From contig NZ_CP123991.1 in assembly GCF_029919255.1 (NCBI RefSeq), positions 1,047,110 through 1,111,109 on the forward strand: a stretch of DNA of 64,000 nucleotides, given 5' to 3'. The stretch's first letter is position 1; every line of letters begins with the position of its first letter. This DNA is from a cyanobacterium endosymbiont of Epithemia clementina EcSB. GTDB lineage: Bacteria > Cyanobacteriota > Cyanobacteriia > Cyanobacteriales > Microcystaceae. This document shows, piece after piece, positions 1-64,000 of this stretch. Both the position numbers and the translations under genes were made by a program. The notes under the pieces are model-generated. The model searched no databases and was not told the origin of the DNA. It was given only the letters and a program-made list of their open reading frames with translations.

Positions 1-49
1 CAATTGTTTTCTTAGACGTTATGAAACTATATGTAGTATAAAACTATTC

Positions 50-745
50 CTCATAGCTGAGGAAAATTTCTTTTAATTTAAGACAGATATAGATGTCGTA
101 GAACAATTGCTAGAATAAGATGACGATGCGACTCTACAGGGACTAAGTACTCGCTTATGCGAAAAAATAGATGTTACAGTTGGTCTTCCTGCCAGGTGCT
201 CTTTGCTCTAAAAATTTAAGTTAACCTAAAAAGAACACTTTAGTCCTTGGAAGCTTACAGATACAGAGTGAAAACCTTGAGGCGAAAATATTGAATTACA
301 CCTGGAAAACTCAAACTTTCAGACCTAGTTTTTCTTGACAAAACCGGAGTTCATATAGCCATTATTCGTTACTTTACCAGGGCAACTAAAGGGAAATAAA
401 TCTATAGAAAATAGACGATAATCTAGGAAAAAATATTACATTACTTGGGATGCTCATTACATCAGTTTTTTAGCCATTTTGACTTTTGAACAATTGACAA
501 AGAAACTTTTCTCACTGATGAAACAGAAGTCTAGTCATAGATAATTTATCGACTCATAAAGCAATAAAAGATTAGAGGACTGATGGAATCTATTTTCAAT
601 GTGGTTGATATCAGGAGAATGTTTGTTAACTCAAAAATTTAGAAATTCTTAAGACTTAAATCAGGCAGTTAGTTCAGTAACCAATGAAGAGATAATTGGC
701 TAGTTTATCTACTGTCATTATTATGAGCTACCTAGTTGAACTTAC
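50..745 (+). mobile_element. IS630-family transposase remnant (copy A)
   Basis: Broken reading frames spell pieces of an IS630-type DDE transposase. The first catalytic block reads DLVFLDKTGVHIAI from 322, the second-Asp block reads VIDNLSTHKAIK at about 534-569, and the tail (GWFIYCHYYELPS-like) ends near 739. Stops and frameshifts separate the pieces, so it cannot encode a working enzyme. Positions about 50-415 recur as an inverted copy at 34790-35165, about 95% identical by eye. I did not find clean terminal inverted repeats or a target duplication. The 3' end abuts the M16 peptidase wreck that follows, so this insertion may have broken that gene. Confidence 0.75.
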
Positions 746-1145
746 TTTCCATAATTTTAGGTATGGGACAGTTTTCTCACTTGGTTCAAGAACGACGCTA
801 ACACAAGTAGTTAGTTCTTAGGATCGAAAGTAACTTTTCCTTGTAACGATACTCTAGTGTACTTACTCTTAAAGAATGCTTGACTCTTCAGCATTTAGAA
901 ACGCTAGGATATCTAATCCTAGACGTGCTAGAGATACTAAAAGTCTAACCTATTACTGAAGAAGACTTAGCTAAAGCCCAGCTTCTATTATCTCATGATC
1001 ATATTTTTCCACGGAAACCTCAAGTCAATTAGCAGGGTTATAAGGCCGTTATCATACTATTGTCTCAGTCTCAGAATTACAGCGCGTTGCCTATCAATGT
1101 TTGTCAGATGAACGATATGCTATTACAGTAGTGCAACCCTATTAA
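746..1145 (+). pseudogene. M16 peptidase remnant, C-terminal part (lost partner of the next gene)
   Basis: Three forward frames together read like the C-terminal half of an M16 (pitrilysin/insulinase) peptidase. A loop resembling GSGRTSRLVQE lies near 770-800, ITEEDLAKAQLLLSHDHIF near 952-1008, and SELQRVAYQCLSDERYAITV followed by VQPY and a stop ends at 1145. In-frame stops and frameshifts lie between them, and the N-terminal catalytic half is replaced by IS630 debris. Cyanobacteria commonly carry two tandem M16 genes, one with HxxEH and one without; this position upstream of an HxxEH-less copy suggests the catalytic member was lost. The family call is firm, the partner role is inferred. Confidence 0.75.
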
Positions 1146-1170
1146 TTTTCCAAAAATTCTTAATTAAGAT

Positions 1171-2448
1171 ATGCAAAAGGTTCAAGGGACCAACAGCCAG
1201 CGATCACCTCATTATCTAAAATTAAACAATGGAATAACAGTCATTTTAGGAGAAAACCCCGCAGCAGATTTAATTTCAGGTCGTATTTTTCTAAAAAACG
1301 CAGGAGGCTTATGGGAACCGAGAGAAAAAACTGGACTGTTCCATCTTTTAACTACGGTAATTACCAAAGGAACTGACAATTTGTCTTCAGTAGAGATTGC
1401 TGAAGCGGTTGAATCTATTGGAGCTATTTTAGGAGCTAATGCCACTGCTGACTATTTAGTAATAGGGGTAAAAACCGTTTCTTCAGATTTTCAGGAAATG
1501 TTAGCGTTAGTGGGAGAAATTTTGCGAGTACCGATTTTTCCTGAAGCGGAAGTCGCTTTAGAAAAAAAGCTTATTCGTCAAAGTATTCGGTCTCAACAAG
1601 AACAACCGTTGAATATAGCTTTTAATCAGTTACGAGCAGCTATGTATGAAGAGCATCCCTATGGAACTTCTATTTTAGGCAAAGAGGAAACTGTTAAAAA
1701 TTTGACTCGGGAAGATTTACAATCCTATCATCAGAATTACTTTCGTCCAGATAATTTAATTATTAGTTTATCAGGGGTTTTAAATATTGATCAGGCTGTT
1801 TCTTGGGTAGAAAAAACCTTTGGTGATTGGCCAATTCCTGATGATTATTTAATCATACCTACCTTACCTAATCTCGAAGTTTGTCCTTGTGAGAAATTCA
1901 CTTTCCAGGAGACTCAACAATCCATCGTTATGTTAGGGTATTTAACTGCAGGAGTCCACAGTCCTGATTATCCTGTTTTAAAATTATTAAGTACCTATTT
2001 AGGCAGTGGGTTGTCGAGCCGTTTGTCTATAGAATTGCGCGAGAAACAAGGATTAGCTTATGAGGTTTCGGCAATTTATCCTACTCATTTAAACCCATCT
2101 CAATTTGTCGTTTACATGGGAACTGCTGCTCATAACACTTCTATTGCTATTGAACAATTGCGACAAGAAACTGAACGTTTATCATGTCAGGAATTAACCC
2201 CTAAGGAATTACAGTCGACAAAAAATAAGCTACTAGGACAATACGCATTAAGCAAGCAAACTAATTCAGAAATAGCTAACTTATATGGCCGGTATGAAAC
2301 TTTAGGATTAGGAATTGAATTTGATTGGAAATTTAAAAATCAAATCAATCAAGTAACTTCGAAAATGATACAAACAGTTTCTAACAAATATTTATTATCT
2401 TCTTATATTTCTGTTGTAGGACCTAATACTGTAGTAAGCAATAATTAA
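1171..2448 (+). CDS. M16-family peptidase-like protein lacking the HxxEH zinc motif
   Basis: The 425-residue product has the two-lobed M16 architecture of processing peptidases. Where active members carry HxxEH, this protein has HLLTT at residues 58-62, so two metal-site residues (Glu and the second His) are missing and it should not cleave peptides alone. The C-terminal lobe keeps the glycine-rich loop (SGLSSRLSIELREKQGLAYE, about residues 273-292) that in family heterodimers helps bind substrate. The start at 1171 lies 25 bases after the stop of the decayed upstream M16 gene; no strong Shine-Dalgarno is visible. The reading frame is full length and undamaged although its probable catalytic partner is wrecked. 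It may pair with another M16 protein elsewhere or be on the way to loss. Confidence 0.85.
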   Translation: MQKVQGTNSQRSPHYLKLNNGITVILGENPAADLISGRIFLKNAGGLWEPREKTGLFHLLTTVITKGTDNLSSVEIAEAVESIGAILGANATADYLVIGVKTVSSDFQEMLALVGEILRVPIFPEAEVALEKKLIRQSIRSQQEQPLNIAFNQLRAAMYEEHPYGTSILGKEETVKNLTREDLQSYHQNYFRPDNLIISLSGVLNIDQAVSWVEKTFGDWPIPDDYLIIPTLPNLEVCPCEKFTFQETQQSIVMLGYLTAGVHSPDYPVLKLLSTYLGSGLSSRLSIELREKQGLAYEVSAIYPTHLNPSQFVVYMGTAAHNTSIAIEQLRQETERLSCQELTPKELQSTKNKLLGQYALSKQTNSEIANLYGRYETLGLGIEFDWKFKNQINQVTSKMIQTVSNKYLLSSYISVVGPNTVVSNN

Positions 2449-2589
2449 TTGTGAATCTAACTATTCATAGTTGAACCGAAGAATTTTAAAAGAATACTTT
2501 TAGTGCTAAAAATTAATCTATAAAATATGTATGGATATTTCGATAACTTACCCTACTCTATTTTAGATAGATAACTTGAACTGTTCTAT

Positions 2590-2645
2590 CATAAAAGCCA
2601 TTCACTATAATTCTGATATCAGAATTATAGTGAATGGCTTTTATG
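2590..2645. repeat. 56-bp perfect palindrome
   Basis: Arms 2590-2617 and 2618-2645 are exact reverse complements with no loop, centred on GATATC. It lies 141 bases after the M16 gene and 171 before ispE. There is no T-tract like that of an intrinsic terminator. Nothing else is recognisable in the 2449-2816 gap apart from the ispE ribosome-binding site. Confidence 0.9.
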
Positions 2646-2816
2646 AACGTAATTTAGTTAATAGATTCTAATGTTAGTATTGATCTCTGAATATCTTTGA
2701 AGAAATTATCTTTGTCTTTCAAGATTTGAAAAAGACCAAATCATACTCCTAGGCTCAATATTAAGAGTCTTCACAAGAAAAGGTGAGGTATGTGGGAGGA
2801 TAGAGGAGGACATTGA

Positions 2817-3785
2817 ATGTCTGATTTTTTGATTCACTCGATTATGCAATCCTATACCTTAATTGCTCCAGCCAAAATCAATTTGTATCTAGAAATCATT
2901 CGTGATCGCCCAGATGGTTATCATGAATTGCTAATGATCCTTCAAAGTATTGATTTAGCTGATCGTTTAGAAATTTGTTCCCATGGAACTCAAGACTTTC
3001 GTTTAACTTGTTCAAACCCTCAAGTTCCTACCAATGAGACCAATTTAGCTTATCGTGCGGCACAATTGATGAAACTTGAATTTGGTGAAGCTTTCGCTAA
3101 CTATGGGGGAGTAGATATAACGATAGATAAGCGTATCCCTGTAGCTGCCGGATTAGCTGGAGGCTCAACTAATGCAGCAGCAGTATTAGTCGGGTTAAAT
3201 TTAATCTGGGAATTGGGGTTAACTATCCCTGAATTGCAACGATTGGGAGAAAAATTGGGATCGGATGTTCCTTTTTGTATTGCTGGAGGGACTGTGGTCG
3301 CTACTGGAAGAGGAGAAAAATTGGTTCCAATAGGCGATCTTAATAGCTTATGGGTGATTTTAGGAAAATACAAAAGCTTAGCGGTTTCTACTGCTTGGGC
3401 CTATCAAACCTATCGGCAGCAATTTAGCCATGAATATATCAGTGATCACGCTGTAGTTACCTCTCGAATATCTAAAGTTCATTCAGATCCTTTGATTCAG
3501 GCTATTAGTCACAAAGATAACCATAAAATTGGTCAATTGTTACATAATGATTTAGAAAAAGTAGTATTACCTGAATATTCTCAGGTTATGAAGTTAAGGG
3601 CAATTTTAGAACAAATAGGGGGACTGGGAACAATGATGTCGGGATCAGGCCCGACAGTATTTACTTTGTGTCAATCTCAACAAGAAGCTGAAAATATTAA
3701 AAATAAAGCTAGACAAGCTATTTTTGATCCTGACTTAGAATTATTGATAACAAAGTTATCGAGTACGGGAATTCAAGTTGTTTAA
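2817..3785 (+). CDS. ispE: 4-diphosphocytidyl-2-C-methyl-D-erythritol kinase IspE
   Basis: This GHMP-family kinase phosphorylates CDP-methylerythritol in the MEP pathway to isoprenoids. The N-terminal APAKINLYL motif, PDGYHEL, the ATP-binding PVAAGLAGGSTNAA (about residues 108-121) and the C-terminal MMSGSGPTVF motif are all present. A strong Shine-Dalgarno (AGGAGG, 2804-2809) lies seven bases before the ATG at 2817, supporting a 322-residue product. Many homologues begin at what is here Met10 (2844), so the shorter form is possible. Its retention fits a continuing need for quinones and prenyl lipids after loss of photosynthesis. Confidence 0.95.
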   Translation: MSDFLIHSIMQSYTLIAPAKINLYLEIIRDRPDGYHELLMILQSIDLADRLEICSHGTQDFRLTCSNPQVPTNETNLAYRAAQLMKLEFGEAFANYGGVDITIDKRIPVAAGLAGGSTNAAAVLVGLNLIWELGLTIPELQRLGEKLGSDVPFCIAGGTVVATGRGEKLVPIGDLNSLWVILGKYKSLAVSTAWAYQTYRQQFSHEYISDHAVVTSRISKVHSDPLIQAISHKDNHKIGQLLHNDLEKVVLPEYSQVMKLRAILEQIGGLGTMMSGSGPTVFTLCQSQQEAENIKNKARQAIFDPDLELLITKLSSTGIQVV

Positions 3786-5157
3786 GTTAAGCTAACAAGC
3801 CCTACAGAAGTAGACTTAATAATTAGCCTATATGAACATTTTAATTCTTGTTTGAAGTAGGTTAAATAACCACTAACAGATAAAATTATTTTGTATCTCT
3901 ATATTTAAGCAATTAAAGTTGAATCTAAGTTACTTTAGTTGATATTTTTTGAGGTAAATTCTTTTACTAAAACTTTGTTTTACTGTCTTGGCTAAATCAT
4001 ATTTATCTTCAAATAAAGGCTTGCGGCAATTTTGCAAGTCTTTATTTAATGCTATTTTCCTTTATTTTAGGTTCTAAAATCTAAGTTAGTAGATAAAATG
4101 AATATAAACATTCTTTCCAATTGTTTCAGTTTTGCTTTAACTTAACCACTTGTATAGACTGAATCACTATCAACAATAGTTACCATATTTATGGTTTCTA
4201 AATTAGCATGATGTTTAGCTCTTATCCACCCATTTTTTAAAAAACACGATTTTCTTGTCTAATTGATTATTAGGACAGTAAAGATCTGAATTTATATTCA
4301 ACTTTAATATTTATATTATTTTTATTTTGCTTAAACTAAATACTATCTAAAATAGCAGCAATTTTACCAATTACTAATCGTTTCAATACCGGAGTATTTT
4401 ATCTGTAATTTTTGATTAAAATATTTAAATATAGTTTTTATTTGTTGTCAGTATACTCATTTTATTTTAGTTATATTATTAATGTCACTATTCAATATGT
4501 ATTCTAGAATTATCAGCTTAAATACTGAAATTTATATGCTTTCTTCTTAAGAAGAAATAACTCTATTGTAATTTTTCTGCACATTAATTAGATTTAATTT
4601 ATAAACAATTAATTACCATTAATATGTTAATTTTACCTGTTCAGAGTAACTATAAAATAGTTACTCTGACTATCTTAATGACGTTTGCTGATAGTTGAAC
4701 TTTAATAAATATTAAAACACAAATAATTTTTATTTTTATAAGTAAAATGATCCCTTCATAATTAGACTATCTTCATTTTGTATTTATTTTTAGTCATTTA
4801 TTTAAAAAACTAAATTTTTTGTTTTTTAAATAAAATAGATTTGACTGTAGTTTCCTTGTATATTAATAATTTATGTGTGATTTTTTATTGGGGTTATTTA
4901 AAAAAAAACAATATAAAGTGCTATCAATAACTTTTAAAAACGATAAATTCTAATTTTTGTATATATTTAGTTGTAATTTGATTGTTTTTAGCGTAAACCG
5001 TAAACTATTAAGCATAAAGTGCCAGCATAACTGATGGCTCCAACTCGATCATTTAATTACCTCTTGTTCAAATCATAAAACTGTCCTAAGATCCTTGTTT
5101 AGTGTTACAGCAATCATTACTCTTTCAACTACTTTCCTGCTCTACACTTACTATTTG
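3786..5157. other. gene-free AT-rich stretch
   Basis: I see no supportable gene. A 12-bp-arm hairpin (4641-4652 with 4658-4669, loop of five) is the only clear structure; it lacks a convincing U-tract. The rest is low-complexity AT-rich sequence typical of an eroded intergenic region. Confidence 0.6.
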
Positions 5158-6290
5158 TTATAGATACACTCTTCCTTGGCATTGTTTCGATTGTTGAAAC
5201 GCCGAGAAAAAGATTTTCAAGACAGTCAAGGGATCAACTAAAAGAGATAGCTAAAATAACAGAAATGGTAGTAACACAGCACGATTACGATAATAGGAAG
5301 GATAAATTGCAAACAGCAACTCAAAATGAATTGGTAATAATCCTGAATTGAAAGTGATCAGCAGTTTTTAACTCAAAAAATCATATCTTAATGTCCGACA
5401 AGTTCCCAAAACCATCAATCCCCCAAAAGAAAATTTTTGAGTTAAAAATAATAAGGCTAAATCTCCCCAAAGTTGTATCCCGGATGACACATCTTTGATA
5501 TCAAGCGATTATCCTCATTCAGTCCAGGTTTCTTTAATGCCTTCATATATTTATACCCGAATTAGGTTAGCCCCATAGAGAAAACCTACCCTAAAACCCT
5601 ATTGAGCCGCCTGACGTGCCAAAGTGATATCCTCAAAAAAGGAACTAGCTGTCCCAGAATATTCTTCCAATTGTTCCAAGGTCAACTGCCGAGAAAAAAC
5701 ACTGACCGTTGTCCATCACTAGTTCTGGGGATTGTTCTTCAACCCCGGCTGAATCAAACCGATACAACAGGGTCATCAATGAGGGTGGTTTTGACAATCA
5801 TTCTCCGACATCTTTAAGGATAAATTGAGGAGACAAGGAAACTATATTGTATCCTTCCTCCTCCGCAACGATCAAACTAACTATTAACCCTTGTTAGGGT
5901 TGAATATCAGCATTAATGCTTAATACCTATTGACTTTTAAGAGAACTATTCAAAAATTTTGTATGCAATGCTCAAGGGCGGCCAACCTATTGGGAATGCA
6001 AGAGCTCATTCGTTATCAAGCGAAACTGAAGATCTGATTGAGCCGTCTGTTTAACTCTATCTTGAGTGCCATCTTGAAAATGACTATCGATTACCAAAAT
6101 TTCCCGTACTTCGTAACTTTGCTGACTTAATCCTTGCAAACATGAATTAATGCTATGGACTTCTTTGAGAGTAGAAAAAACTACGCTAACAGTCCCTAAC
6201 TGTTCAGGATTGGAACATTTAGGTTTGAAAAGAGGAGGACAAATCACTCTTTATCATTAGAAGAGATAGGAGAATGAATATTGCCTCTAA
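5158..6290 (-). pseudogene. family-2 glycosyltransferase pseudogene, CruG-like (carotenoid glycosyltransferase)
   Basis: Read on the minus strand, broken frames reconstruct a whole family-2 glycosyltransferase. An N-terminal piece (5987-6247) holds EILVIDSHFQDGTQDRV. Downstream come a segment resembling LDADTQP, SLSPQFILKDVGE, MTLLYRFDSAGVEE, MDNGQCF, a DDITLARQAAQQGFRVGF-like block, an MYEGIKETWTEW-like block, and a tail FSAFQQSKQCQGRVYL with a stop at 5158. Each block needs a frame change or reads through a stop, so the gene is dead. The layout resembles cyanobacterial CruG, which glycosylates 2'-hydroxylated carotenoids (myxoxanthophyll synthesis). The glycosyltransferase call is firm; the CruG identity is moderate. 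Confidence 0.7.
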
Positions 6291-6498
6291 AAAACTAAAA
6301 TTACTAAAAAAATTGGCCTTAAAACAGGATGATTCAACAAATGAGCAACAAATAAACCGGCAAAATGTCTATGTTTTTTGATATCCCTCCCTCACCCCGA
6401 TCTCTAGCGAAAGAAGATGACAACCATGGAAAAATGGTTAAGATATGGAAAAATAGTTAAGATAGAGCCAGTAAGCGACATACTCCCCACCGCGATCC

Positions 6499-7752
6499 AT
6501 GAATTCTCCTTTAAATGATGCCCCTAACCCCATAATTCGTTCTGTACAGTATCGAGATTTAGATCCTATAGAACATTTGATTGTTCAGATAGCCCAAGAA
6601 CAGCCGGAGTCAAACATTGCTGCGTCTATTCAACAATTACAACAAGCAAGGCGTTGGTTTGGACTTCTCAAATTCTTGAGTTGGTTTCCTAACTTGTTCC
6701 AACACCATTTTTGTGTTTATATTGCCGAACCGAAGATACTATTAAATCAAGGAACAGAACGGTTACAAGGGTTTATTCAAATTAGTCCCTTTAATAGGGG
6801 TCGCAGTACCTGGTGTGTAGAGCGAGTGGTGATTAACAACCAAGATTCTCAACCCCAGTTGATGACTGATCCTAAAGGAGTGGGCTCTCAACTGTTGCGC
6901 CACTGTTTTGAAACCATTTGGGAAGCTCGGACTTGGGTTTTAGAGGTCAATATCAACCAAAAAAGTACCCTTGCTCTCTATCGTCAGAATGGCTTTCAAC
7001 CTTTGGCCCAATTAACATATTGGTCTTTAACACCGAAATTACTGCAAGAACTTGCCCTAGGAGACTCTGATTTTCCTAACCTGTTACCTGTGAGCAATGC
7101 CGATGCTCATCTACTTTATCAGCTTGATTGCGTTTCGATGCCACCTCTGTTGCGTCAAGTTTTTGATCGCCACCTCCCTGATTTTAAGACCCCCTTTTTA
7201 GCGGGGTTAGTCTCTAAGTTTCAACAATGGTGCCACCACACTGATGTTGCACAAGGATATGTGTTTGAACCTCAGCGTAAGGCAGCTGTTGGCTATTTTA
7301 AACTAATTTTATGTGACAATGGGTCTAGCCCTCATCAAGCTCAGTTAACGGTACATCCAGCTTACACTTGGCTCTACCCCAAGTTGTTCACAAAAATGGC
7401 ACAGATTGTGCAGAATTTCCCATCCCAAAGCTTAGAGTTGGTCTCGACAGATTATCAGCATGAACGCGAAGAGTATCTCGAGAAATTAGGAGCGCAACGC
7501 AATCAACACACTCTGTTGATGTCCCGTTCGGTATGGCATAAACTAAAAGAGGCAAAGCCTGAAGGATTACATTTATCAGAGATGTTACAAGGATTACAGG
7601 CAGTTCCTCGGACTCCTATTCCTAGTCGAATGTCTTGGTTTAAAATATCTTTTAATCTCTCAGAGAAACCCTCTAATTCACGCAATAGAAAACAATCTAG
7701 ACATAAGCCACAAATCTTAGGAGAATCTTCTGAGTTTAATGATGAGCCATAG
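6499..7752 (+). CDS. GNAT-family N-acetyltransferase-like protein
   Basis: The 417-residue protein carries a GNAT-like fold in its first half: a VERVVINN strand, a GVGSQLLRHCFE-type acetyl-CoA loop (about residues 127-138), then EVNINQKSTLALYRQNGFQPL, the usual end of the acetyl-CoA site. The second half (about 200-360) looks like a degenerate second GNAT repeat, and the tail is basic and Ser/Asn-rich. Similar two-lobed proteins are conserved in cyanobacteria with no known substrate. It ends 100 bases before ruvX on the same strand, so the two may be co-transcribed. I cannot name the acceptor. Confidence 0.75.
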   Translation: MNSPLNDAPNPIIRSVQYRDLDPIEHLIVQIAQEQPESNIAASIQQLQQARRWFGLLKFLSWFPNLFQHHFCVYIAEPKILLNQGTERLQGFIQISPFNRGRSTWCVERVVINNQDSQPQLMTDPKGVGSQLLRHCFETIWEARTWVLEVNINQKSTLALYRQNGFQPLAQLTYWSLTPKLLQELALGDSDFPNLLPVSNADAHLLYQLDCVSMPPLLRQVFDRHLPDFKTPFLAGLVSKFQQWCHHTDVAQGYVFEPQRKAAVGYFKLILCDNGSSPHQAQLTVHPAYTWLYPKLFTKMAQIVQNFPSQSLELVSTDYQHEREEYLEKLGAQRNQHTLLMSRSVWHKLKEAKPEGLHLSEMLQGLQAVPRTPIPSRMSWFKISFNLSEKPSNSRNRKQSRHKPQILGESSEFNDEP

Positions 7753-7851
7753 AAGCAGTAGGATGAGGGAGCTCACGGCAATAAGTAGACGAGCTGATGA
7801 GGAGATATTTTAACTTCTACCTTCTGACTCGCCTAATATAATTAGATTTTA

Positions 7852-8292
7852 ATGATGAAACGAATTTCGGCCTTAGGCTTAGATGTTGGTAAAAAGCGAA
7901 TTGGGATAGCTGGATGTGATGGAACTGGGTTAATTGCAACGGGGTTAACAACAATTTACCGTACCTCGTTTTGGGAGGATATTCAACAGCTTCAACAATT
8001 GATTCACCAACGGGAAGCACAAGTATTAGTTGTAGGACTTCCTTACAACATGGATGGAAGCTTGGGATTTCAAGCTAAACAAGTCCAAAGATTTACGTTG
8101 CGTATTTCTCAAACTTTACAATTACCAGTAGAGTATGTCGATGAACGATTGACCTCCATTGAAGCTACCGCACAACTCAAGGCGCAAAAACGGTTTTCTA
8201 CTTGGGATAAAGGGGCAATTGATCGTCAAGCTGCTTGCATTATTTTGCAACAGTGGTTGGATTATAGGTGTTCAAGAGTAAGAAACAATTAG
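7852..8292 (+). CDS. ruvX: RuvX/YqgF-family RNase H-like nuclease (putative Holliday junction resolvase or pre-16S rRNA processing)
   Basis: The 146-residue protein matches the length and order of YqgF/RuvX: an N-terminal ALGLDVGKKRIGIA strand with the first acidic residue, the VVGLPYNMDGS loop, the YVDERLTSIEA motif, and a terminal acidic residue in DKGAIDRQAA. Family members act in 5' maturation of 16S rRNA and were proposed as Holliday junction resolvases. Two adjacent ATG codons (7852 and 7855) could both serve as start. The intact short gene sits at the left edge of a 2-kb gene-free tract. Confidence 0.9.
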   Translation: MMKRISALGLDVGKKRIGIAGCDGTGLIATGLTTIYRTSFWEDIQQLQQLIHQREAQVLVVGLPYNMDGSLGFQAKQVQRFTLRISQTLQLPVEYVDERLTSIEATAQLKAQKRFSTWDKGAIDRQAACIILQQWLDYRCSRVRNN

Positions 8293-10255
8293 AGTTTGAT
8301 TTGAGTAACACTCAATTGTGTCTGAATTTTAATTAGATAGACTGTATGTGATAGATCATAATTCAATCTTAAATATTTTTTTTGATAAAAATCAATATTT
8401 TTAATAATTGTCTAGTGACAGGATAAACCACAGAAATATAAACTACATTAACAAACTATTTCTTAGAAATTTATTAGTTTTTCCAACAAAAAACAAAAAA
8501 CTTTTAAATTATCTGAGCGTGTTTATCTATAAAAGGTTTGTATTTCTTTTCACAGTAAATATTTTGAATAGATAGTTATTTATAATCTTATGGAAGATTT
8601 GCGTAAACTGATTCAGTCGCAATCAAATCTTGAGTTCTTGTGACCTTTAAAGTTAAGTGTCTTATCGAAAGAAGATAACTCTACCCTATATACTTCACAA
8701 GCCTCTTAACATATTGTTATAATTAATATATTCATATAAATTGTTTATTTTTAGATAAAAAATTCTACACTTATACTAAACTTTTTATATTAAATAATTA
8801 ATTAATATTAACGTTCTAAAAGCCTTATTTGGAAATTATTTGAGTTCTTAAGTAGGTGATCTTCTCTAAGTAGAAAATCTAAAAGTAGTTAAAAAAAGCA
8901 ATCGTTAGATGGACAAAGTTAACTTAGGACAAAAAAATACCCTCGCAAACTAGAATAAGAATATTAATATTCCGTTTGAATCCGAAAGAGCGGAATTTTT
9001 TAAAAATTGCACATTGGGTGAAATTATAAGAAAATGCAATATCTAGATGGATTATTCAAGGAAGAGAAAGATTTATAAGTTACGTATCGAAATATAAATT
9101 TGAATGGAGTCTATCTAAATAGATAAAGTAATCGCTATAAATAAAGAGTAAAAAACTGACAAATAATAAACATAGAAGAAATTATCAAAATAAATAATAG
9201 CTGTCATAATTCTTACGAACAAACCAATGGTTAAATGTCATTTGTACTTATATATTTGTATATATTACTGAATCTTACTACTTGGGTTATAGTCGTTTAT
9301 CCAAAATTTCGGACTATTTATCTCATAACCAGAAATTAGGTTTTACGATAGAAATAACTAAGAATCTATAAGTCTTAATCAAAACAGAAAAGTACTAACT
9401 AGTTTAAAGCATATAAAGATAAAAAAACAGGAAAATTATTCATTATAAAAAATTTTATAATGTCCATAAATTAGACAATACTAACAATATTTTTGTTAGT
9501 ATTGTCTAATTTTATATTTTATTTTGCCAAGACAATTAAAACTTAAACAAAGTTAGTAAAACTCCAGTTATTAAACTTTAAAAAAAGTATTAGGCTATTG
9601 AATATTATCAGCAAATCCTAAAGTAATTAGGTAAAATAAATAATTTTATAGTCAAAGAATTTGAGGAGATCTTTACTAACCCTTTTGGTACTTTGTGAAT
9701 TCCAATCAGGTAGAACCTTAATGACAACTACAGAGTTGATTAATAGTTGGTATTACATCCCACATAGAATCATCTCTTAGAATTTATAATTTATCACAAT
9801 TCTACTTTAGAGCATTTAAACTAAAATCTAGTCTACTTATTTCTTAAAATATTTGTTCATTGCCGAACAATTCCGAGTTAGTCCAATATATAGCGATTAC
9901 CTTGTCTAGAGTAGACAACATAATATCTAACGTAATTTGTCAATAAATAAATCCCACTATGTATAAATACACTAACATAGTACACGTAATTTATCTGCAT
10001 CAAAGCTTCTAAAAGACTTTGCCGTGTTGTTTAAGTTGGCAAAAGTTCTTTACCAAATATCATTGAGTACTTGATCTCAAAACTTTTCAACGATGACTGA
10101 TGTTATGGTGGTCAATGACACAATCATATTTAAGCCATCTATAATAATAGTCAACATTTTTTTACTTATTATCGACCTCGCTATTGTTATAGATGTTATA
10201 AACGATAATTTTACTTGATTAAATATTAGAGCGACTTCAGAGTTCACAATTATAT
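8293..10255. other. 2-kb gene-free tract with degenerate repeat traces
   Basis: No intact gene is visible. About 8865-8940 resembles 17215-17345 and the reverse strand of 18350-18490 and 58670-58830. About 9110-9860 resembles 19430-19960 in patches (for example TTTTAGAGCATT near 9812 and 19919, and a GAATATTATCA/CAATATTATCA stretch near 9600 and 19770). These look like old, heavily mutated copies of mobile elements, but I cannot name the family. Confidence 0.35.
9468..9512. repeat. inverted repeat, 20-bp perfect arms
   Basis: Arms 9468-9487 and 9493-9512 are exact reverse complements around a five-base loop (TATTT). No gene ends nearby, so it is probably not a current terminator. Confidence 0.85.
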
Positions 10256-11575
10256 TTATAAACTAATCTCATCAATCATTTTAGGAACTCCAGCAGTTAA
10301 AACTTCGTGACCTGTTTTCGTAACTAATACATCATCCTCGATTCTAATGCCAATACCGCGCCATCGTTCAGGAATTTCTGGTTGTCCTTCGGTAGGTTGA
10401 ATGTTAGGACTAATATAGATTCCAGGTTCAACTGTCAACAAATGACCCGATTCTAACAGTTGCCAAGTTCCTTCCCCTTGTTTATAAACCCCGACATCAT
10501 GAACATCTAACCCTAACCAATGGCCAGTTTTATGCATATAAAAATGCTGATATTTTTCTTCTTTGATAATTTCTTCTAAATCCCCTGTTAATAATCCCAA
10601 ATCAATCAATCCTTGGACTAAAATACAGACCGCCATGTCATGAAACTCATTATAAGGTTTCCCTGGTCTAACCAATTCTATAGCCTTCAATTGTGCTTCT
10701 AAAACCAACTCATAAATGGCTCTTTGTTCCCCTGTAAACTTGCCGCTAACGGGAAAGGTTCTGGTAATGTCTCCATTGTAATAGCCATAAGAACAACCCG
10801 CATCAATCAAGAGCAACTCATTTTCTTGAATCTGACGACAATTTTCAATATAATGAAGGACGCAAGTATTAGCTCCTGATGCTACGATAGAAGGATAGGC
10901 TGGTCCAGCGCCTCCATGCAGGCGGAAAGTATGTTCTATTTCTGCCTGAACTTCGTACTCATAATGCCCTACCTGAACAAATTCTCTAGCTCGGTTGTGA
11001 GCGATAACTGAAATGTCCATCGCTGTGCGTAACATCTCTAACTCAGTAAGACTTTTTACCTGACGCATGGAGTGAAGAAGGGGATTGGGATCTTCAATAG
11101 CAATGGGCCCAGTTCCCCGCTTTGAATAGGCTGCCATTAACCGTTGCCAATGGGACAAAATCACCTCATTAAAATTCTTGTCCCGTCCGAAATGATAATA
11201 GATACGGTCAGCTTTTTCAATGTATTGAGGTAGCTTTCTATGTAATTCATTAATGGGATATGCCTCATCTGCACCATAGAACTCTTTAGCTTTTTCTACA
11301 CCACAACGATAACCTGTCCAAGTTTCTTTGTCAGGATCTTTCGGTTGAACAAAAAGCACAAAATGGTGTTCTTCGTGGTGGGGAGCTAATACTGCTACGG
11401 CTTCAGGTTCATTAAATCCTGTAAGGTAAAAAAAATCGCTATCTTGACGAAAAACGTATTCTACATCATTGTGCATAACTGCAGTTGGCGCACTGCAAAA
11501 AATCGCAGTTCCCGTACCAATTTTTTGCATCAAGCGTTCTCGACGCTGACCATACTCTGTTAGTTTAATTCCCAT
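10256..11575 (-). CDS. pepP: Xaa-Pro aminopeptidase PepP (M24B)
   Basis: This 439-residue protein has the two-domain layout of aminopeptidase P, which removes N-terminal residues preceding proline. The N-terminal domain includes RQDSDFFYLTGFNEPEAV. The pita-bread catalytic domain shows the dinuclear metal ligands: Asp in LLIDAGCSYG, Asp in YNGDITRTFP, His in MHKTGHWLGLDVHDVG, Glu in LTVEPGIYI and Glu in GIRIEDDVLVT. Length and motifs are complete. It stands alone between two gene-free tracts. Confidence 0.95.
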   Translation of the reverse strand: MGIKLTEYGQRRERLMQKIGTGTAIFCSAPTAVMHNDVEYVFRQDSDFFYLTGFNEPEAVAVLAPHHEEHHFVLFVQPKDPDKETWTGYRCGVEKAKEFYGADEAYPINELHRKLPQYIEKADRIYYHFGRDKNFNEVILSHWQRLMAAYSKRGTGPIAIEDPNPLLHSMRQVKSLTELEMLRTAMDISVIAHNRAREFVQVGHYEYEVQAEIEHTFRLHGGAGPAYPSIVASGANTCVLHYIENCRQIQENELLLIDAGCSYGYYNGDITRTFPVSGKFTGEQRAIYELVLEAQLKAIELVRPGKPYNEFHDMAVCILVQGLIDLGLLTGDLEEIIKEEKYQHFYMHKTGHWLGLDVHDVGVYKQGEGTWQLLESGHLLTVEPGIYISPNIQPTEGQPEIPERWRGIGIRIEDDVLVTKTGHEVLTAGVPKMIDEISL

Positions 11576-11941
11576 AATCGATCTAAATAATCTCTAATTG
11601 ATCTTAATCTAAAGTTAACTCACAAAATTACTTAATAGTCACCTAAATTTGTTCTATGAAATCGGTCAGTCCATGATCTCTATCAATGAGCCTTAATTTT
11701 GCCCAAGGATGTTGCTCATTTTAATCTTAACTGTGGGCAATTGGGACAATTTAATCATGTTTGCCATGTAAAATTAGGACATGGAAACTGTTGATCTAAA
11801 ATATTAACTGGTATAGGTGACAAATTGATAGCCGAGAGAAAGCGATCACTGTCCCCCGTAGGATAAATTGATGACTATTCCGTCTCATGCCATTGTTTGA
11901 CCTCCATTACCCCTATATATTCCTAACGTACGGTTAAGAAA
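11576..11941. other. gene-free stretch
   Basis: I see no supportable gene. A short forward phrase near 11730-11780 (CGQLGQFNHVCHVKLGHGN in one frame) has a zinc-ribbon flavour but is flanked by stops and cannot be assigned. Confidence 0.4.
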
Positions 11942-12170
11942 CTAAAACTTAAGGGCAAGTGACATTAACTTTTGTCCTTGAGAATATTTTTCCCTTAACC
12001 ATGCTGTAATTAACCCTCCCAAAATTGGAACAATGAAGGTAATAGAGGTTTGAATGTGGATAAGTTAGACGGCAATTTGTTGCGACTTTTCTATTAGGGT
12101 TAAACCGGGAGAATCCCGTTGATTGAGAGCAGGAATAGTTAAAGAGATTTGACGTTTTTTAAAGTGATTG
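11942..12170 (-). pseudogene. fragment of an unidentified membrane protein gene
   Basis: One minus-strand frame reads SLTIPALNQRDSPGLTLIEK, then SQQIAV, one stop codon, LIHIQTSITFIVPILGGLIT, AWLREKYSQGQKLMSLALKF and a stop at 11942-11944. Apart from the internal stop the frame is open and protein-like, with one strongly hydrophobic segment, which suggests a recently broken small membrane protein. I do not recognise the family. Confidence 0.5.
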
Positions 12171-12577
12171 CTTAAATATTAAACTTTAATAAAATTGGAA
12201 TTTAACGTGAATCCATGTCAACAGATATATTCCAATTAATTGGTTCCCCTGATAGCTTGGTACAAACCGTGTTTCAGTCACAAGATATAGTGTTTAGTGG
12301 ACTATAGTTTGGATGAAGACTTATTCTTTTTTCCCAATAACAAAGATTCTACCTAATCGAGCTAACAAGACATAATACTTTTTTGCCGTCATTGAGTCAT
12401 TGAGTATAGGAGGACGATATATATTCAAAGAATACTTACTTGTTGACTTGGACAATAGAATAAGTTGAGACTAAGAGCTTAATAATGTTTAATTATCTCA
12501 GTGAGAAGTGGTTACTGACTTGAAACAATTCCATTTTAGTTTAATGGCAATTATTACCTAATATTTTAACCCTTTTT
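12171..12577. other. gene-free stretch
   Basis: Nothing recognisable. Short open phrases on both strands near 12210-12420 are interrupted by stops and match no family I know. Confidence 0.4.
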
Positions 12578-12925
12578 TTAGCTTTCTTTTTCTTTTTCTG
12601 GAGATTTACTCGGTGACAAATTATACAAAGTATCAAGCTGTTGTCTTACATCTTCAACCGTCACCAAACGTATCACTCACAATGGTTAATTGATGGGATT
12701 TCCTATCTCATCTAGTAACTCAGGATGAACAGTTTTTTGAGTATTTTTCCAATTTGTTTGTCGATTTATTGAAGTATTTCTCTTCAGAAAATGACGATGT
12801 TGGGAATCAATACTAGACGTAATTAAACTTTGAATTAAATTACTGACAACAAGAAACGCAATCATGGTAAACGCTAAAATGCAAAGTAGATGTAACATTA
12901 AAATTCTCCAAAAAGCAGTAGTCAC
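12578..12925 (-). pseudogene. DUF2973 membrane protein gene with two in-frame nonsense codons
   Basis: The first 79 codons give a small cyanobacterial membrane protein (MTTAFWRILMLHLLCILAFT, a transmembrane segment of about 20 residues, then HPELLDEIGNPIN). DUF2973 proteins normally continue with EPLLVMRSITVEDAR. Here the same frame continues across a TAA (12686-12688) and a TGA (12677-12679) into VIRLVTVEDVRQQLDTLYNL and SPSKSPEKEKES, stopping at 12578. Frame is kept throughout and only two codons are wrong, so the break is recent. A truncated 79-residue protein could still be made. The usual neighbour DUF2605 is intact 127 bases upstream on the same strand. Confidence 0.85.
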
Positions 12926-13052
12926 GTAGGTTTTATATAATGATCGAGATCATCAAAATTAATTAAGGTTTATTTGACTAGCTTACCAAGAATCGTGAGT
13001 GATAATTATCACTTAGTAGATTTCTGGATCTTGGAATAACATCAAGGGGAAC

Positions 13053-13376
13053 TTAAGTCTTATTCGCTTTGTGTAATCGCCATCGCATGGAGACTTGCCA
13101 ACATTCCGCCACTAATTTGTGCCAAAGGACTAAGATAGCCGTATCAATTCCTACTTTTCGATCAGTCGCTTTAAATAAGATTTGAGCCGTAATTACTTCT
13201 TGCTTGCTCTTATTAACTCTGGCGAGCAGATTGTCTTGTTCTTCAGGGGAAAGTAAAGTAATTCTTTCGGATTCTAATAAAGTTTGTGCACGGAAAAACC
13301 AGTATTGAAAGTCTTCCAATAAAAGCTCAAGGATTGTTGTTAGTAACTCTGATTCGTTAGGTGGAGAGTTTAGCAT
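13053..13376 (-). CDS. DUF2605 family protein
   Basis: The 107-residue soluble protein matches the cyanobacterial DUF2605 family in length and pattern (ELLTTILELLLEDFQYWF, LLSPEEQDNLLARV, LVLWHKLVAECWQVSMRWR). No function is known to me. It is typically adjacent to a DUF2973 gene, as here, where that partner carries two nonsense codons. The partner may therefore be losing its role while this gene remains intact. Confidence 0.85.
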   Translation of the reverse strand: MLNSPPNESELLTTILELLLEDFQYWFFRAQTLLESERITLLSPEEQDNLLARVNKSKQEVITAQILFKATDRKVGIDTAILVLWHKLVAECWQVSMRWRLHKANKT

Positions 13377-13597
13377 TTTTTTTACATTTTATTTATATGT
13401 AATCTATCTTAGCGTTTTTTATAATTATTAACATTCAGATACAAACAATTAATAAGTTTTTTCAAGAGCTCAAAACTCGGAGAAGTTGATCACGAGTAAC
13501 GCACCGATACAAAAAAATGAAAATTAACATGCAAATAATCTATAACAGTATTTTTATACTTTGTTTGTTCTCTGCTCAGAGCAAGATGAGGGAAAAT

Positions 13598-14812
13598 TCA
13601 GGATTTAGCGAAATGATACAATAACCAGTATCCCATTCCTAAGCCAAGAAAATTAGGCAACCATGCAGCCATCAAGGGAGAAATAATACCCATTAAGCCT
13701 AAACTACCAATAATAAATCCCAACACATAATAAGTAAAAATAATTACCACACTGAAGCCAAAGCTGGTAGCTCTCCCCATCTGCTGAGGCCTTACCCCTA
13801 AAACCGAGCCCACTAAACCAAAAACAATACAAATAAAAGGAAAAGCAAGTTTTTGTTGGATTCGCACTTGAAAAGTTCGCAAGTTTTTTTCATCCCCAAT
13901 CATCCTCAATAGTTTCATGTATTGTTGAGCTTGAATGACATTCATTTCATAGGGGTCTCGACCTTGAAGAGCGAATTCAAACGGAGCTTTAGTTAAAGCT
14001 AACTGACAATGTTTAAAAGAAGACATATCTCTGTAGGAAGCATCAGGAGCTAGTTTATAAATTGTTCCATTAAAAAAATCCCAAGTATTTTCTCTAGAAT
14101 TCCAAGTAGCTGAATCAGACACAACTATTTTGTTGAGGTTAGTTCCTATCCATTCTAAAATAGTCAGGGTTTTCATGTGCTGTCCGTCAAATTTCTCAGC
14201 ATAAAATAAATATTTTAATCGTTTAACTGTTTCTCCATTTGGTAAATCTACTTTTTCATAGTCAGGATAAAAAATATCTTTATTTTGCCAAAAAGGATGT
14301 TCTTCTTTTAGATATTTAACTAAGATAGATGTAGCTTGGTAATTAGCACCAGGGACAACTAATTCACTAAACACAAAAGTAATCCCTGTGACCAATAAAC
14401 TAAAAACCAAAGCAGGGGCAATCATACGATATAGACTCACTCCACAAGCGCGTAATGCGATTAATTCACTATCGTTACTGAGACGGCCATAGGTTAGTAA
14501 CGTAGTTAACATAACTGAGATTGGTAGAGCATAGGCAGTGAATTCAGGTACTTTTAGAAGTAAAATCTCCAAGGCTTGTATTAGGGGAAGATCTGACTCC
14601 ACCACTTTATTTGCTAAATCTGATAAACAACCAATCGCTACCCCCAACGACGAAACCAGTCCCACGCTAAAGATGAACGGGGGTATCAGTTCGCCTCCAA
14701 TGTAGCGATCCATCAAGGATAGAGAGAACCGGCATTGTTGCGATCTCCATAAGTCGGACAGAGATTGAAGAAATTTCGTCAACATCAGAGATTTAGTAGA
14801 AGCACCCTTCAT
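13598..14812 (-). CDS. LptF/LptG (YjgP/YjgQ) family permease
   Basis: This 404-residue inner-membrane protein belongs to the family forming the transmembrane part of the Lpt machinery that moves lipopolysaccharide from the inner membrane outward. The N-terminal MDRYIGGELIPPFIFSVGLV, further hydrophobic segments, a periplasmic middle domain (about residues 150-300) and C-terminal transmembrane segments including FGLVGSVLGVRP are visible. Cyanobacteria usually encode a single such protein. The true start may be internal (for example Met34), because homologues start near the MDRYIG motif. Retention supports a still-maintained outer membrane. Confidence 0.85.
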   Translation of the reverse strand: MKGASTKSLMLTKFLQSLSDLWRSQQCRFSLSLMDRYIGGELIPPFIFSVGLVSSLGVAIGCLSDLANKVVESDLPLIQALEILLLKVPEFTAYALPISVMLTTLLTYGRLSNDSELIALRACGVSLYRMIAPALVFSLLVTGITFVFSELVVPGANYQATSILVKYLKEEHPFWQNKDIFYPDYEKVDLPNGETVKRLKYLFYAEKFDGQHMKTLTILEWIGTNLNKIVVSDSATWNSRENTWDFFNGTIYKLAPDASYRDMSSFKHCQLALTKAPFEFALQGRDPYEMNVIQAQQYMKLLRMIGDEKNLRTFQVRIQQKLAFPFICIVFGLVGSVLGVRPQQMGRATSFGFSVVIIFTYYVLGFIIGSLGLMGIISPLMAAWLPNFLGLGMGYWLLYHFAKS

Positions 14813-14957
14813 TAAACATCGACGGACAATTGATTGGTTAGTTGCTGTAGTAGCCCAATAGAGGTAAGTTTTCCATCACTGTTAATCTTCCCGGTGATTA
14901 GTTTGAGCATGCGTTACAATCCTTAAAGTAAAGCGACCCTCACTAAATTTTAGTAGG

Positions 14958-15743
14958 ATGACCATGAAAACGGCTTTGATTACTGGTGCATCTTCTGGCA
15001 TTGGGACAGCCTTTGCTCAAGAGTTAGCGATGCGCCAGATAAATTTGATTTTAGTTGCCCGTTCCCAAAATAAACTATACCAACTTGCCGAAAAGTTACA
15101 ACATCAGGCTCCTATAAAAGTAGAGGTAATTGTCCAAGATTTAGCTGAGCAACAAGCTGCTAAGAAGGTCTATGATGTTACAGCTGAGAAAGGGTTAAGC
15201 GTTGATTTTTTGGTTAATAATGCAGGATTTGGAGATTATGGAGCGTTTGCCCAACGGGAATTACCCCGCCAAGCGGAAATGATTCAACTCAACATAGTTG
15301 CTTTGGTGGAGTTGACCCATTTATTTTTGTCGGGGATGCAACAACGAGGAACGGGAAATATTATTAACGTTGCGTCTATTGCCGGATTTCAGCCCTTGCC
15401 TTATTTATCGGTCTATGCGGCAACAAAAGCCTTTGTTCTCAGTTTTTCTGAAGCGTTGTGGGCAGAAAACCAAGGAACAGATATTAATATTCTCGCGTTA
15501 TGTCCTGGTCCGACAGATTCTAATTTTTTTAAAGTGGCGGATTTTCCAGACAGTTTTACTAATAAAAATAACAGTGGTTTTACCTCGGCTAAAGAAGTTG
15601 TAAAAAATGCCCTTAAAGCTCTTGAAAATAGAAAATCCAATACTGTCCCTGGTGGCTTAAGCAATCAATTTATTGTGAATTCTAGTCGTTTTCTTCCCAG
15701 GGAATTGTTAGTTAATGTCATAGAAAAGCAATTTCGAAGTTAG
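14958..15743 (+). CDS. short-chain dehydrogenase/reductase (SDR)
   Basis: A 261-residue classical SDR. The N-terminal nucleotide-binding TGASSGIG loop, the NNAG motif (VDFLVNNAGFGDYG), the catalytic Ser in NVASIAGFQ and the YAATK catalytic Tyr/Lys pair are present. The substrate cannot be read from sequence; relatives are annotated as DltE/YqjQ-like oxidoreductases. It is divergent from the LptF/G gene (145-base gap), so a bidirectional promoter region probably lies at 14813-14957. Confidence 0.85.
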   Translation: MTMKTALITGASSGIGTAFAQELAMRQINLILVARSQNKLYQLAEKLQHQAPIKVEVIVQDLAEQQAAKKVYDVTAEKGLSVDFLVNNAGFGDYGAFAQRELPRQAEMIQLNIVALVELTHLFLSGMQQRGTGNIINVASIAGFQPLPYLSVYAATKAFVLSFSEALWAENQGTDINILALCPGPTDSNFFKVADFPDSFTNKNNSGFTSAKEVVKNALKALENRKSNTVPGGLSNQFIVNSSRFLPRELLVNVIEKQFRS

Positions 15744-15851
15744 ACAATAATTTTAATTGAGTAAGGCTGTATATTCTAAAACTAGCTGTGGGTTAATTAA
15801 AGGGTAAGGTTTAATTTCTAGAGAATAGCAAAAAGCTAAATAAGAAAGTAG

Positions 15852-15913
15852 ATATTTCTCTTCTGTAATCCCTAATTTTTTCGAAAAAATTAGGGATTAC
15901 AGAAGAGAAATAT
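15852..15913. repeat. 62-bp perfect palindrome
   Basis: Arms 15852-15882 and 15883-15913 are exact reverse complements with no unpaired loop, centred on TTCGAA. The inner core contains GTAATCCCT, also present in the hairpin at 61706-61747. It lies 109 bases after the SDR gene and 157 before ilvC. It is much longer than an ordinary terminator. The rest of the 15744-16070 gap shows only the ilvC leader. Confidence 0.92.
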
Positions 15914-16070
15914 TGCAGAAATTAGCCTAGACTTAACGTATTTTTCAACTCAGCAAGTCTAGGTTACTGTTGGTCGTTAAGTTTAAAGAAATTATAATCT
16001 AAACTTCCTAATAGTTAAGTATGATAGTAAGTCCGGAAAAGATTAAAACTTGCAACAAGGAGACAACCCC

Positions 16071-17066
16071 ATGGCTCGGATGTATTATGATACAGACACC
16101 AACCTAAATCTTTTAGCTGGTAAAACCGTTGCGATCATCGGTTATGGTTCCCAGGGTCATGCTCACACCCTCAACCTCAAAGACAGTGGCATAGACGTTA
16201 TTGTGGGGTTGTATCCAGGGAGTAGATCCGCTCAAAAAGCCCAAGATCAAGGATTAAAAGTTCTAAGTGTTGCCGAAGCAGCTAAAGCAGCAGATTGGAT
16301 TATGATCCTGTTGCCTGATGAAGTTCAGAAAACCGTTTATATTAATGAAATAGAACCTAATTTAACCGAAGGAAAAGTGTTATCTTTTGCCCATGGATTT
16401 AATATTCACTTTGGTCAAGTGGTTCCCCCTCCTAATGTGGATGTGGTGATGGTTGCTCCCAAAGGGCCAGGTCACTTGGTTCGACGTACCTATGAACAAG
16501 GGGAAGGGGTTCCCTGTTTATTTGCTGTGTATCAAGATGCTACTGGACAAGCCCGTGATCACGCGATGGCTTATGCTAAAGGGATTGGGGGAACCCGTGC
16601 GGGAATTCTTGAAACTACCTTCCGAGAAGAAACTGAAACAGATCTTTTTGGAGAACAGGTTGTTCTTTGTGGCGGTTTAAGTGCTTTGATTAAGGGCGGT
16701 TTTGAAACTTTGGTAGCTGCAGGATATCAACCAGAATTAGCCTATTTTGAATGTCTCCACGAAGTCAAATTAATTGTCGACCTTATTGTAGAAGGGGGAT
16801 TAGCTAATATGCGCAATAGTATTTCCAATACCGCCGAATATGGAGATTTAACCCGTGGCCCCCGTGTTGTTACTGATCAAACCCGTGCTGAGATGAAGAA
16901 AATTCTCAGTGAAATTCAGTCAGGACAGTTTGCACGAGAATTTGTACTAGAAAATCAATCAGGTAAACCAGGTTTTACTGCGATGCGTCGTCAAGAAGCC
17001 GAACATTCAATTGAGGAAGTAGGAAAAAATTTAAGGGCCATGTTTAGTTGGTTAAAAGACAAATAA
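16071..17066 (+). CDS. ilvC: ketol-acid reductoisomerase IlvC
   Basis: IlvC converts acetolactate to dihydroxyisovalerate with NAD(P)H in valine, leucine and isoleucine synthesis. The class I enzyme (331 residues) shows the Rossmann motif [15 protein letters not shown], the [12 protein letters not shown] motif, and acidic metal ligands in [13 protein letters not shown] and in the [14 protein letters not shown] and SNTAEYG segments. The ATG at 16071 follows AAGGAG (16057-16062) at eight bases, so the open frame beginning with TTG at 16050 is too long. The motifs are complete. Confidence 0.97.
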
Positions 17067-17081
17067 ATTCCTAATGAAATG

Positions 17082-17108
17082 AAAGGCTACTAGTTTCCCG
17101 TAGCCTTT
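17082..17108 (+). terminator. rho-independent terminator of ilvC
   Basis: A nine-base-pair stem (17082-17090 with 17100-17108) with a nine-base loop is followed by a short T-rich run, starting 16 bases after the ilvC stop. Confidence 0.7.
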
Positions 17109-18832
17109 TCTCCTGCTGCGTCTACTTATTTCAGTCAAGCTGTCATTGGGATTTCTCATTTTAGGGTAAGGGGTAAATCCCAATAGCATTTGATTAATTT
17201 GGATTTAAGTATTTTTGCCTACAGTAAGTAAGTCTAAAACAAAAAAGTAGTTAAAAAAGACTAATCTCTAGATCTAAGTTTGCCTAAAAGTTCAGCTAAC
17301 AGAATTAGAAAAGTAAGAACTATCAAACTTTGCCTGTTATCCGAAGATTTTCTCCATATTCAAACAATATCAGATGAACTTTAATTGCTTAAATATAGAA
17401 ATAAAAAATATTTTTTCGATGTTTATTTATAGAAAGTTACTTACTCAACCAGCCTTTTAGAAAACGCATTTGTCGTCTCCATCCTAGTAACTGGATATAT
17501 TTACGGTTTTAGTTATGCTAGTTTTAGAGCTTGACAAACACAAAATGGTGAGTTCAGATAGAATTATAACCGATAATTATGCGACCACATTGGTAAATAA
17601 AATTGTTTTTTGTTAGGCGAGTTCATAAATAATATGATGTCTCTCCGATTTAACTTATGGGGTAAACTTTAAAACTGCTTTGTGTGTCACAGCTAAAAAT
17701 TCTGTGCCTCAATCTTTATAAAAAACACGTGTAATTTGAACTTAGAATTATAATAAATTTCGAGATTCACTTAATATCTTTTTAGACAAAGAAAGTATTA
17801 ATTACTTTTTTTGTCTAAAAATCTACAACTATACCAAATTGATTTTTATTTTAAAAAATTTACTTATTAAGAGCTATTATATAGATGATATATAATGTCA
17901 TAGTAGTTTTTTTATTTAAATTAAAAAGTATGCTATGCTCATTTTTTTACCTTAATCAATTTAATTTTAAATTAAGAAGAACTAACAATTGCCCACTATC
18001 AGATTGTAAATGGAATAGTAATAGTTTTTTTCAAAAAAATGAACTCAACAGTAACTTGCATTTATCGTAAAAACCAGCAGCAACAGCAGGAAACTTTATT
18101 TAAATAATGAATTAACAATTAAAGATTTATCGTGGAAAGAGAAAACAGTCTATCTTAAAATTTATAGCATTACTTTATTCTTTATCTGCTACTTCTCGGA
18201 GAAGAGTACAATTTTTTACTTCTCGAATCATTTATCTATAAATTTCTTTATTAATTAGATTTTCTGATAATTACGTCTAGTCTGTCATTCCTTCAACTTT
18301 TCATCCTTTTAAATTTAAAGATAATGTCTTTACTCTTTTTATAGCGGTAATTTTCAGGTTGTTAGTTAACTTTGATAGTTCCTACTTTTCTAATTAGATT
18401 AGCTCAATCTTTAGGCAGGCTGCTATCTGGTAAACACTCTTTTTAATTACTTTTCTATTCTAGATTTATTTAAGCTCACCTACTTACACTTAACAAAATA
18501 CTTCTATATCCCTAACAAAAGTTATATGGGCTGACAGTGGTACTTTCCGTAGCTGTTGTGTAGTCAATTCCGGCATAATTTAGAAGAACTATAATCATGA
18601 TTAACGATATCAATAAAACAATCAGCCCTCTATCTCGTTATCAAAAAAACTAACTTCCCTCATCCATAAAAAACATTGACCATCATAAAGAAGTTTAATC
18701 CTCCAAGCTATTTAAGAAAATACTAAATAATTAGCTGAAATTAAAGAATTTTTGAAGCTAAAAATAGATATCGATAATTCATTGACGAAAATTACGACAT
18801 ACATAGTTTTTATCGAACAAACTAAAGCACAA
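17109..18832. other. gene-free tract with degenerate repeats
   Basis: No intact gene. A 10-bp-arm inverted repeat lies at 17145-17154/17175-17184. About 17215-17345 (forward) resembles 18350-18490 (reverse strand), sharing patterns such as AGAATTAGAAAAGTAAGAAC versus TAATTAGAAAAGTAGGAAC. A 33-codon open phrase at about 17515-17616 (MLVLELDKHKMV...) is too short and unrecognised. Short AT-driven open frames near 17885-18070 look like chance. Confidence 0.4.
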
Positions 18833-18904
18833 AGCTGGTGACAGGATTTGAACCTGCGACCAGCTGATTACAAATCAGCTGCTCTACCACTGAGCTACAC
18901 CAGC
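18833..18904 (-). tRNA. tRNA-Thr (anticodon UGU)
   Basis: The minus strand folds into a standard cloverleaf of 72 nt. The acceptor stem GCTGGTG pairs with CACCAGC, the D arm is TAGCTCAGTGGTAGAGCA, the anticodon stem closes the loop TTTGTAA with anticodon TGT, and the T arm contains GGTTCAAATCC. The discriminator base is T and CCA is not encoded. Confidence 0.93.
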
Positions 18905-19164
18905 GCTAACAATGAGCAGGTCGACACTCCATCGGTTAAAGCCGAGCTGGTTCTCTGGCTAAATCTTGCCTCTGCTGGCATTGCCTGCTTTGGACTTACA
19001 GTCCCCTGTCTAGTCTTAATCTATGCCTTTTACAGCAAATCTTTGACGGACTAACTCCAGAGCGTGAACCCGTGGATGCCCTACTCTATTTAATTTCTAA
19101 TTTGCTCTTACCTATTTGGTCTTATGTTTTTTACTTTTTTTACCAGCAATGGTTAGAGATTTAA
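18905..19164 (+). pseudogene. remnant of an unidentified membrane protein gene
   Basis: Directly beside the tRNA, one frame reads SVKAELVLWLNLASAGIACF then GLTVPCLVLIYAFYSK and stops at 19052-19054. A second, shifted frame continues with FDGLTPEREPVDALLYLISN and LLLPIWSYVFYFFYQQWLEI, stopping at 19164. Together they look like a two- or three-helix membrane protein with one frameshift and no start codon after the tRNA. I do not recognise the family. Confidence 0.5.
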
Positions 19165-21001
19165 AAATTCTAGAATAGGACGTTTAACCGATTTTATTAT
19201 CGCCTTTAATGCCATTGACCTGTGAATAGCTTAGCATATTATGCTCTAAAAGGAGAGGTTTTGGAACCAAGATTTTTACATTACAAATTTTGTCTCCGTC
19301 AGTAAACCCTTATAGGTTTATTTAAACTGGAGTACTTTGAATTGCCAAATGAGCTAACTATGTATGTTTTTTTTAGGTTACTCTTATTGAAGATATTAGA
19401 AATTAAGAGTCACGTATTGATAGATAAACTTAAGTCTAATGCGGATAAAAACATAAATTTATCGTCAAAATAAAGAGCGAAAAAAAGATAACATCCAGGG
19501 AATGATAATATCAAGAGATAGCTGTCAGAACCATTGCTAACGAATAAACTGCTATCTAGACCTCTATTCTTAGATTTAATTTCTAAATGCCAATATTCAG
19601 GCTGTAATCTTTATATATGAGATGTTTGAGTATCTATCTTATGATTATTAATTTAGGTTTATAATTTAATTTGGCAACGATTTTAACAACAAGCAAATTT
19701 TTAGGTACTTAAATAACTACTAAATAAAAATTTTGTTTAAAAATTAAAAACAACTTATTAGGTGATTCAATATTATCAAGTAAATCTCAAGCAATGAAGT
19801 GTGATGAATTATTTTGTCGTCACATATTTGTGATTTTTATGAGTTATTTTTTCAGTAAAAAACTGATTTTTACCAAGTTATAGTTAATTATAAATAGGGA
19901 GCAAACCATAATTGGATTTTAGAGCATTAACTGTATTTAAGATCATTTATACTGTAGTTTAGCTACATTATTACCTAATAAGGTTAGTTATAATTAAGTA
20001 ATTATGAGTCAGTAAAAATATACTAATTGCCTCATCTATTTTTAGAAAATATATTTGTATATTTGAAGTGGGTTGTGAGTTTACAATTTATTAGATTTGC
20101 ACACCCTATTAATCTTAAAATGTTTTTTATAAAAAGTATTGTAAGATCTTAGTTCTGTCCTTACAGCGCATAATTTAACAGCTAAACGTCGAGATTTCTA
20201 CCTTTTGAATTTAGCCTTTTGATGTTTCTAAATAGTCAATTCTTACTCACGGAGTAACAAGTCTTTGTTTTCAGTTAACTATCGCAATCAATAGCCTTTG
20301 GTTTATCCCTAGTTCCTGCCTAAAGTTCTAGATAAAACTGTAATTGAGTAATTCTATAACGTCTAGGACTATTTGATAATGTTCAATTAACCTCCGGTAT
20401 AGGTTAAAAATACTTTAATAAGGCACTTTGAAGATTTATTTTTAAAAGAACTATTTCTGGGAGGATAGGTAAGTTTACTACAATATTTACTCTGGTTTGT
20501 GTCTGAAATAGATTCCTGCTTGATAATGAGGAGTTTCCCATGAAAAAGGGGATAGCTAAGTGTCATAGACACGAATATGAGGCATATAAACCCAGTTAAA
20601 AGCCTTTACACTACTATTGATTATAGCGTAAACACTATTATTCGTAGTTGTGATAGCAGTATTAGGCAGCAGCAAGAGCAGGTTGATGAACATCATCCAG
20701 TGGATAATCTGGCAATATGAAATTGCCAGGCAAATTCTATCATTTAATTTGATACAATTTACTTGTAATCAATTTCATATTTTTAGAACAATTTGTTAAT
20801 TTTTTTTATACTAAACTTGAATATAATCTGAGACAGATAAGTATGATTAAACATAAAATATAAACGAACAAATAAAAAGTCGAACTTGAGCAGTGTAATC
20901 CTTCAATTCCCTAAAAATTATTAGAGTTTCTAAAAGAGATGTTTTTTAAGATAAAATAGAGAGATAAGCAACTTAAATTGATAATTAATCATTCCTGACT
21001 C
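19165..21001. other. gene-free tract with degenerate repeats
   Basis: No supportable gene. About 19430-19960 patchily resembles 9110-9860. A 61-codon minus-strand frame at 20387-20572 has no Shine-Dalgarno and no recognisable motif, so I treat it as chance. No Shine-Dalgarno is evident before the chlD start. Confidence 0.35.
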
Positions 21002-23014
21002 ATGTCTGTCCCCACTCCATCCTTACCCTCAACTAATTTTCCAATAACGGCGGTCATTGGACAAGAAGCTATCAAGTTTGCCTTACTTTTGGCTGCCGTT
21101 GATCCAGGGTTGGGAGGAGTTGTGATTGCCGGTCGTCGAGGAACAGCAAAATCTGTTTTAGCCAGGGGAATTCATGCTTTATTACCTCCGATTGAAAGGA
21201 TAAAAAATAACCCCTTTAACTGCGATCACAATAAACCCAGTGAATGGGACGACAACACTCAAGAACAATATCAAAATCTTGTTTTAGAAAATATTCCGAC
21301 AGAAATTATACCAGCTCCTTTTATTCAAGTTCCTATTGGGATTACTGAAGATAGACTATTAGGCTCAGTAAATGTAGAAGAGTCTATAGAAAAAGGAGAA
21401 GCAGTCTTTCAACCTGGATTATTAGCACAGGCACATCGTGGGGTTTTATATATTGATGAAGTTAACTTACTCGATGATCAAATTTCCAATCAGATATTGA
21501 CTGTTTTAACCGAAGGACGCAATCAAATTGAACGGGAAGGCATTAGTTTTCAACATTATTGTCGACCCTTATTAATTGCCACTTATAACCCAGAAGAAGG
21601 ACCCCTGAGACAAAATCTATTAGACCGCATTGCGATCGCCATCTATGCTGATTGTGTCTTAACTTTAGATCAACGAGTCCAAGCAGTAGAACGAGCTATT
21701 GGTCATGCCAATTCACCTCAAGCGTTTATAAGCCAGTATAACGATGAAATAAACGATATTAAAACTGAGATTATTCTCGCACGAGAATGGTTAAAAGAGG
21801 TTAAAATTACTAACGATCAGATTGCTTACTTGGTTGAGGAAGCTATCCGGGGAGTCACAGAAGGGCATCGCGCTGAACTCTTCGCCGTTCGAGCCGCTAA
21901 AGTAGCAGCAGCCCTAGAAGGACGTAATATTGTAACCCCAGGAGACCTAAAACGGGCAGTGGAATTGGTCATAGTGCCTCGTTCTACGATAACACAGCCT
22001 CCTCCTGAAGATGAGCAACAACCCCCGCCATCACCTCCTGAACAAACTCAAGATGAGTCTAACCAAGACCAAGAGAAACAAGAAGAAAACCAAGAAGACC
22101 CCGAACAAAAACCTCTAAATATTCCTGAAGAGTTCATTTTTGATGTAGAGGGAGTTATCATCGATCCTAATGTTCTTGTTTTTGCCCAAAAAGCCCAAAA
22201 ACAAGGAAATTCAGGAACTCGTGGCTTCATTTTTTCTGAAGACAGGGGACGTTACATCAAACCCATAATTCTTAAAGGAAAAGTTAAACGTATTGCCGTC
22301 GATGCAACCTTAAGGGCTGCGGCCCCCTATCAAAAATCTCGTCGTTTGCGTCATCCTGGTCGTAGTGTCATCTTTGAACAAGGAGATATTCGATCGAAAT
22401 ATATGACGAGAAGAGCAGGGGCATTAATTATCTTTGTGGTAGATGCGTCAGGGTCGATGGCCTTGAACCGGATGCAGTCAGCTAAAGGTGCAGTTATGCG
22501 TCTGTTAACAGAAGCCTACAAAAACCGCGACCAAGTGGCGTTAGTTCCTTTTAGAGGAGAACAAGCAGAGGTTTTATTACCTCCTACCCGTTCTATCTCT
22601 TTGGCAAAACGACAGTTAGAAACTTTGCCCTGTGGAGGTGGTTCACCTTTGGCACACGGTTTATCTCAAGCAGTTCATGTAGGAATAAATGCTAAGATGT
22701 CTGGGGATATTGGACAAGTTGTCATTGTTGCTATTACTGATGGACGGGGTAACATTCCTTTAGCCAAATCTTTAGGAGAATCTTTACCTGAAGGGGAAAA
22801 GCCAGATATTCAAAGTGAACTATTAGAAATTGCCAAAAAAACTCGGGCTTTAGGTATGAAATTGTTGATCATCGATACAGAAAAAAAATTCGTTTCTACA
22901 GGTTTTGGAAAAGAGTTAGCACAAACTGCAGGGGGAACTTACTATCAATTACCCAGAGCAACAGATCAGGCAATTGCACAAATGGCTAGAGAGGCGATCA
23001 CAGATTTAAAATAA
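21002..23014 (+). CDS. chlD: magnesium chelatase subunit ChlD
   Basis: ChlD is the AAA+/VWA subunit that with ChlI and ChlH inserts Mg2+ into protoporphyrin IX, the first step committed to chlorophyll. The 670-residue product has an N-terminal AAA+ domain ([14 protein letters not shown] near residues 43-56, [12 protein letters not shown]), a Pro/Glu/Gln-rich acidic linker (about 335-380) and a C-terminal von Willebrand A domain with the MIDAS motif DASGSM (about 479-484). Length and domains are complete. Its survival is notable because photosystem II genes at the other end of the window are decayed. A HIP1 octamer lies inside at 21632-21639. Confidence 0.96.
21632..21639. repeat. HIP1 octamer GCGATCGC
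   Basis: The highly iterated palindrome typical of cyanobacterial genomes, here inside chlD. Confidence 0.85.
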
Positions 23015-24741
23015 ACATAACCAAGGATAATAGTGTAACATTATTGATTATCCTGATAATAACTCAAATTATTCCAACATTGTTAATCCAAGTCTGAGAC
23101 ATAAGATTTTACCCAACCTGTTATAGGGTAACATTGATATTAATATCTTAGAAATCTTAATTTCTAGTTAATAAACTGTCTTATTTTGAATAACTATAGT
23201 TAGTTCTGGTTAAACGTTGATAACCTTATGGCAAGTTCATGGCAAGTATTTAACTACATAAAAATGAGTGTATTGGAATACAAGTTATCTTGATTACTAC
23301 TTATATATAACTAGAACTAAGATTGAAATTTTGTCAGCTAAAAACTATTTATTAGTCAAAAAACTATAAACTATACTACTACTTTAGTTGACAATAAAAA
23401 CAAATTAAAAAAATGATATAGAAATTATAAAATTAATAAAAATATTATCTGGGTTAAAACTTTGTTTTTATTGAGTACTTGTCTAGACAAATTTACCTAA
23501 TAAAAGTTGTCTAGTTTCTCCCAAACAACTTTAAAAATACAAATATTATGTTAACCAGTGTATGTAATAAAAAAAAGTAGAGATTAAAAGATAATTTGAC
23601 TATGATTTATGTATCATGTATACTACCTTTAGTGATTCTTACAATAGAACACCAATCAAGACTTTTTTTCGATCTTCTTTATTCTAAAAGTTACAATATT
23701 AAACTCAATTTTAGTAAACTAATCTTGTAGCTTCGATTAAGAGACTAATCTTAACAATTAGAAATCTATGTTATGTTCAATTAATAAGTGATCATTGAGC
23801 TCGTGGGAAATATAGATAAAATTCAAGGTATTAAATATTTAAAAATAAAAATAGAAGTACAATAGAAAAAACTAAATTGTCAAAAAAAGTATGCTTAAAA
23901 GATTAGCTTTGCAGCAAGTAATTAAAAACGTTCAATAACTCTAATTAGAAAAAAATAAATATTAATTAATATACTTGAAAAACGTTTAAATCTACAAAGT
24001 AGTACTTTGCTGTCGAACAAGACATACAGATCCGTCAAAAAGTAGCTGAAATAAAATGTTAAATTTAATTTAGTTGATCAATTTTTAGGATAATTTTATC
24101 AACTATAAAAAGTTCCTAGATACCCCAATCACTGTGGGCTTTTCAATTGGTAGTGCTTTTATGATATATTATTCTTTAGAATCTTACATTAGATTATACA
24201 ACTAGATTTTATCTGATAGATAATCAGAAAAAGAATATTACAATTAATCCGAAATAAGAAATAAAAATATTTAATACAACTAACAAAAATTATAAGATTA
24301 TCTTTCTGCAACGAGCAGGTATATTTAATGATGATAATGATCTTAATGACTTAAAAAACAGTATTTGTATTTACAAGGTAAAAAAATTCTAAAACTGATT
24401 TTATTAAACTGGTGCTGGTATATATTATCGATACAGTTTTTTAACTCATCTTTATACAAGTAATAATAATATTATCAATCGATTAACAATCGTAAAAACA
24501 AAGAAACAGCCATTACTCTTTTTCTCAAAAAGAAAATTTTATGAGAATGGGTAGATTATTTACTTAAAGATTTTTCAGAATAAGATTTATTAAAGATATG
24601 AGAACTTTTTAAAATTAAAAAGAGAACCTAACCATCATAAATGTGCAATATGTCTAAATTAATAAGTAATGGCATCGTTTTGATTGTAATTAAACAAATC
24701 TAATGTTAGATTAATTTTTAAAAATGTAGTTCTTTTCAAAT
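23015..24741. other. 1.7-kb gene-free AT-rich tract
   Basis: No gene is supportable. One forward phrase near 24120-24205 (DTPITVGFSIGSAFMIYYSL) is protein-like and may be the relic of a membrane protein, but stops follow on all sides and I cannot assign it. Confidence 0.45.
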
Positions 24742-25119
24742 TTATTTCCAATTCCAAGCAGTAATAACTAAACTTCCCCATCCAATCATAAATGCCATCC
24801 CACCAATGGGAGTAATTGCCCCTAACCATTTAATTCCAGTTAAACTAAGAGCATAAAGACTTCCTGAAAAAATGAGCATTCCTAAAATAAATCCATATCC
24901 AGCCCATAATAAACTAGAAGGATAATTTTGTTGGCTGGTTAATAATAACACAACCAACAATAAAGCTAGGGAATGATACATTTGATATTTTATTCCTGTT
25001 TCAAAAATATCTAAAGCGTGAGCACTTAATCGATTTTTTAAACTATGACGAGCAAATGCGCCTCCAGCCACTCCTAATCCTGCTAAAGTTGATCCAACTA
25101 TCATAAATACTTTAACCAT
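24742..25119 (-). CDS. DUF423 (YgdD-like) membrane protein
   Basis: The 125-residue protein matches DUF423 in length and pattern: an N-terminal segment with GAFARHSLKNRLSAHALDIF and GIKYQMYHSLALLLV, then membrane segments including LIFSGSLYALSLTGIKWLGA and ITPIGGMAFMIGW. About four transmembrane helices are predictable. The family role is unknown. A short inverted repeat (TTAAGTGC...GCACTTAA, about 25158-25180) lies just upstream and could be a regulatory site. Confidence 0.88.
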   Translation of the reverse strand: MVKVFMIVGSTLAGLGVAGGAFARHSLKNRLSAHALDIFETGIKYQMYHSLALLLVVLLLTSQQNYPSSLLWAGYGFILGMLIFSGSLYALSLTGIKWLGAITPIGGMAFMIGWGSLVITAWNWK

Positions 25120-25835
25120 TTTTTTACTCTAAGCTCGCTTGTAACTACGGTTTAGCATTAAGTGCGAATTTAGCACTTAATTGATTCTTAAGTTACTTTA
25201 TTCTATTGTTGTTTTTGTAATCTCCGTTCAACAATCAATTGCAGCAATCATCTCCAATCATAGCATTTCTAAAATGGAAAAGTATAGTAAAAGTTTATCT
25301 CTTTTTAAGAACCTTGTGCCCAAAGTGAAAACTGGAGGATTAGAAACAATAATACTAATCATCATAATCATCAAAGCTAGAAAAAAGCGAATTAAAGATA
25401 GTTTTGTTAAACTTACTCCATATTAAGCACAATAAAAAAAACTTAATCTATAGAAAATGAGAGCAGTCTAATCACTAACAACTAATTTAGTTGAAAAATT
25501 CAATAAACTTCTAGCAAAATCTGAATAATTAGTTTTAGGCATAATAAAAAAATAAGATAAACTAGAGGTTTTACCAAACATTGTATGCCAAAATTATTTA
25601 TTACTCCGACAACTATAACAATCAACATTAATATCAATAATTATTAATAATTTTCCTAACTCATAAAACTAAATCCAAATCCCTATTTTAGTGACTAAAC
25701 TTCATTCTCCATTGAAAAATACCTAATAGAGTTGAAAATAACGAGAGAAATACGGCAATAAGCGGAATTACAGTTTTCAACCGTATCGTTATAATGCAGC
25801 GCTAAATTTAATTAGACTGTTCAGGGATTAAGTTA
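25120..25835. other. gene-free stretch with one doubtful open frame
   Basis: A TTG-initiated 81-codon frame at 25181-25426 contains two hydrophobic stretches (LYSIVVFVISVQQSIAAII and ETIILIIIIIKARKK) but has no Shine-Dalgarno and no recognisable family. It may be a relic or chance. Nothing else is seen. Confidence 0.35.
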
Positions 25836-26040
25836 TATGTCCATTGAATCTCTCCACCTTTGAGGGTATCAGATTACAGCATTTTGTAGTAACCCTGAAA
25901 AGAAATAAGAAGTTCTTTAATCAGGGGTTGATCATTTTGTTAATCCTCGTGATCTAGAAGCAATTCAAGTTATTGGCAATTCCTTTAATTTTATTATCTC
26001 TACGGTAAATGTTGAGACAGATTAACTTAAATATACTTCG
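25836..26040 (+). pseudogene. zinc-type alcohol dehydrogenase fragment
   Basis: One forward frame reads QITAFCSNPEKK, stop, EVL, stop, SGVDHFVNPRDLEAIQVIGN and SFNFIISTVNVETD. This matches the NAD(P)-binding part of cinnamyl-alcohol-type zinc dehydrogenases (pattern VTAFTSNPAKKEEALSFGAD...FDLIISTVN). Two in-frame stops, and the absence of the zinc-binding N-terminal domain and of the C-terminal end, show it is a dead fragment. Confidence 0.7.
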
Positions 26041-26329
26041 TCTGAAAAGATAAAATAGTCGCCAAAAATAAAGAGCAGACCATTGATAGAATAACGTGAG
26101 TTAGACGAAAATTTGTGGATGGAAGGGTAAGAAGTAATTTTCTCAATTGTTTAGTGAAACTTATGCCCTGGATAGCAATGTTCCTTTGCTATTGTTTACC
26201 GACTGATAAAAGACTCGCAGTAACGTATACAAAAATTTTAGATATTTAGTTAGTTATATGAGTACAAAATTGTATAATATTGTATTAGCGATTTCAACTA
26301 TTTTTAATAGTAAACGAATGCGGTGAATA

Positions 26330-26700
26330 ATTCGCTTTTAAAACTTCAGGCAAAACAGATGACCGTAAATCATTTCCTGGATTAAGGTAAGATTTAATTA
26401 GTAAATTATTGAAATACCGAGAATATATTGTTCAAAAACTCTTTGAAAGACTCTATAAAAAAATACTTTAAGTGATTCCTTGTTATCAACAGAAGATGAA
26501 GCACAAGTTAGTTGAACTGATTGATAAAATATTACTTAGTAAATATCTTTTGATTGGAACGGTCAACGACCAACTCAAAAATATCTCTAAGATTGAAAAT
26601 TTTAGAGATCAAAGTGTTTGAAATGTTTTGTTAACTCTTTGGCTTGACTGACTGTTTATACCTATCTAATTGGAAGATCTTCTCTCGATTTAAAATTGAA
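26330..26700 (+). mobile_element. IS982-family transposase remnant
   Basis: Forward frames give YREYIVQKLFERLYKK (about 26413-26460), then LIDKILLSKYLLIGTVNDQL and KNISKIENFRDQSV, a stop, and a degraded tail. The pattern is the C-terminal part of IS982 transposases (LLDKILLxKRxLIExVNDQLKNISxIEHxRHRS), including a remnant of the final catalytic region. It is broken by stops and lacks its N-terminus, so it is inactive. Confidence 0.72.
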
Positions 26701-26796
26701 AAGTAGGTTGGGCTTGCCTTCTGCACATTGGGGAAGAATGAGCCTTGGTTCATGGAAAGTGATGATCACAGTAACAAAGTTTGTGTAAAGCTTAAA

Positions 26797-27543
26797 TTAT
26801 TTTTTTACTTCTAGGGCTTTAATTTGTTCAATGGCTGCGTAAGAACCTTGATCGTACCCCTGTTGTTCCCACAATTGAGCAGCTTTTTTAAAATCGGCAA
26901 TCGCTTTTCGACTATGGTCGAGATCAGATAAGGCTAGTCCACGGTTGAAATAGACTTCACCATAGTCGGGCTTAAGTTTAATTGCCTCAGTAAAGTCATG
27001 TTGAGCCAGATCTGCCTGGCCCAGGTTTAAATAGGCTAATCCCAGATTATTATAAGCAAAAGCATCATTAGGATTAAGTTTAAGAGCTTTCATATAATTG
27101 GTGATCGCTTGTTCATCTTTTCCTAGGTGTAAGTAGACGTTCCCTCGATTAACATAAGCTTCAACCAGTTTAGCATCGAGTTTGAGAGCTCGGCTGAAAT
27201 CCCCTAATGCCAACTCAAATTTCCCTAAGTGGCTATACGCAAACCCCCGATTAAAATAGGCATTAACATCATTGGGATTTTTTTCAACAGCTTTAGTAAA
27301 ATCTCTAGCAGCCCCTTGAAAATTACCCTGACGGCTTTTGGCAATCCCCTGTTGAACGAATTCAATCGAACCAGTTTTCACTAAATCAGCTTGTTTTTTT
27401 TTAGCAGAATTATGGTTACAGGCAATGTTTAAACCTAACAGAAATAGACATATGATAAACAGGTAAACACGAGATTTAATCCTCAAGATAAGAAAGGATT
27501 TGAGTGAGATAAAACAAAAAACAGGGGAAGTTGGGAAATTCAA
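26797..27543 (-). CDS. tetratricopeptide-repeat protein, membrane-anchored
   Basis: This 248-residue protein begins with a hydrophobic segment (VYLFIICLFLLGLNIACNH, about residues 26-44) that could be a signal anchor or a poor lipobox with Cys42. It is followed by about five consecutive 34-residue TPR units from residue 60 onward (GIAKSRQGNFQGAARDFTKA, AYFNRGFAYSHLGKFELALG, and so on). TPR arrays mediate protein-protein contacts; the partner cannot be read here. The translation start may be internal. Confidence 0.85.
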   Translation of the reverse strand: MNFPTSPVFCFISLKSFLILRIKSRVYLFIICLFLLGLNIACNHNSAKKKQADLVKTGSIEFVQQGIAKSRQGNFQGAARDFTKAVEKNPNDVNAYFNRGFAYSHLGKFELALGDFSRALKLDAKLVEAYVNRGNVYLHLGKDEQAITNYMKALKLNPNDAFAYNNLGLAYLNLGQADLAQHDFTEAIKLKPDYGEVYFNRGLALSDLDHSRKAIADFKKAAQLWEQQGYDQGSYAAIEQIKALEVKK

Positions 27544-27756
27544 AATGGACTGCTCGAGTGAGTAATTTTAGAAAATTTAGCAATTAACTCCTGATCTATT
27601 AAGAACCCCACTCTTGTTAGTCAAGATTTGTATAGTTAAGGCACACTCGAATAATAATTACTGCTGGCAATCATCGTGCGGTGTGTTATCAACTAGACAA
27701 ATGTGAGAAAACTGAGTATATTAACTTGGGTTATTTGTATGAGGAGTTATCTTCCA

Positions 27757-28083
27757 ATGAAAAAACTGTTGGTATCTACTTTGATGATAGCGTTGACTGC
27801 AGCTCCTGGACAGGCTCAAACAGCAACTTATTATTCTTCTCAGTATCACGGCAAAAAAACCGCATCAGGAGTAATATTTAACAATTATCAACCTTTAGCG
27901 GCTCATCCTTCCCTCCCCTTTGGTACAAGAGTAAAAGTTACAAACCGCAAAAATGGTAAGAGTATCATTGTCCGAGTTGTAGATCGCTGTCGTTGTAACA
28001 TTGATTTGTCTCGAGGTGCCTTTCAACAAATTGGTTCTTTGAAATCAGGTAGAATTCCAGTAAGTATTAAAGTTTTACGTTAA
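27757..28083 (+). CDS. RlpA-like double-psi beta-barrel protein, secreted
   Basis: RlpA-like proteins bind or cleave denuded peptidoglycan glycan strands. From the ATG at 27757, with GAGGAG at 27741-27746 upstream, the 108-residue product has a signal peptide (MKKLLVSTLMIALTAAPGQA) followed by a barrel domain with ATYYSSQYHGKKTASGVIFN, LPFGTRVKVTNRKNGKSI and VRVVDRCRC...IDLSRGAFQQIG, which hold the conserved Asp residues. The open frame extends upstream to 27703, but signal peptide and ribosome-binding site favour 27757. It lacks the SPOR domain of E. coli RlpA. Confidence 0.88.
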   Translation: MKKLLVSTLMIALTAAPGQAQTATYYSSQYHGKKTASGVIFNNYQPLAAHPSLPFGTRVKVTNRKNGKSIIVRVVDRCRCNIDLSRGAFQQIGSLKSGRIPVSIKVLR

Positions 28084-28295
28084 AATCAAGCTCTAAACCT
28101 TTCTTATCCTATTTTAACTAAAAAAAATTTAGCGCAAATACTCTATCAAGAAGAATAATTTTCTATAAACTTCATGAGTGGTCTTCGTGTATTCGTAGGA
28201 TAATTAAACTTAGGCAATCAGTGTTAAGTGTTAAGATAACCCATACTTTAATTCTCAAACAAAGTCGCCCAATTACCAACAGAAAGGAGACAATA

Positions 28296-29597
28296 GTGGT
28301 TAGCACAGCATTATTCACAACCACGAAATCAGAAGAAATTTTCACCGCAGCCCAAAAATTAATGCCTGGTGGGGTCAGTTCCCCAGTACGAGCGTTTAAA
28401 TCCGTTGGTGGACAGCCTATTGTTTTTGATCGCGTTAAGGGAGCCTATATCTGGGATGTAGATGGCAACCAGTACATTGATTATGTAGGAAGCTGGGGAC
28501 CGGCTATCTGTGGCCATGCTCATCCGGAAGTCATTGCAGCCCTCCATGAAGCTTTAGAAAAAGGAACTAGTTTTGGTGCGCCTTCTTTTCAGGAAAATAT
28601 CTTGGCAGAAATGGTTATTGAAGCCGTTCCTAGTATAGAGATGGTTAGATTTGTCAATTCAGGAACAGAAGCTTGTATGTCTATCTTGCGTCTTATACGG
28701 GCATTTACTCGACGCAATAAGATAATTAAATTTGAAGGGTGTTACCATGGCCATGCTGATATGTTCTTAGTTAAAGCAGGATCAGGGGTTGCAACCTTAG
28801 GTTTACCTGACTCCCCAGGAGTTCCTAAAACCACAACTAGAGATACTTTAACGGCTCCTTATAATGATTTAGAAGCGGTTAAAATTCTGTTTGCCGAAAA
28901 TCCTGATGAAATCGCGGGAATTATTTTAGAACCAGTTGTTGGCAATTCCGGCTTTATAATTCCTGATGCTGGATTTTTAGAGGGTTTACGGGAGCTAACT
29001 AAAGAATACGGTTCTTTACTAGTATTTGATGAAGTAATGACGGGATTTCGTTTAGCTTATGGGGGAGCTCAAGAAAAATTTGGTGTTACTCCTGATCTAA
29101 CCACGTTGGGTAAAATTATCGGTGGTGGTTTACCAGTAGGAGCTTATGGAGGACGTAAGGATATTATGGCAATGGTGGCACCAGTAGGTTCGATGTATCA
29201 AGCAGGAACCTTATCAGGTAATCCTTTAGCTATGACTGCGGGGATCAAAACCCTTGAATTGCTACAAAAACCGGGTACCTATGAATATTTAGATAGAATT
29301 ACCCAAAAACTTAGTGATGGCTTAATCAAACTTGCTCAAGAAGCAGGTCATGCTATTTATGGTGGTCGTATCGGGGCTATGTTCGGACTATTTTTTACGG
29401 AAGGACCTGTCCGTAACTACGATGATGCCAAAAAGTCTGATCTACATAAATTTAGCCTTTTTCACCGGGGAATGCTCGAACATGGTGTCTATTTAGCTCC
29501 TTCTCAATTTGAGGCTGGTTTTACTTCCTTAGCTCATAGTGACGAGGATATTGCTCTAACTTTAGAGACAGCTCGCAAGGTTTTCGCAACTTTATAA
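28296..29597 (+). CDS. hemL: glutamate-1-semialdehyde 2,1-aminomutase HemL
   Basis: HemL makes 5-aminolevulinate from glutamate-1-semialdehyde, feeding heme, siroheme, bilin and chlorophyll synthesis. The 433-residue PLP enzyme carries [33 protein letters not shown], the [10 protein letters not shown] aspartate and the PLP-lysine motif [21 protein letters not shown] start at 28296 follows AAGGAG (28284-28289) at six bases, so the frame opening at 28221 is too long. The family length is about 430 residues. It must remain for heme even without photosynthesis. Confidence 0.96.
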
Positions 29598-29635
29598 GTT
29601 AGAGAATTTTAAAGTTAGAGAGTTTTGATTAGCAG

Positions 29636-29857
29636 TCAATGATCTAACGGAGTGAGGGGTGCTTTCTCTTCAGTCACTTGTGGTATTGCATCGACTTTCA
29701 TATTAAATCTAATTTTTATATCTTCTGTTCGTCCCATTTTTCCAACAATTCTGCCTTTCTCAAAAATTCCCAGTTTTTCGTACGTAACTGTTGCAATATC
29801 CCAAAGGCTACCTGTCAGGGGAACTAATAAACTCGAAAAAAATAGGGGCCGGTGGGC
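29636..29857 (-). pseudogene. C-terminal fragment of a conserved, unidentified gene
   Basis: On the minus strand one frame is open for about 73 codons and strikingly protein-like: AHRPLFFSSLLVPLTGSLWD, IATVTYEKLGIFEKGRIVGK, MGRTEDIKIRFNMKVDAIPQ, VTEEKAPLTPLDH, stop at 29636. There is a stop immediately upstream (29858-29860) and no start codon, so this is the intact tail of a truncated gene. I do not recognise the family. It faces hemL tail to tail. Confidence 0.55.
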
Positions 29858-30071
29858 TTAGTCTGCTTTGATTATTTTTATATAGTAAGTAGTGATTATC
29901 TCTACGCTTGTCTTAGGTTCGGCTCGATTTATATTTGTAGTCCATAAAATGGTTAGTCAACACCCAGATAAAAGGCTAGAGAATAGGGTTAGAATGTAGT
30001 TTCTACATATCCAGGAATGCGGAAGAAAGAAGCTTTAGAATCCCTTGACTGAATCACGATTGAAGGAGAAG

Positions 30072-30147
30072 CAAAACTCTATCCCAAATTCTAGGTTTCA
30101 ACTAACCCCATCTTATAGCTTTGAGACAATTTTGGGATAGAGTTTTG
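30072..30147. repeat. inverted repeat with 17-bp arms and 42-base spacer
   Basis: Arms 30072-30088 and 30131-30147 are exact reverse complements (core CTCTATCCCAAA). The spacer is 30089-30130. No gene end is nearby. Confidence 0.8.
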
Positions 30148-30169
30148 TTGCTAGATAATTAGCAAAAAC

Positions 30170-31400
<1,231 letters not shown>

Positions 31401-31537
31401 GACAAAATCTATCTCAACAATCTGTATAAACTGCGAAATATAAGTTATTCTTGACTTTTTCTAAGAGTCAAGAGCTATTATTGAGCAATAAAAAAATTAT
31501 AATAAAAACAGACAAAATCTTTCCAATTGGAAGAGTA

Positions 31538-32659
31538 TCAATTTTTAAGGGAATGAGGATCTAGAGCATCACGTAGTCCATCACCAAGTAGGTTAAAGGA
31601 TAAAACGGTAAGAACGATCAAAAGGGCAGGTGGCCAAATCAACCAAGGTTGTAGAATTAAAATCGAGGCATTAGTAGCTACTGAAAGTAAATTCCCCCAA
31701 CTAGGATCTGGTTGTTGAATTCCTAAACCAATGAGACTCAACACAGACTCAGCCACAATGAATCCAGGGACAGCGAGAGTAGCAGAGATGATGATATAGG
31801 TGGCGGTTTGAGGTAACACATGACGAACAATAATTCGTCCAGGAGTTGCTCCCATTGCCCTTGCTGCCTGGATGAACTCTTGTTCTTTGAGAGAGAGAAC
31901 TTGACCTCGAATCACCCTTGCTAGTCCAGACCAACTAATAAGAGAAGTAATGAGAATAATGAGTAAAAATCGTTGTGCACTGCTTAAACTGGGGGGAAGA
32001 ACTGCCGCTAAGGCAACTAACAGGTAAATTCCTGGAATGGTCATTAATACTTCTACCAGACGCATTAATATCATATCCAACCACCCCCCAAAATAGCCAG
32101 AAATACCTCCAACAAGTATACCGAGGGGAAAAGAAACTACAATTCCTACTAAGCCAATAAATAGACTAATTCTTCCGCCAAATAGCAATCGACTGAATTC
32201 ATCTCGTCCTTGTTCATCAGTTCCAAGGAGGTTAAATTTAGCCTTTCCTACCGCCCCGAATAGATGGCGATTAACAGGTATTCCTGGAAACAGTTCTACT
32301 TCTTCAAAAGCGGGAGGTAAAGGAAGGCGAAGTTGAAACAGTTGATAACGGTCACCTTTAATAAACAGACGAATGGGTGTAGGATTTTCAAAATCGACAT
32401 TTAAAGTCCGTTCTCCTGTTTCCACATCTGTTGGACTTTGAGTTGTGGGGTAAATATGAGGTCCAATAAACTTTCCTTCTGGGGTTGTCCAGTAGATGGG
32501 AGTTGGGGGCAACAAAGACCCGTCAACTTGAGAAAGATAGGGATTGTAGGGAGCAATAAAATCCGCTAAAATTACTGAAATATATAAAAATATTAATATA
32601 GTTGCTCCAAAACGAGCTAGATGGTTGTTTCTAAGTTTTTGAAACCAGTTCATAAGCAC
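31538..32659 (-). CDS. ABC transporter permease, DppC/OppC type
   Basis: This 373-residue permease belongs to the dipeptide/oligopeptide/nickel class. An N-terminal transmembrane helix (about residues 15-33) precedes a long extracytoplasmic insert (about 40-145), then GTDEQGRDEFSRLLFGGRIS, typical of DppC, and further helices. The EAA loop reads EFIQAARAMGATPGRIIVRHVLPQ, where the ATPase docks. The partner permease, binding protein and ATPases are not in this window, so the transporter must be completed from other loci, as is common in cyanobacteria. The substrate is not certain. Confidence 0.9.
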   Translation of the reverse strand: MLMNWFQKLRNNHLARFGATILIFLYISVILADFIAPYNPYLSQVDGSLLPPTPIYWTTPEGKFIGPHIYPTTQSPTDVETGERTLNVDFENPTPIRLFIKGDRYQLFQLRLPLPPAFEEVELFPGIPVNRHLFGAVGKAKFNLLGTDEQGRDEFSRLLFGGRISLFIGLVGIVVSFPLGILVGGISGYFGGWLDMILMRLVEVLMTIPGIYLLVALAAVLPPSLSSAQRFLLIILITSLISWSGLARVIRGQVLSLKEQEFIQAARAMGATPGRIIVRHVLPQTATYIIISATLAVPGFIVAESVLSLIGLGIQQPDPSWGNLLSVATNASILILQPWLIWPPALLIVLTVLSFNLLGDGLRDALDPHSLKN

Positions 32660-34789
32660 TATAGCTAATCATTTATATGTTGATTGTATAGTGGCTGACT
32701 CAATATTTGATTACCGATGATAAGGTCTGGAGACAGGAAGATGGGAAAAATCTTTTACTTTTCGCTTTCTGGAGACAAAGACATTTATCTTGATTAGTTT
32801 AGATCTGTCAAGATAAGTGTCTTTAAATAAACACTAAAAAAGATAATTATTTTGTATTTTTATATTTAAATACTCATGGTTAAATTGATATTGCTTTAAT
32901 TACTCTAAAAAATAGTAATTAAAGCAATATCATAAGTTCTATTTAATGACAAAAACAGTATTTTTCTCTACATTTGCAGTATTGATCAGTTTTATATATC
33001 TCTCTGTCTGTTTTTTTACTTGTTATTTTTTTTGTATGTTTTCGTTTATAGACCTTTTTAAAGAAAAAATTACTGATTCTTTCAGAATTTGATTTAACCT
33101 TTTTCGCTTTTGTAAGCTAATAGATAATTTTTAGCTATTTAAAATATTTAAATGCTCTTATGAGAGGTCTTTAAGATTGTTATATTTTATTCTTTCTAGG
33201 TTATTTTTTTTACCTCTCTGAGAATATCACAATTATTTTCTTCTTTAGAGAATAGAAATATGCAAAGTTTTAGGATGGTTTTAGTAATCAGAAAAGAAGT
33301 AATTAAACGGTTGAGTGAGCACTATCAGTTATGCCGACACTTTATAGTGATAATTTACGTCATAAAACAATTAAAGTAGGACAAAAAATTAGAGTATGTC
33401 GTTTATTGAAAGAGAATCTTAATACTTTAGATTTATAACTAAAAATAGTAAAGTAAACAGAAGATTACACAGTAACTACTTATAGATAAGAAAAAAATCT
33501 ATAAAATAAATTACTAACAAAAGTCAACTTTTAAATTTAAAGTTATATTATTACAATAATAACTCAATTATAAAGAAACAATATTACTCGACAGAAGATA
33601 AATAATATGTGTAAAAATAAAAATAAATAGAAAAAATATACGAATTTAAAAGATAAGATGAACCAGAAGTATGAATTTCAGAAAAAGCTAAAATAATCGG
33701 TAATAAGTTTTAGTTTAAGAATATCAAGTGTGGTATTTATGTACGGATATTTTATCAATATATCCGTATGAACAAATATAGGTTTTTGTTAACAGAGATT
33801 TTGGGACTTTTTAACCAGAACTAGAATAGTTTTTACTGATTGTAAGGTAACTGCCACTGTTAGCTTGCCATATTTAAGCCAAAATACTCTAACCGATACC
33901 TATAAAAGAGAGCATTCAGTGTCCTTAATACTTTTAACTGAGTGTCGGTTTCCGACCATATTTTTAACTTTTGAGTCTTCATATGCTATTAACTATACAG
34001 AATAAATTACGTCTAGTACTGTTTTCTCAGTATAAGCTCTACGACGCTTCTGTTCTTTATGAGAATATTGAGAAATTTATCCTTGATCATTATTTTTGTA
34101 AATGTAGAATTAGTTTAAATTTCTAATTCCTTTTATTTTTAATGTACCAAATCTATTTTTTGAGTAGAAATCATCTCATTTCTAAGATATAAAAGTTTTT
34201 GTTAACTTATTTTTTTATCAAAAAAATGACGATTATCCTAGAATAATAACGTAAAATAAACTGGTTAAATAGTTTTTCAAAAAAACTTCAAGTTTTAAAA
34301 TTGACGATAATTTCCAAATCTATAAACTCTCCTTTAAATCTACGTTAATTCATTATTATCCCTTTCTATACTTCTTTAGCATAAAAAGAATATGCCTTTT
34401 TATTTCAAAATCTAATTAATATTTTTTAGAAAAAAGATATTTTTTTAAAAATAGTTATTGTACTTATTTTTTACTTATTTAAAAACTTTATTTTTCCAAC
34501 AAAAATGATATTTACTTGAGATAAATATCAATTTTTCAATTTTTTTTGAGTATTTACCTATTTCATGAAAAAAATATGTCTGTTAAGAATTTAGTCTGTG
34601 GCATTTTTATCAGTAAAGTTTAATTTAAACCTTTTTATTTGTAATTCTTGAGCATTTTATCATTTATTTGGGTATTTTTATCTTTATCATTCCTGCACTC
34701 ACTTATTTATCCAAAAACACTCACACTACAAAATAATTTTCTTATACTTTAATCATAGCAATTTCATCAATTTTTACCCGTTTCAATGT
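32660..34789. other. 2.1-kb gene-free AT-rich tract
   Basis: No intact gene. A 35-codon forward phrase at 33331-33438 (MPTLYSDNLRHKTIKVGQKI...) is protein-like but too short to call. Many homopolymer runs are present, and the rest is structureless. Confidence 0.45.
32887..32931. repeat. inverted repeat with 18-bp perfect arms
   Basis: Arms 32887-32904 and 32914-32931 are exact reverse complements with a nine-base loop. It lies about 230 bases upstream of the DppC-type gene and is not positioned as a terminator for any visible gene. Confidence 0.85.
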
Positions 34790-35165
34790 CTGAGATTATC
34801 GGCCGTTTTCTATAGAATTATTTCCCTTTAGTTGCACTGGCAAAGTAACGAACAATGGCTATATGAACTCCAGTTTTGTCAAGAAAAACTAGGTCTGAAA
34901 GTTTGAGTTTTCCAGGTGTAGTTCAATATTTCCGCCTCAAGGTTTTCACTCTGTATCTGTAAGCTTCCAAGGACTGAAGTGTTTTTTTTAGGTTAACTTA
35001 AATTTTTGGAGCAAAGAGCACCTGGGAGGAAGACCAACTGTAACATCTATTTTTTCGCATAAGCGAGTACTTAGTCCCTGTAGAGTCGCATCGTCATCTT
35101 ATTCTAGCGATTGTTCTACGACATCTATTCTGTCTTAAATTAAAGGAAATTTTCCTCGGCTATGT
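34790..35165 (-). mobile_element. IS630-family transposase remnant (copy B)
   Basis: The reverse complement matches about 50-415 of this window at about 95% identity by eye, including the DLVFLDKTGVHIAI catalytic block (about 34856-34897). The copy covers only the N-terminal half of the transposase; near 34790 it diverges from copy A. Several stops are shared with copy A, which suggests the element was already damaged, or uses frameshifting, before duplication. Confidence 0.75.
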
Positions 35166-35289
35166 TGATTCGTATTATTCTTAGTTTCTATTGAGAATAT
35201 CTATGAAGTATGGCTTTATTTTTTTGCGCAACTAATATTTCTTAGTTTTTTTACTTTAACCTATCCGAACGAAAACTACCTTCGGATTT

Positions 35290-35520
35290 TAATTGCAATA
35301 AAAAACCGCCGTGCCGTTTTACCTCAGTTTATGACCTGGATGGACCAGGTGGGTGCTAACGCCTTTTATTTCTGTTTCCGAGTACAAGCCCGGTTTACTA
35401 CCACAAAAAGCTGCCGGCTCCCTAAACTTACAAAGCATAGATCAAAAAACTTTATTGGCAGTCACCAACGCGGCAGTTACAACTAATCCTACCATAATTG
35501 GAAGAGTTGAGGTTCTCTAG
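35290..35520 (+). pseudogene. tail fragment of an unidentified gene
   Basis: Two forward frames, joined by one frameshift near 35375, read AVLPQFMTWMDQVGANAF, then LLPQKAAGSLNLQSIDQKTL and LAVTNAAVTTNPTIIGRVEV, ending at a stop at 35518-35520. The sequence is less AT-rich than its flanks, so it looks like a once-real coding end. I do not recognise it. Confidence 0.45.
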
Positions 35521-35567
35521 TTATTGCTATTAAGATGAATGCTGCTAGAATTATCCAGTCTCAATCA

Positions 35568-35575
35568 GCGATCGC
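35568..35575. repeat. HIP1 octamer GCGATCGC
   Basis: A HIP1 palindrome three bases before the preferred start codon of the following glycosyltransferase gene. Confidence 0.8.
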
Positions 35576-35577
35576 GG

Positions 35578-36801
35578 ATGAAGATTCTTATGGTCTCATC
35601 TACTTTTCCCTACCCTCCCATCCAGGGTAAAACTCAGATGAGAACGTTTTCCTTGCTTAAACATCTAAATAAACGTCACGATCTTACCCTTGTGACGCAA
35701 TTCCCCGAGCAGATAATAGAAGAGGATATAAATAGCTTAAGGCAACAGGTTGAAAACTGTATTATTTTTCCATCTGTTAACCGCGAAGCTAATTCGTCAG
35801 GGTTTCTTAATAAAGCTAAACAATTAGGAGTCTTTTTCCAACAGGGGACTCCTCCAAGGTTTTTATCCCACTATTCTCTCAAGATTCAAGAATGCTTAGA
35901 CCAAGCTATAGATTCAGGAGAGTTTGATCTCCTAACCTGTGAAGGAAGTAGCAATGAAATCTATGTGCGTCCTCAGTGGCGGGAAAAATTACCGACACTG
36001 ATCAATATTCATCGTTCGGTGTGGGGAACGTATAAACATCAAACAAAAACCCAAGCAACAGAATCTGGCTTGCGAAATCAGATTAACTTACCTTTATTAC
36101 GTCGCTATGAAAAGCAGTATTGTGGTAAATTTTTATCAGTTGTAACAACATCGAAAACTGAGCAAAAACTACTAAAAGATTTAAAGCTAGAAACTCCTGT
36201 TACCCTCATCCCCAACGGGTTAGATTTAAGTAGGTTTCCCAAACGAACAGTCAACCAGGGGGGCCAGCGTGTTGTTTTTATTGGAGCGATGGACAAACCT
36301 GGAAATATTGATGCAGCGCGTTTCTTCAGTTTGGAAGTTTTTCCGAAACTGCGTAAACGTTATCCAGAAGCTACATTAGAATTAGTGGGAATTCGTCCTG
36401 CCCCAGAAGTAAAAGAACTCGGACAAATTCCAGGGATTGCAGTAACAGGTCAAGTGCCTTCAGTGATTGAATATCTTCATTGGGCAACGGTTTGTGTTAT
36501 TCCTATTCGCAAAAGTACGGGGACCAAAATTAGAAGTCTCCAAACTTTAGCGACAGGTACCCCCCTAGTAGCGAGTGATTACGGTTTAGAAGGATTACCC
36601 ATTGACGGCACTGGGGTTCCTCTAAGTGCCATGAGGGCCAATGGGGTAGATGAGTATGTCTATGCTATTGGCCGCTTGTTTGAACAACCCAAGTTAAGGG
36701 GAAAACTGTCTATCAATGGTCGAGCTTTGGTCGAAAAAGAGTACACTTGGGAACGAACAGGCGAACGTTATGAACAACTCCTAGCCAATTTGACATCATA
36801 A
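35578..36801 (+). CDS. family-4 glycosyltransferase (GT-B fold)
   Basis: From ATG 35578 the product has 407 residues and begins MKILMVSSTFPYPPIQGKTQ, the usual N-terminus of this group; the open frame reaches back to ATG 35539. The C-terminal Rossmann lobe holds VTLIPNGLDLSRFP, VVFIGAMDKPGNIDAARFF and the donor-binding KIRSLQTLATGTPLVASDYG segment. Such enzymes transfer a sugar from a nucleotide donor onto lipid-linked or surface glycans. It leads a three-gene forward operon: 17 bases separate it from the sulfotransferase-like gene. Confidence 0.88.
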   Translation: MKILMVSSTFPYPPIQGKTQMRTFSLLKHLNKRHDLTLVTQFPEQIIEEDINSLRQQVENCIIFPSVNREANSSGFLNKAKQLGVFFQQGTPPRFLSHYSLKIQECLDQAIDSGEFDLLTCEGSSNEIYVRPQWREKLPTLINIHRSVWGTYKHQTKTQATESGLRNQINLPLLRRYEKQYCGKFLSVVTTSKTEQKLLKDLKLETPVTLIPNGLDLSRFPKRTVNQGGQRVVFIGAMDKPGNIDAARFFSLEVFPKLRKRYPEATLELVGIRPAPEVKELGQIPGIAVTGQVPSVIEYLHWATVCVIPIRKSTGTKIRSLQTLATGTPLVASDYGLEGLPIDGTGVPLSAMRANGVDEYVYAIGRLFEQPKLRGKLSINGRALVEKEYTWERTGERYEQLLANLTS

Positions 36802-36818
36802 ACGATTATAATCACCCA

Positions 36819-37592
36819 ATGAAAATTCCTGTTATCTATGCCTATCCTCGTTCAGGAGGAACATTAGTTAACCGATGTTTAGGGAGTATTCCAGGTAATC
36901 TTATTTTATCGGAAGTCAATCCCCTAGCTGCCGTCAGTCCTATTGCTTATCAAGCACAACACTGGCTTAGTCTTTTAACCCAAGATCAGGTTAATGATTT
37001 TGTCCAAAAACCCTATGGACAACAGATAAACTATTTAGCTACCATATCTCGAAAATTTAACTATCATCTTATTATTCGTGATTGGACTGGGGTAAATTTT
37101 ATTGAAAATCCCACAGGAGATAACATCTTGACACCGAGTTTCTTATTAGAGCAGGCCATTTATTTATCTCATTACGGACTAACCCCTTTGCCCTTAGTTA
37201 TAACTCGTCGTGGGGCTGATGTTTATGAGTCGATAACCCGCACCTTTCAACACTTACAGTGTCCGGTTCAACGCTTTGGAGAAATATATCTAAAATATGC
37301 TCAGGCTATTTGGAAATATCCGATCTTCCATTATGAACAAATCTGTGAGGATCCTCTAACTCAAATTCATTCGATCTGCGAAATTCTTGACATTAATTAC
37401 GATCCAACTTTTATCAAGAGATTTCATCACTTTGATCGTTGTACAGGAGATAATCGCTTAAAGCAATCATCAAAAGGTGGACAACTTACTGAGATTAAGT
37501 TACTTCCGAGTAATACAGAATCTGAGTCTTATATCGCAGCCAGTGTTGATCGAAACTGTCGGAGGGCAGATAAATTATTAGGTTATGAATGA
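36819..37592 (+). CDS. sulfotransferase-like protein
   Basis: The 257-residue protein opens with IYAYPRSGGTLVNRCLGSIP, a clear 5'-phosphosulfate-binding loop of PAPS-dependent sulfotransferases. Further on it has LVITRRGADVYESITRTFQH, a plausible 3'-phosphate-binding region, and FHYEQICEDP. The reaction would be sulfation of a glycan or other small acceptor in the cytoplasm. It lies between a glycosyltransferase and a coiled-coil gene whose start (37585) overlaps its end by eight bases, so translation is probably coupled. Weak similarity makes the exact acceptor unknowable. Confidence 0.75.
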   Translation: MKIPVIYAYPRSGGTLVNRCLGSIPGNLILSEVNPLAAVSPIAYQAQHWLSLLTQDQVNDFVQKPYGQQINYLATISRKFNYHLIIRDWTGVNFIENPTGDNILTPSFLLEQAIYLSHYGLTPLPLVITRRGADVYESITRTFQHLQCPVQRFGEIYLKYAQAIWKYPIFHYEQICEDPLTQIHSICEILDINYDPTFIKRFHHFDRCTGDNRLKQSSKGGQLTEIKLLPSNTESESYIAASVDRNCRRADKLLGYE

Positions 37593-37986
37593 AACAGAAT
37601 TGTTAAAAACAGTTTGGGATATACTCGAATCACGAGACCTAACTATTTTAAAAGGGCGTAAAGAATTAAGAGCAATTCAGTATCTCTTACATCAAACCCA
37701 ATTAAAATTGGCCGACACTATGCAGCGATTAGTAGAAGGTCAAGTTCAACAAAAATCACTTCAACAGACAATTAATGAACGAGAAACACAAATAGAAGAT
37801 ATTGAGAATAAACTAAATATCAGTGAAGAAAATCGACTTTTTTTATTAAAATATATTGATAAATTACAGGAAGAACTTAATAATAGTAAAGCTACTATTA
37901 TAGGCATGGAAAGTAGTAAATTTTGGCAGTTAAGGACTTATTTTTTGAAACTTAAAAAATCTCTAGGTTTAAAAATAGAAGAGTAG
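37585..37986 (+). CDS. coiled-coil protein with SKFWxLR C-terminal motif
   Basis: The 133-residue protein is mostly coiled coil (about residues 40-110, rich in Gln, Glu and Leu). It ends with MESSKFWQLRTYFLKLKKSL. A closely similar tail (MKTSKFWKLRTKWFHLKQKL) ends the 1028-residue glycosyltransferase fusion encoded on the other strand of this locus. The same kind of tail occurs in cyanobacterial glycan-synthesis proteins. A scaffold or membrane-association role for the assembly is my inference. Its stop is one base from the stop of the convergent gene. Confidence 0.7.
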   Translation: MNETELLKTVWDILESRDLTILKGRKELRAIQYLLHQTQLKLADTMQRLVEGQVQQKSLQQTINERETQIEDIENKLNISEENRLFLLKYIDKLQEELNNSKATIIGMESSKFWQLRTYFLKLKKSLGLKIEE

Positions 37987-37987
37987 C

Positions 37988-38656
37988 TTAATATTTTACT
38001 TGTTCAAATTTATAGTTTCCCCACTCTATTTCTTCTTGAAACTTTGTGTAAACTTTTTCTTTTAATACTTCATCAAAATAAATAGAATAATGTTTTCGGT
38101 TAGATCTATTCCGAACAGGTAAGGGTTGGTAAGGAATATCAATTATTTCACATACTTTTTGAAAATCTTCGTTAAGATGTTCAAATCGCATTAAAAAATC
38201 AATATCTTCATCTAGTTTTTTGCGATTAAAATTGATAGATAAGCCTAGTTTTTTTAGTTTTTTTCCTAAAAAAGAGTTTGAAGAAAAAGTAATATATTCT
38301 CTTAAATTTGGTACTTCTTCAATTAAATCAATGAAGTCTTGTCTGACCCAATTTTGAATCCCCCGATGGGGTGAAAAATACCAGGAAATCATATGATCGT
38401 AAGGATTTCTAATGGTAGCAAACTTAAAAAGTTTTTGATATAGATCAACTTCTAAGATTTCCTGGTAGTGTTTTAGGGTTGAGTGTTTTATAACTTCATA
38501 TACATCATTTCTAACCTCAAAACGTTCAACTCCATCCTGATGTTCTCCATGAGTCACAATTTTATCTTCAGAATAGTGCTGTAAAACATTCTGAACACTA
38601 TTTCCTGCTGTTTTTGGAACATGAATAAATAAAAATCGTTTCTGTACAGAAAGCAT
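37988..38656 (-). CDS. sulfotransferase family protein (Sulfotransfer_2-like)
   Basis: A 222-residue protein with FIHVPKTAGNSVQNVLQHY, the 5'-phosphosulfate loop typical of carbohydrate sulfotransferases, and FATIRNPYDHMISWYFSPH, the 3'-phosphate-binding Arg/Ser motif. It is the last gene of the reverse operon and lies 27 bases after the large fusion gene. Two sulfotransferase-like proteins of different subfamilies within 2 kb suggest that the product of this locus is sulfated. The fold call is firm, the acceptor unknown. Confidence 0.85.
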   Translation of the reverse strand: MLSVQKRFLFIHVPKTAGNSVQNVLQHYSEDKIVTHGEHQDGVERFEVRNDVYEVIKHSTLKHYQEILEVDLYQKLFKFATIRNPYDHMISWYFSPHRGIQNWVRQDFIDLIEEVPNLREYITFSSNSFLGKKLKKLGLSINFNRKKLDEDIDFLMRFEHLNEDFQKVCEIIDIPYQPLPVRNRSNRKHYSIYFDEVLKEKVYTKFQEEIEWGNYKFEQVKY

Positions 38657-38683
38657 AAGTGACTAAGATACTTACTTAAGTTT

Positions 38684-41600
38684 TTAATCTTTATCAGTGG
38701 GCAAACCTAACTTTTGTTTGAGGTGGAACCATTTAGTCCGTAACTTCCAAAATTTACTAGTTTTCATGGCCTCTATTTTTGTTTGTGCTATATTTAATTG
38801 TTCTTTCAAACTGACAATGTTGTCAACATTAGTAATATAGGATCGAGACTGTTGATGATATTGTTCTAATTCTCCCTTATATTGTTCAACAAGCACATTG
38901 GTAATATTTAATTCCTGTTCAATTTTTTCTAAAAGACTATTAGATTGTTTTAACAAAGATTGTTGCTTTCTCAACAATTTCCAAATGGGTGAGACGGGCG
39001 TTATTTCTCCTGTTCTGATTTTCTCAGAGGTTTCCAGAAAAACATCAGCCACAATATTAGCCATATTTGACCATGAAAAGTGTTTAGTTTGAGCAAATCC
39101 CGCCTCAATTAAATGTTGACGAATTTCAACATTTTGAATTTTATATAACGCTTCAATTAGCTCATATTCATTGAGTTCATTAAGGTAATAAGCTGCCTCA
39201 CCTCCTACTTCACTCAAAGAAGAATTACGACTAGTAATCACAGGACAACCACAAGCCATTGCTTCTAAAATTGGTAAGCCAAACCCTTCATATTTAGACG
39301 GGCATACATAAGCTACAGCAGCAGAATACGCAGCTTTTAACTCTTCATCAGTTAGAGGAGCAACAAAAGTTTCAATTCCCTCTGCGAGTGCTGTTAACTC
39401 AGGTTCTAATTCTGGTTTACCTCCTACACAAAAAATAGTCAATTGTTGTTTATCAACCAATTTAGATAAAGTTCTAAATACATAGATTGCATTTTTATAA
39501 CCATTTAATCCCATTCTTTCTCCTACTAAAAGTAGATATGGTTTTCTGACGTTATATTTTTGTCTAAATTGATTGATCTCTTGTTCTTTTGCCGGAGCAA
39601 AAATAGGTTTTATTCCACAATTAGCAATGGTTATTTCATTAGGCGAAATATGGGGGAAAAAGTGAGTAAGATCATAAGCGGTATTTTGAGAAATTGCCAA
39701 GTAACTAGAAGCGTGCATGATGCCATAGTACTTCTCCTTCCAGCAAACTTCCTCTAAATTAGCCCCAATCACTTCAGGAATCATATCATGAGCTAGAAAA
39801 ACTGACGGGGTAGATAAGGGGGTAGTATAGTAAGTAGAAGTAAATAAATCAGCTCTTTTCTCATCACAAATTTTCTGAAGCATTTGAGCGTCTATATCAG
39901 TTTTATCATAGTCATAAGCAGGAACAGGACGATAGCGAATGTTAGGAATTCTCGGAGCAGTTCCTGCTCGGTCTAAAACAATTAAATGTCTATAAAATCC
40001 GTTTTCTGACCAGCATTTTAATAAGCTTCTCCAAACTTGAGCAATTCCCGAGTCAGCAAACTGGAAGAAGACTCCATCGATCACAATTTGAGGAAAAGGT
40101 TTTTTGACATCCATAGTTTTTTGTTGAATTTCTTTGGAACTTAAGAACCGCCAAGATTGAGAAGTAACATCTTTTTCCATCAGGGGAGCAACACCGCAAA
40201 TATTTGCTGGTTCAGCAATAGTTTCATCTGTGACCCACGATAAGTAATTTTTTAATAAAACTGGAAACTCAGTTTGTTCTTGCAATCTTTTCCACTCTTG
40301 AAGAGCATTTTTATAACCGTAATAACTCTCTTTAAAGTAAAGTTGCCCAGAGGTAACATAAGCGAAGTGTTGGAAAAGTAGTCCGTTTTTCTCAGTTTCA
40401 TGATGCAAGAAAGGGTTAATTTCAGCAATATCTTTTATTTGTCCATCGGGTTGAGGACGAACCAATCTTGGGGGTTCATGGGCTTGCCAAATATCTCCTG
40501 GTTGAAATCGCCAAATTCTTAACCATTCTTGATTAGGGTTTTGAGTATAGCAATGACGACTACTAATAACTAGTTTTTCCCCAACAAAATACCAACACCA
40601 GAAATAGGCAGCTGTTTTGTCAGGATACTCATTAAATAATTTTTTAGTTTGAATAATTTGCTCAACAGTCCACAGTTCATCAACATCAATTTGCCATAAT
40701 AAACATTCTTGGTCGATATTTTCTAAAGGCGCATTTACCATTTCTTTTTTACCATCCCAAAAGGTTCTTTTGGGTTTTCGATAAATTCTAATATTTTCAG
40801 GATGTTGCTGTCGTAACTGATCTAAATATTCAGTCGTTCCATCAACACTACGTCCTTCATTATGAATATGACTAAGAATTTCTCCTCCTTTGTTTACACT
40901 CCAGGCTGTATCATGTTTTAGTTCAGCCACTCCTTCAACAATGTGCCAGTACCATTGGCAAGGAAGTTGTTTAAAGATATTAATATGATATTCAATAAAA
41001 GGTTTTCCATTCAGAACTATGGTAAAAAAGTGGATAGGCTGTTCTTCTACAGTGTTTATAGGAGGTTGAAAAATTGACAAATAATCAACTCTAATAAAAA
41101 TAGAATAGCCATTACGAAGTGTTGAATTTTGCTTGATTAGTTTATAGTTAGTATCGCAAAGTAAACGATGATGATTTCCCCAATTTTTATAAGTGCAAAT
41201 ATCATCTAAAAGAATTATTTTTGCCCCATATACTTGCTCCAATTCAATATTTCCTGTAAACTCCGAACCATCGATTAGGACGAGATCAAATTTATCAATT
41301 GAATTTTCTCTTTTAATTATTTCAATTCCATTATCAGGCACTTGAGAACCCTTAACATAATTAATATCTTGAGATAACCAACTCAAGACTCTTTCTAAAG
41401 GATACTTATTTAAAGATGTCTGATGAGAGTGATAAAATTTTCTGACTGTTTCTTCATCAGGAAATTGATCAATAGCAATAGAAGAGACATTGTAGCACCT
41501 AACAAATGGATCATCACTATAATGTTGTTTCAAGACATTAAAACGAGTTTGAGATACCTCCATACAAAATAAAGTTGGCTGGTTGGGATTTTCTCGTAAC

Positions 41601-41770
41601 CCTTTAGTCAGGGCTTCTGTACTACCTCTTCCTGAAGAAGAACCTATCTCTAAAACTGTTCTTATTTTACTAAAACGAGCTATTTCTTGAATAGCTTGAT
41701 AAAATTCATCATTTTTAATTTCAGGAGCTATAATGAGGTTCAGTTCTGATTGTTTTAAATTATTTATCAT
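38684..41770 (-). CDS. methyltransferase - GT2-like - GT4 glycosyltransferase fusion with coiled-coil tail
   Basis: A 1028-residue cytoplasmic multidomain protein. Residues about 1-230 form a class I methyltransferase-like domain (TVLEIGSSSGRGSTEAL, FDLVLIDGSEF). About 240-545 is a family-2-like glycosyltransferase segment (FFTIVLNGKPFIEYHI, WQIDVDELW with a DxD-like motif). About 550-935 is a GT4 domain (GIAQVWRSLLKCW, LLVGERMGLNGYKNAIYVF, PSKYEGFGLPILEAMACGCP). The tail is coiled coil plus SKFWKLRTKW. The frame is undamaged. It lies 39 bases downstream of a GT2 gene. The combination implies sequential sugar additions plus methyl transfer on one chain; that function is inferred. Confidence 0.85.
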   Translation of the reverse strand: MINNLKQSELNLIIAPEIKNDEFYQAIQEIARFSKIRTVLEIGSSSGRGSTEALTKGLRENPNQPTLFCMEVSQTRFNVLKQHYSDDPFVRCYNVSSIAIDQFPDEETVRKFYHSHQTSLNKYPLERVLSWLSQDINYVKGSQVPDNGIEIIKRENSIDKFDLVLIDGSEFTGNIELEQVYGAKIILLDDICTYKNWGNHHRLLCDTNYKLIKQNSTLRNGYSIFIRVDYLSIFQPPINTVEEQPIHFFTIVLNGKPFIEYHINIFKQLPCQWYWHIVEGVAELKHDTAWSVNKGGEILSHIHNEGRSVDGTTEYLDQLRQQHPENIRIYRKPKRTFWDGKKEMVNAPLENIDQECLLWQIDVDELWTVEQIIQTKKLFNEYPDKTAAYFWCWYFVGEKLVISSRHCYTQNPNQEWLRIWRFQPGDIWQAHEPPRLVRPQPDGQIKDIAEINPFLHHETEKNGLLFQHFAYVTSGQLYFKESYYGYKNALQEWKRLQEQTEFPVLLKNYLSWVTDETIAEPANICGVAPLMEKDVTSQSWRFLSSKEIQQKTMDVKKPFPQIVIDGVFFQFADSGIAQVWRSLLKCWSENGFYRHLIVLDRAGTAPRIPNIRYRPVPAYDYDKTDIDAQMLQKICDEKRADLFTSTYYTTPLSTPSVFLAHDMIPEVIGANLEEVCWKEKYYGIMHASSYLAISQNTAYDLTHFFPHISPNEITIANCGIKPIFAPAKEQEINQFRQKYNVRKPYLLLVGERMGLNGYKNAIYVFRTLSKLVDKQQLTIFCVGGKPELEPELTALAEGIETFVAPLTDEELKAAYSAAVAYVCPSKYEGFGLPILEAMACGCPVITSRNSSLSEVGGEAAYYLNELNEYELIEALYKIQNVEIRQHLIEAGFAQTKHFSWSNMANIVADVFLETSEKIRTGEITPVSPIWKLLRKQQSLLKQSNSLLEKIEQELNITNVLVEQYKGELEQYHQQSRSYITNVDNIVSLKEQLNIAQTKIEAMKTSKFWKLRTKWFHLKQKLGLPTDKD

Positions 41771-41809
41771 TTTATTTCTTTTATTAATTAATTATCAAAT
41801 ATAAAATTA

Positions 41810-42697
41810 TTAACGTTTAAGAAAGTTTAACTTTTCCTGTAGTTGTTGATTATCTTGTTTAAGGTTTTTGTATCTTTTTTCTAATCCTAAATATTGCTGT
41901 TCAATATAATCTCGGCTTTCTTCAGTGTCAGCTAAGCATTTTCGTAGATTAATCACAAATTCTTGATACTTCAAGATTCTTCTTTTCATCCAATAGGGAG
42001 TTTGATAAAGTGGGTGTTGATTTTGAATGTGATAGGATTCAGCCACAGATATTTTGATTTGACTAGATAATCCGCCCGAATAGTAAGAACTAATTAATCT
42101 AGGATAGTAACTCAATTTCACCGTCTCATTTTGTGTTAATTTGAGAAACCATTCATAGTCTGATGAAATTTTGTAATTTTCATTGAAAAATCCTATGGTT
42201 GAGAAGAAGAGATCAGCTTTTGCAAAACTTGCTTGATGAGGAAGACAGCCACAAACTAGTTCATCAAGGACATTTTCAGGTGTGGGAGGGTTTACACGAA
42301 TTAAACGTCCTGAAGGATAACGAACCTCTAAATCTCCATAAATAAAATCACTCGAAGGATTTTGCTTGATATAGTTAGCAAGATCAGTAATAACACCGTC
42401 ATCCACAAAATAATCATCAGCATTCAAAAAACAGATAAAATTTCCCGTTGAATATCTAATTCCTTTATTCATTGCTGAATAAATACCTGAATCAGTTTCA
42501 CTGACAAACTTAGTTATTCTGTCTAAATATTTTTCGATTATTTTAACTGTACAATCTTGCGATTTTCCGTCAATAATAATATATTCTAAATCTTGGTAAG
42601 ATTGATTAATTACACTTTGTATTGCTTTCTCTATAAATCTATCTGCATTTTTACAAACTGTAATAACCGAGAATTTTATTTTGTTTGTATCTAACAT
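41810..42697 (-). CDS. family-2 glycosyltransferase (GT-A fold)
   Basis: The 295-residue protein has FSVITVCKNADRFIEKAIQS at its start, EYIIIDGKSQDCTV, DSGIYSAMNKGIRYSTGNFI and the DxD-type FLNADDYF motif, then DYEWFLKLT near the acceptor site. A short coiled-coil tail (about 250-295) follows, as in its neighbours. It is the promoter-proximal gene of the reverse operon 42697-37988. The donor sugar cannot be read. Confidence 0.9.
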   Translation of the reverse strand: MLDTNKIKFSVITVCKNADRFIEKAIQSVINQSYQDLEYIIIDGKSQDCTVKIIEKYLDRITKFVSETDSGIYSAMNKGIRYSTGNFICFLNADDYFVDDGVITDLANYIKQNPSSDFIYGDLEVRYPSGRLIRVNPPTPENVLDELVCGCLPHQASFAKADLFFSTIGFFNENYKISSDYEWFLKLTQNETVKLSYYPRLISSYYSGGLSSQIKISVAESYHIQNQHPLYQTPYWMKRRILKYQEFVINLRKCLADTEESRDYIEQQYLGLEKRYKNLKQDNQQLQEKLNFLKR

Positions 42698-43888
42698 TAA
42701 TTAAATAGTAAAACTAGGTTTTCTAATATAATGCTCAAATATTTGTACATTTGTCAAGCCTACCTAAAAAACTTTTTTTAAAATAGGAGATTAGAAACTC
42801 TATATACAGACTTAATTGACTCTTAATTATATTATTAAGGGGTATTGATTGAGCTCTATAAATATTTCATAAGTCCTGTAATGATATCTTAACAAATAAC
42901 AACTTCCAAAAAATATTGAGATAATCTATAAAAATGACATCCTATTAAATAGATAGCAAAATAAAGTAAAAAATATCTTAACATCTCTTATATTATCAAG
43001 ATCAAGATTTAGTAGCACTAGTTAAACGGGGTTAAAAGAAAAAAAATTGAACAATGAAAGGTTGTTAACTCATAACTATGTTATCCTGACGAGTCAGTTA
43101 ACTTATCTGGACACCAGAACACAATTGAAAACAGCTCTAGATTGCTCTCAAAAGTTACTTTTAGATTTTAGAAATAAAAGAGACAGAAATAACCTTAAAA
43201 ATTAATTTTTAAAAATTAAAATATATAGAGATTAAGATATCTATAAATTAATTTATACTGTTTAGTTCAAGGAAAATAAAGTTATAATTTGGTGTTATCA
43301 AATTTAGATAGGCAGTAATTTTGTAGTCGAAAAACTCTTATAATAAAGATTGATAATACAAAGGATTAAGTGTTAATATTTAATAAATAACAATATAGAC
43401 ATATTAGGTTCATGAGACTTTACAAAAGATCTCAAGAACGAACCAGTTAGAAGAAAACTTCATAACATTTATTCAAAAAAATATGACTTACTCAGGACTA
43501 TTGAAATTAGCTTTTTTATGTAAAAAATATTTATTGTCCACGAATATCGTAGATATTTTCTAAATATACTGCAAAAATATAGTCTATTTTTACTTTAAAA
43601 AACTAAGTAATAATAGAGTTTTTTAGTAGTAAAATAAAGTTAATTAAAAGTAGATCTATATATTTAGAAAGTTAGTCAATTTTAAACGCAAAGTTTCTTG
43701 ACTTAGTATTTTACTAGTTCATTCAACAAAAAGCAAAAATTGACGCAAACAGTATTTACTGCTTTGACCAATGTAAAACACCTTCATCGGTAGTGTTATA
43801 TGTATGAAAATATTAAACTTTTTGGAAAACTACTATCGACATACTATACTATTGTTTGGCTTCAAAACGGCAGGAGTTTAGAGTCTCT
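42698..43888. other. 1.2-kb gene-free divergent intergenic region
   Basis: It lies between the divergent glycan operon and the symporter gene, so promoters for both should be here. I see no gene remnant. The sequence is AT-rich, without a long inverted repeat. Confidence 0.5.
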
Positions 43889-45361
43889 ATGAGTACAATC
43901 GATTGGGTCATTATTTTAATTTATGCAATAGTTGTACTCGGAATTGGAATTGCGGCAAGTCGCAAACAAAACAACACGGATGAATATTTCCGAGGATCAC
44001 GGCAACTACCTTGGTGGGCAGTTGGCCTGTCAATTGTTGCTACATCTTTTTCAGCAGCTTCACTTCTTGGGGGTCCTGGAGAAGGATATAATCATGGTTT
44101 TTTATATCTTCAACTTCAGTTAGGTGATTTGATTGGTTGCGGCCTAGTTATCTTTCTATTTCTACCATTTTTTGTTCGGCTTAATTTAACTACTGCCTAT
44201 GAATACCTTGAGAAACGTTTCGATGCAAAAACACGCTCTCTGGGTTCATTGTGTTTTCTCTTATTTGTCATCGCTCGGTTAGGAGGACTTTTATATGCTG
44301 CATCCCTAGTCGTTTCAATGGTTACGGGACTTTCACTGTATGTTTCAATATTACTCGTCGGCATTGTGTCTGTGGTCTACACTACAGCTGGCGGGATTAC
44401 GGCAGTTGTTTGGACTGACGTGCTTCAGTTTTTCATGATTTTTGTGGGTTTGGTCGTCGGAATTTGGGCGATTGTATCAAGTGTATCTGGTGGATTTGGA
44501 CAACTCTGGCGTGTCGCAGAAGAAGGAGGAAAACTGGTTGTAATTAACCTATCCTGGGAACCAAAATCAATCCGTTCCTTACCAACAGCTTTATGCGCTT
44601 ATGGAGTATTGGCCTTTGCTGTGGCAGGAACAAATCAACAATCTGTTCAACGTTATGTTTCGTGTGCTGATTTGACCTCGGCACGTAAGGCAATTTTGTT
44701 GGGATGGTTTTCCGGCTTTGTCGGTGTAGCCGCCACTCTCTTGCTCGGAGTTCTTTTGTTTGCGTTTTATTCCCTAAATACTGGACTACCTGATCATATC
44801 AAACCCGATGAAATTCTATCCTATTTTATTGTTAATCAAGTTCCAGCAGGTGCTTCAGGATTTTTAGTTGCAGCTGTCTTTGCGGCGGCCATGTCATCAA
44901 TTGATTCTGCGCTTCATTCTCTGGCTACTTGCATGACGGTTGACTTTTATCAGCGTTACTCCCCGTCAAAACCCAGCGAGTCTCAATCTTTGAAGGTAGC
45001 TCAGGGTTTGATCTTAATTTGGGGTATTCTTGGTATTCTTTTGGCGTTTTATGTTGCTTCAACAGGAGAATCTTTACTTCCATTTTTAATAAAGTATACC
45101 GCAATGTTTTTGGGGCCATTACTGGGAATTTTTCTTATGGGAGTTCTTTTTTCTCGTGTTAATGCAACAGGAGCATTTTACGGAACGATTGCTTCGGTTG
45201 CTCTTCTTGCGACTAGTTCAACCTTGAAATGGTTTAGCTTTCCAGGAATTTGGCAATCTGCGATTTCGGCTCCCCTTTCGGTTATGTTAGGTTTGTTGAT
45301 TTCTTCATTAGGTCAACGGCCGGCAAAACATTCTCTCAAAGGGCTTACTCTTTGGACTTAA
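43889..45361 (+). CDS. sodium/solute symporter (SSS family)
   Basis: The product (490 residues from ATG 43889) is an SSS/SLC5-type carrier with about 13 hydrophobic segments. Typical motifs are DEYFRGSRQLPWWAVGLSIV, ATSFSAASLLGGPGEGYNHG, VYTTAGGITAVVWTDVLQFF and VFAAAMSSIDSALHSLATCM. A TTG 33 bases upstream keeps the frame open, but the ATG fits homologues better. The substrate (sugar, amino acid, carboxylate or vitamin) cannot be deduced. By eye its codons seem less AT-biased than neighbouring genes, which could mean strong selection or later acquisition. Confidence 0.9.
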   Translation: MSTIDWVIILIYAIVVLGIGIAASRKQNNTDEYFRGSRQLPWWAVGLSIVATSFSAASLLGGPGEGYNHGFLYLQLQLGDLIGCGLVIFLFLPFFVRLNLTTAYEYLEKRFDAKTRSLGSLCFLLFVIARLGGLLYAASLVVSMVTGLSLYVSILLVGIVSVVYTTAGGITAVVWTDVLQFFMIFVGLVVGIWAIVSSVSGGFGQLWRVAEEGGKLVVINLSWEPKSIRSLPTALCAYGVLAFAVAGTNQQSVQRYVSCADLTSARKAILLGWFSGFVGVAATLLLGVLLFAFYSLNTGLPDHIKPDEILSYFIVNQVPAGASGFLVAAVFAAAMSSIDSALHSLATCMTVDFYQRYSPSKPSESQSLKVAQGLILIWGILGILLAFYVASTGESLLPFLIKYTAMFLGPLLGIFLMGVLFSRVNATGAFYGTIASVALLATSSTLKWFSFPGIWQSAISAPLSVMLGLLISSLGQRPAKHSLKGLTLWT

Positions 45362-45369
45362 TAAATAAT

Positions 45370-45400
45370 TACCCCGCTAATTTGTTAAATTAGCGGGGTA
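45370..45400. terminator. bidirectional terminator between the symporter gene and ftsH
   Basis: A 14-bp perfect stem (45370-45383 with 45387-45400, core ACCCCGCTAA) with a three-base loop is flanked by A and T runs. It sits between two convergent genes and can end both transcripts. Confidence 0.88.
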
Positions 45401-45436
45401 AAAAGATGAAATTGTTAAAATGTTAAACCATAGATG

Positions 45437-47287
45437 TTAAGCCAAAGCAGCCATTTTGATCTCATTACTGGTTAAAATGTTCTGTAGTTCTTCGGCATCG
45501 ACGGTTTCTTTCTCTACTAACATCTCAGCCAATTTATCAAGAATATGATGGTTATTTACTAGGACATCTTTAGCCCTTCTGTAAGCATTATCGACTAACT
45601 GGCGAACTTCTTCATCGATCGCGGCAGCCGTTTCATCAGAAAAGTCCCGATCAGAAGCGATGTCACGACCTAAGAAAACATTACCATTTTGTCGACCTAG
45701 AGCCACAGGGCCAAGGCGATCACTCATTCCAAAACGAGACACCATTTGACGGGCAACCCGCGCCACCTGTTGAAGGTCATTAGAAGCACCAGTAGTAACT
45801 TCTTCTTCTCCAAAGATGATCTCTTCTGCCACACGACCTCCTAAAGCGACGGCCATCTGGTTTTGGAGATACGAACGGGAATATAAGCCTGACTCCATAC
45901 GATCTTCACTAGGAGTGAACCAGGTCAACCCGCCAGCGCGACCACGAGGAATAATGCTAATTTTCTGTACGGGATCATAGTCAGGCATTAACGCCCCCAC
46001 TAAAGCATGACCGGCTTCATGATAAGCCACAAGGGTTTTACGTTTTTCACTCATTACACGGTTTTTCTTCTCAGGACCAGCCAAGACACGATCAATAGCA
46101 TCATTAACTTCATCCATAGAAATTTCTGTTAAATTCCGACGGGCAGCCAGAATGGCAGCTTCATTTAAAAGGTTAGACAGGTCAGCACCTGTAAACCCAG
46201 GACTACGACGAGCAATTTTATCGAGGTCAACGTCCTTAGATAAGGTCTTACCACGGGCGTGTACCTTGAGAATTTCTTTACGACCTGCGTAGTCAGGACG
46301 ATCAACCACGACCTGACGGTCAAAACGACCTGGACGTAATAAAGCCGCATCAAGAACGTCGGGACGGTTCGTAGCAGCAACTATGATAATCCCTGTATTG
46401 CCTTCAAAACCATCCATTTCGGTGAGTAATTGGTTGAGAGTTTGTTCCCGTTCATCGTTACCACCGCCTAAACCTGCACCTCGTTGACGACCAACGGCAT
46501 CAATTTCATCGATGAAGACAATACAGGGGGCGTTGGCTTTGGCTTGTTCAAAAAGATCTCGAACACGAGAAGCCCCGACACCAACAAACATTTCTACAAA
46601 TTCTGACCCAGAAATAGAAAAAAAAGGAACACCAGCTTCTCCAGCTACTGCCCTAGCTAAAAGAGTCTTACCGGTTCCGGGAGGTCCAACCAAAAGAACT
46701 CCTTTAGGAATTTTTGCCCCGATAGCAGTAAAGCGATCAGCATTTTTCAAGAAGTCCACGACTTCAGCTAATTCTAATTTAGCTTGTTCAATACCAGCTA
46801 CATCCCCAAAGGTAACTTGAGTTTGGGGTTCCATTAATACCCGCGCTTTAGACTTACCAAAATTCATCGCTTGAGAACCAGGTCCACTTTGGGCGCGACG
46901 GAGTAATAGGAAAAGTCCTACCAACAACAAAATAGGAAGGAATAGACTACTGGCTACCCGAAACCATAGTCCTTCATCACTTTGAGGTTGAACGGCAATA
47001 TCGACATTATTTCGGATCAAAATGTTAATTAAGTCAGGATCGTTTGGAAGGTTAACCAATAAAGGTGCACCACCATTGGGGTTAGGAACTCTTGCTTCAG
47101 TGCGATCAGCACTTAAAGTAACCCGTGTAATTTTATTATTTTCAACTTTCTTAATGAATTCACTGTAGGTGAGAGGTTCCCGACTTTGAGGTTGTTGATC
47201 AAAAAATGCAGAAGCTAAGGCCAATACCACTATTAACAATAGTGCGTATAGTCCAGCATTACGCCATTTTTTATTATTCTTCTTCAC
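45437..47287 (-). CDS. ftsH: ATP-dependent zinc metalloprotease FtsH (FtsH3-like)
   Basis: FtsH extracts and degrades membrane proteins. The 616-residue protein has two N-terminal transmembrane helices (about residues 12-27 and 108-127), Walker A GPPGTGKT, Walker [13 protein letters not shown], the second-region-of-homology arginines ([18 protein letters not shown]) and the zinc site HEAGH. Length and sequence most resemble the cyanobacterial FtsH3 type, which forms hetero-oligomers with FtsH1 or FtsH2. FtsH2/FtsH3 act in photosystem II repair in relatives; retention here fits the essential FtsH1/FtsH3 role instead. The paralogue assignment is from memory of family sequences. Confidence 0.95.
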
Positions 47288-48948
47288 GCTGTAAGCCTCC
47301 TAGATGAGGGTAAGGGAATCGTTTATTTTTGAATGTACACCAAGGTATTATCTGAATAATACTGGTGGCAATGTTAGAAAACATTCCCGGAAGATAAACA
47401 TTTGTTAATTTATGTTAATCCTTTTCTGGAACAATTTCCTAATAGATCCTGTTTTGAGTCTAACTAAAAATCGAGTTCGAGTAGCCAATCACTGGTGGTA
47501 TCTACAGTTTTAACGTAGATTTTTTCAAATTTGTATCTCTTTGAAGGCTTTTTCTCGCTAATAGCTGCGAGCAATTTTTAGATCTATTAGCGAGAAAAAG
47601 CCTTTAAAGAAAAGCATTTAACTTAAATAAAAAAGATAATTTTAAGTTTTTTCGTTTATTTATAAATTGTATAGTTTTTGTCTATTAAGGAAATTTGAGC
47701 TAAATATTTATAAATTTAAACTCTATTAAAACAGATATATATAGCGTTAATTATTAGACATAAATACTAAGTAATTATTGCCATATATAAGTTTGTTTGA
47801 TTTCAGACTAAAATCATGCAGTTTTATTAGTTTTTCTTAAAATCAATTAAAAATGATAAACTTATTTTCTTATACTTTATTTTAGAAAGCTGATAGGTTA
47901 CCATGAATAATAATTTTTCTTAAAAAATATTATTCATGATTATTGTTTAAGTAGAAAAAATGTTTCAAAATATAGTGAGGACAGGAAATATAGATAGATA
48001 AGCTAACTTTATTAATTAATAATAAAAATATTTAATTCAGATGATAAAATTCAAGCTGAATATTACTTGTACAAAAAAAAATTAATGTTTAATATGACAT
48101 CAAAAATTGAACAATAACTTTAATTACCATATGTTAAAATGACAATTCTTTGTCCGGTAATAGAAAACTATCTCCTCCTATTTCCAATACTACTTCTACG
48201 TCTAAACTCTTACTAAGAGACATAAGAAAATATCCTTATAGGCGTAAAATTTCATAACTTTTTATTATTGAGCGCTTCTAAATAAAAAATAATTTTTCTC
48301 GCTTGCACTAACCTATTTTATTTACAAAATTTTTTCTAAAATATCTAATTAAAATTTCTAATTTTACCCCAAAAAAGCAGATTTTAGACTAAACATAAAA
48401 CCTATATTGAATTTGACTATAAGGTGACTAAAGCTGGTTGGTTACCTTTAAGATTAAATAAAAAAAGTTGCCTATATATTCTGTCCTTAAAATTGGTTAC
48501 TTAAATAGAGTGACCAATTTTAGAATGACTTGATATTTATCATCTATTTACAAGCAATTTTTTGTGTAAAACAATAGCTAAATTAAGTTAAGCATGGTCA
48601 AACTTTAAGACTAATTAATAGTTTTTTTGTTTTTTTATGTTTAAATAAACCTGTTTATTTAAGGGATTTAAATTTTTAATACTTAGTTACAAGAGTAATT
48701 AAGTATTAAAGATGAAAACTATAAGAAACTTTCTAAGTTAACCTCAACACTGAGGTAGACTCATAGAGTCTTTACAAAATCTAACCCGCTCATTGCGTAA
48801 TAAAACCCAAAACTGGGTATCTTGTTAGTACGACTTGATAAATTAGCAAATGGTTTAGATATCTTGATACTCTGTCCACAAAATTTCTGATTAAAGAAAT
48901 TATTTCGAATAATTTCTCTAATTTATCCTTAAAATTCTAGAGAATCCC
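47288..48948. other. 1.7-kb gene-free tract
   Basis: No intact gene. A minus-strand phrase at about 48140-48230 (MSLSKSLDVEVVLEIGGDSF...) is short and protein-like but unassigned. The only strong structure is the 47541-47607 inverted repeat. Confidence 0.45.
47541..47607. repeat. inverted repeat with 24-bp near-perfect arms
   Basis: Arms 47541-47564 and 47584-47607 pair with one mismatch (core GGCTTTTTCTCGCTAATAG) around a 19-base spacer. It lies about 250 bases upstream of ftsH and is not a terminator of any visible gene. Confidence 0.85.
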
Positions 48949-50895
48949 ATGAAATCCCCAACATTAACACCTTTCGGTTCTTGGAAATCTCCTATAACTG
49001 CGGATCTAATCGTCTCTGGAAGTATCGGACTAGGGGAAGTAACCTTCGATAATGAAGACATTTATTGGTTAGAATCAAGAGCAACAGAAGGGGGACGCAA
49101 TGTTCTCGTTAAACGTAGTGCTGATGGCCAAATCACAGATAAAACGCCTCAACCATTCAATGTGCAGACCCGTGTTCATGAATATGGGGGAGGAGCATTT
49201 TTGATTGTTGAAGGAACTATTTATTTCGTTAATTTTAAAGATCAACGCATCTATAAACAGTTACCCAATAGAGACCCTGAACCTCTAACCCCGGAAAATC
49301 GATGCCGCTATGCTGATTTTATCTTAGATTTTTCCAAAAATCGTTTAATTAGTGTGTGTGAAGATCACAGCAACCTAGGAATAGAACCAGAAAATACTTT
49401 AGTCAGCATCGACCTCAATACAGGTGAGGTTAATACCCTAGTTTCTGGACATGATTTTTATTCAAGTCCTCGTCTAAGTCATGATGGAACTAATCTTGCT
49501 TGGATTAGTTGGAATCATCCTAATTTACCCTGGGACCGAACAGAATTATGGTTAGCAGATTTGGATGAAAATGGTTCTTTAGGGCAGCCAATAAAGATTG
49601 CAGGAAGTTATGATGAGTCGATTTGTGAACCCCGATGGTCTTCCGACGGTCAATTATATTTTTCCAGTGATCGCATGGGATGGTGGAATCTATACCGCCA
49701 TACCCAAAAAGGGGAAGTTGTTCCCCTTTTTCCTCTGAATGGAGAATTTGCTTGTCCCCATTGGGTGTTTGGTCTATCTACTTATACGTTTATCTCGACA
49801 AACACCTTGGTTTGTACCTTCTGTCAAGAAGGACAGTGGAATTTAGCTACATTGGATACTGAAAAAAAACAGTTAACGCTTTTAGAAATTCCCTATACTG
49901 ATATTGCCTCGGTTCAAGCCAAAGACCATCAAGTTGTTTTCACTGGAGGATGTCCCACTAAACCCACAGCAATCGTTCATTTAAACCTAAAAACTGGCGA
50001 AACAACTATTCTAAAACAATCTAATGAGCTAGATATCGATGCCGGTCATCTGTCTACCCCTGAAATGATTGTTTTTCCCACCGAAAATGGTTTGACTTCT
50101 TATGCTTGGTACTATCCCCCCAACAATAAAGATCACATTTCTTTTAATGGAGAATTACCTCCCCTATTAGTCAAAAGTCATGGAGGGCCTACAGCCTGTG
50201 CATCTTCTAGTTTGAATTTACGGATCCAATATTGGACGAGTCGGGGATTTGGTTATCTCGACGTTAATTATGGAGGAAGTACGGGGTTTGGGCGGGAATA
50301 TCGTCAAAGGTTGGATGGTAAGTGGGGAATTGTGGATGTGGATGATTGTGTTAACGGGGCTAAATACTTAGCAGAACACGGATTGGTTGATGGTGATCGC
50401 CTAGCTATTTCTGGGGGAAGTGCTGGGGGATATACTACCCTTGCCGCGTTGACCTTTCGGAATACTTTTAAAGCTGGAGCAAGTTACTATGGGATCAGTG
50501 ATTTGGAAGCATTGGCTAAAGACACTCATAAATTCGAAAGTCGTTATTTAGACCGATTAATTGGAAAATATCCTGAAGAAAAAGCCATTTATCAAGAGCG
50601 GTCACCTATTTATTTTACCGAGAGTTTAAACTGTCCTGTTATTTTCTTTCAGGGATTAGAAGATAAGGTAGTTCCCCCCTCTCAAGCACAAATGATGGTA
50701 GATGCTATTAAAGAAAAAGGACTTCCGGTTGCTTATGTTCCCTTTGAAGAAGAACAACATGGATTTCGTCGCGGGGAAAATATTAAACGGGCTTTAGATG
50801 GAGAATTTTATTTTTACTCTCGAATTTTCGGCTTTGAACCTGCAGAAAAGTTAGAGCCAATCGAGATTACTAATCTAGTAGGATACCTAAGTTAA
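48949..50895 (+). CDS. S9-family (prolyl oligopeptidase / acylaminoacyl-peptidase-like) serine peptidase
   Basis: The 648-residue protein has an N-terminal beta-propeller (about residues 20-360, with repeats such as PRLSHDGTNLAWISWNHPNL and EPRWSSDGQLYFSSDRMGWW). A C-terminal alpha/beta hydrolase domain carries the nucleophile in ISGGSAGGYTTL, the Asp in FFQGLEDKVVPP and the His in EEEQHGFRRGEN. It should cleave short peptides in the cytoplasm. Length is normal and no damage is visible. No operon partner is evident. Confidence 0.93.
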   Translation: MKSPTLTPFGSWKSPITADLIVSGSIGLGEVTFDNEDIYWLESRATEGGRNVLVKRSADGQITDKTPQPFNVQTRVHEYGGGAFLIVEGTIYFVNFKDQRIYKQLPNRDPEPLTPENRCRYADFILDFSKNRLISVCEDHSNLGIEPENTLVSIDLNTGEVNTLVSGHDFYSSPRLSHDGTNLAWISWNHPNLPWDRTELWLADLDENGSLGQPIKIAGSYDESICEPRWSSDGQLYFSSDRMGWWNLYRHTQKGEVVPLFPLNGEFACPHWVFGLSTYTFISTNTLVCTFCQEGQWNLATLDTEKKQLTLLEIPYTDIASVQAKDHQVVFTGGCPTKPTAIVHLNLKTGETTILKQSNELDIDAGHLSTPEMIVFPTENGLTSYAWYYPPNNKDHISFNGELPPLLVKSHGGPTACASSSLNLRIQYWTSRGFGYLDVNYGGSTGFGREYRQRLDGKWGIVDVDDCVNGAKYLAEHGLVDGDRLAISGGSAGGYTTLAALTFRNTFKAGASYYGISDLEALAKDTHKFESRYLDRLIGKYPEEKAIYQERSPIYFTESLNCPVIFFQGLEDKVVPPSQAQMMVDAIKEKGLPVAYVPFEEEQHGFRRGENIKRALDGEFYFYSRIFGFEPAEKLEPIEITNLVGYLS

Positions 50896-51308
50896 AATCT
50901 TTGACTATGTTAAGAGTTTTTGTTAACGAAACCTTAAAATCAGAAGAGTTTAACCATTCTACTTACTGCTAAAATCGCTTGATAGAGGGATAAAGTCCTC
51001 CACGAGTAGAGAACTTTATCGCCCGAATTTAGATTATCCTACAATGATCATGAGACACGGGAAGGTTTAAGGATATTCACTAACTTTTTGGGACCCAACA
51101 AAACTAAAAGTTAGACACTTTAGAAGTGTCTAAGCATAGAATATTACCTCAAAATAATGAACATCTCTGACTATCACTTTTTGTCTATTCTCTCTCGGGA
51201 AATCCACTTAGAAAGACTCGGACCGAAGTTATAACCCGAGAAAAAGCTAGAAACTTAAGATCTATACTGATTTTGTCAAGAGAGTGGACTGTACCCCCTT
51301 TATAATTC
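50896..51308. other. convergent intergenic region with a hairpin
   Basis: A 10-bp perfect hairpin (51111-51120 with 51124-51133, loop TAG) lies between the convergent S9 peptidase and anti-sigma genes and may help terminate one of them. Nothing else is seen. Confidence 0.5.
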
Positions 51309-51773
51309 TCATTGAGGAGAGGGAGGAATGTCAACTACGGGACGATTTAACGCGATGGTTAATGGTTCTGCCTCTACATCAGCAAAATTACGAGACAGAG
51401 ATTGTTTTTCTAGGTAAAAATTATAAATAATTCCCATAACAACTGTTGCGATCACCACACCTCCCCATTGGATAAGTCGTTGGGTTTGGTTTTGACGATC
51501 AACTTTCTCGAAAACGCTTTCAGATAACCGTTGAGATGAAACCGGACTTGGGGGAAACGGAATAGTGGGAATCTCCCGTTGTAGACGAGAAAGCTGGATA
51601 TACAATTGATGAAACTGAGGATCTGTATCAAGTAGTTGCTGTACTTGACGACGTTCTTTGGCTGTTACCTCCCCATCTAAATAGGCACTTAACAACTCAA
51701 AACGCTCAAACTGATCCTTCATATCACCCGAATCGGCTGATTGCAAATGCTGTTGTTCAAAGTTAGACATCAT
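51309..51773 (-). CDS. anti-sigma factor for SigG (putative, single-pass membrane)
   Basis: From the ATG at 51773, preceded by GAGAGG, the protein has 154 residues. The N-terminal cytoplasmic part has FELLSAYLDGEVTAKERRQV, an RseA-like anti-sigma signature. A single transmembrane segment follows (GGVVIATVVMGIIYNFYL), then a short periplasmic tail. It has no HxxxCxxC zinc motif. It lies 131 bases downstream of the sigG-type gene, the normal arrangement. The open frame reaches back to 51875, but that N-terminus has no homologue pattern. It should hold SigG at the membrane until a stress signal releases it. Confidence 0.85.
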   Translation of the reverse strand: MMSNFEQQHLQSADSGDMKDQFERFELLSAYLDGEVTAKERRQVQQLLDTDPQFHQLYIQLSRLQREIPTIPFPPSPVSSQRLSESVFEKVDRQNQTQRLIQWGGVVIATVVMGIIYNFYLEKQSLSRNFADVEAEPLTIALNRPVVDIPPSPQ

Positions 51774-51904
51774 GATATACCTCTCCAAGGAGCGAAACCA
51801 AATTAGTTGGCTGCGGAGACGGATGCTAATGATAGCATTGTCATGACACCCCTCACAGATTGCCAAAAGGGACAATGGTGTAATAGTCTCGGCTCGTCTT
51901 TATT

Positions 51905-52558
51905 TTAGTCTATATATTGTTGGAGAACTGATTGTAATTTTGTTCTCGCTCTAGCAATACGAGACTTGACCGTCCCGAGGGAAACCCCTGTCATTTGGGC
52001 AATTTCTTCGTAGGCCATGCCTTCGATTTCTCGTAGGACAATAGTTATACGAAACGCTTCTGGTAAATCGGCTATCGCTACTTTTAGCCGGTCATAGAAC
52101 TCACGAGTTGCCAAGTCATCGTCAGGACTGGGGTAATCGGACACAATATCCCATTCAATCTCTCCGTCATCGACGCGTCGAGGAGCATCTAGGGAGATAG
52201 GATGACTAACCCGCTTACGTTTACGTAATTCGTCGTAAAATAAATTTGTGGCAATGCGACTCAACCAACCTCGAAATTTTACCGGTTCCTTCAGGCGTTT
52301 AATATTGCGATAAACCCTAATCCAAACTTCTTGGGCAAGATCTGCTCTATCTTGCCAATCAGGAGCAAGGTGATAGAGAATCCTATCTACATGAGACTGA
52401 TAACGACTTAATAGCTCTGAAAATGCTATCCGGTCCGGCTTAAATCCTTCTTGACAGCATAAAATTAGGTCGTAATTAGACAGTCGCTCTGGAGATAGCT
52501 TGAGGGAAGCTCGTTTCCCTTCTGCTGTTGACCAAGATGCTGGAATTGCTTGACTCAT
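51905..52558 (-). CDS. sigG: ECF (group 3) RNA polymerase sigma factor SigG
   Basis: The 217-residue product starting MSQAIPASWSTAEG has sigma region 2 (FSELLSRYQSHVDRILYHLA, DLAQEVWIRVYRNIKRL, FRGWLSRIATNLFYDELRKR) and region 4 (LPEAFRITIVLREIEGMAYE, EIAQMTGVSLGTVKSRIARA), with a linker between. The start at 52558 matches the conserved cyanobacterial N-terminus; the frame is open to 52588. SigG-type factors direct envelope-stress transcription together with the membrane anti-sigma factor encoded next. Retention of the module implies the envelope is still stress-monitored. Confidence 0.92.
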   Translation of the reverse strand: MSQAIPASWSTAEGKRASLKLSPERLSNYDLILCCQEGFKPDRIAFSELLSRYQSHVDRILYHLAPDWQDRADLAQEVWIRVYRNIKRLKEPVKFRGWLSRIATNLFYDELRKRKRVSHPISLDAPRRVDDGEIEWDIVSDYPSPDDDLATREFYDRLKVAIADLPEAFRITIVLREIEGMAYEEIAQMTGVSLGTVKSRIARARTKLQSVLQQYID

Positions 52559-53307
52559 TAGGTTACCCGATGCGTGACTACTCCTCACATTAATTCTCCG
52601 AGACGAATTATTTGATTATAAGGTTCCCATTAACAATTGTTTGTCAATCGAAAGCTAAGGATATTAGTAAAGTGGGCATCTTTTCAGAAGATGTCTTTTT
52701 TCAATTGTTTTTTAGCTAGCAACAATTGTAAACTTAAAATAACGTTTGATTACTTCATCTAACTATTCATAAATTTGTCAAACTGCTAACGAGAAAACTA
52801 TTATGAAATTAAATTCCAAGAGTAGATACAAAATGGCTGAATTTAGTTGATAGACATTTTGCTAAAGGTACATGGCTGCCTAAAAAAAGTTTAATTGATA
52901 GAAGATTATGGCAGATAGTATCATAGCAAAGATCTAAAAATTATTTCAAAATTTATTAAAAAACATTTACTAAATTAATTCTAAATAATTAAGTTAGTAG
53001 AGAGATTATAGATGTTAGTAGATGAGCCTTAAGTTAATGAGTATTTTAAAAAAATTATGAGATAGAATAAAGAATTTAAAATTTAACTCATTTTAATTCA
53101 TAAAACTTACCATATTTTTTCCAAAAATATGGTAACTAAACTAGTATTAGACGTATTCACTTAATAATAGTCTAATTTTAGATTAGATTGCTGTTATTTT
53201 AGTTAACTCTAAAGTAGAGAAATGGACAATCAGTAAGGGCTGAAGCACCCATTACTGATTTACTTCATTGATTTTTGGCTTGGCACTTCTGATATTTCTA
53301 AAAATTT
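52559..53307. other. gene-free region with hairpins
   Basis: A 13-bp hairpin lies at 53107-53119/53123-53135 (loop TCC). A small stem near 52677-52694 is followed by a T-run. No gene remnant is recognised. The sigG promoter should lie at the left end. Confidence 0.5.
53228..53260 (-). terminator. probable terminator after ylqD
   Basis: An imperfect stem (AATCAGTA...TACTGATT with a GGGC/GCACCC inner stem) lies 48 bases beyond the stop of the ylqD gene on the minus strand. There is only a weak U-tract, so confidence is moderate. Confidence 0.45.
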
Positions 53308-53757
53308 TTAAATATCACCACGAATTTCTTCAACAACTCCATCACGAACCACAATTTCTATATTCAACTTTTTGAGTAAATTATCTCCTTTTTCCAAACG
53401 GAAAAAACTTTCCATCTGCCCTTGAACCACTTCCTGATCTAACTCCAACAATTGAACCTGCTGCATTTGCTGTAAAAACTGATTTTTACTTTCTAACATC
53501 TCGCTTTTTTTTTCATTAATCTGGAGTCGAATGTTATCAATTTGTTCAGTGACTGCTGGTCCCGGGGGAGAGATACTTTGTTTTTGAATTTCTGTGATCG
53601 CCCGTTGACCTTGTATTTCAATCTGCTGCATCTGGTCATCAAGTTGAGTAATTTGCGCTTGAAGTTGCTGTTGTGCCTCTTGTTTCCAAGTTGTCGTAAC
53701 TATTATTTTCAGGGTAATAGGTCGTTTTAGCAGTAAGCTGGTGTTTGCTTCATCCAT
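53308..53757 (-). CDS. YlqD-family coiled-coil protein
   Basis: The 149-residue protein matches the YlqD family pattern: an N-terminal strand (LLLKRPITLKIIVTTTWKQE), a long central coiled coil (about residues 28-110, Gln-rich) and a C-terminal barrel-like end (FFRLEKGDNLLKKLNIEIVV, RDGVVEEIRGDI). The function is unknown. It lies 36 bases after the acyl-ACP synthetase gene on the same strand, so they likely form an operon. Confidence 0.8.
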   Translation of the reverse strand: MDEANTSLLLKRPITLKIIVTTTWKQEAQQQLQAQITQLDDQMQQIEIQGQRAITEIQKQSISPPGPAVTEQIDNIRLQINEKKSEMLESKNQFLQQMQQVQLLELDQEVVQGQMESFFRLEKGDNLLKKLNIEIVVRDGVVEEIRGDI

Positions 53758-53793
53758 TGGTTTTCAATCCTTTCATAAATTATTGATGATTAA

Positions 53794-55722
53794 TTAGGAA
53801 ACTTGCCCATAGTCAAACATCTCGTCAATCATACCCTGATACTGTTGTATAACGACTTGCCGTTTAATTTTAAATGTCTGGGTCATTAAGCCATTTTCCC
53901 GCGAAAAGGGTTCTAAAACGAATTTAAAACTTTTTATTTTGTCATCAGGGCGATATCCAGGACGTTTTTTCACCTCTCGACTCAACTCTTCCCGAAATAA
54001 AGTTTGTACGGGCTGACTATAAAGATCACTACAGGCAATTTCTTCAGAAGTTCCGGACACATCGGGAAAGTTTAGAGTAATTTGTTGGCTTTGTGCCCAC
54101 TTGTCTAATGCTTCTAGGTCAGGCACAATCAACGCCCCTAAAGCTTTTCGATCTTGACCTACCAACATAATTTGATCAATGTAGGGACTACGCGTACAAG
54201 CGTCTTCAATAGCTTGTGGTTCGATGTTTTCTCCATTACTCAGAACTATTGTATCTTTGGCCCGTCCAGTAATCACTAAATCACCCGTATCAGTTAACCA
54301 ACCTAAATCCCCTGAATTAAACCAACTGTCATCATTAATAGCTTTGGCGGTAGCTTCGGGGTTTTTATAGTAACCCTGCATCACTTGAGTTCCCCGAATT
54401 AATACAAGTCCTCTTTCTCCTTGGGGAACTGGTTGGCCGCTGTCAGGATCAACAATACAAACTTCGGTTTCAGGAATACATTGTCCTGATGATCCGCGTA
54501 AGTTGTGACTGTGGGTACGGACGTTGGTAACGGGAGCCGTTTCAGTTAACCCATAACCCACTAAAACGGGGATGTTAACAATTTCGTAAAAGGTATCGAT
54601 ATGTCTAGCCAGAGAACCTCCTCCACTAACGACGGTTTTAAGGTTTCCTCCAACTTCTTGCCGAATTTTACTGTAGATTAGTTTGTCTGCTAACCTATGA
54701 AGGGGAGTTAGTAAAGCTGTCTTGATTTTAGCTAAGAGGCGTTCTGCACTAGAAATTTCGAAGTGGTCCAAACTAAGATTATTGGCAATACGTCGGGCGA
54801 TAATGTACCGTTCTGAAACGGTCAGGAAGAATTGAATAATTTTTTGTTGGATAGAACTTTGTTTCCGAAATTGCTTTTGAATGCCTTCATAAAGGAATTC
54901 CCAAAGACGGGGAACTCCCACCATGTGTTGGGGTTTGAATAGTTTGAGATCAGCCTTAAACGTACGAATATTAGTGTAAGTTAGAATACAACCCCGGGAA
55001 AGGAGAAAATATTCTACACTACGTTCGTAGGCATGCCATGATGGTAGGATACTAAGGACTCGGTCACCTGGTCTAGGTTGGATAACCGCTTCCAAGTAAA
55101 TTACCTGATGGAGTAAGTTTCTGTGACACAACATGACCCCTTTCGGTCGTCCGGTAGTTCCGGAAGTATAGATTAGGGTGGCTAGTGTTTCTTTTGTTTG
55201 ACGAACAGGTTTTAGGGTGGAATGGCTTCCTAATTCCATCAATTCTTGAAAGTTGAAGATTTTGATAATGTCGTCTGAATTTCTTTGTTCATCACTTAAC
55301 AAAATAATTAGTTCAATAGGCAACCTATTAAGGTCAGACCGGAGTTTAGCTAAAGTTTTTTGGTTTTCTACAATGAGGATTTTACTATCGCTATCACTCA
55401 AAATGTAAATTAATTCATCTTTATCGGCTTGGGCCGAACGTACCACATTAGCAGCACCAGCCATCATTGATCCTTGATCGGCTATAAACCAACGGGGGCC
55501 ATTATCAGCGAAAAGAGCAACTTGTGAGGAAGATTTTATTCCTAAACTTTGTAGTCCTGCGGCGAAGTCTTTAATATTTTGGTACAACTCACCATAAGTT
55601 ATGCTTACTTTGGGCGTACTATGGGGGTCTTCAAGGGCAACGATATCCTTAAATTTTTTGGCTGTTAGGGGCCAAATTTCAGGTAAGGTATTGATTAATG
55701 AATAGTCTGGTTGATTTGTCAT
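53794..55722 (-). CDS. aas: long-chain acyl-ACP/acyl-CoA synthetase (Aas type)
   Basis: An ANL-superfamily ligase of about 642 residues from ATG 55722 (a TTG further up keeps the frame open to 55749). The AMP-binding P-loop LIYTSGTTGRPKGVMLCH, the GYGLTETAPV motif, the hinge WFNSGDLGWLTDTGDLVITG and the C-terminal Lys-containing end (TQTFKIKRQVV) are present. In cyanobacteria the single enzyme of this type activates free fatty acids onto ACP for recycling into membrane lipids. Retention beside a lost fatty-acyl-AMP ligase shows fatty acid salvage is kept. No damage is seen. Confidence 0.92.
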   Translation of the reverse strand: MTNQPDYSLINTLPEIWPLTAKKFKDIVALEDPHSTPKVSITYGELYQNIKDFAAGLQSLGIKSSSQVALFADNGPRWFIADQGSMMAGAANVVRSAQADKDELIYILSDSDSKILIVENQKTLAKLRSDLNRLPIELIILLSDEQRNSDDIIKIFNFQELMELGSHSTLKPVRQTKETLATLIYTSGTTGRPKGVMLCHRNLLHQVIYLEAVIQPRPGDRVLSILPSWHAYERSVEYFLLSRGCILTYTNIRTFKADLKLFKPQHMVGVPRLWEFLYEGIQKQFRKQSSIQQKIIQFFLTVSERYIIARRIANNLSLDHFEISSAERLLAKIKTALLTPLHRLADKLIYSKIRQEVGGNLKTVVSGGGSLARHIDTFYEIVNIPVLVGYGLTETAPVTNVRTHSHNLRGSSGQCIPETEVCIVDPDSGQPVPQGERGLVLIRGTQVMQGYYKNPEATAKAINDDSWFNSGDLGWLTDTGDLVITGRAKDTIVLSNGENIEPQAIEDACTRSPYIDQIMLVGQDRKALGALIVPDLEALDKWAQSQQITLNFPDVSGTSEEIACSDLYSQPVQTLFREELSREVKKRPGYRPDDKIKSFKFVLEPFSRENGLMTQTFKIKRQVVIQQYQGMIDEMFDYGQVS

Positions 55723-56208
55723 CAAATTTAGTTGAAAAATATTTGTCAATCAAATATTAACCCTTTCAGAAGGGTGTATTAACAGTGCACAACTCGTATA
55801 GAATTATCGAAATAGGGGTCTGTTTCGATGAAACGAAAGTTTCAATCATCTAATAACAATAGTTAGTTTGAGTCCTTTTGCTTTGTCAGTAAATATTTAG
55901 TTATTGTAGAATATTTATCCTCACCCAAGTTTTAAATATAAAAAGTCTAACTGACATAAATTTTATAAACTCGTAAAAAGTTACCAACTAATCATTTTTC
56001 TAGAAATTAGAAACCATTAAATATAACAATTTAATCAATAAAAAAAGATAATTTCAATAAAAACCTATCCCCTTAATCATAAGCAATTATGAGTTTTGAA
56101 TAAAGTGTTACGATTTACTTATAAAGATAACGTTATAACAAAGAAGATGCTCTAAATAATCTTTAGAGCCGTCTTTAAACGAAATGTTCTAGTTTGAGAT
56201 TCACTTAA
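55723..56208. other. gene-free intergenic region
   Basis: Between divergent aas and the gpsA wreck. No recognisable gene. The missing N-terminal third of gpsA is not readable here. Confidence 0.45.
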
Positions 56209-56805
56209 GTGAAAAAGTGGAAATCAATAGGACATAATGAGCAATCAACAGACCAACATCATCATTATCAGATCAGGATTATGTTTAATTTTCCAGCAAA
56301 TATTCTTGTTGTCACGGTAACTAAAGGTCTATTTTATAGAAAAATTCATACTATATGCCAAATTTGGCAAGAATTTTTTCTAGACTATCCTATTGTTGTT
56401 TTATCAAGGCTGAATTTTTTTAAAGAGATGGAGAAAAAACTACAGGCTACTAAAATTTTAGCCAGCACAAATGAACGTACCGTAGAAAAAATCCAAAACG
56501 TTATGACAATTACATTGGAGGTTTGTGATGGTCTACATTTAGGAACTAATACAAAATCTGCCATGTTAAAACGTGCTTAACCAGAAATGACCATAGTGAA
56601 AGTTGATTTTGAGACTACGCCTTAATCTATCAGGATTAGAAGATTTAATGGCTACAGAAGGGGTTAACACCACCCATGTGTTAGTAGACCTGGCGAATCA
56701 GCACTAAAGCGCCATTCCCATTGCCTGTCAAGTATTATCGACTCCTAAAGAAACAAACACCCCAGAAGAAGCCGTTCATAAATGGAACGGGATCTAAAAC
56801 CATAA
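56209..56805 (+). pseudogene. gpsA: glycerol-3-phosphate dehydrogenase (gpsA) pseudogene
   Basis: An open frame of 123 codons (56209-56580) reads FPANILVVTVTKGL, FFLDYPIVVLSRLNF, EMEKKLQATKILASTNERTV and then NVMTITLEVCDGLHLGTNTK. It matches the central part of NAD(P)-dependent glycerol-3-phosphate dehydrogenase but skips the segment between the ASTN motif and the GxLKNV motif, including its catalytic Lys region. After a stop, other frames give GLEDLMATEGVNTTHVLVDL (itself missing an internal block) and MERDLKP with a stop at 56805. The N-terminal Rossmann GxGxWG region is absent. Internal deletions, stops and frameshifts show it is dead. Confidence 0.85.
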
Positions 56806-56853
56806 TTTTGTAATTTCAATAAATTGTCAAATTAAGTAAAAAAAGATTTCCCT

Positions 56854-58194
56854 ATGACGGAAAAAAAAATTCGGAATTTTTGGCAACTTTGGAACATGAA
56901 CGTTGGCTTTTTTGGTATTCAATATGGTTGGGCATTACAGATGGCCAATACTAGTGCAATTTATGAGTATTTAGGGGCTGAGCCTGAACAAATCCCTATG
57001 TTGTGGTTAGCGGCTCCCTTAAGTGGTTTAATTGCTCAACCTATTATTGGCTATATGAGTGATCGCACTTGGGGACCTCTAGGACGTAGACGACCTTACT
57101 TTTTGTTGGGAGCTATTTTTAGTTCTATTGCTCTTATTTTAATGCCTAATTCTTCTAGCCTATGGATGGCAGCTGGATTGCTTTGGATTTTGGATACTTC
57201 TGTAAATATTAGCATGGAACCTTTTCGAGCTTTTATTGCAGACTTACTTCCCCAAAAACAGCATACTCGAGGGTTTTCAATGCAAGGTTTTTTCATTGGA
57301 GCTGGGGCAGTTACAGCTTCATTATTTCCCTGGATATTGACTCATTTATTCCATGTGGACGATAGAAAAGAACTAGGGGTTCCTTTTTCAGTGAAATCAT
57401 CTTTTTATATTGGAGCAGCAGTCTTTCTAGGCACTGTAATTTGGACGGTAGTAACTACCTCAGAAACTCCTCCGAAGAACCTAGAAAAAATACGAAATGC
57501 TCAAAAAAGCAAGAGTGCTTTAGATAAAGTTACAGAAATTTTTTGGCTAATTAAAGCCATGCCAACGACGATGAAACAATTGGCAGTAGTACAATTTTTT
57601 ACCTGGTTAGGAATTTTTTGTGTATTTCTCTATTTTCCTCCGGCCGTTGCTCACAATATTTTTGGGGCAGTGCGAGAAAATTCTCAATTATATACAGATG
57701 GTATTGAATGGGCAGGAATTTGTATTGCTGTCTACAATGGAGTCTGTCTTATTTTTTCTTGGCTGTTACCAAAATTAACAGAAATAATTAATCATAAAAT
57801 TGCTCATTCTTTATGTTTAATTTGCGGAGGAGTAGGATTAATTTCTTTGGTGTTTGTTGATCAACCCCTATTGGCTTTATTGCCAATGATAGGTTTTGGC
57901 ATTGCTTGGTCAAGCATATTAGCTATTCCTTATTCTATTTTGTCTCAAACTGTAACTAGTCAAAATATAGGACTGTACATGGGAATTTTTAATGCTTTTA
58001 TTGTCATTCCCCAAATTTTTGCAGCTTTAGGATTAGGTTGGATTATGAAAATTTTTCTTGATAGTAACTGTTTATTAGTAGTGGTTGTAGGAGGTTTTTC
58101 TTTATTACTAGCTGCTATGTTAGTGCATTTTGTTGATAAACCTGAAACCTCAGAAAAGACATCTATACAACCAGAAATTTTATCTCCTTCCTAA
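56854..58194 (+). CDS. MFS sugar carrier, SLC45/plant sucrose transporter-like (GPH type)
   Basis: This 446-residue carrier has 12 hydrophobic segments in two halves. The loop after helix 2 reads GYMSDRTWGPLGRRRPYFLL, the RxGRRRP signature shared by plant and bacterial sucrose/maltose proton symporters (SLC45/SUT type). FGIQYGWALQMANTSAIYEY in helix 1 and QGFFIGAGAVTASLFPW in helix 4-5 also fit. Expected activity is proton-driven uptake of a di- or monosaccharide across the inner membrane. It starts 48 bases after the gpsA wreck. The sugar specificity is inferred from family, not shown. Confidence 0.85.
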   Translation: MTEKKIRNFWQLWNMNVGFFGIQYGWALQMANTSAIYEYLGAEPEQIPMLWLAAPLSGLIAQPIIGYMSDRTWGPLGRRRPYFLLGAIFSSIALILMPNSSSLWMAAGLLWILDTSVNISMEPFRAFIADLLPQKQHTRGFSMQGFFIGAGAVTASLFPWILTHLFHVDDRKELGVPFSVKSSFYIGAAVFLGTVIWTVVTTSETPPKNLEKIRNAQKSKSALDKVTEIFWLIKAMPTTMKQLAVVQFFTWLGIFCVFLYFPPAVAHNIFGAVRENSQLYTDGIEWAGICIAVYNGVCLIFSWLLPKLTEIINHKIAHSLCLICGGVGLISLVFVDQPLLALLPMIGFGIAWSSILAIPYSILSQTVTSQNIGLYMGIFNAFIVIPQIFAALGLGWIMKIFLDSNCLLVVVVGGFSLLLAAMLVHFVDKPETSEKTSIQPEILSPS

Positions 58195-59400
58195 GATTTA
58201 GTTTCTCAGATTTTTCACATTGTTTAAACTTAGCTATTTATGAAGAGGAAACGTCATAATGGTGTGAAGGAAATTTCAGGTAAAGTTGCATAGTTCAACT
58301 TCAGTTTCATCACTCTGCGTTTCCTAAGCTTTTAACCGTCTTAAACCACTCATTTGAGGGCTATCAGAGAGTATATTGGCAAAAGAAAGGTCTTGGATGC
58401 TCCGTCCTTAAAGAGGAAGATTTATATCAATGCTATATGTGCCCTTAAACAGCGTGAGTTCGACTATATATAAGAAAAATTGTTGTTATTTTTAATATCT
58501 AAGTCAAAATACGACAAAGTTGACGATCATCTAAGCTCTTTCTTTCTCTCTAATGATCTATCTTAATATTATTTCTTATTGTTTTTTGGATGTTTTACCC
58601 CCTCGGATATTTTTTACTTCCTATCATTTTCTACCTAAATAGAATATTTCTACTTTTGTTTTAGCTCTGGATAAACTCTTTAGTCCGGTAGTTAATTTTG
58701 ATGGTTCTTGATCTTCTAATTGTGTTAACTAAATTTTGAAATAGGTTAATATCTAACGGCCACTATTTTTTAATTATTTTTTTAGACTAGTTTAAGCTTA
58801 CTTCCTTAAGTTTATCGTTAACTGTTTCATTTTTAAAATACTTACTAGGTTGAATTTTATTAGTCAGTTTTACTAACTTTTACTTCATTTATTGTTAATA
58901 ACAAATAATTACTTAAGATCATATTTTATAGAGATTGTCAAATAGTTTTTTAGCAATATATCCTCGGCTTCTAAATGTTTTTCTTAAATACAGTTTGAGA
59001 TATGTTTACAGCCATCCATTTTGCCTGGAGTTCACTTTAAAGCTAATCCGTGGTTGTTTTTAATTAAATAACGATATTCATTTAACTAGGTGAGAAAATG
59101 ATTTTTTGTAATGAGAAAGAATCTGCTAATGTGCAAAGTTTTTTTAAAAAACGATATTTTGAGCTAGGAAAAGCGATTACAAAGGCAATAATTTCTTTTT
59201 AAACGAAGATAGTCCCTTTTTTCTTAAATAAGTTTTGTAGATCGAAGAACGGAATGACAGTGCTGCTCAAGTCCTTGATCGAAGTAATTTGGATCAAAAA
59301 ATACTATCGAGACGAGATTTTATGTCCATAACACTATACCTCGATAAATACAACTTCTAGTTAAAATAGAGCTGCTGTCTCCCCGTCTCCCTATAACTTT
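58195..59400. other. 1.2-kb gene-free tract with degenerate repeat
   Basis: About 58670-58830 on the minus strand resembles 18350-18490 (minus) and 17215-17345 (plus). Forward phrases at 58380-58470 (DAPSLKRKIYINAICALKQR in one frame) and 59260-59320 are protein-like but unassigned. No intact gene. Confidence 0.35.
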
Positions 59401-59886
59401 TTATGAAATGTGAGTTTCATAAACGTAATCAGAGGGTAAATTAGGTTGTTGAGAAGCTTTAACTGCGAGATAATCACAATATTCATTTTCTGGATGTCCT
59501 GCATGACCTTTAACCCAAACAAAATTAACTTCATGTTTTTCGCATAAGTCTAGTAATTGTTGCCAAAGATCGGGATTTTTAGCAGATTCTTTCTTGTTGC
59601 GTTTCCAATTGTTAGCCCGCCATTTTTTTGCCCATCCTTTAGTGATAGCATCAACTAAATAGCGAGAGTCGGTATAAAGAGTAATATCACATTTTGTGTT
59701 AAGAGTTTTTAGCCCAACAATTGCCGCCATCATTTCCATCCGATTATTGGTAGTTAAACGAAAGCCTCCTGATAATTCTTTTCGGTATTTATTGTAGATC
59801 AAAAGGGTTCCATATCCCCCTGTACCAGGATTTCCTGAACAAGCTCCATCCGTATAAATTAAGACTTTTTTTAGAGAATTATTCAT
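59401..59886 (-). CDS. rnhA: ribonuclease HI
   Basis: A full-length 161-residue RNase HI that removes RNA from RNA-DNA hybrids. The catalytic acidic residues are seen in [19 protein letters not shown] (Asp), [14 protein letters not shown] (Glu), [14 protein letters not shown] (Asp) and [14 protein letters not shown] (Asp), with the handle region [14 protein letters not shown] present. It lies 84 bases downstream of amt on the same strand with an intrinsic terminator between, so it probably has its own promoter. Confidence 0.95.
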
Positions 59887-59916
59887 AACTTAACCACTTC
59901 TTCTATTATTTAACTT

Positions 59917-59937
59917 AAAAAAATCCGCAAAAGCGGA
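59917..59937 (-). terminator. intrinsic terminator of amt
   Basis: On the minus strand a five-base-pair GC-rich stem TCCGC/GCGGA (59933-59937 with 59924-59928, four-base loop) is followed by seven T residues, 34 bases after the amt stop. Confidence 0.8.
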
Positions 59938-59970
59938 CGTAGTTGATATTTTTCTTAGGAAAGATTTAGA

Positions 59971-61506
59971 TTAAACTCCAGGACCTGTATCGACATCACT
60001 GTCACTAATAGCAATACTTTGTCCACCAACAAAACTATCGGATTCCTTAACGAAACCATGATAAGCTTCCATGCCATGTTCACCGATATCTAGTCCGTTT
60101 ATTTCCTCTTCTTGAGTAACACGGATGCCTAAAGTAACCTCGAGAACTATCCAAACCACGCCACTAAAAATGACAGTAAAGACTCCAATGGAAACGATAC
60201 CAACAATTTGATTAATTAATTGAGAAATACCGCCACCATAAAAAAGACCCACTTTTGTGTTAAAAAACCCAACCGCTAAAGTCCCCCAAATTCCGTTAAC
60301 CAAATGAACAGAAATAGCCCCAACAGGATCATCAATTTTCACAACAGAGTCAAAGAAATCAACAGAGTAGACGACAATCACTCCGGCGATTGCTCCGATA
60401 ACAACAGCTCCGAAATAGGATACCCCATCACAACCGGCAGTAATTCCTACTAAACCGGAGAGAATACCATTAATAATCATAGAAAGATTGGGTTTTCCAT
60501 TCTTGACCCAAGCGACCAAAGTAGCTGCCACACCACCACCAGCCGCAGCTAGGTTAGTGGTAACAGCGATATAGGGAACCATTTCATCGGCTGCTAATTG
60601 GGAACCTGAGTTAAACCCAAACCAGCCAATCCACAGAATGAGACAGCCCAAGGTAGCAATACTCATATTGTGGCCAGGGATAGTTTGAGGACGACCATAG
60701 ACATACTTACCCATTCGAGGACCAAGAACTGCAGCCCCGACCAAAGCAGCCCAACCTCCGACGGAGTGAACCACTGTAGAACCGGCAAAGTCTTTAAAAT
60801 TACCTAACCAACCACCACCCCAAACCCAGTGGCCAGTGACAGAATAAGAGACTGCCACTAACAACAGACTGAAAATCAAAAAGTCAATAAATTTAATCCG
60901 TTCAGCCACAGCTCCTGAAACAATAGTAGCGGTAGTTATAGCAAATGCTGCTTGGAATAAAAAAGCAACTGAAATAGGTAGTCCAGCTGGAAAGGGATCA
61001 AGTCCATAGGTTGCAGGATTATCACTACTTAAAAACCAACCGCCACCTCCGATAAAGGGGTTGTCAGGACTACCAAACATCAGAGAAAATCCGATTGCCC
61101 AATACGCGAGGATTGCTAAGGCTAAGATAATTAGATTTTTTGAGAGGATGTTGACGGCATTTTTCTGACGACACAAACCTGTTTCGAGCATCCCAAAACC
61201 TGCATTCATGCAAATGACCAAAATGGCGGCAATTAACACCCAAATAGCATTGAGGGTTCCCTGAAGGGTTGCTATATTAATATTGATGTTTTCAATAGCA
61301 ATTTCAGTAATTTCTGCATCTTGTGCGGCTGTTGCTCCATGCCAAACAATGACAATAATGGCAGTTAAGGGGATACAAGCCAGCCAATAGGGGGAAAAAA
61401 GATGGGCAGTAGATTTAAATGATTCCCAATAGGACACATCCCATAAACAAGGAGAGGTCTTAGAAACGGCTTTAATCGTTCTTATTGATCGCATTTTAGT
61501 TAGCAT
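59971..61506 (-). CDS. amt: ammonium transporter Amt (Amt1 type)
   Basis: The 511-residue membrane protein belongs to the Amt/Rh family moving ammonium across the inner membrane. An extended N-terminus (about 75 residues with an extra hydrophobic segment at 41-60) precedes the 11-helix core ([37 protein letters not shown]). The paired pore histidines sit in [17 protein letters not shown] and [17 protein letters not shown]. The C-terminal tail ([20 protein letters not shown]) is the conserved regulatory region, normally contacted by PII proteins. The length fits cyanobacterial Amt1. In a nitrogen-fixing symbiont it could recapture leaked ammonium; fixation itself is not shown in this window. 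Confidence 0.94.
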
Positions 61507-61806
61507 TCGATGAGACGTCTCATTGAGTCAGGTTGACTCTATCCATGTCGGACATGATAGCGAGATTGTTCAATAAGATTCAGTAAATGTTTGTGTGCTA
61601 TTACTGCTCGCCATGTTTTTGGCCTTATTTTATTGTCCAAACTCTAAATATCACCGACAAATTCCTCCAATGTAGCAGATTAGAGTTAGATTGACCTAGA
61701 TTGACTTTTAATGTCGTAATCCCTTTTTAGGGATTACGACATTAAAAACTATATTTATGCTTGGCCAATCTCAAAGTTTTTATAATTTTTTGACCCTAAC
61801 GAAATC
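61507..61806. promoter_or_regulatory. divergent amt/ribD intergenic region
   Basis: Promoters for both divergent genes must lie here. A 14-bp palindrome ATGAGACGTCTCAT (61510-61523) sits directly upstream of amt. I looked for an NtcA-type GTA-N8-TAC site and found no convincing one. Confidence 0.4.
61706..61747. repeat. hairpin with 19-bp perfect arms sharing core with the 15852-15913 palindrome
   Basis: Arms 61706-61724 and 61729-61747 pair exactly around a TTTT loop. The core GTAATCCCT...AGGGATTAC also forms the middle of the 62-bp palindrome near ilvC. It lies 60 bases upstream of ribD. Confidence 0.85.
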
Positions 61807-62901
61807 ATGAATCAGTCAGACTTTGACCGAAAAATAATGCAGCGATGTTTGCAATTAGCCCAGCAAGGGTCAGGACAAACTTCTCCTAATCCTTTAGTAG
61901 GATCAGTGATTGTCCAAAATTGGGAAATAGTCGGGGAAGGTTTTCATCCCAAAGCCGGAGCTTCTCACGCCGAGATTTTTGCCCTACGGAATGCCCAGGA
62001 AAGAGCAAAAGAAGCGACAGTTTATGTTAACCTCGAACCCTGCAATCATTATGGTCGCACTCCTCCCTGTACAGAGGCTTTGATTAAAGCAGGGGTTAAA
62101 AAAGTAGTTATCGGTATGGTTGACCCTAATCCTTTGGTTTCAGGAAAAGGGATCGAAAAACTCAAACAAAGTGGAATTGAAGTGGTGATTGGAGTAGAAG
62201 AAGCCGCATGTCGTCAGTTAAATGAAGCCTTCATTCATCGTGTTTTACATCAAAAACCCTTGGGAATTTTAAAGTATGCTATGACCCTTGATGGTAAAAT
62301 TGCTGCCACTACAGGTCATAGTACTTGGGTAACAGGGAAATCATCGCGTCGGTTAGTCCATCAAGTTAGAGCGGCTTGTGATGCAGTGGTAGTTGGCGGC
62401 AATACAGTTCGACAAGATAACCCTTATTTAACTACCCATCAGGTGGTAGGGTCTAATCCTTTACGGGTGGTAATGAGTCGTAGTCTTGATTTGCCCCTTC
62501 AAGCGAATCTTTGGCAAACAGATATTGCTCCTACCTTAGTCTTTACAGAAATAAATAGTAATCCCACGTTTCAGGAAAAATTGGGTCATCAAGGGGTCGA
62601 AGTAATTGAATTAATTTCTTTGACTCCATTAGAGGTGATGAAGGTTCTTTATCAAAAGGAATTATCCAGTGTTTTATGGGAATGTGGAGGGACATTGGCA
62701 GCACAAGCGATCGCTGATGGAGTGATTCGAAAAATTATGGCTTTTATTGCCCCTAAAATTATTGGCGGTTTAACGGCCCCTTCACCCATAGGAGAGTTGG
62801 GATTAAAACAGATGACTGAAGCGTTAGAAATACAAAGAATTACTTTAAGTCAAATTGATCAAGATATTTTAGTTGAAGGATATTTATCAATAGTCAATTG
62901 A
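61807..62901 (+). CDS. ribD: bifunctional riboflavin biosynthesis protein RibD
   Basis: RibD deaminates diaminohydroxyphosphoribosylaminopyrimidine and reduces the product in riboflavin synthesis. The 364-residue protein has an N-terminal cytidine-deaminase-like domain with zinc ligands in GASHAEIFAL and EPCNHYGRTPPC. The C-terminal reductase domain has KYAMTLDGKIAATTGHSTWV, CDAVVVGGNTVRQDNPYLT and ECGGTLAAQAIADGVI. The length is normal for the bifunctional form. A HIP1 octamer lies inside at 62707-62714. Confidence 0.95.
   Translation: MNQSDFDRKIMQRCLQLAQQGSGQTSPNPLVGSVIVQNWEIVGEGFHPKAGASHAEIFALRNAQERAKEATVYVNLEPCNHYGRTPPCTEALIKAGVKKVVIGMVDPNPLVSGKGIEKLKQSGIEVVIGVEEAACRQLNEAFIHRVLHQKPLGILKYAMTLDGKIAATTGHSTWVTGKSSRRLVHQVRAACDAVVVGGNTVRQDNPYLTTHQVVGSNPLRVVMSRSLDLPLQANLWQTDIAPTLVFTEINSNPTFQEKLGHQGVEVIELISLTPLEVMKVLYQKELSSVLWECGGTLAAQAIADGVIRKIMAFIAPKIIGGLTAPSPIGELGLKQMTEALEIQRITLSQIDQDILVEGYLSIVN
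62707..62714. repeat. HIP1 octamer GCGATCGC
   Basis: A HIP1 palindrome inside ribD. Confidence 0.85.
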
Positions 62902-63705
62902 TAATTAAGCATTATGGCTCTTTTAAGGAAAACTATGGTCTTAGGCAGATAAGTTAACTGGTTAAGCCCATGCTCGTCAATTCTCTACACAGTCTGAGAT
63001 ATCAATGATATGCCTGATGAGGACAGTTAAAAACGTTATTAACGTATTGATTGATAATTATTTGTGGGTTATTAAATGTATAATTATAACCAAAATGTAG
63101 CTTATAGACTGCAAGTCTAACTAAAAATATAGTCAAAAAACTGGGGTATTAAATTTAATCAATATTCTAAGTAAAGATATTTATATACATAATTAAAATT
63201 ATGTATATAAATATCTTGTCAATACTGTAAATAATGTAAATTCAACAAATCTATCTGAATTAATCGTTGAAATTAGCTCCCTTGATTAATTTAATAAGTA
63301 GCGAAAGAAGTTAAATTTAGGCTCTATTTGCCTCGTAGTGTTAAATAATTACTTGGAACCCCCAAAAACAGAGAAATACTGGAGTTTAACCGTTAAAATT
63401 AACAAATTATCATTAATTTAGTTGTATAAAAATATTTTTGACAATTAAAATTTAGATATTTCATATCTAAGATAACTAATAGTTAAAGAATTTTTTAAAA
63501 TAAGCTAATCTGGCAAATCTTAAGCAGTTAAAATAGATGTTTTTAACTAATTTGATTAATGGGACTGCGTATTATAGTTAGGACATTGAGAGAATTACAA
63601 GACTTTATAAAAAAATACTGCCCACCCTAAAGTAATATTATTATCTTCTTTTGTTCTGCTTAATTATCTATTTAAAAAATTGTTCACTATTTTTTTTAAA
63701 AAAAA
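62902..63705. other. gene-free stretch downstream of the psb wreck
   Basis: If the psbEFLJ order were kept, psbJ would lie just below 63706 on the minus strand, but I cannot read it there. No other gene remnant is recognisable. Confidence 0.45.
63174..63217. repeat. inverted repeat with 21-bp perfect arms
   Basis: Arms 63174-63194 and 63197-63217 are exact reverse complements with a two-base loop, made of AT-rich sequence (AAGATATTTATATACATAATT). It lies about 270 bases after ribD. Confidence 0.88.
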
Positions 63706-63829
63706 TCACCTAGCTAAATGAATAAATAAAAAAAGAAGACCGAGGATAACAACTAAAAATAATCCTAGATTAAGGCCATATCTGGTTAAGTTTAACAGGT
63801 TGATAATTGGAATTAGAGTTTCTTTCCAT
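63706..63829 (-). pseudogene. psbL: psbL pseudogene (photosystem II PsbL)
   Basis: From an ATG at 63829 the minus strand reads MERNSNSNYQPVKLNQ and then hits a stop. A frame shifted by one continues LNLGLFLVVILGLLFLF. Intact PsbL is about 39 residues with the pattern MERTPNPNNQPVELNRTSLY...GLLLVFVLGILF, and the 124-base remnant has the same length and order. One frameshift and altered conserved residues show it is dead. It sits directly downstream of a psbF remnant, the standard psbEFLJ order. Confidence 0.85.
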
Positions 63830-63975
63830 AAGTTTCTCTTGTCGTTGAAGAAACTGTACAGCGGAGATAGACCGATGAAGAAGACTGTAGGGACAGCTAA
63901 AACATGAGCAAACAGCAATCTCATGGTAAAAGGGTGTTTTCTGAATTTGGCTATCAACAGCCTCACAAAGCTTAG
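63830..63975 (-). pseudogene. psbF: psbF pseudogene (cytochrome b559 beta subunit)
   Basis: The minus strand reads [20 protein letters not shown] followed by G, matching PsbF [20 protein letters not shown] but with the invariant WLAVHT segment changed. A frameshift then leads to VQFLQR, the usual C-terminal end, at 63842-63859, with no stop codon at the normal place. The heme-ligand His appears as FAH, shifted in context, and the frame runs on into the psbL debris. psbE would lie beyond the right edge of the window. Confidence 0.8.
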
Positions 63976-64000
63976 ATGTTCTCAGTTATTAGATTTATTC

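Follow-up and report, generated by a model that had tools for sequence, protein, structure and literature searches.

At the right edge of a 64,000-nucleotide stretch of the genome of EcSB, the cyanobacterial endosymbiont of Epithemia clementina (the window; G000:C1:1047110-1111109), an open frame runs through what look like remains of two photosystem II (PSII) genes. This raises the question of whether the locus holds a working psbEFLJ operon, a novel small membrane protein or the debris of lost photosynthesis, and, if the last, what it records about that loss. The EcSB genome is a single contig of 3,072,807 bp (99.78% complete), and the DNA past the right edge of the window could be read (L004). 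The following features are discussed:

63706-63966, minus strand: open frame of 86 aa with a GTG start, confirmed as an ORF
63710-63829, minus strand: psbL relic, in agreement with G036 psbL at 92 of 121 alignment columns, no match to PF02419
63839-63931, minus strand: psbF relic (cytochrome b559 beta), in agreement with G036 psbF at 78 of 94 alignment columns, PF00283 match at E 0.00044
63931/63932, no strand: tetR::psbF deletion junction, at which 2169 bp of G038 (L154 6932-9100) are absent
63932-64000, continuing past the window to about 64211 (L004 6321), minus strand: 5' fragment of a TetR-type regulator gene, placed by BLASTN and by alignment with EtSB and RgSB

Decayed psbF and psbL at the window edge

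Judged from their sequence, psbF and psbL at the edge of the window are decayed pseudogenes. In each of three same-genus genomes with intact loci, which served as references, a single BLASTN alignment spans both genes, with 192 of 245 columns identical in G036 (E 5e-51), 188 of 246 in G038 (E 3e-46) and 187 of 246 in G039 (E 2e-45). All three references carry psbE, psbF, psbL and psbJ motifs, and the EcSB relics resemble their intact operons in psbF-psbL order and in sequence. The homology is thus beyond chance, which disposes of the concern that PsbF and PsbL might score no better here than random sequence, and it bears out the original prediction of a psbF-psbL operon caught in decay with its gene order conserved. 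The frameshifts expected in both genes are also present. In psbF, the first 13 or so codons are gone, one base is missing between 63871 and 63870, and the stop codon is altered; psbL carries an additional base at about 63777 and lacks one base in a T run at about 63730, so that translation from its start gives MERNSNSNYQPVKLNQIWP and then a stop. Order and identifiability were therefore retained as predicted, and length, in the case of psbF, was not. The prediction also looked for PsbE and PsbJ sequence beyond the relics: psbE has been deleted, with TetR-type DNA in its place upstream of psbF, and psbJ is unrecognizable, as BLASTN homology stops a few bases past psbL.

Profile searches bear on these relics to differing degrees. 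In a whole-genome search at E<=10, the cytochrome b559 profile PF00283 matched only the psbF relic, at E 0.00138 and under its curated cut-off; the same profile finds matches in 11 of 14 control genomes at E<=10 and in 2 of 14 at E<=0.05, and the DNA alignment to relatives is the stronger proof. The PsbL profile PF02419 did not find the psbL relic in the genome (its best match, at E 0.83, lies elsewhere), as is expected with a frameshift in the middle of the gene, and DNA comparison was used instead. No second, intact psbEFLJ operon accompanies the relics, the sole PF00283 match being the relic itself; for psbL, little weight attaches to the profile search on this point.

Single-base indels, one of them within a T run, are what errors of sequencing or assembly could also produce in functional genes. 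We give this explanation next to no weight, since psbE, ycf48 and the start of psbF are absent altogether, the sister genomes EtSB and RgSB carry different lesions of their own at the same place, and the other PSII genes that were sought are broken as well.

A second question is whether the 86-aa frame could itself be a gene. The frame is open over 91 codons from stop to stop and keeps a stretch of PsbF that includes a histidine, presumably the haem ligand, so that one could imagine a small TetR-PsbF-PsbL membrane protein under selection, perhaps holding haem through this residue. Its composition speaks against this: from its start, the frame follows the TetR frame (RLLIA...HP), then the PsbF frame, then a middle portion that is out of register with both psbF and psbL, and finally the PsbL frame. 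PF00283 matches its residues 13-32 with 20.1 bits (E 0.00044), under the curated cut-off of 30. Moreover, no comparable frame exists in the two sister genomes, where nothing runs open from psbF to the end of psbL and the longest open frames at this place are 45 codons (RgSB) and 61 codons (EtSB). We therefore reject a conserved small protein at 63706-63966 and regard a selected chimera as highly improbable; the frame is a chance chimera and no gene. The concern that a frame spanning both relics might be mis-annotated was justified, and it should not be entered as a gene.

The wider prediction, that this cyanobacterium has lost PSII, is upheld by Pfam profile searches of the one-contig assembly, plasmids lying outside it. 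Profiles for psbA/psbD, psbB/psbC, psbE/psbF and psbO find no intact copy. The D1/D2 profile (PF00124) matches three times, two of these matches overlap, and the number of internal stops ranges from 2 to 5; the CP43/CP47 profile (PF00421) has one fragment with 3 stops, under the cut-off; and the PsbO profile (PF01716) has one fragment with 5 stops. The Ycf48 profile has no match in the genome, and the photosystem I core is represented by four stop-interrupted pieces only. G036, G038 and G039 each give stop-free matches to the D1/D2, CP43/CP47, PsbO and Ycf48 profiles.

Two further observations concern photosynthesis genes in this genome. Around G000:C1:3059732 (L123) lies a psbC-psbD relic that has lost the greater part of psbD, with two pieces that match the G036 locus on either side of the gap. 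Within the window, a ChlD-like Mg-chelatase frame of 670 aa (21002-23014, plus strand) is free of stops despite the broken cores of both photosystems. This frame fits the report that most of the chlorophyll pathway persists in EcSB; the pathway is retained in some spheroid bodies according to the available text of that study (PMC12903740).

The junction between tetR and psbF

The DNA just upstream of psbF aligns not with psbE but with the 5' part of the TetR-type regulator ORF of G038 (L154), at 150 of 197 columns identical (BLASTN, E 3e-37). An initial multiple alignment had suggested a psbE relic at this place, a candidate dropped once BLASTN showed tetR DNA. Roughly 80 bp are missing from inside the fragment near 64015, and its lower end is fused to psbF. 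In G038, the intact locus reads, on one strand, TetR-type regulator, rubredoxin (rubA), Ycf48, psbE, psbF, psbL and psbJ, and the first four ORFs are identified by Pfam as TetR_N (PF00440, 2.4e-15), Rubredoxin (3.9e-21), PSII_BNR (5.1e-136) and Cytochrom_B559a (1.7e-25). That locus contains rubA, ycf48, psbE and psbJ and its frames are intact, unlike in EcSB, where G038 positions L154 9101 and 6931 are now adjacent. The sequence lost at the junction thus comprises the remainder of tetR, rubredoxin, ycf48, psbE and the start of psbF. This large deletion, to which the locus owes its shape, was beyond the view of the original prediction. ATCC is present at both ends of the deleted segment in G038, and the deletion possibly occurred through this short repeat.

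EcSB, EtSB, RgSB and the marine symbiont EpSB align through the rpmG-rpsR-rnr neighbourhood next to the relics, whereas in G036 and G038 psbE and rnr lie at separate sites. A scan of 22 of 80 RNase R loci (L008-L029) found no psbE, psbF, psbL or psbJ motif, indicating that the side of rpmG-rpsR-rnr is not the usual place of psbEFLJ.

Taken together, the locus is very probably a non-functional fossil of a tetR-rubA-ycf48-psbEFLJ neighbourhood in a diatom spheroid-body (diazoplast) genome; counting against this are the PF00283 score under the curated cut-off and the failure of PF02419 to find the psbL relic. The identity of this genome as that of a spheroid body agrees with its lost or broken photosystem genes and with two trees. 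In the RNase R tree (12 rows: seven genomes of the genus and five chosen from other loci), EcSB, RgSB, EtSB and EpSB form a clade with support of 100/100, to which G038 is sister at 99/99. The peptidase tree (six rows, EtSB being left out because its copy is broken) agrees, at 100/99 and 100/100. Both trees set the symbionts that they contain apart from relatives with intact photosystems and place G038 closer to them than G036. G038 is a same-genus genome of 5.2 Mb in 80 contigs with intact photosystems, and we infer that it is free-living. The peptidase gene itself lies in the window (48949-50895, plus strand, 648 aa); it is intact in EcSB and in broken pieces in EtSB.

The scar in other diatom symbionts

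Two sister symbiont genomes were compared, EtSB from Epithemia turgida (G037, 2,794,318 bp), whose first genome paper reportedly dates from 2014, and RgSB from Rhopalodia gibberula (G040, 3,020,309 bp). Both share with EcSB the deletion inside tetR and the tetR::psbF junction, and each differs in its later lesions: in RgSB, psbF carries an internal stop and there are other indels; in EtSB, psbF has no start and no internal stop, and the psbL indel is a different one. The shared tetR deletion and junction, combined with differing later damage, argue for a common deletion in the ancestor of the three.

We note separately that a psbD relic lies 7 kb to the right of the window (L180 5894-6519; G000:C1:1117893-1118518), 70% identical to G036 over 658 columns. 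It is clear in EcSB, EtSB and RgSB and weak at the corresponding place in EpSB (against G036 E 5e-4, against EcSB E 5e-6); this comparison shows presence and no shared lesion.

Whether the scar extends to EpSB, the marine symbiont of E. pelagica (G041, 2,483,960 bp), is a harder matter, in that the tetR part is certain and the psbF part weak. A profile built from EcSB, RgSB and EtSB matches the EpSB tetR remnant at E 7e-29, a single BLASTN alignment (EcSB L004 6062-9249) spans that remnant, the internal tetR deletion is the same as in EcSB, and the tetR similarity fades where the other three genomes join psbF. Past this point, the profile alignment continues for 32 columns into psbF, farther than in any of 60 controls with shuffled columns. 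The extension adds 0.9 bits (92.2 versus 91.3), a score that one of the 60 controls reached. When the alignment was anchored at the junction, the EpSB score was reached by 1 of 3000 shuffles against EcSB, 6 of 3000 against RgSB and 139 of 3000 against EtSB, and by 19, 20 and 585, respectively, of 3966 other EpSB windows; an anchored continuation of tetR did not fit, 2086 of 3000 shuffles reaching its score. An ungapped block of 42 bases has 23 matches to both RgSB and EtSB; counting the observed place itself, that number is reached at 1 (RgSB) and 2 (EtSB) of 27,918 offsets. Against EcSB the block has 21 matches (31 offsets), and against G038 and G036 it has 19 each (170 and 124 offsets).

These observations have to be weighed against the possibility that marine EpSB and the freshwater spheroid bodies lost the psbE-psbF region separately, the older tetR lesion being all that they have in common. 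PF00283 has no match in EpSB, psbF-psbL profiles found nothing at this place, and unanchored local searches failed. In unanchored local alignment, shuffles reached the score in 97 (EcSB), 128 (RgSB), 6 (EtSB) and 155 (G038) of 2000 cases, and other EpSB windows score equally well. The small gain in bits past the junction and the poor anchored result for EtSB likewise fit independent loss. On the other side stand the certain tetR remnant with its shared deletion, fading at the psbF join, the reach of the profile alignment into psbF beyond every control, and the anchored scores for EcSB and RgSB set beside the misfit of a tetR continuation. We regard independent loss as a real but lesser possibility, under which the scar would be uninformative on a single PSII loss for the whole group, and consider that EpSB probably shares the tetR::psbF scar.

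Photosystem II loss in the spheroid bodies

That diatom spheroid bodies have lost PSII is already known, as the available text of two earlier reports makes clear (PMC2246100, PMC5638926). In 2008, pseudogenes psbC* and psbD* in the spheroid body of Rhopalodia gibba were taken as evidence of lost photosynthesis (PMC2246100). These are, like the EcSB locus, broken PSII genes in the same symbiont group; they concern other genes, and the text at hand describes no deletion junction as a shared marker. EtSB and RgSB were reported in 2017 to have no functional photosystem I or II genes and many pseudogenes (PMC5638926); their genomes hold the same tetR::psbF junction as EcSB, although "psb" does not occur in the main text of that paper, and the text at hand names neither psbF, psbL nor the junction. 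A comparison of six rhopalodian symbionts records photosystem I and II proteins as absent (PMC12903740), and marine symbionts have been placed in a clade with EtSB and RgSB (PMC8831587), both according to the text available. We found no mention of the psbF-psbL/tetR junction locus in the accessible parts of the open literature, subscription papers, preprints and supplements being outside this scope; among the matches listed, the only one joining spheroid bodies, Rhopalodia and psbE was a paper on plastid genome reduction (PMC8763093). The PSII relics themselves are ordinary reductive evolution, and the junction is the new element.

The nitroplast UCYN-A is described as another nitrogen-fixing cyanobacterial symbiont without PSII (PMC11070190). 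The two genomes that we infer to be UCYN-A (G002 and G003, 1.5 and 1.4 Mb) have no PF00283 match at E<=0.05, unlike EcSB with its fossil. As a separate observation, PF00283 at E<=0.05 also finds nothing in G024 (5.8 Mb in one contig, completeness given as 100%), although nearly all its same-genus relatives have a match; assembly, masking or real loss may each be the reason.

A plausible history of the locus would begin when PSII was no longer needed by the symbiont and a one-step deletion could have removed rubredoxin, the Ycf48 assembly factor and psbE in a common ancestor. Afterwards, psbF and psbL would have decayed in each lineage on its own, through point mutations and indels of single bases; this order, deletion first and indels later, is read from what is shared among the three genomes only. 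The ancestor carrying the deletion is likely to have been ancestral to marine EpSB as well. PSII might also have been lost earlier through a lesion elsewhere, the tetR::psbF deletion being a later consequence.

A junction defined to the base is unlikely to arise twice, making it usable as a character for the descent of marine and freshwater diazoplasts. On balance, we favour the view that it reflects one ancestral event in all rhopalodiacean diazoplasts, marine and freshwater, whose ancestor was already without PSII. The junction could thereby help decide whether they descend from one already non-photosynthetic symbiont, a scenario open in PMC12903740, whose available text sets out multiple acquisition, a single marine and a single freshwater origin and leans to a single marine ancestor. 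If the scar is shared, PSII loss would be older than the split between marine and freshwater lineages, contrary to the multiple-acquisition scenario still listed in 2026. If this view is true, oxygenic photosynthesis would have been lost once and, on the simplest account, the symbiont acquired once; the removal of psbE with its two PSII-linked neighbours may then rank among the first steps of PSII loss. The junction would thus serve to mark the timing and the number of losses of oxygenic photosynthesis among diatom diazoplasts.
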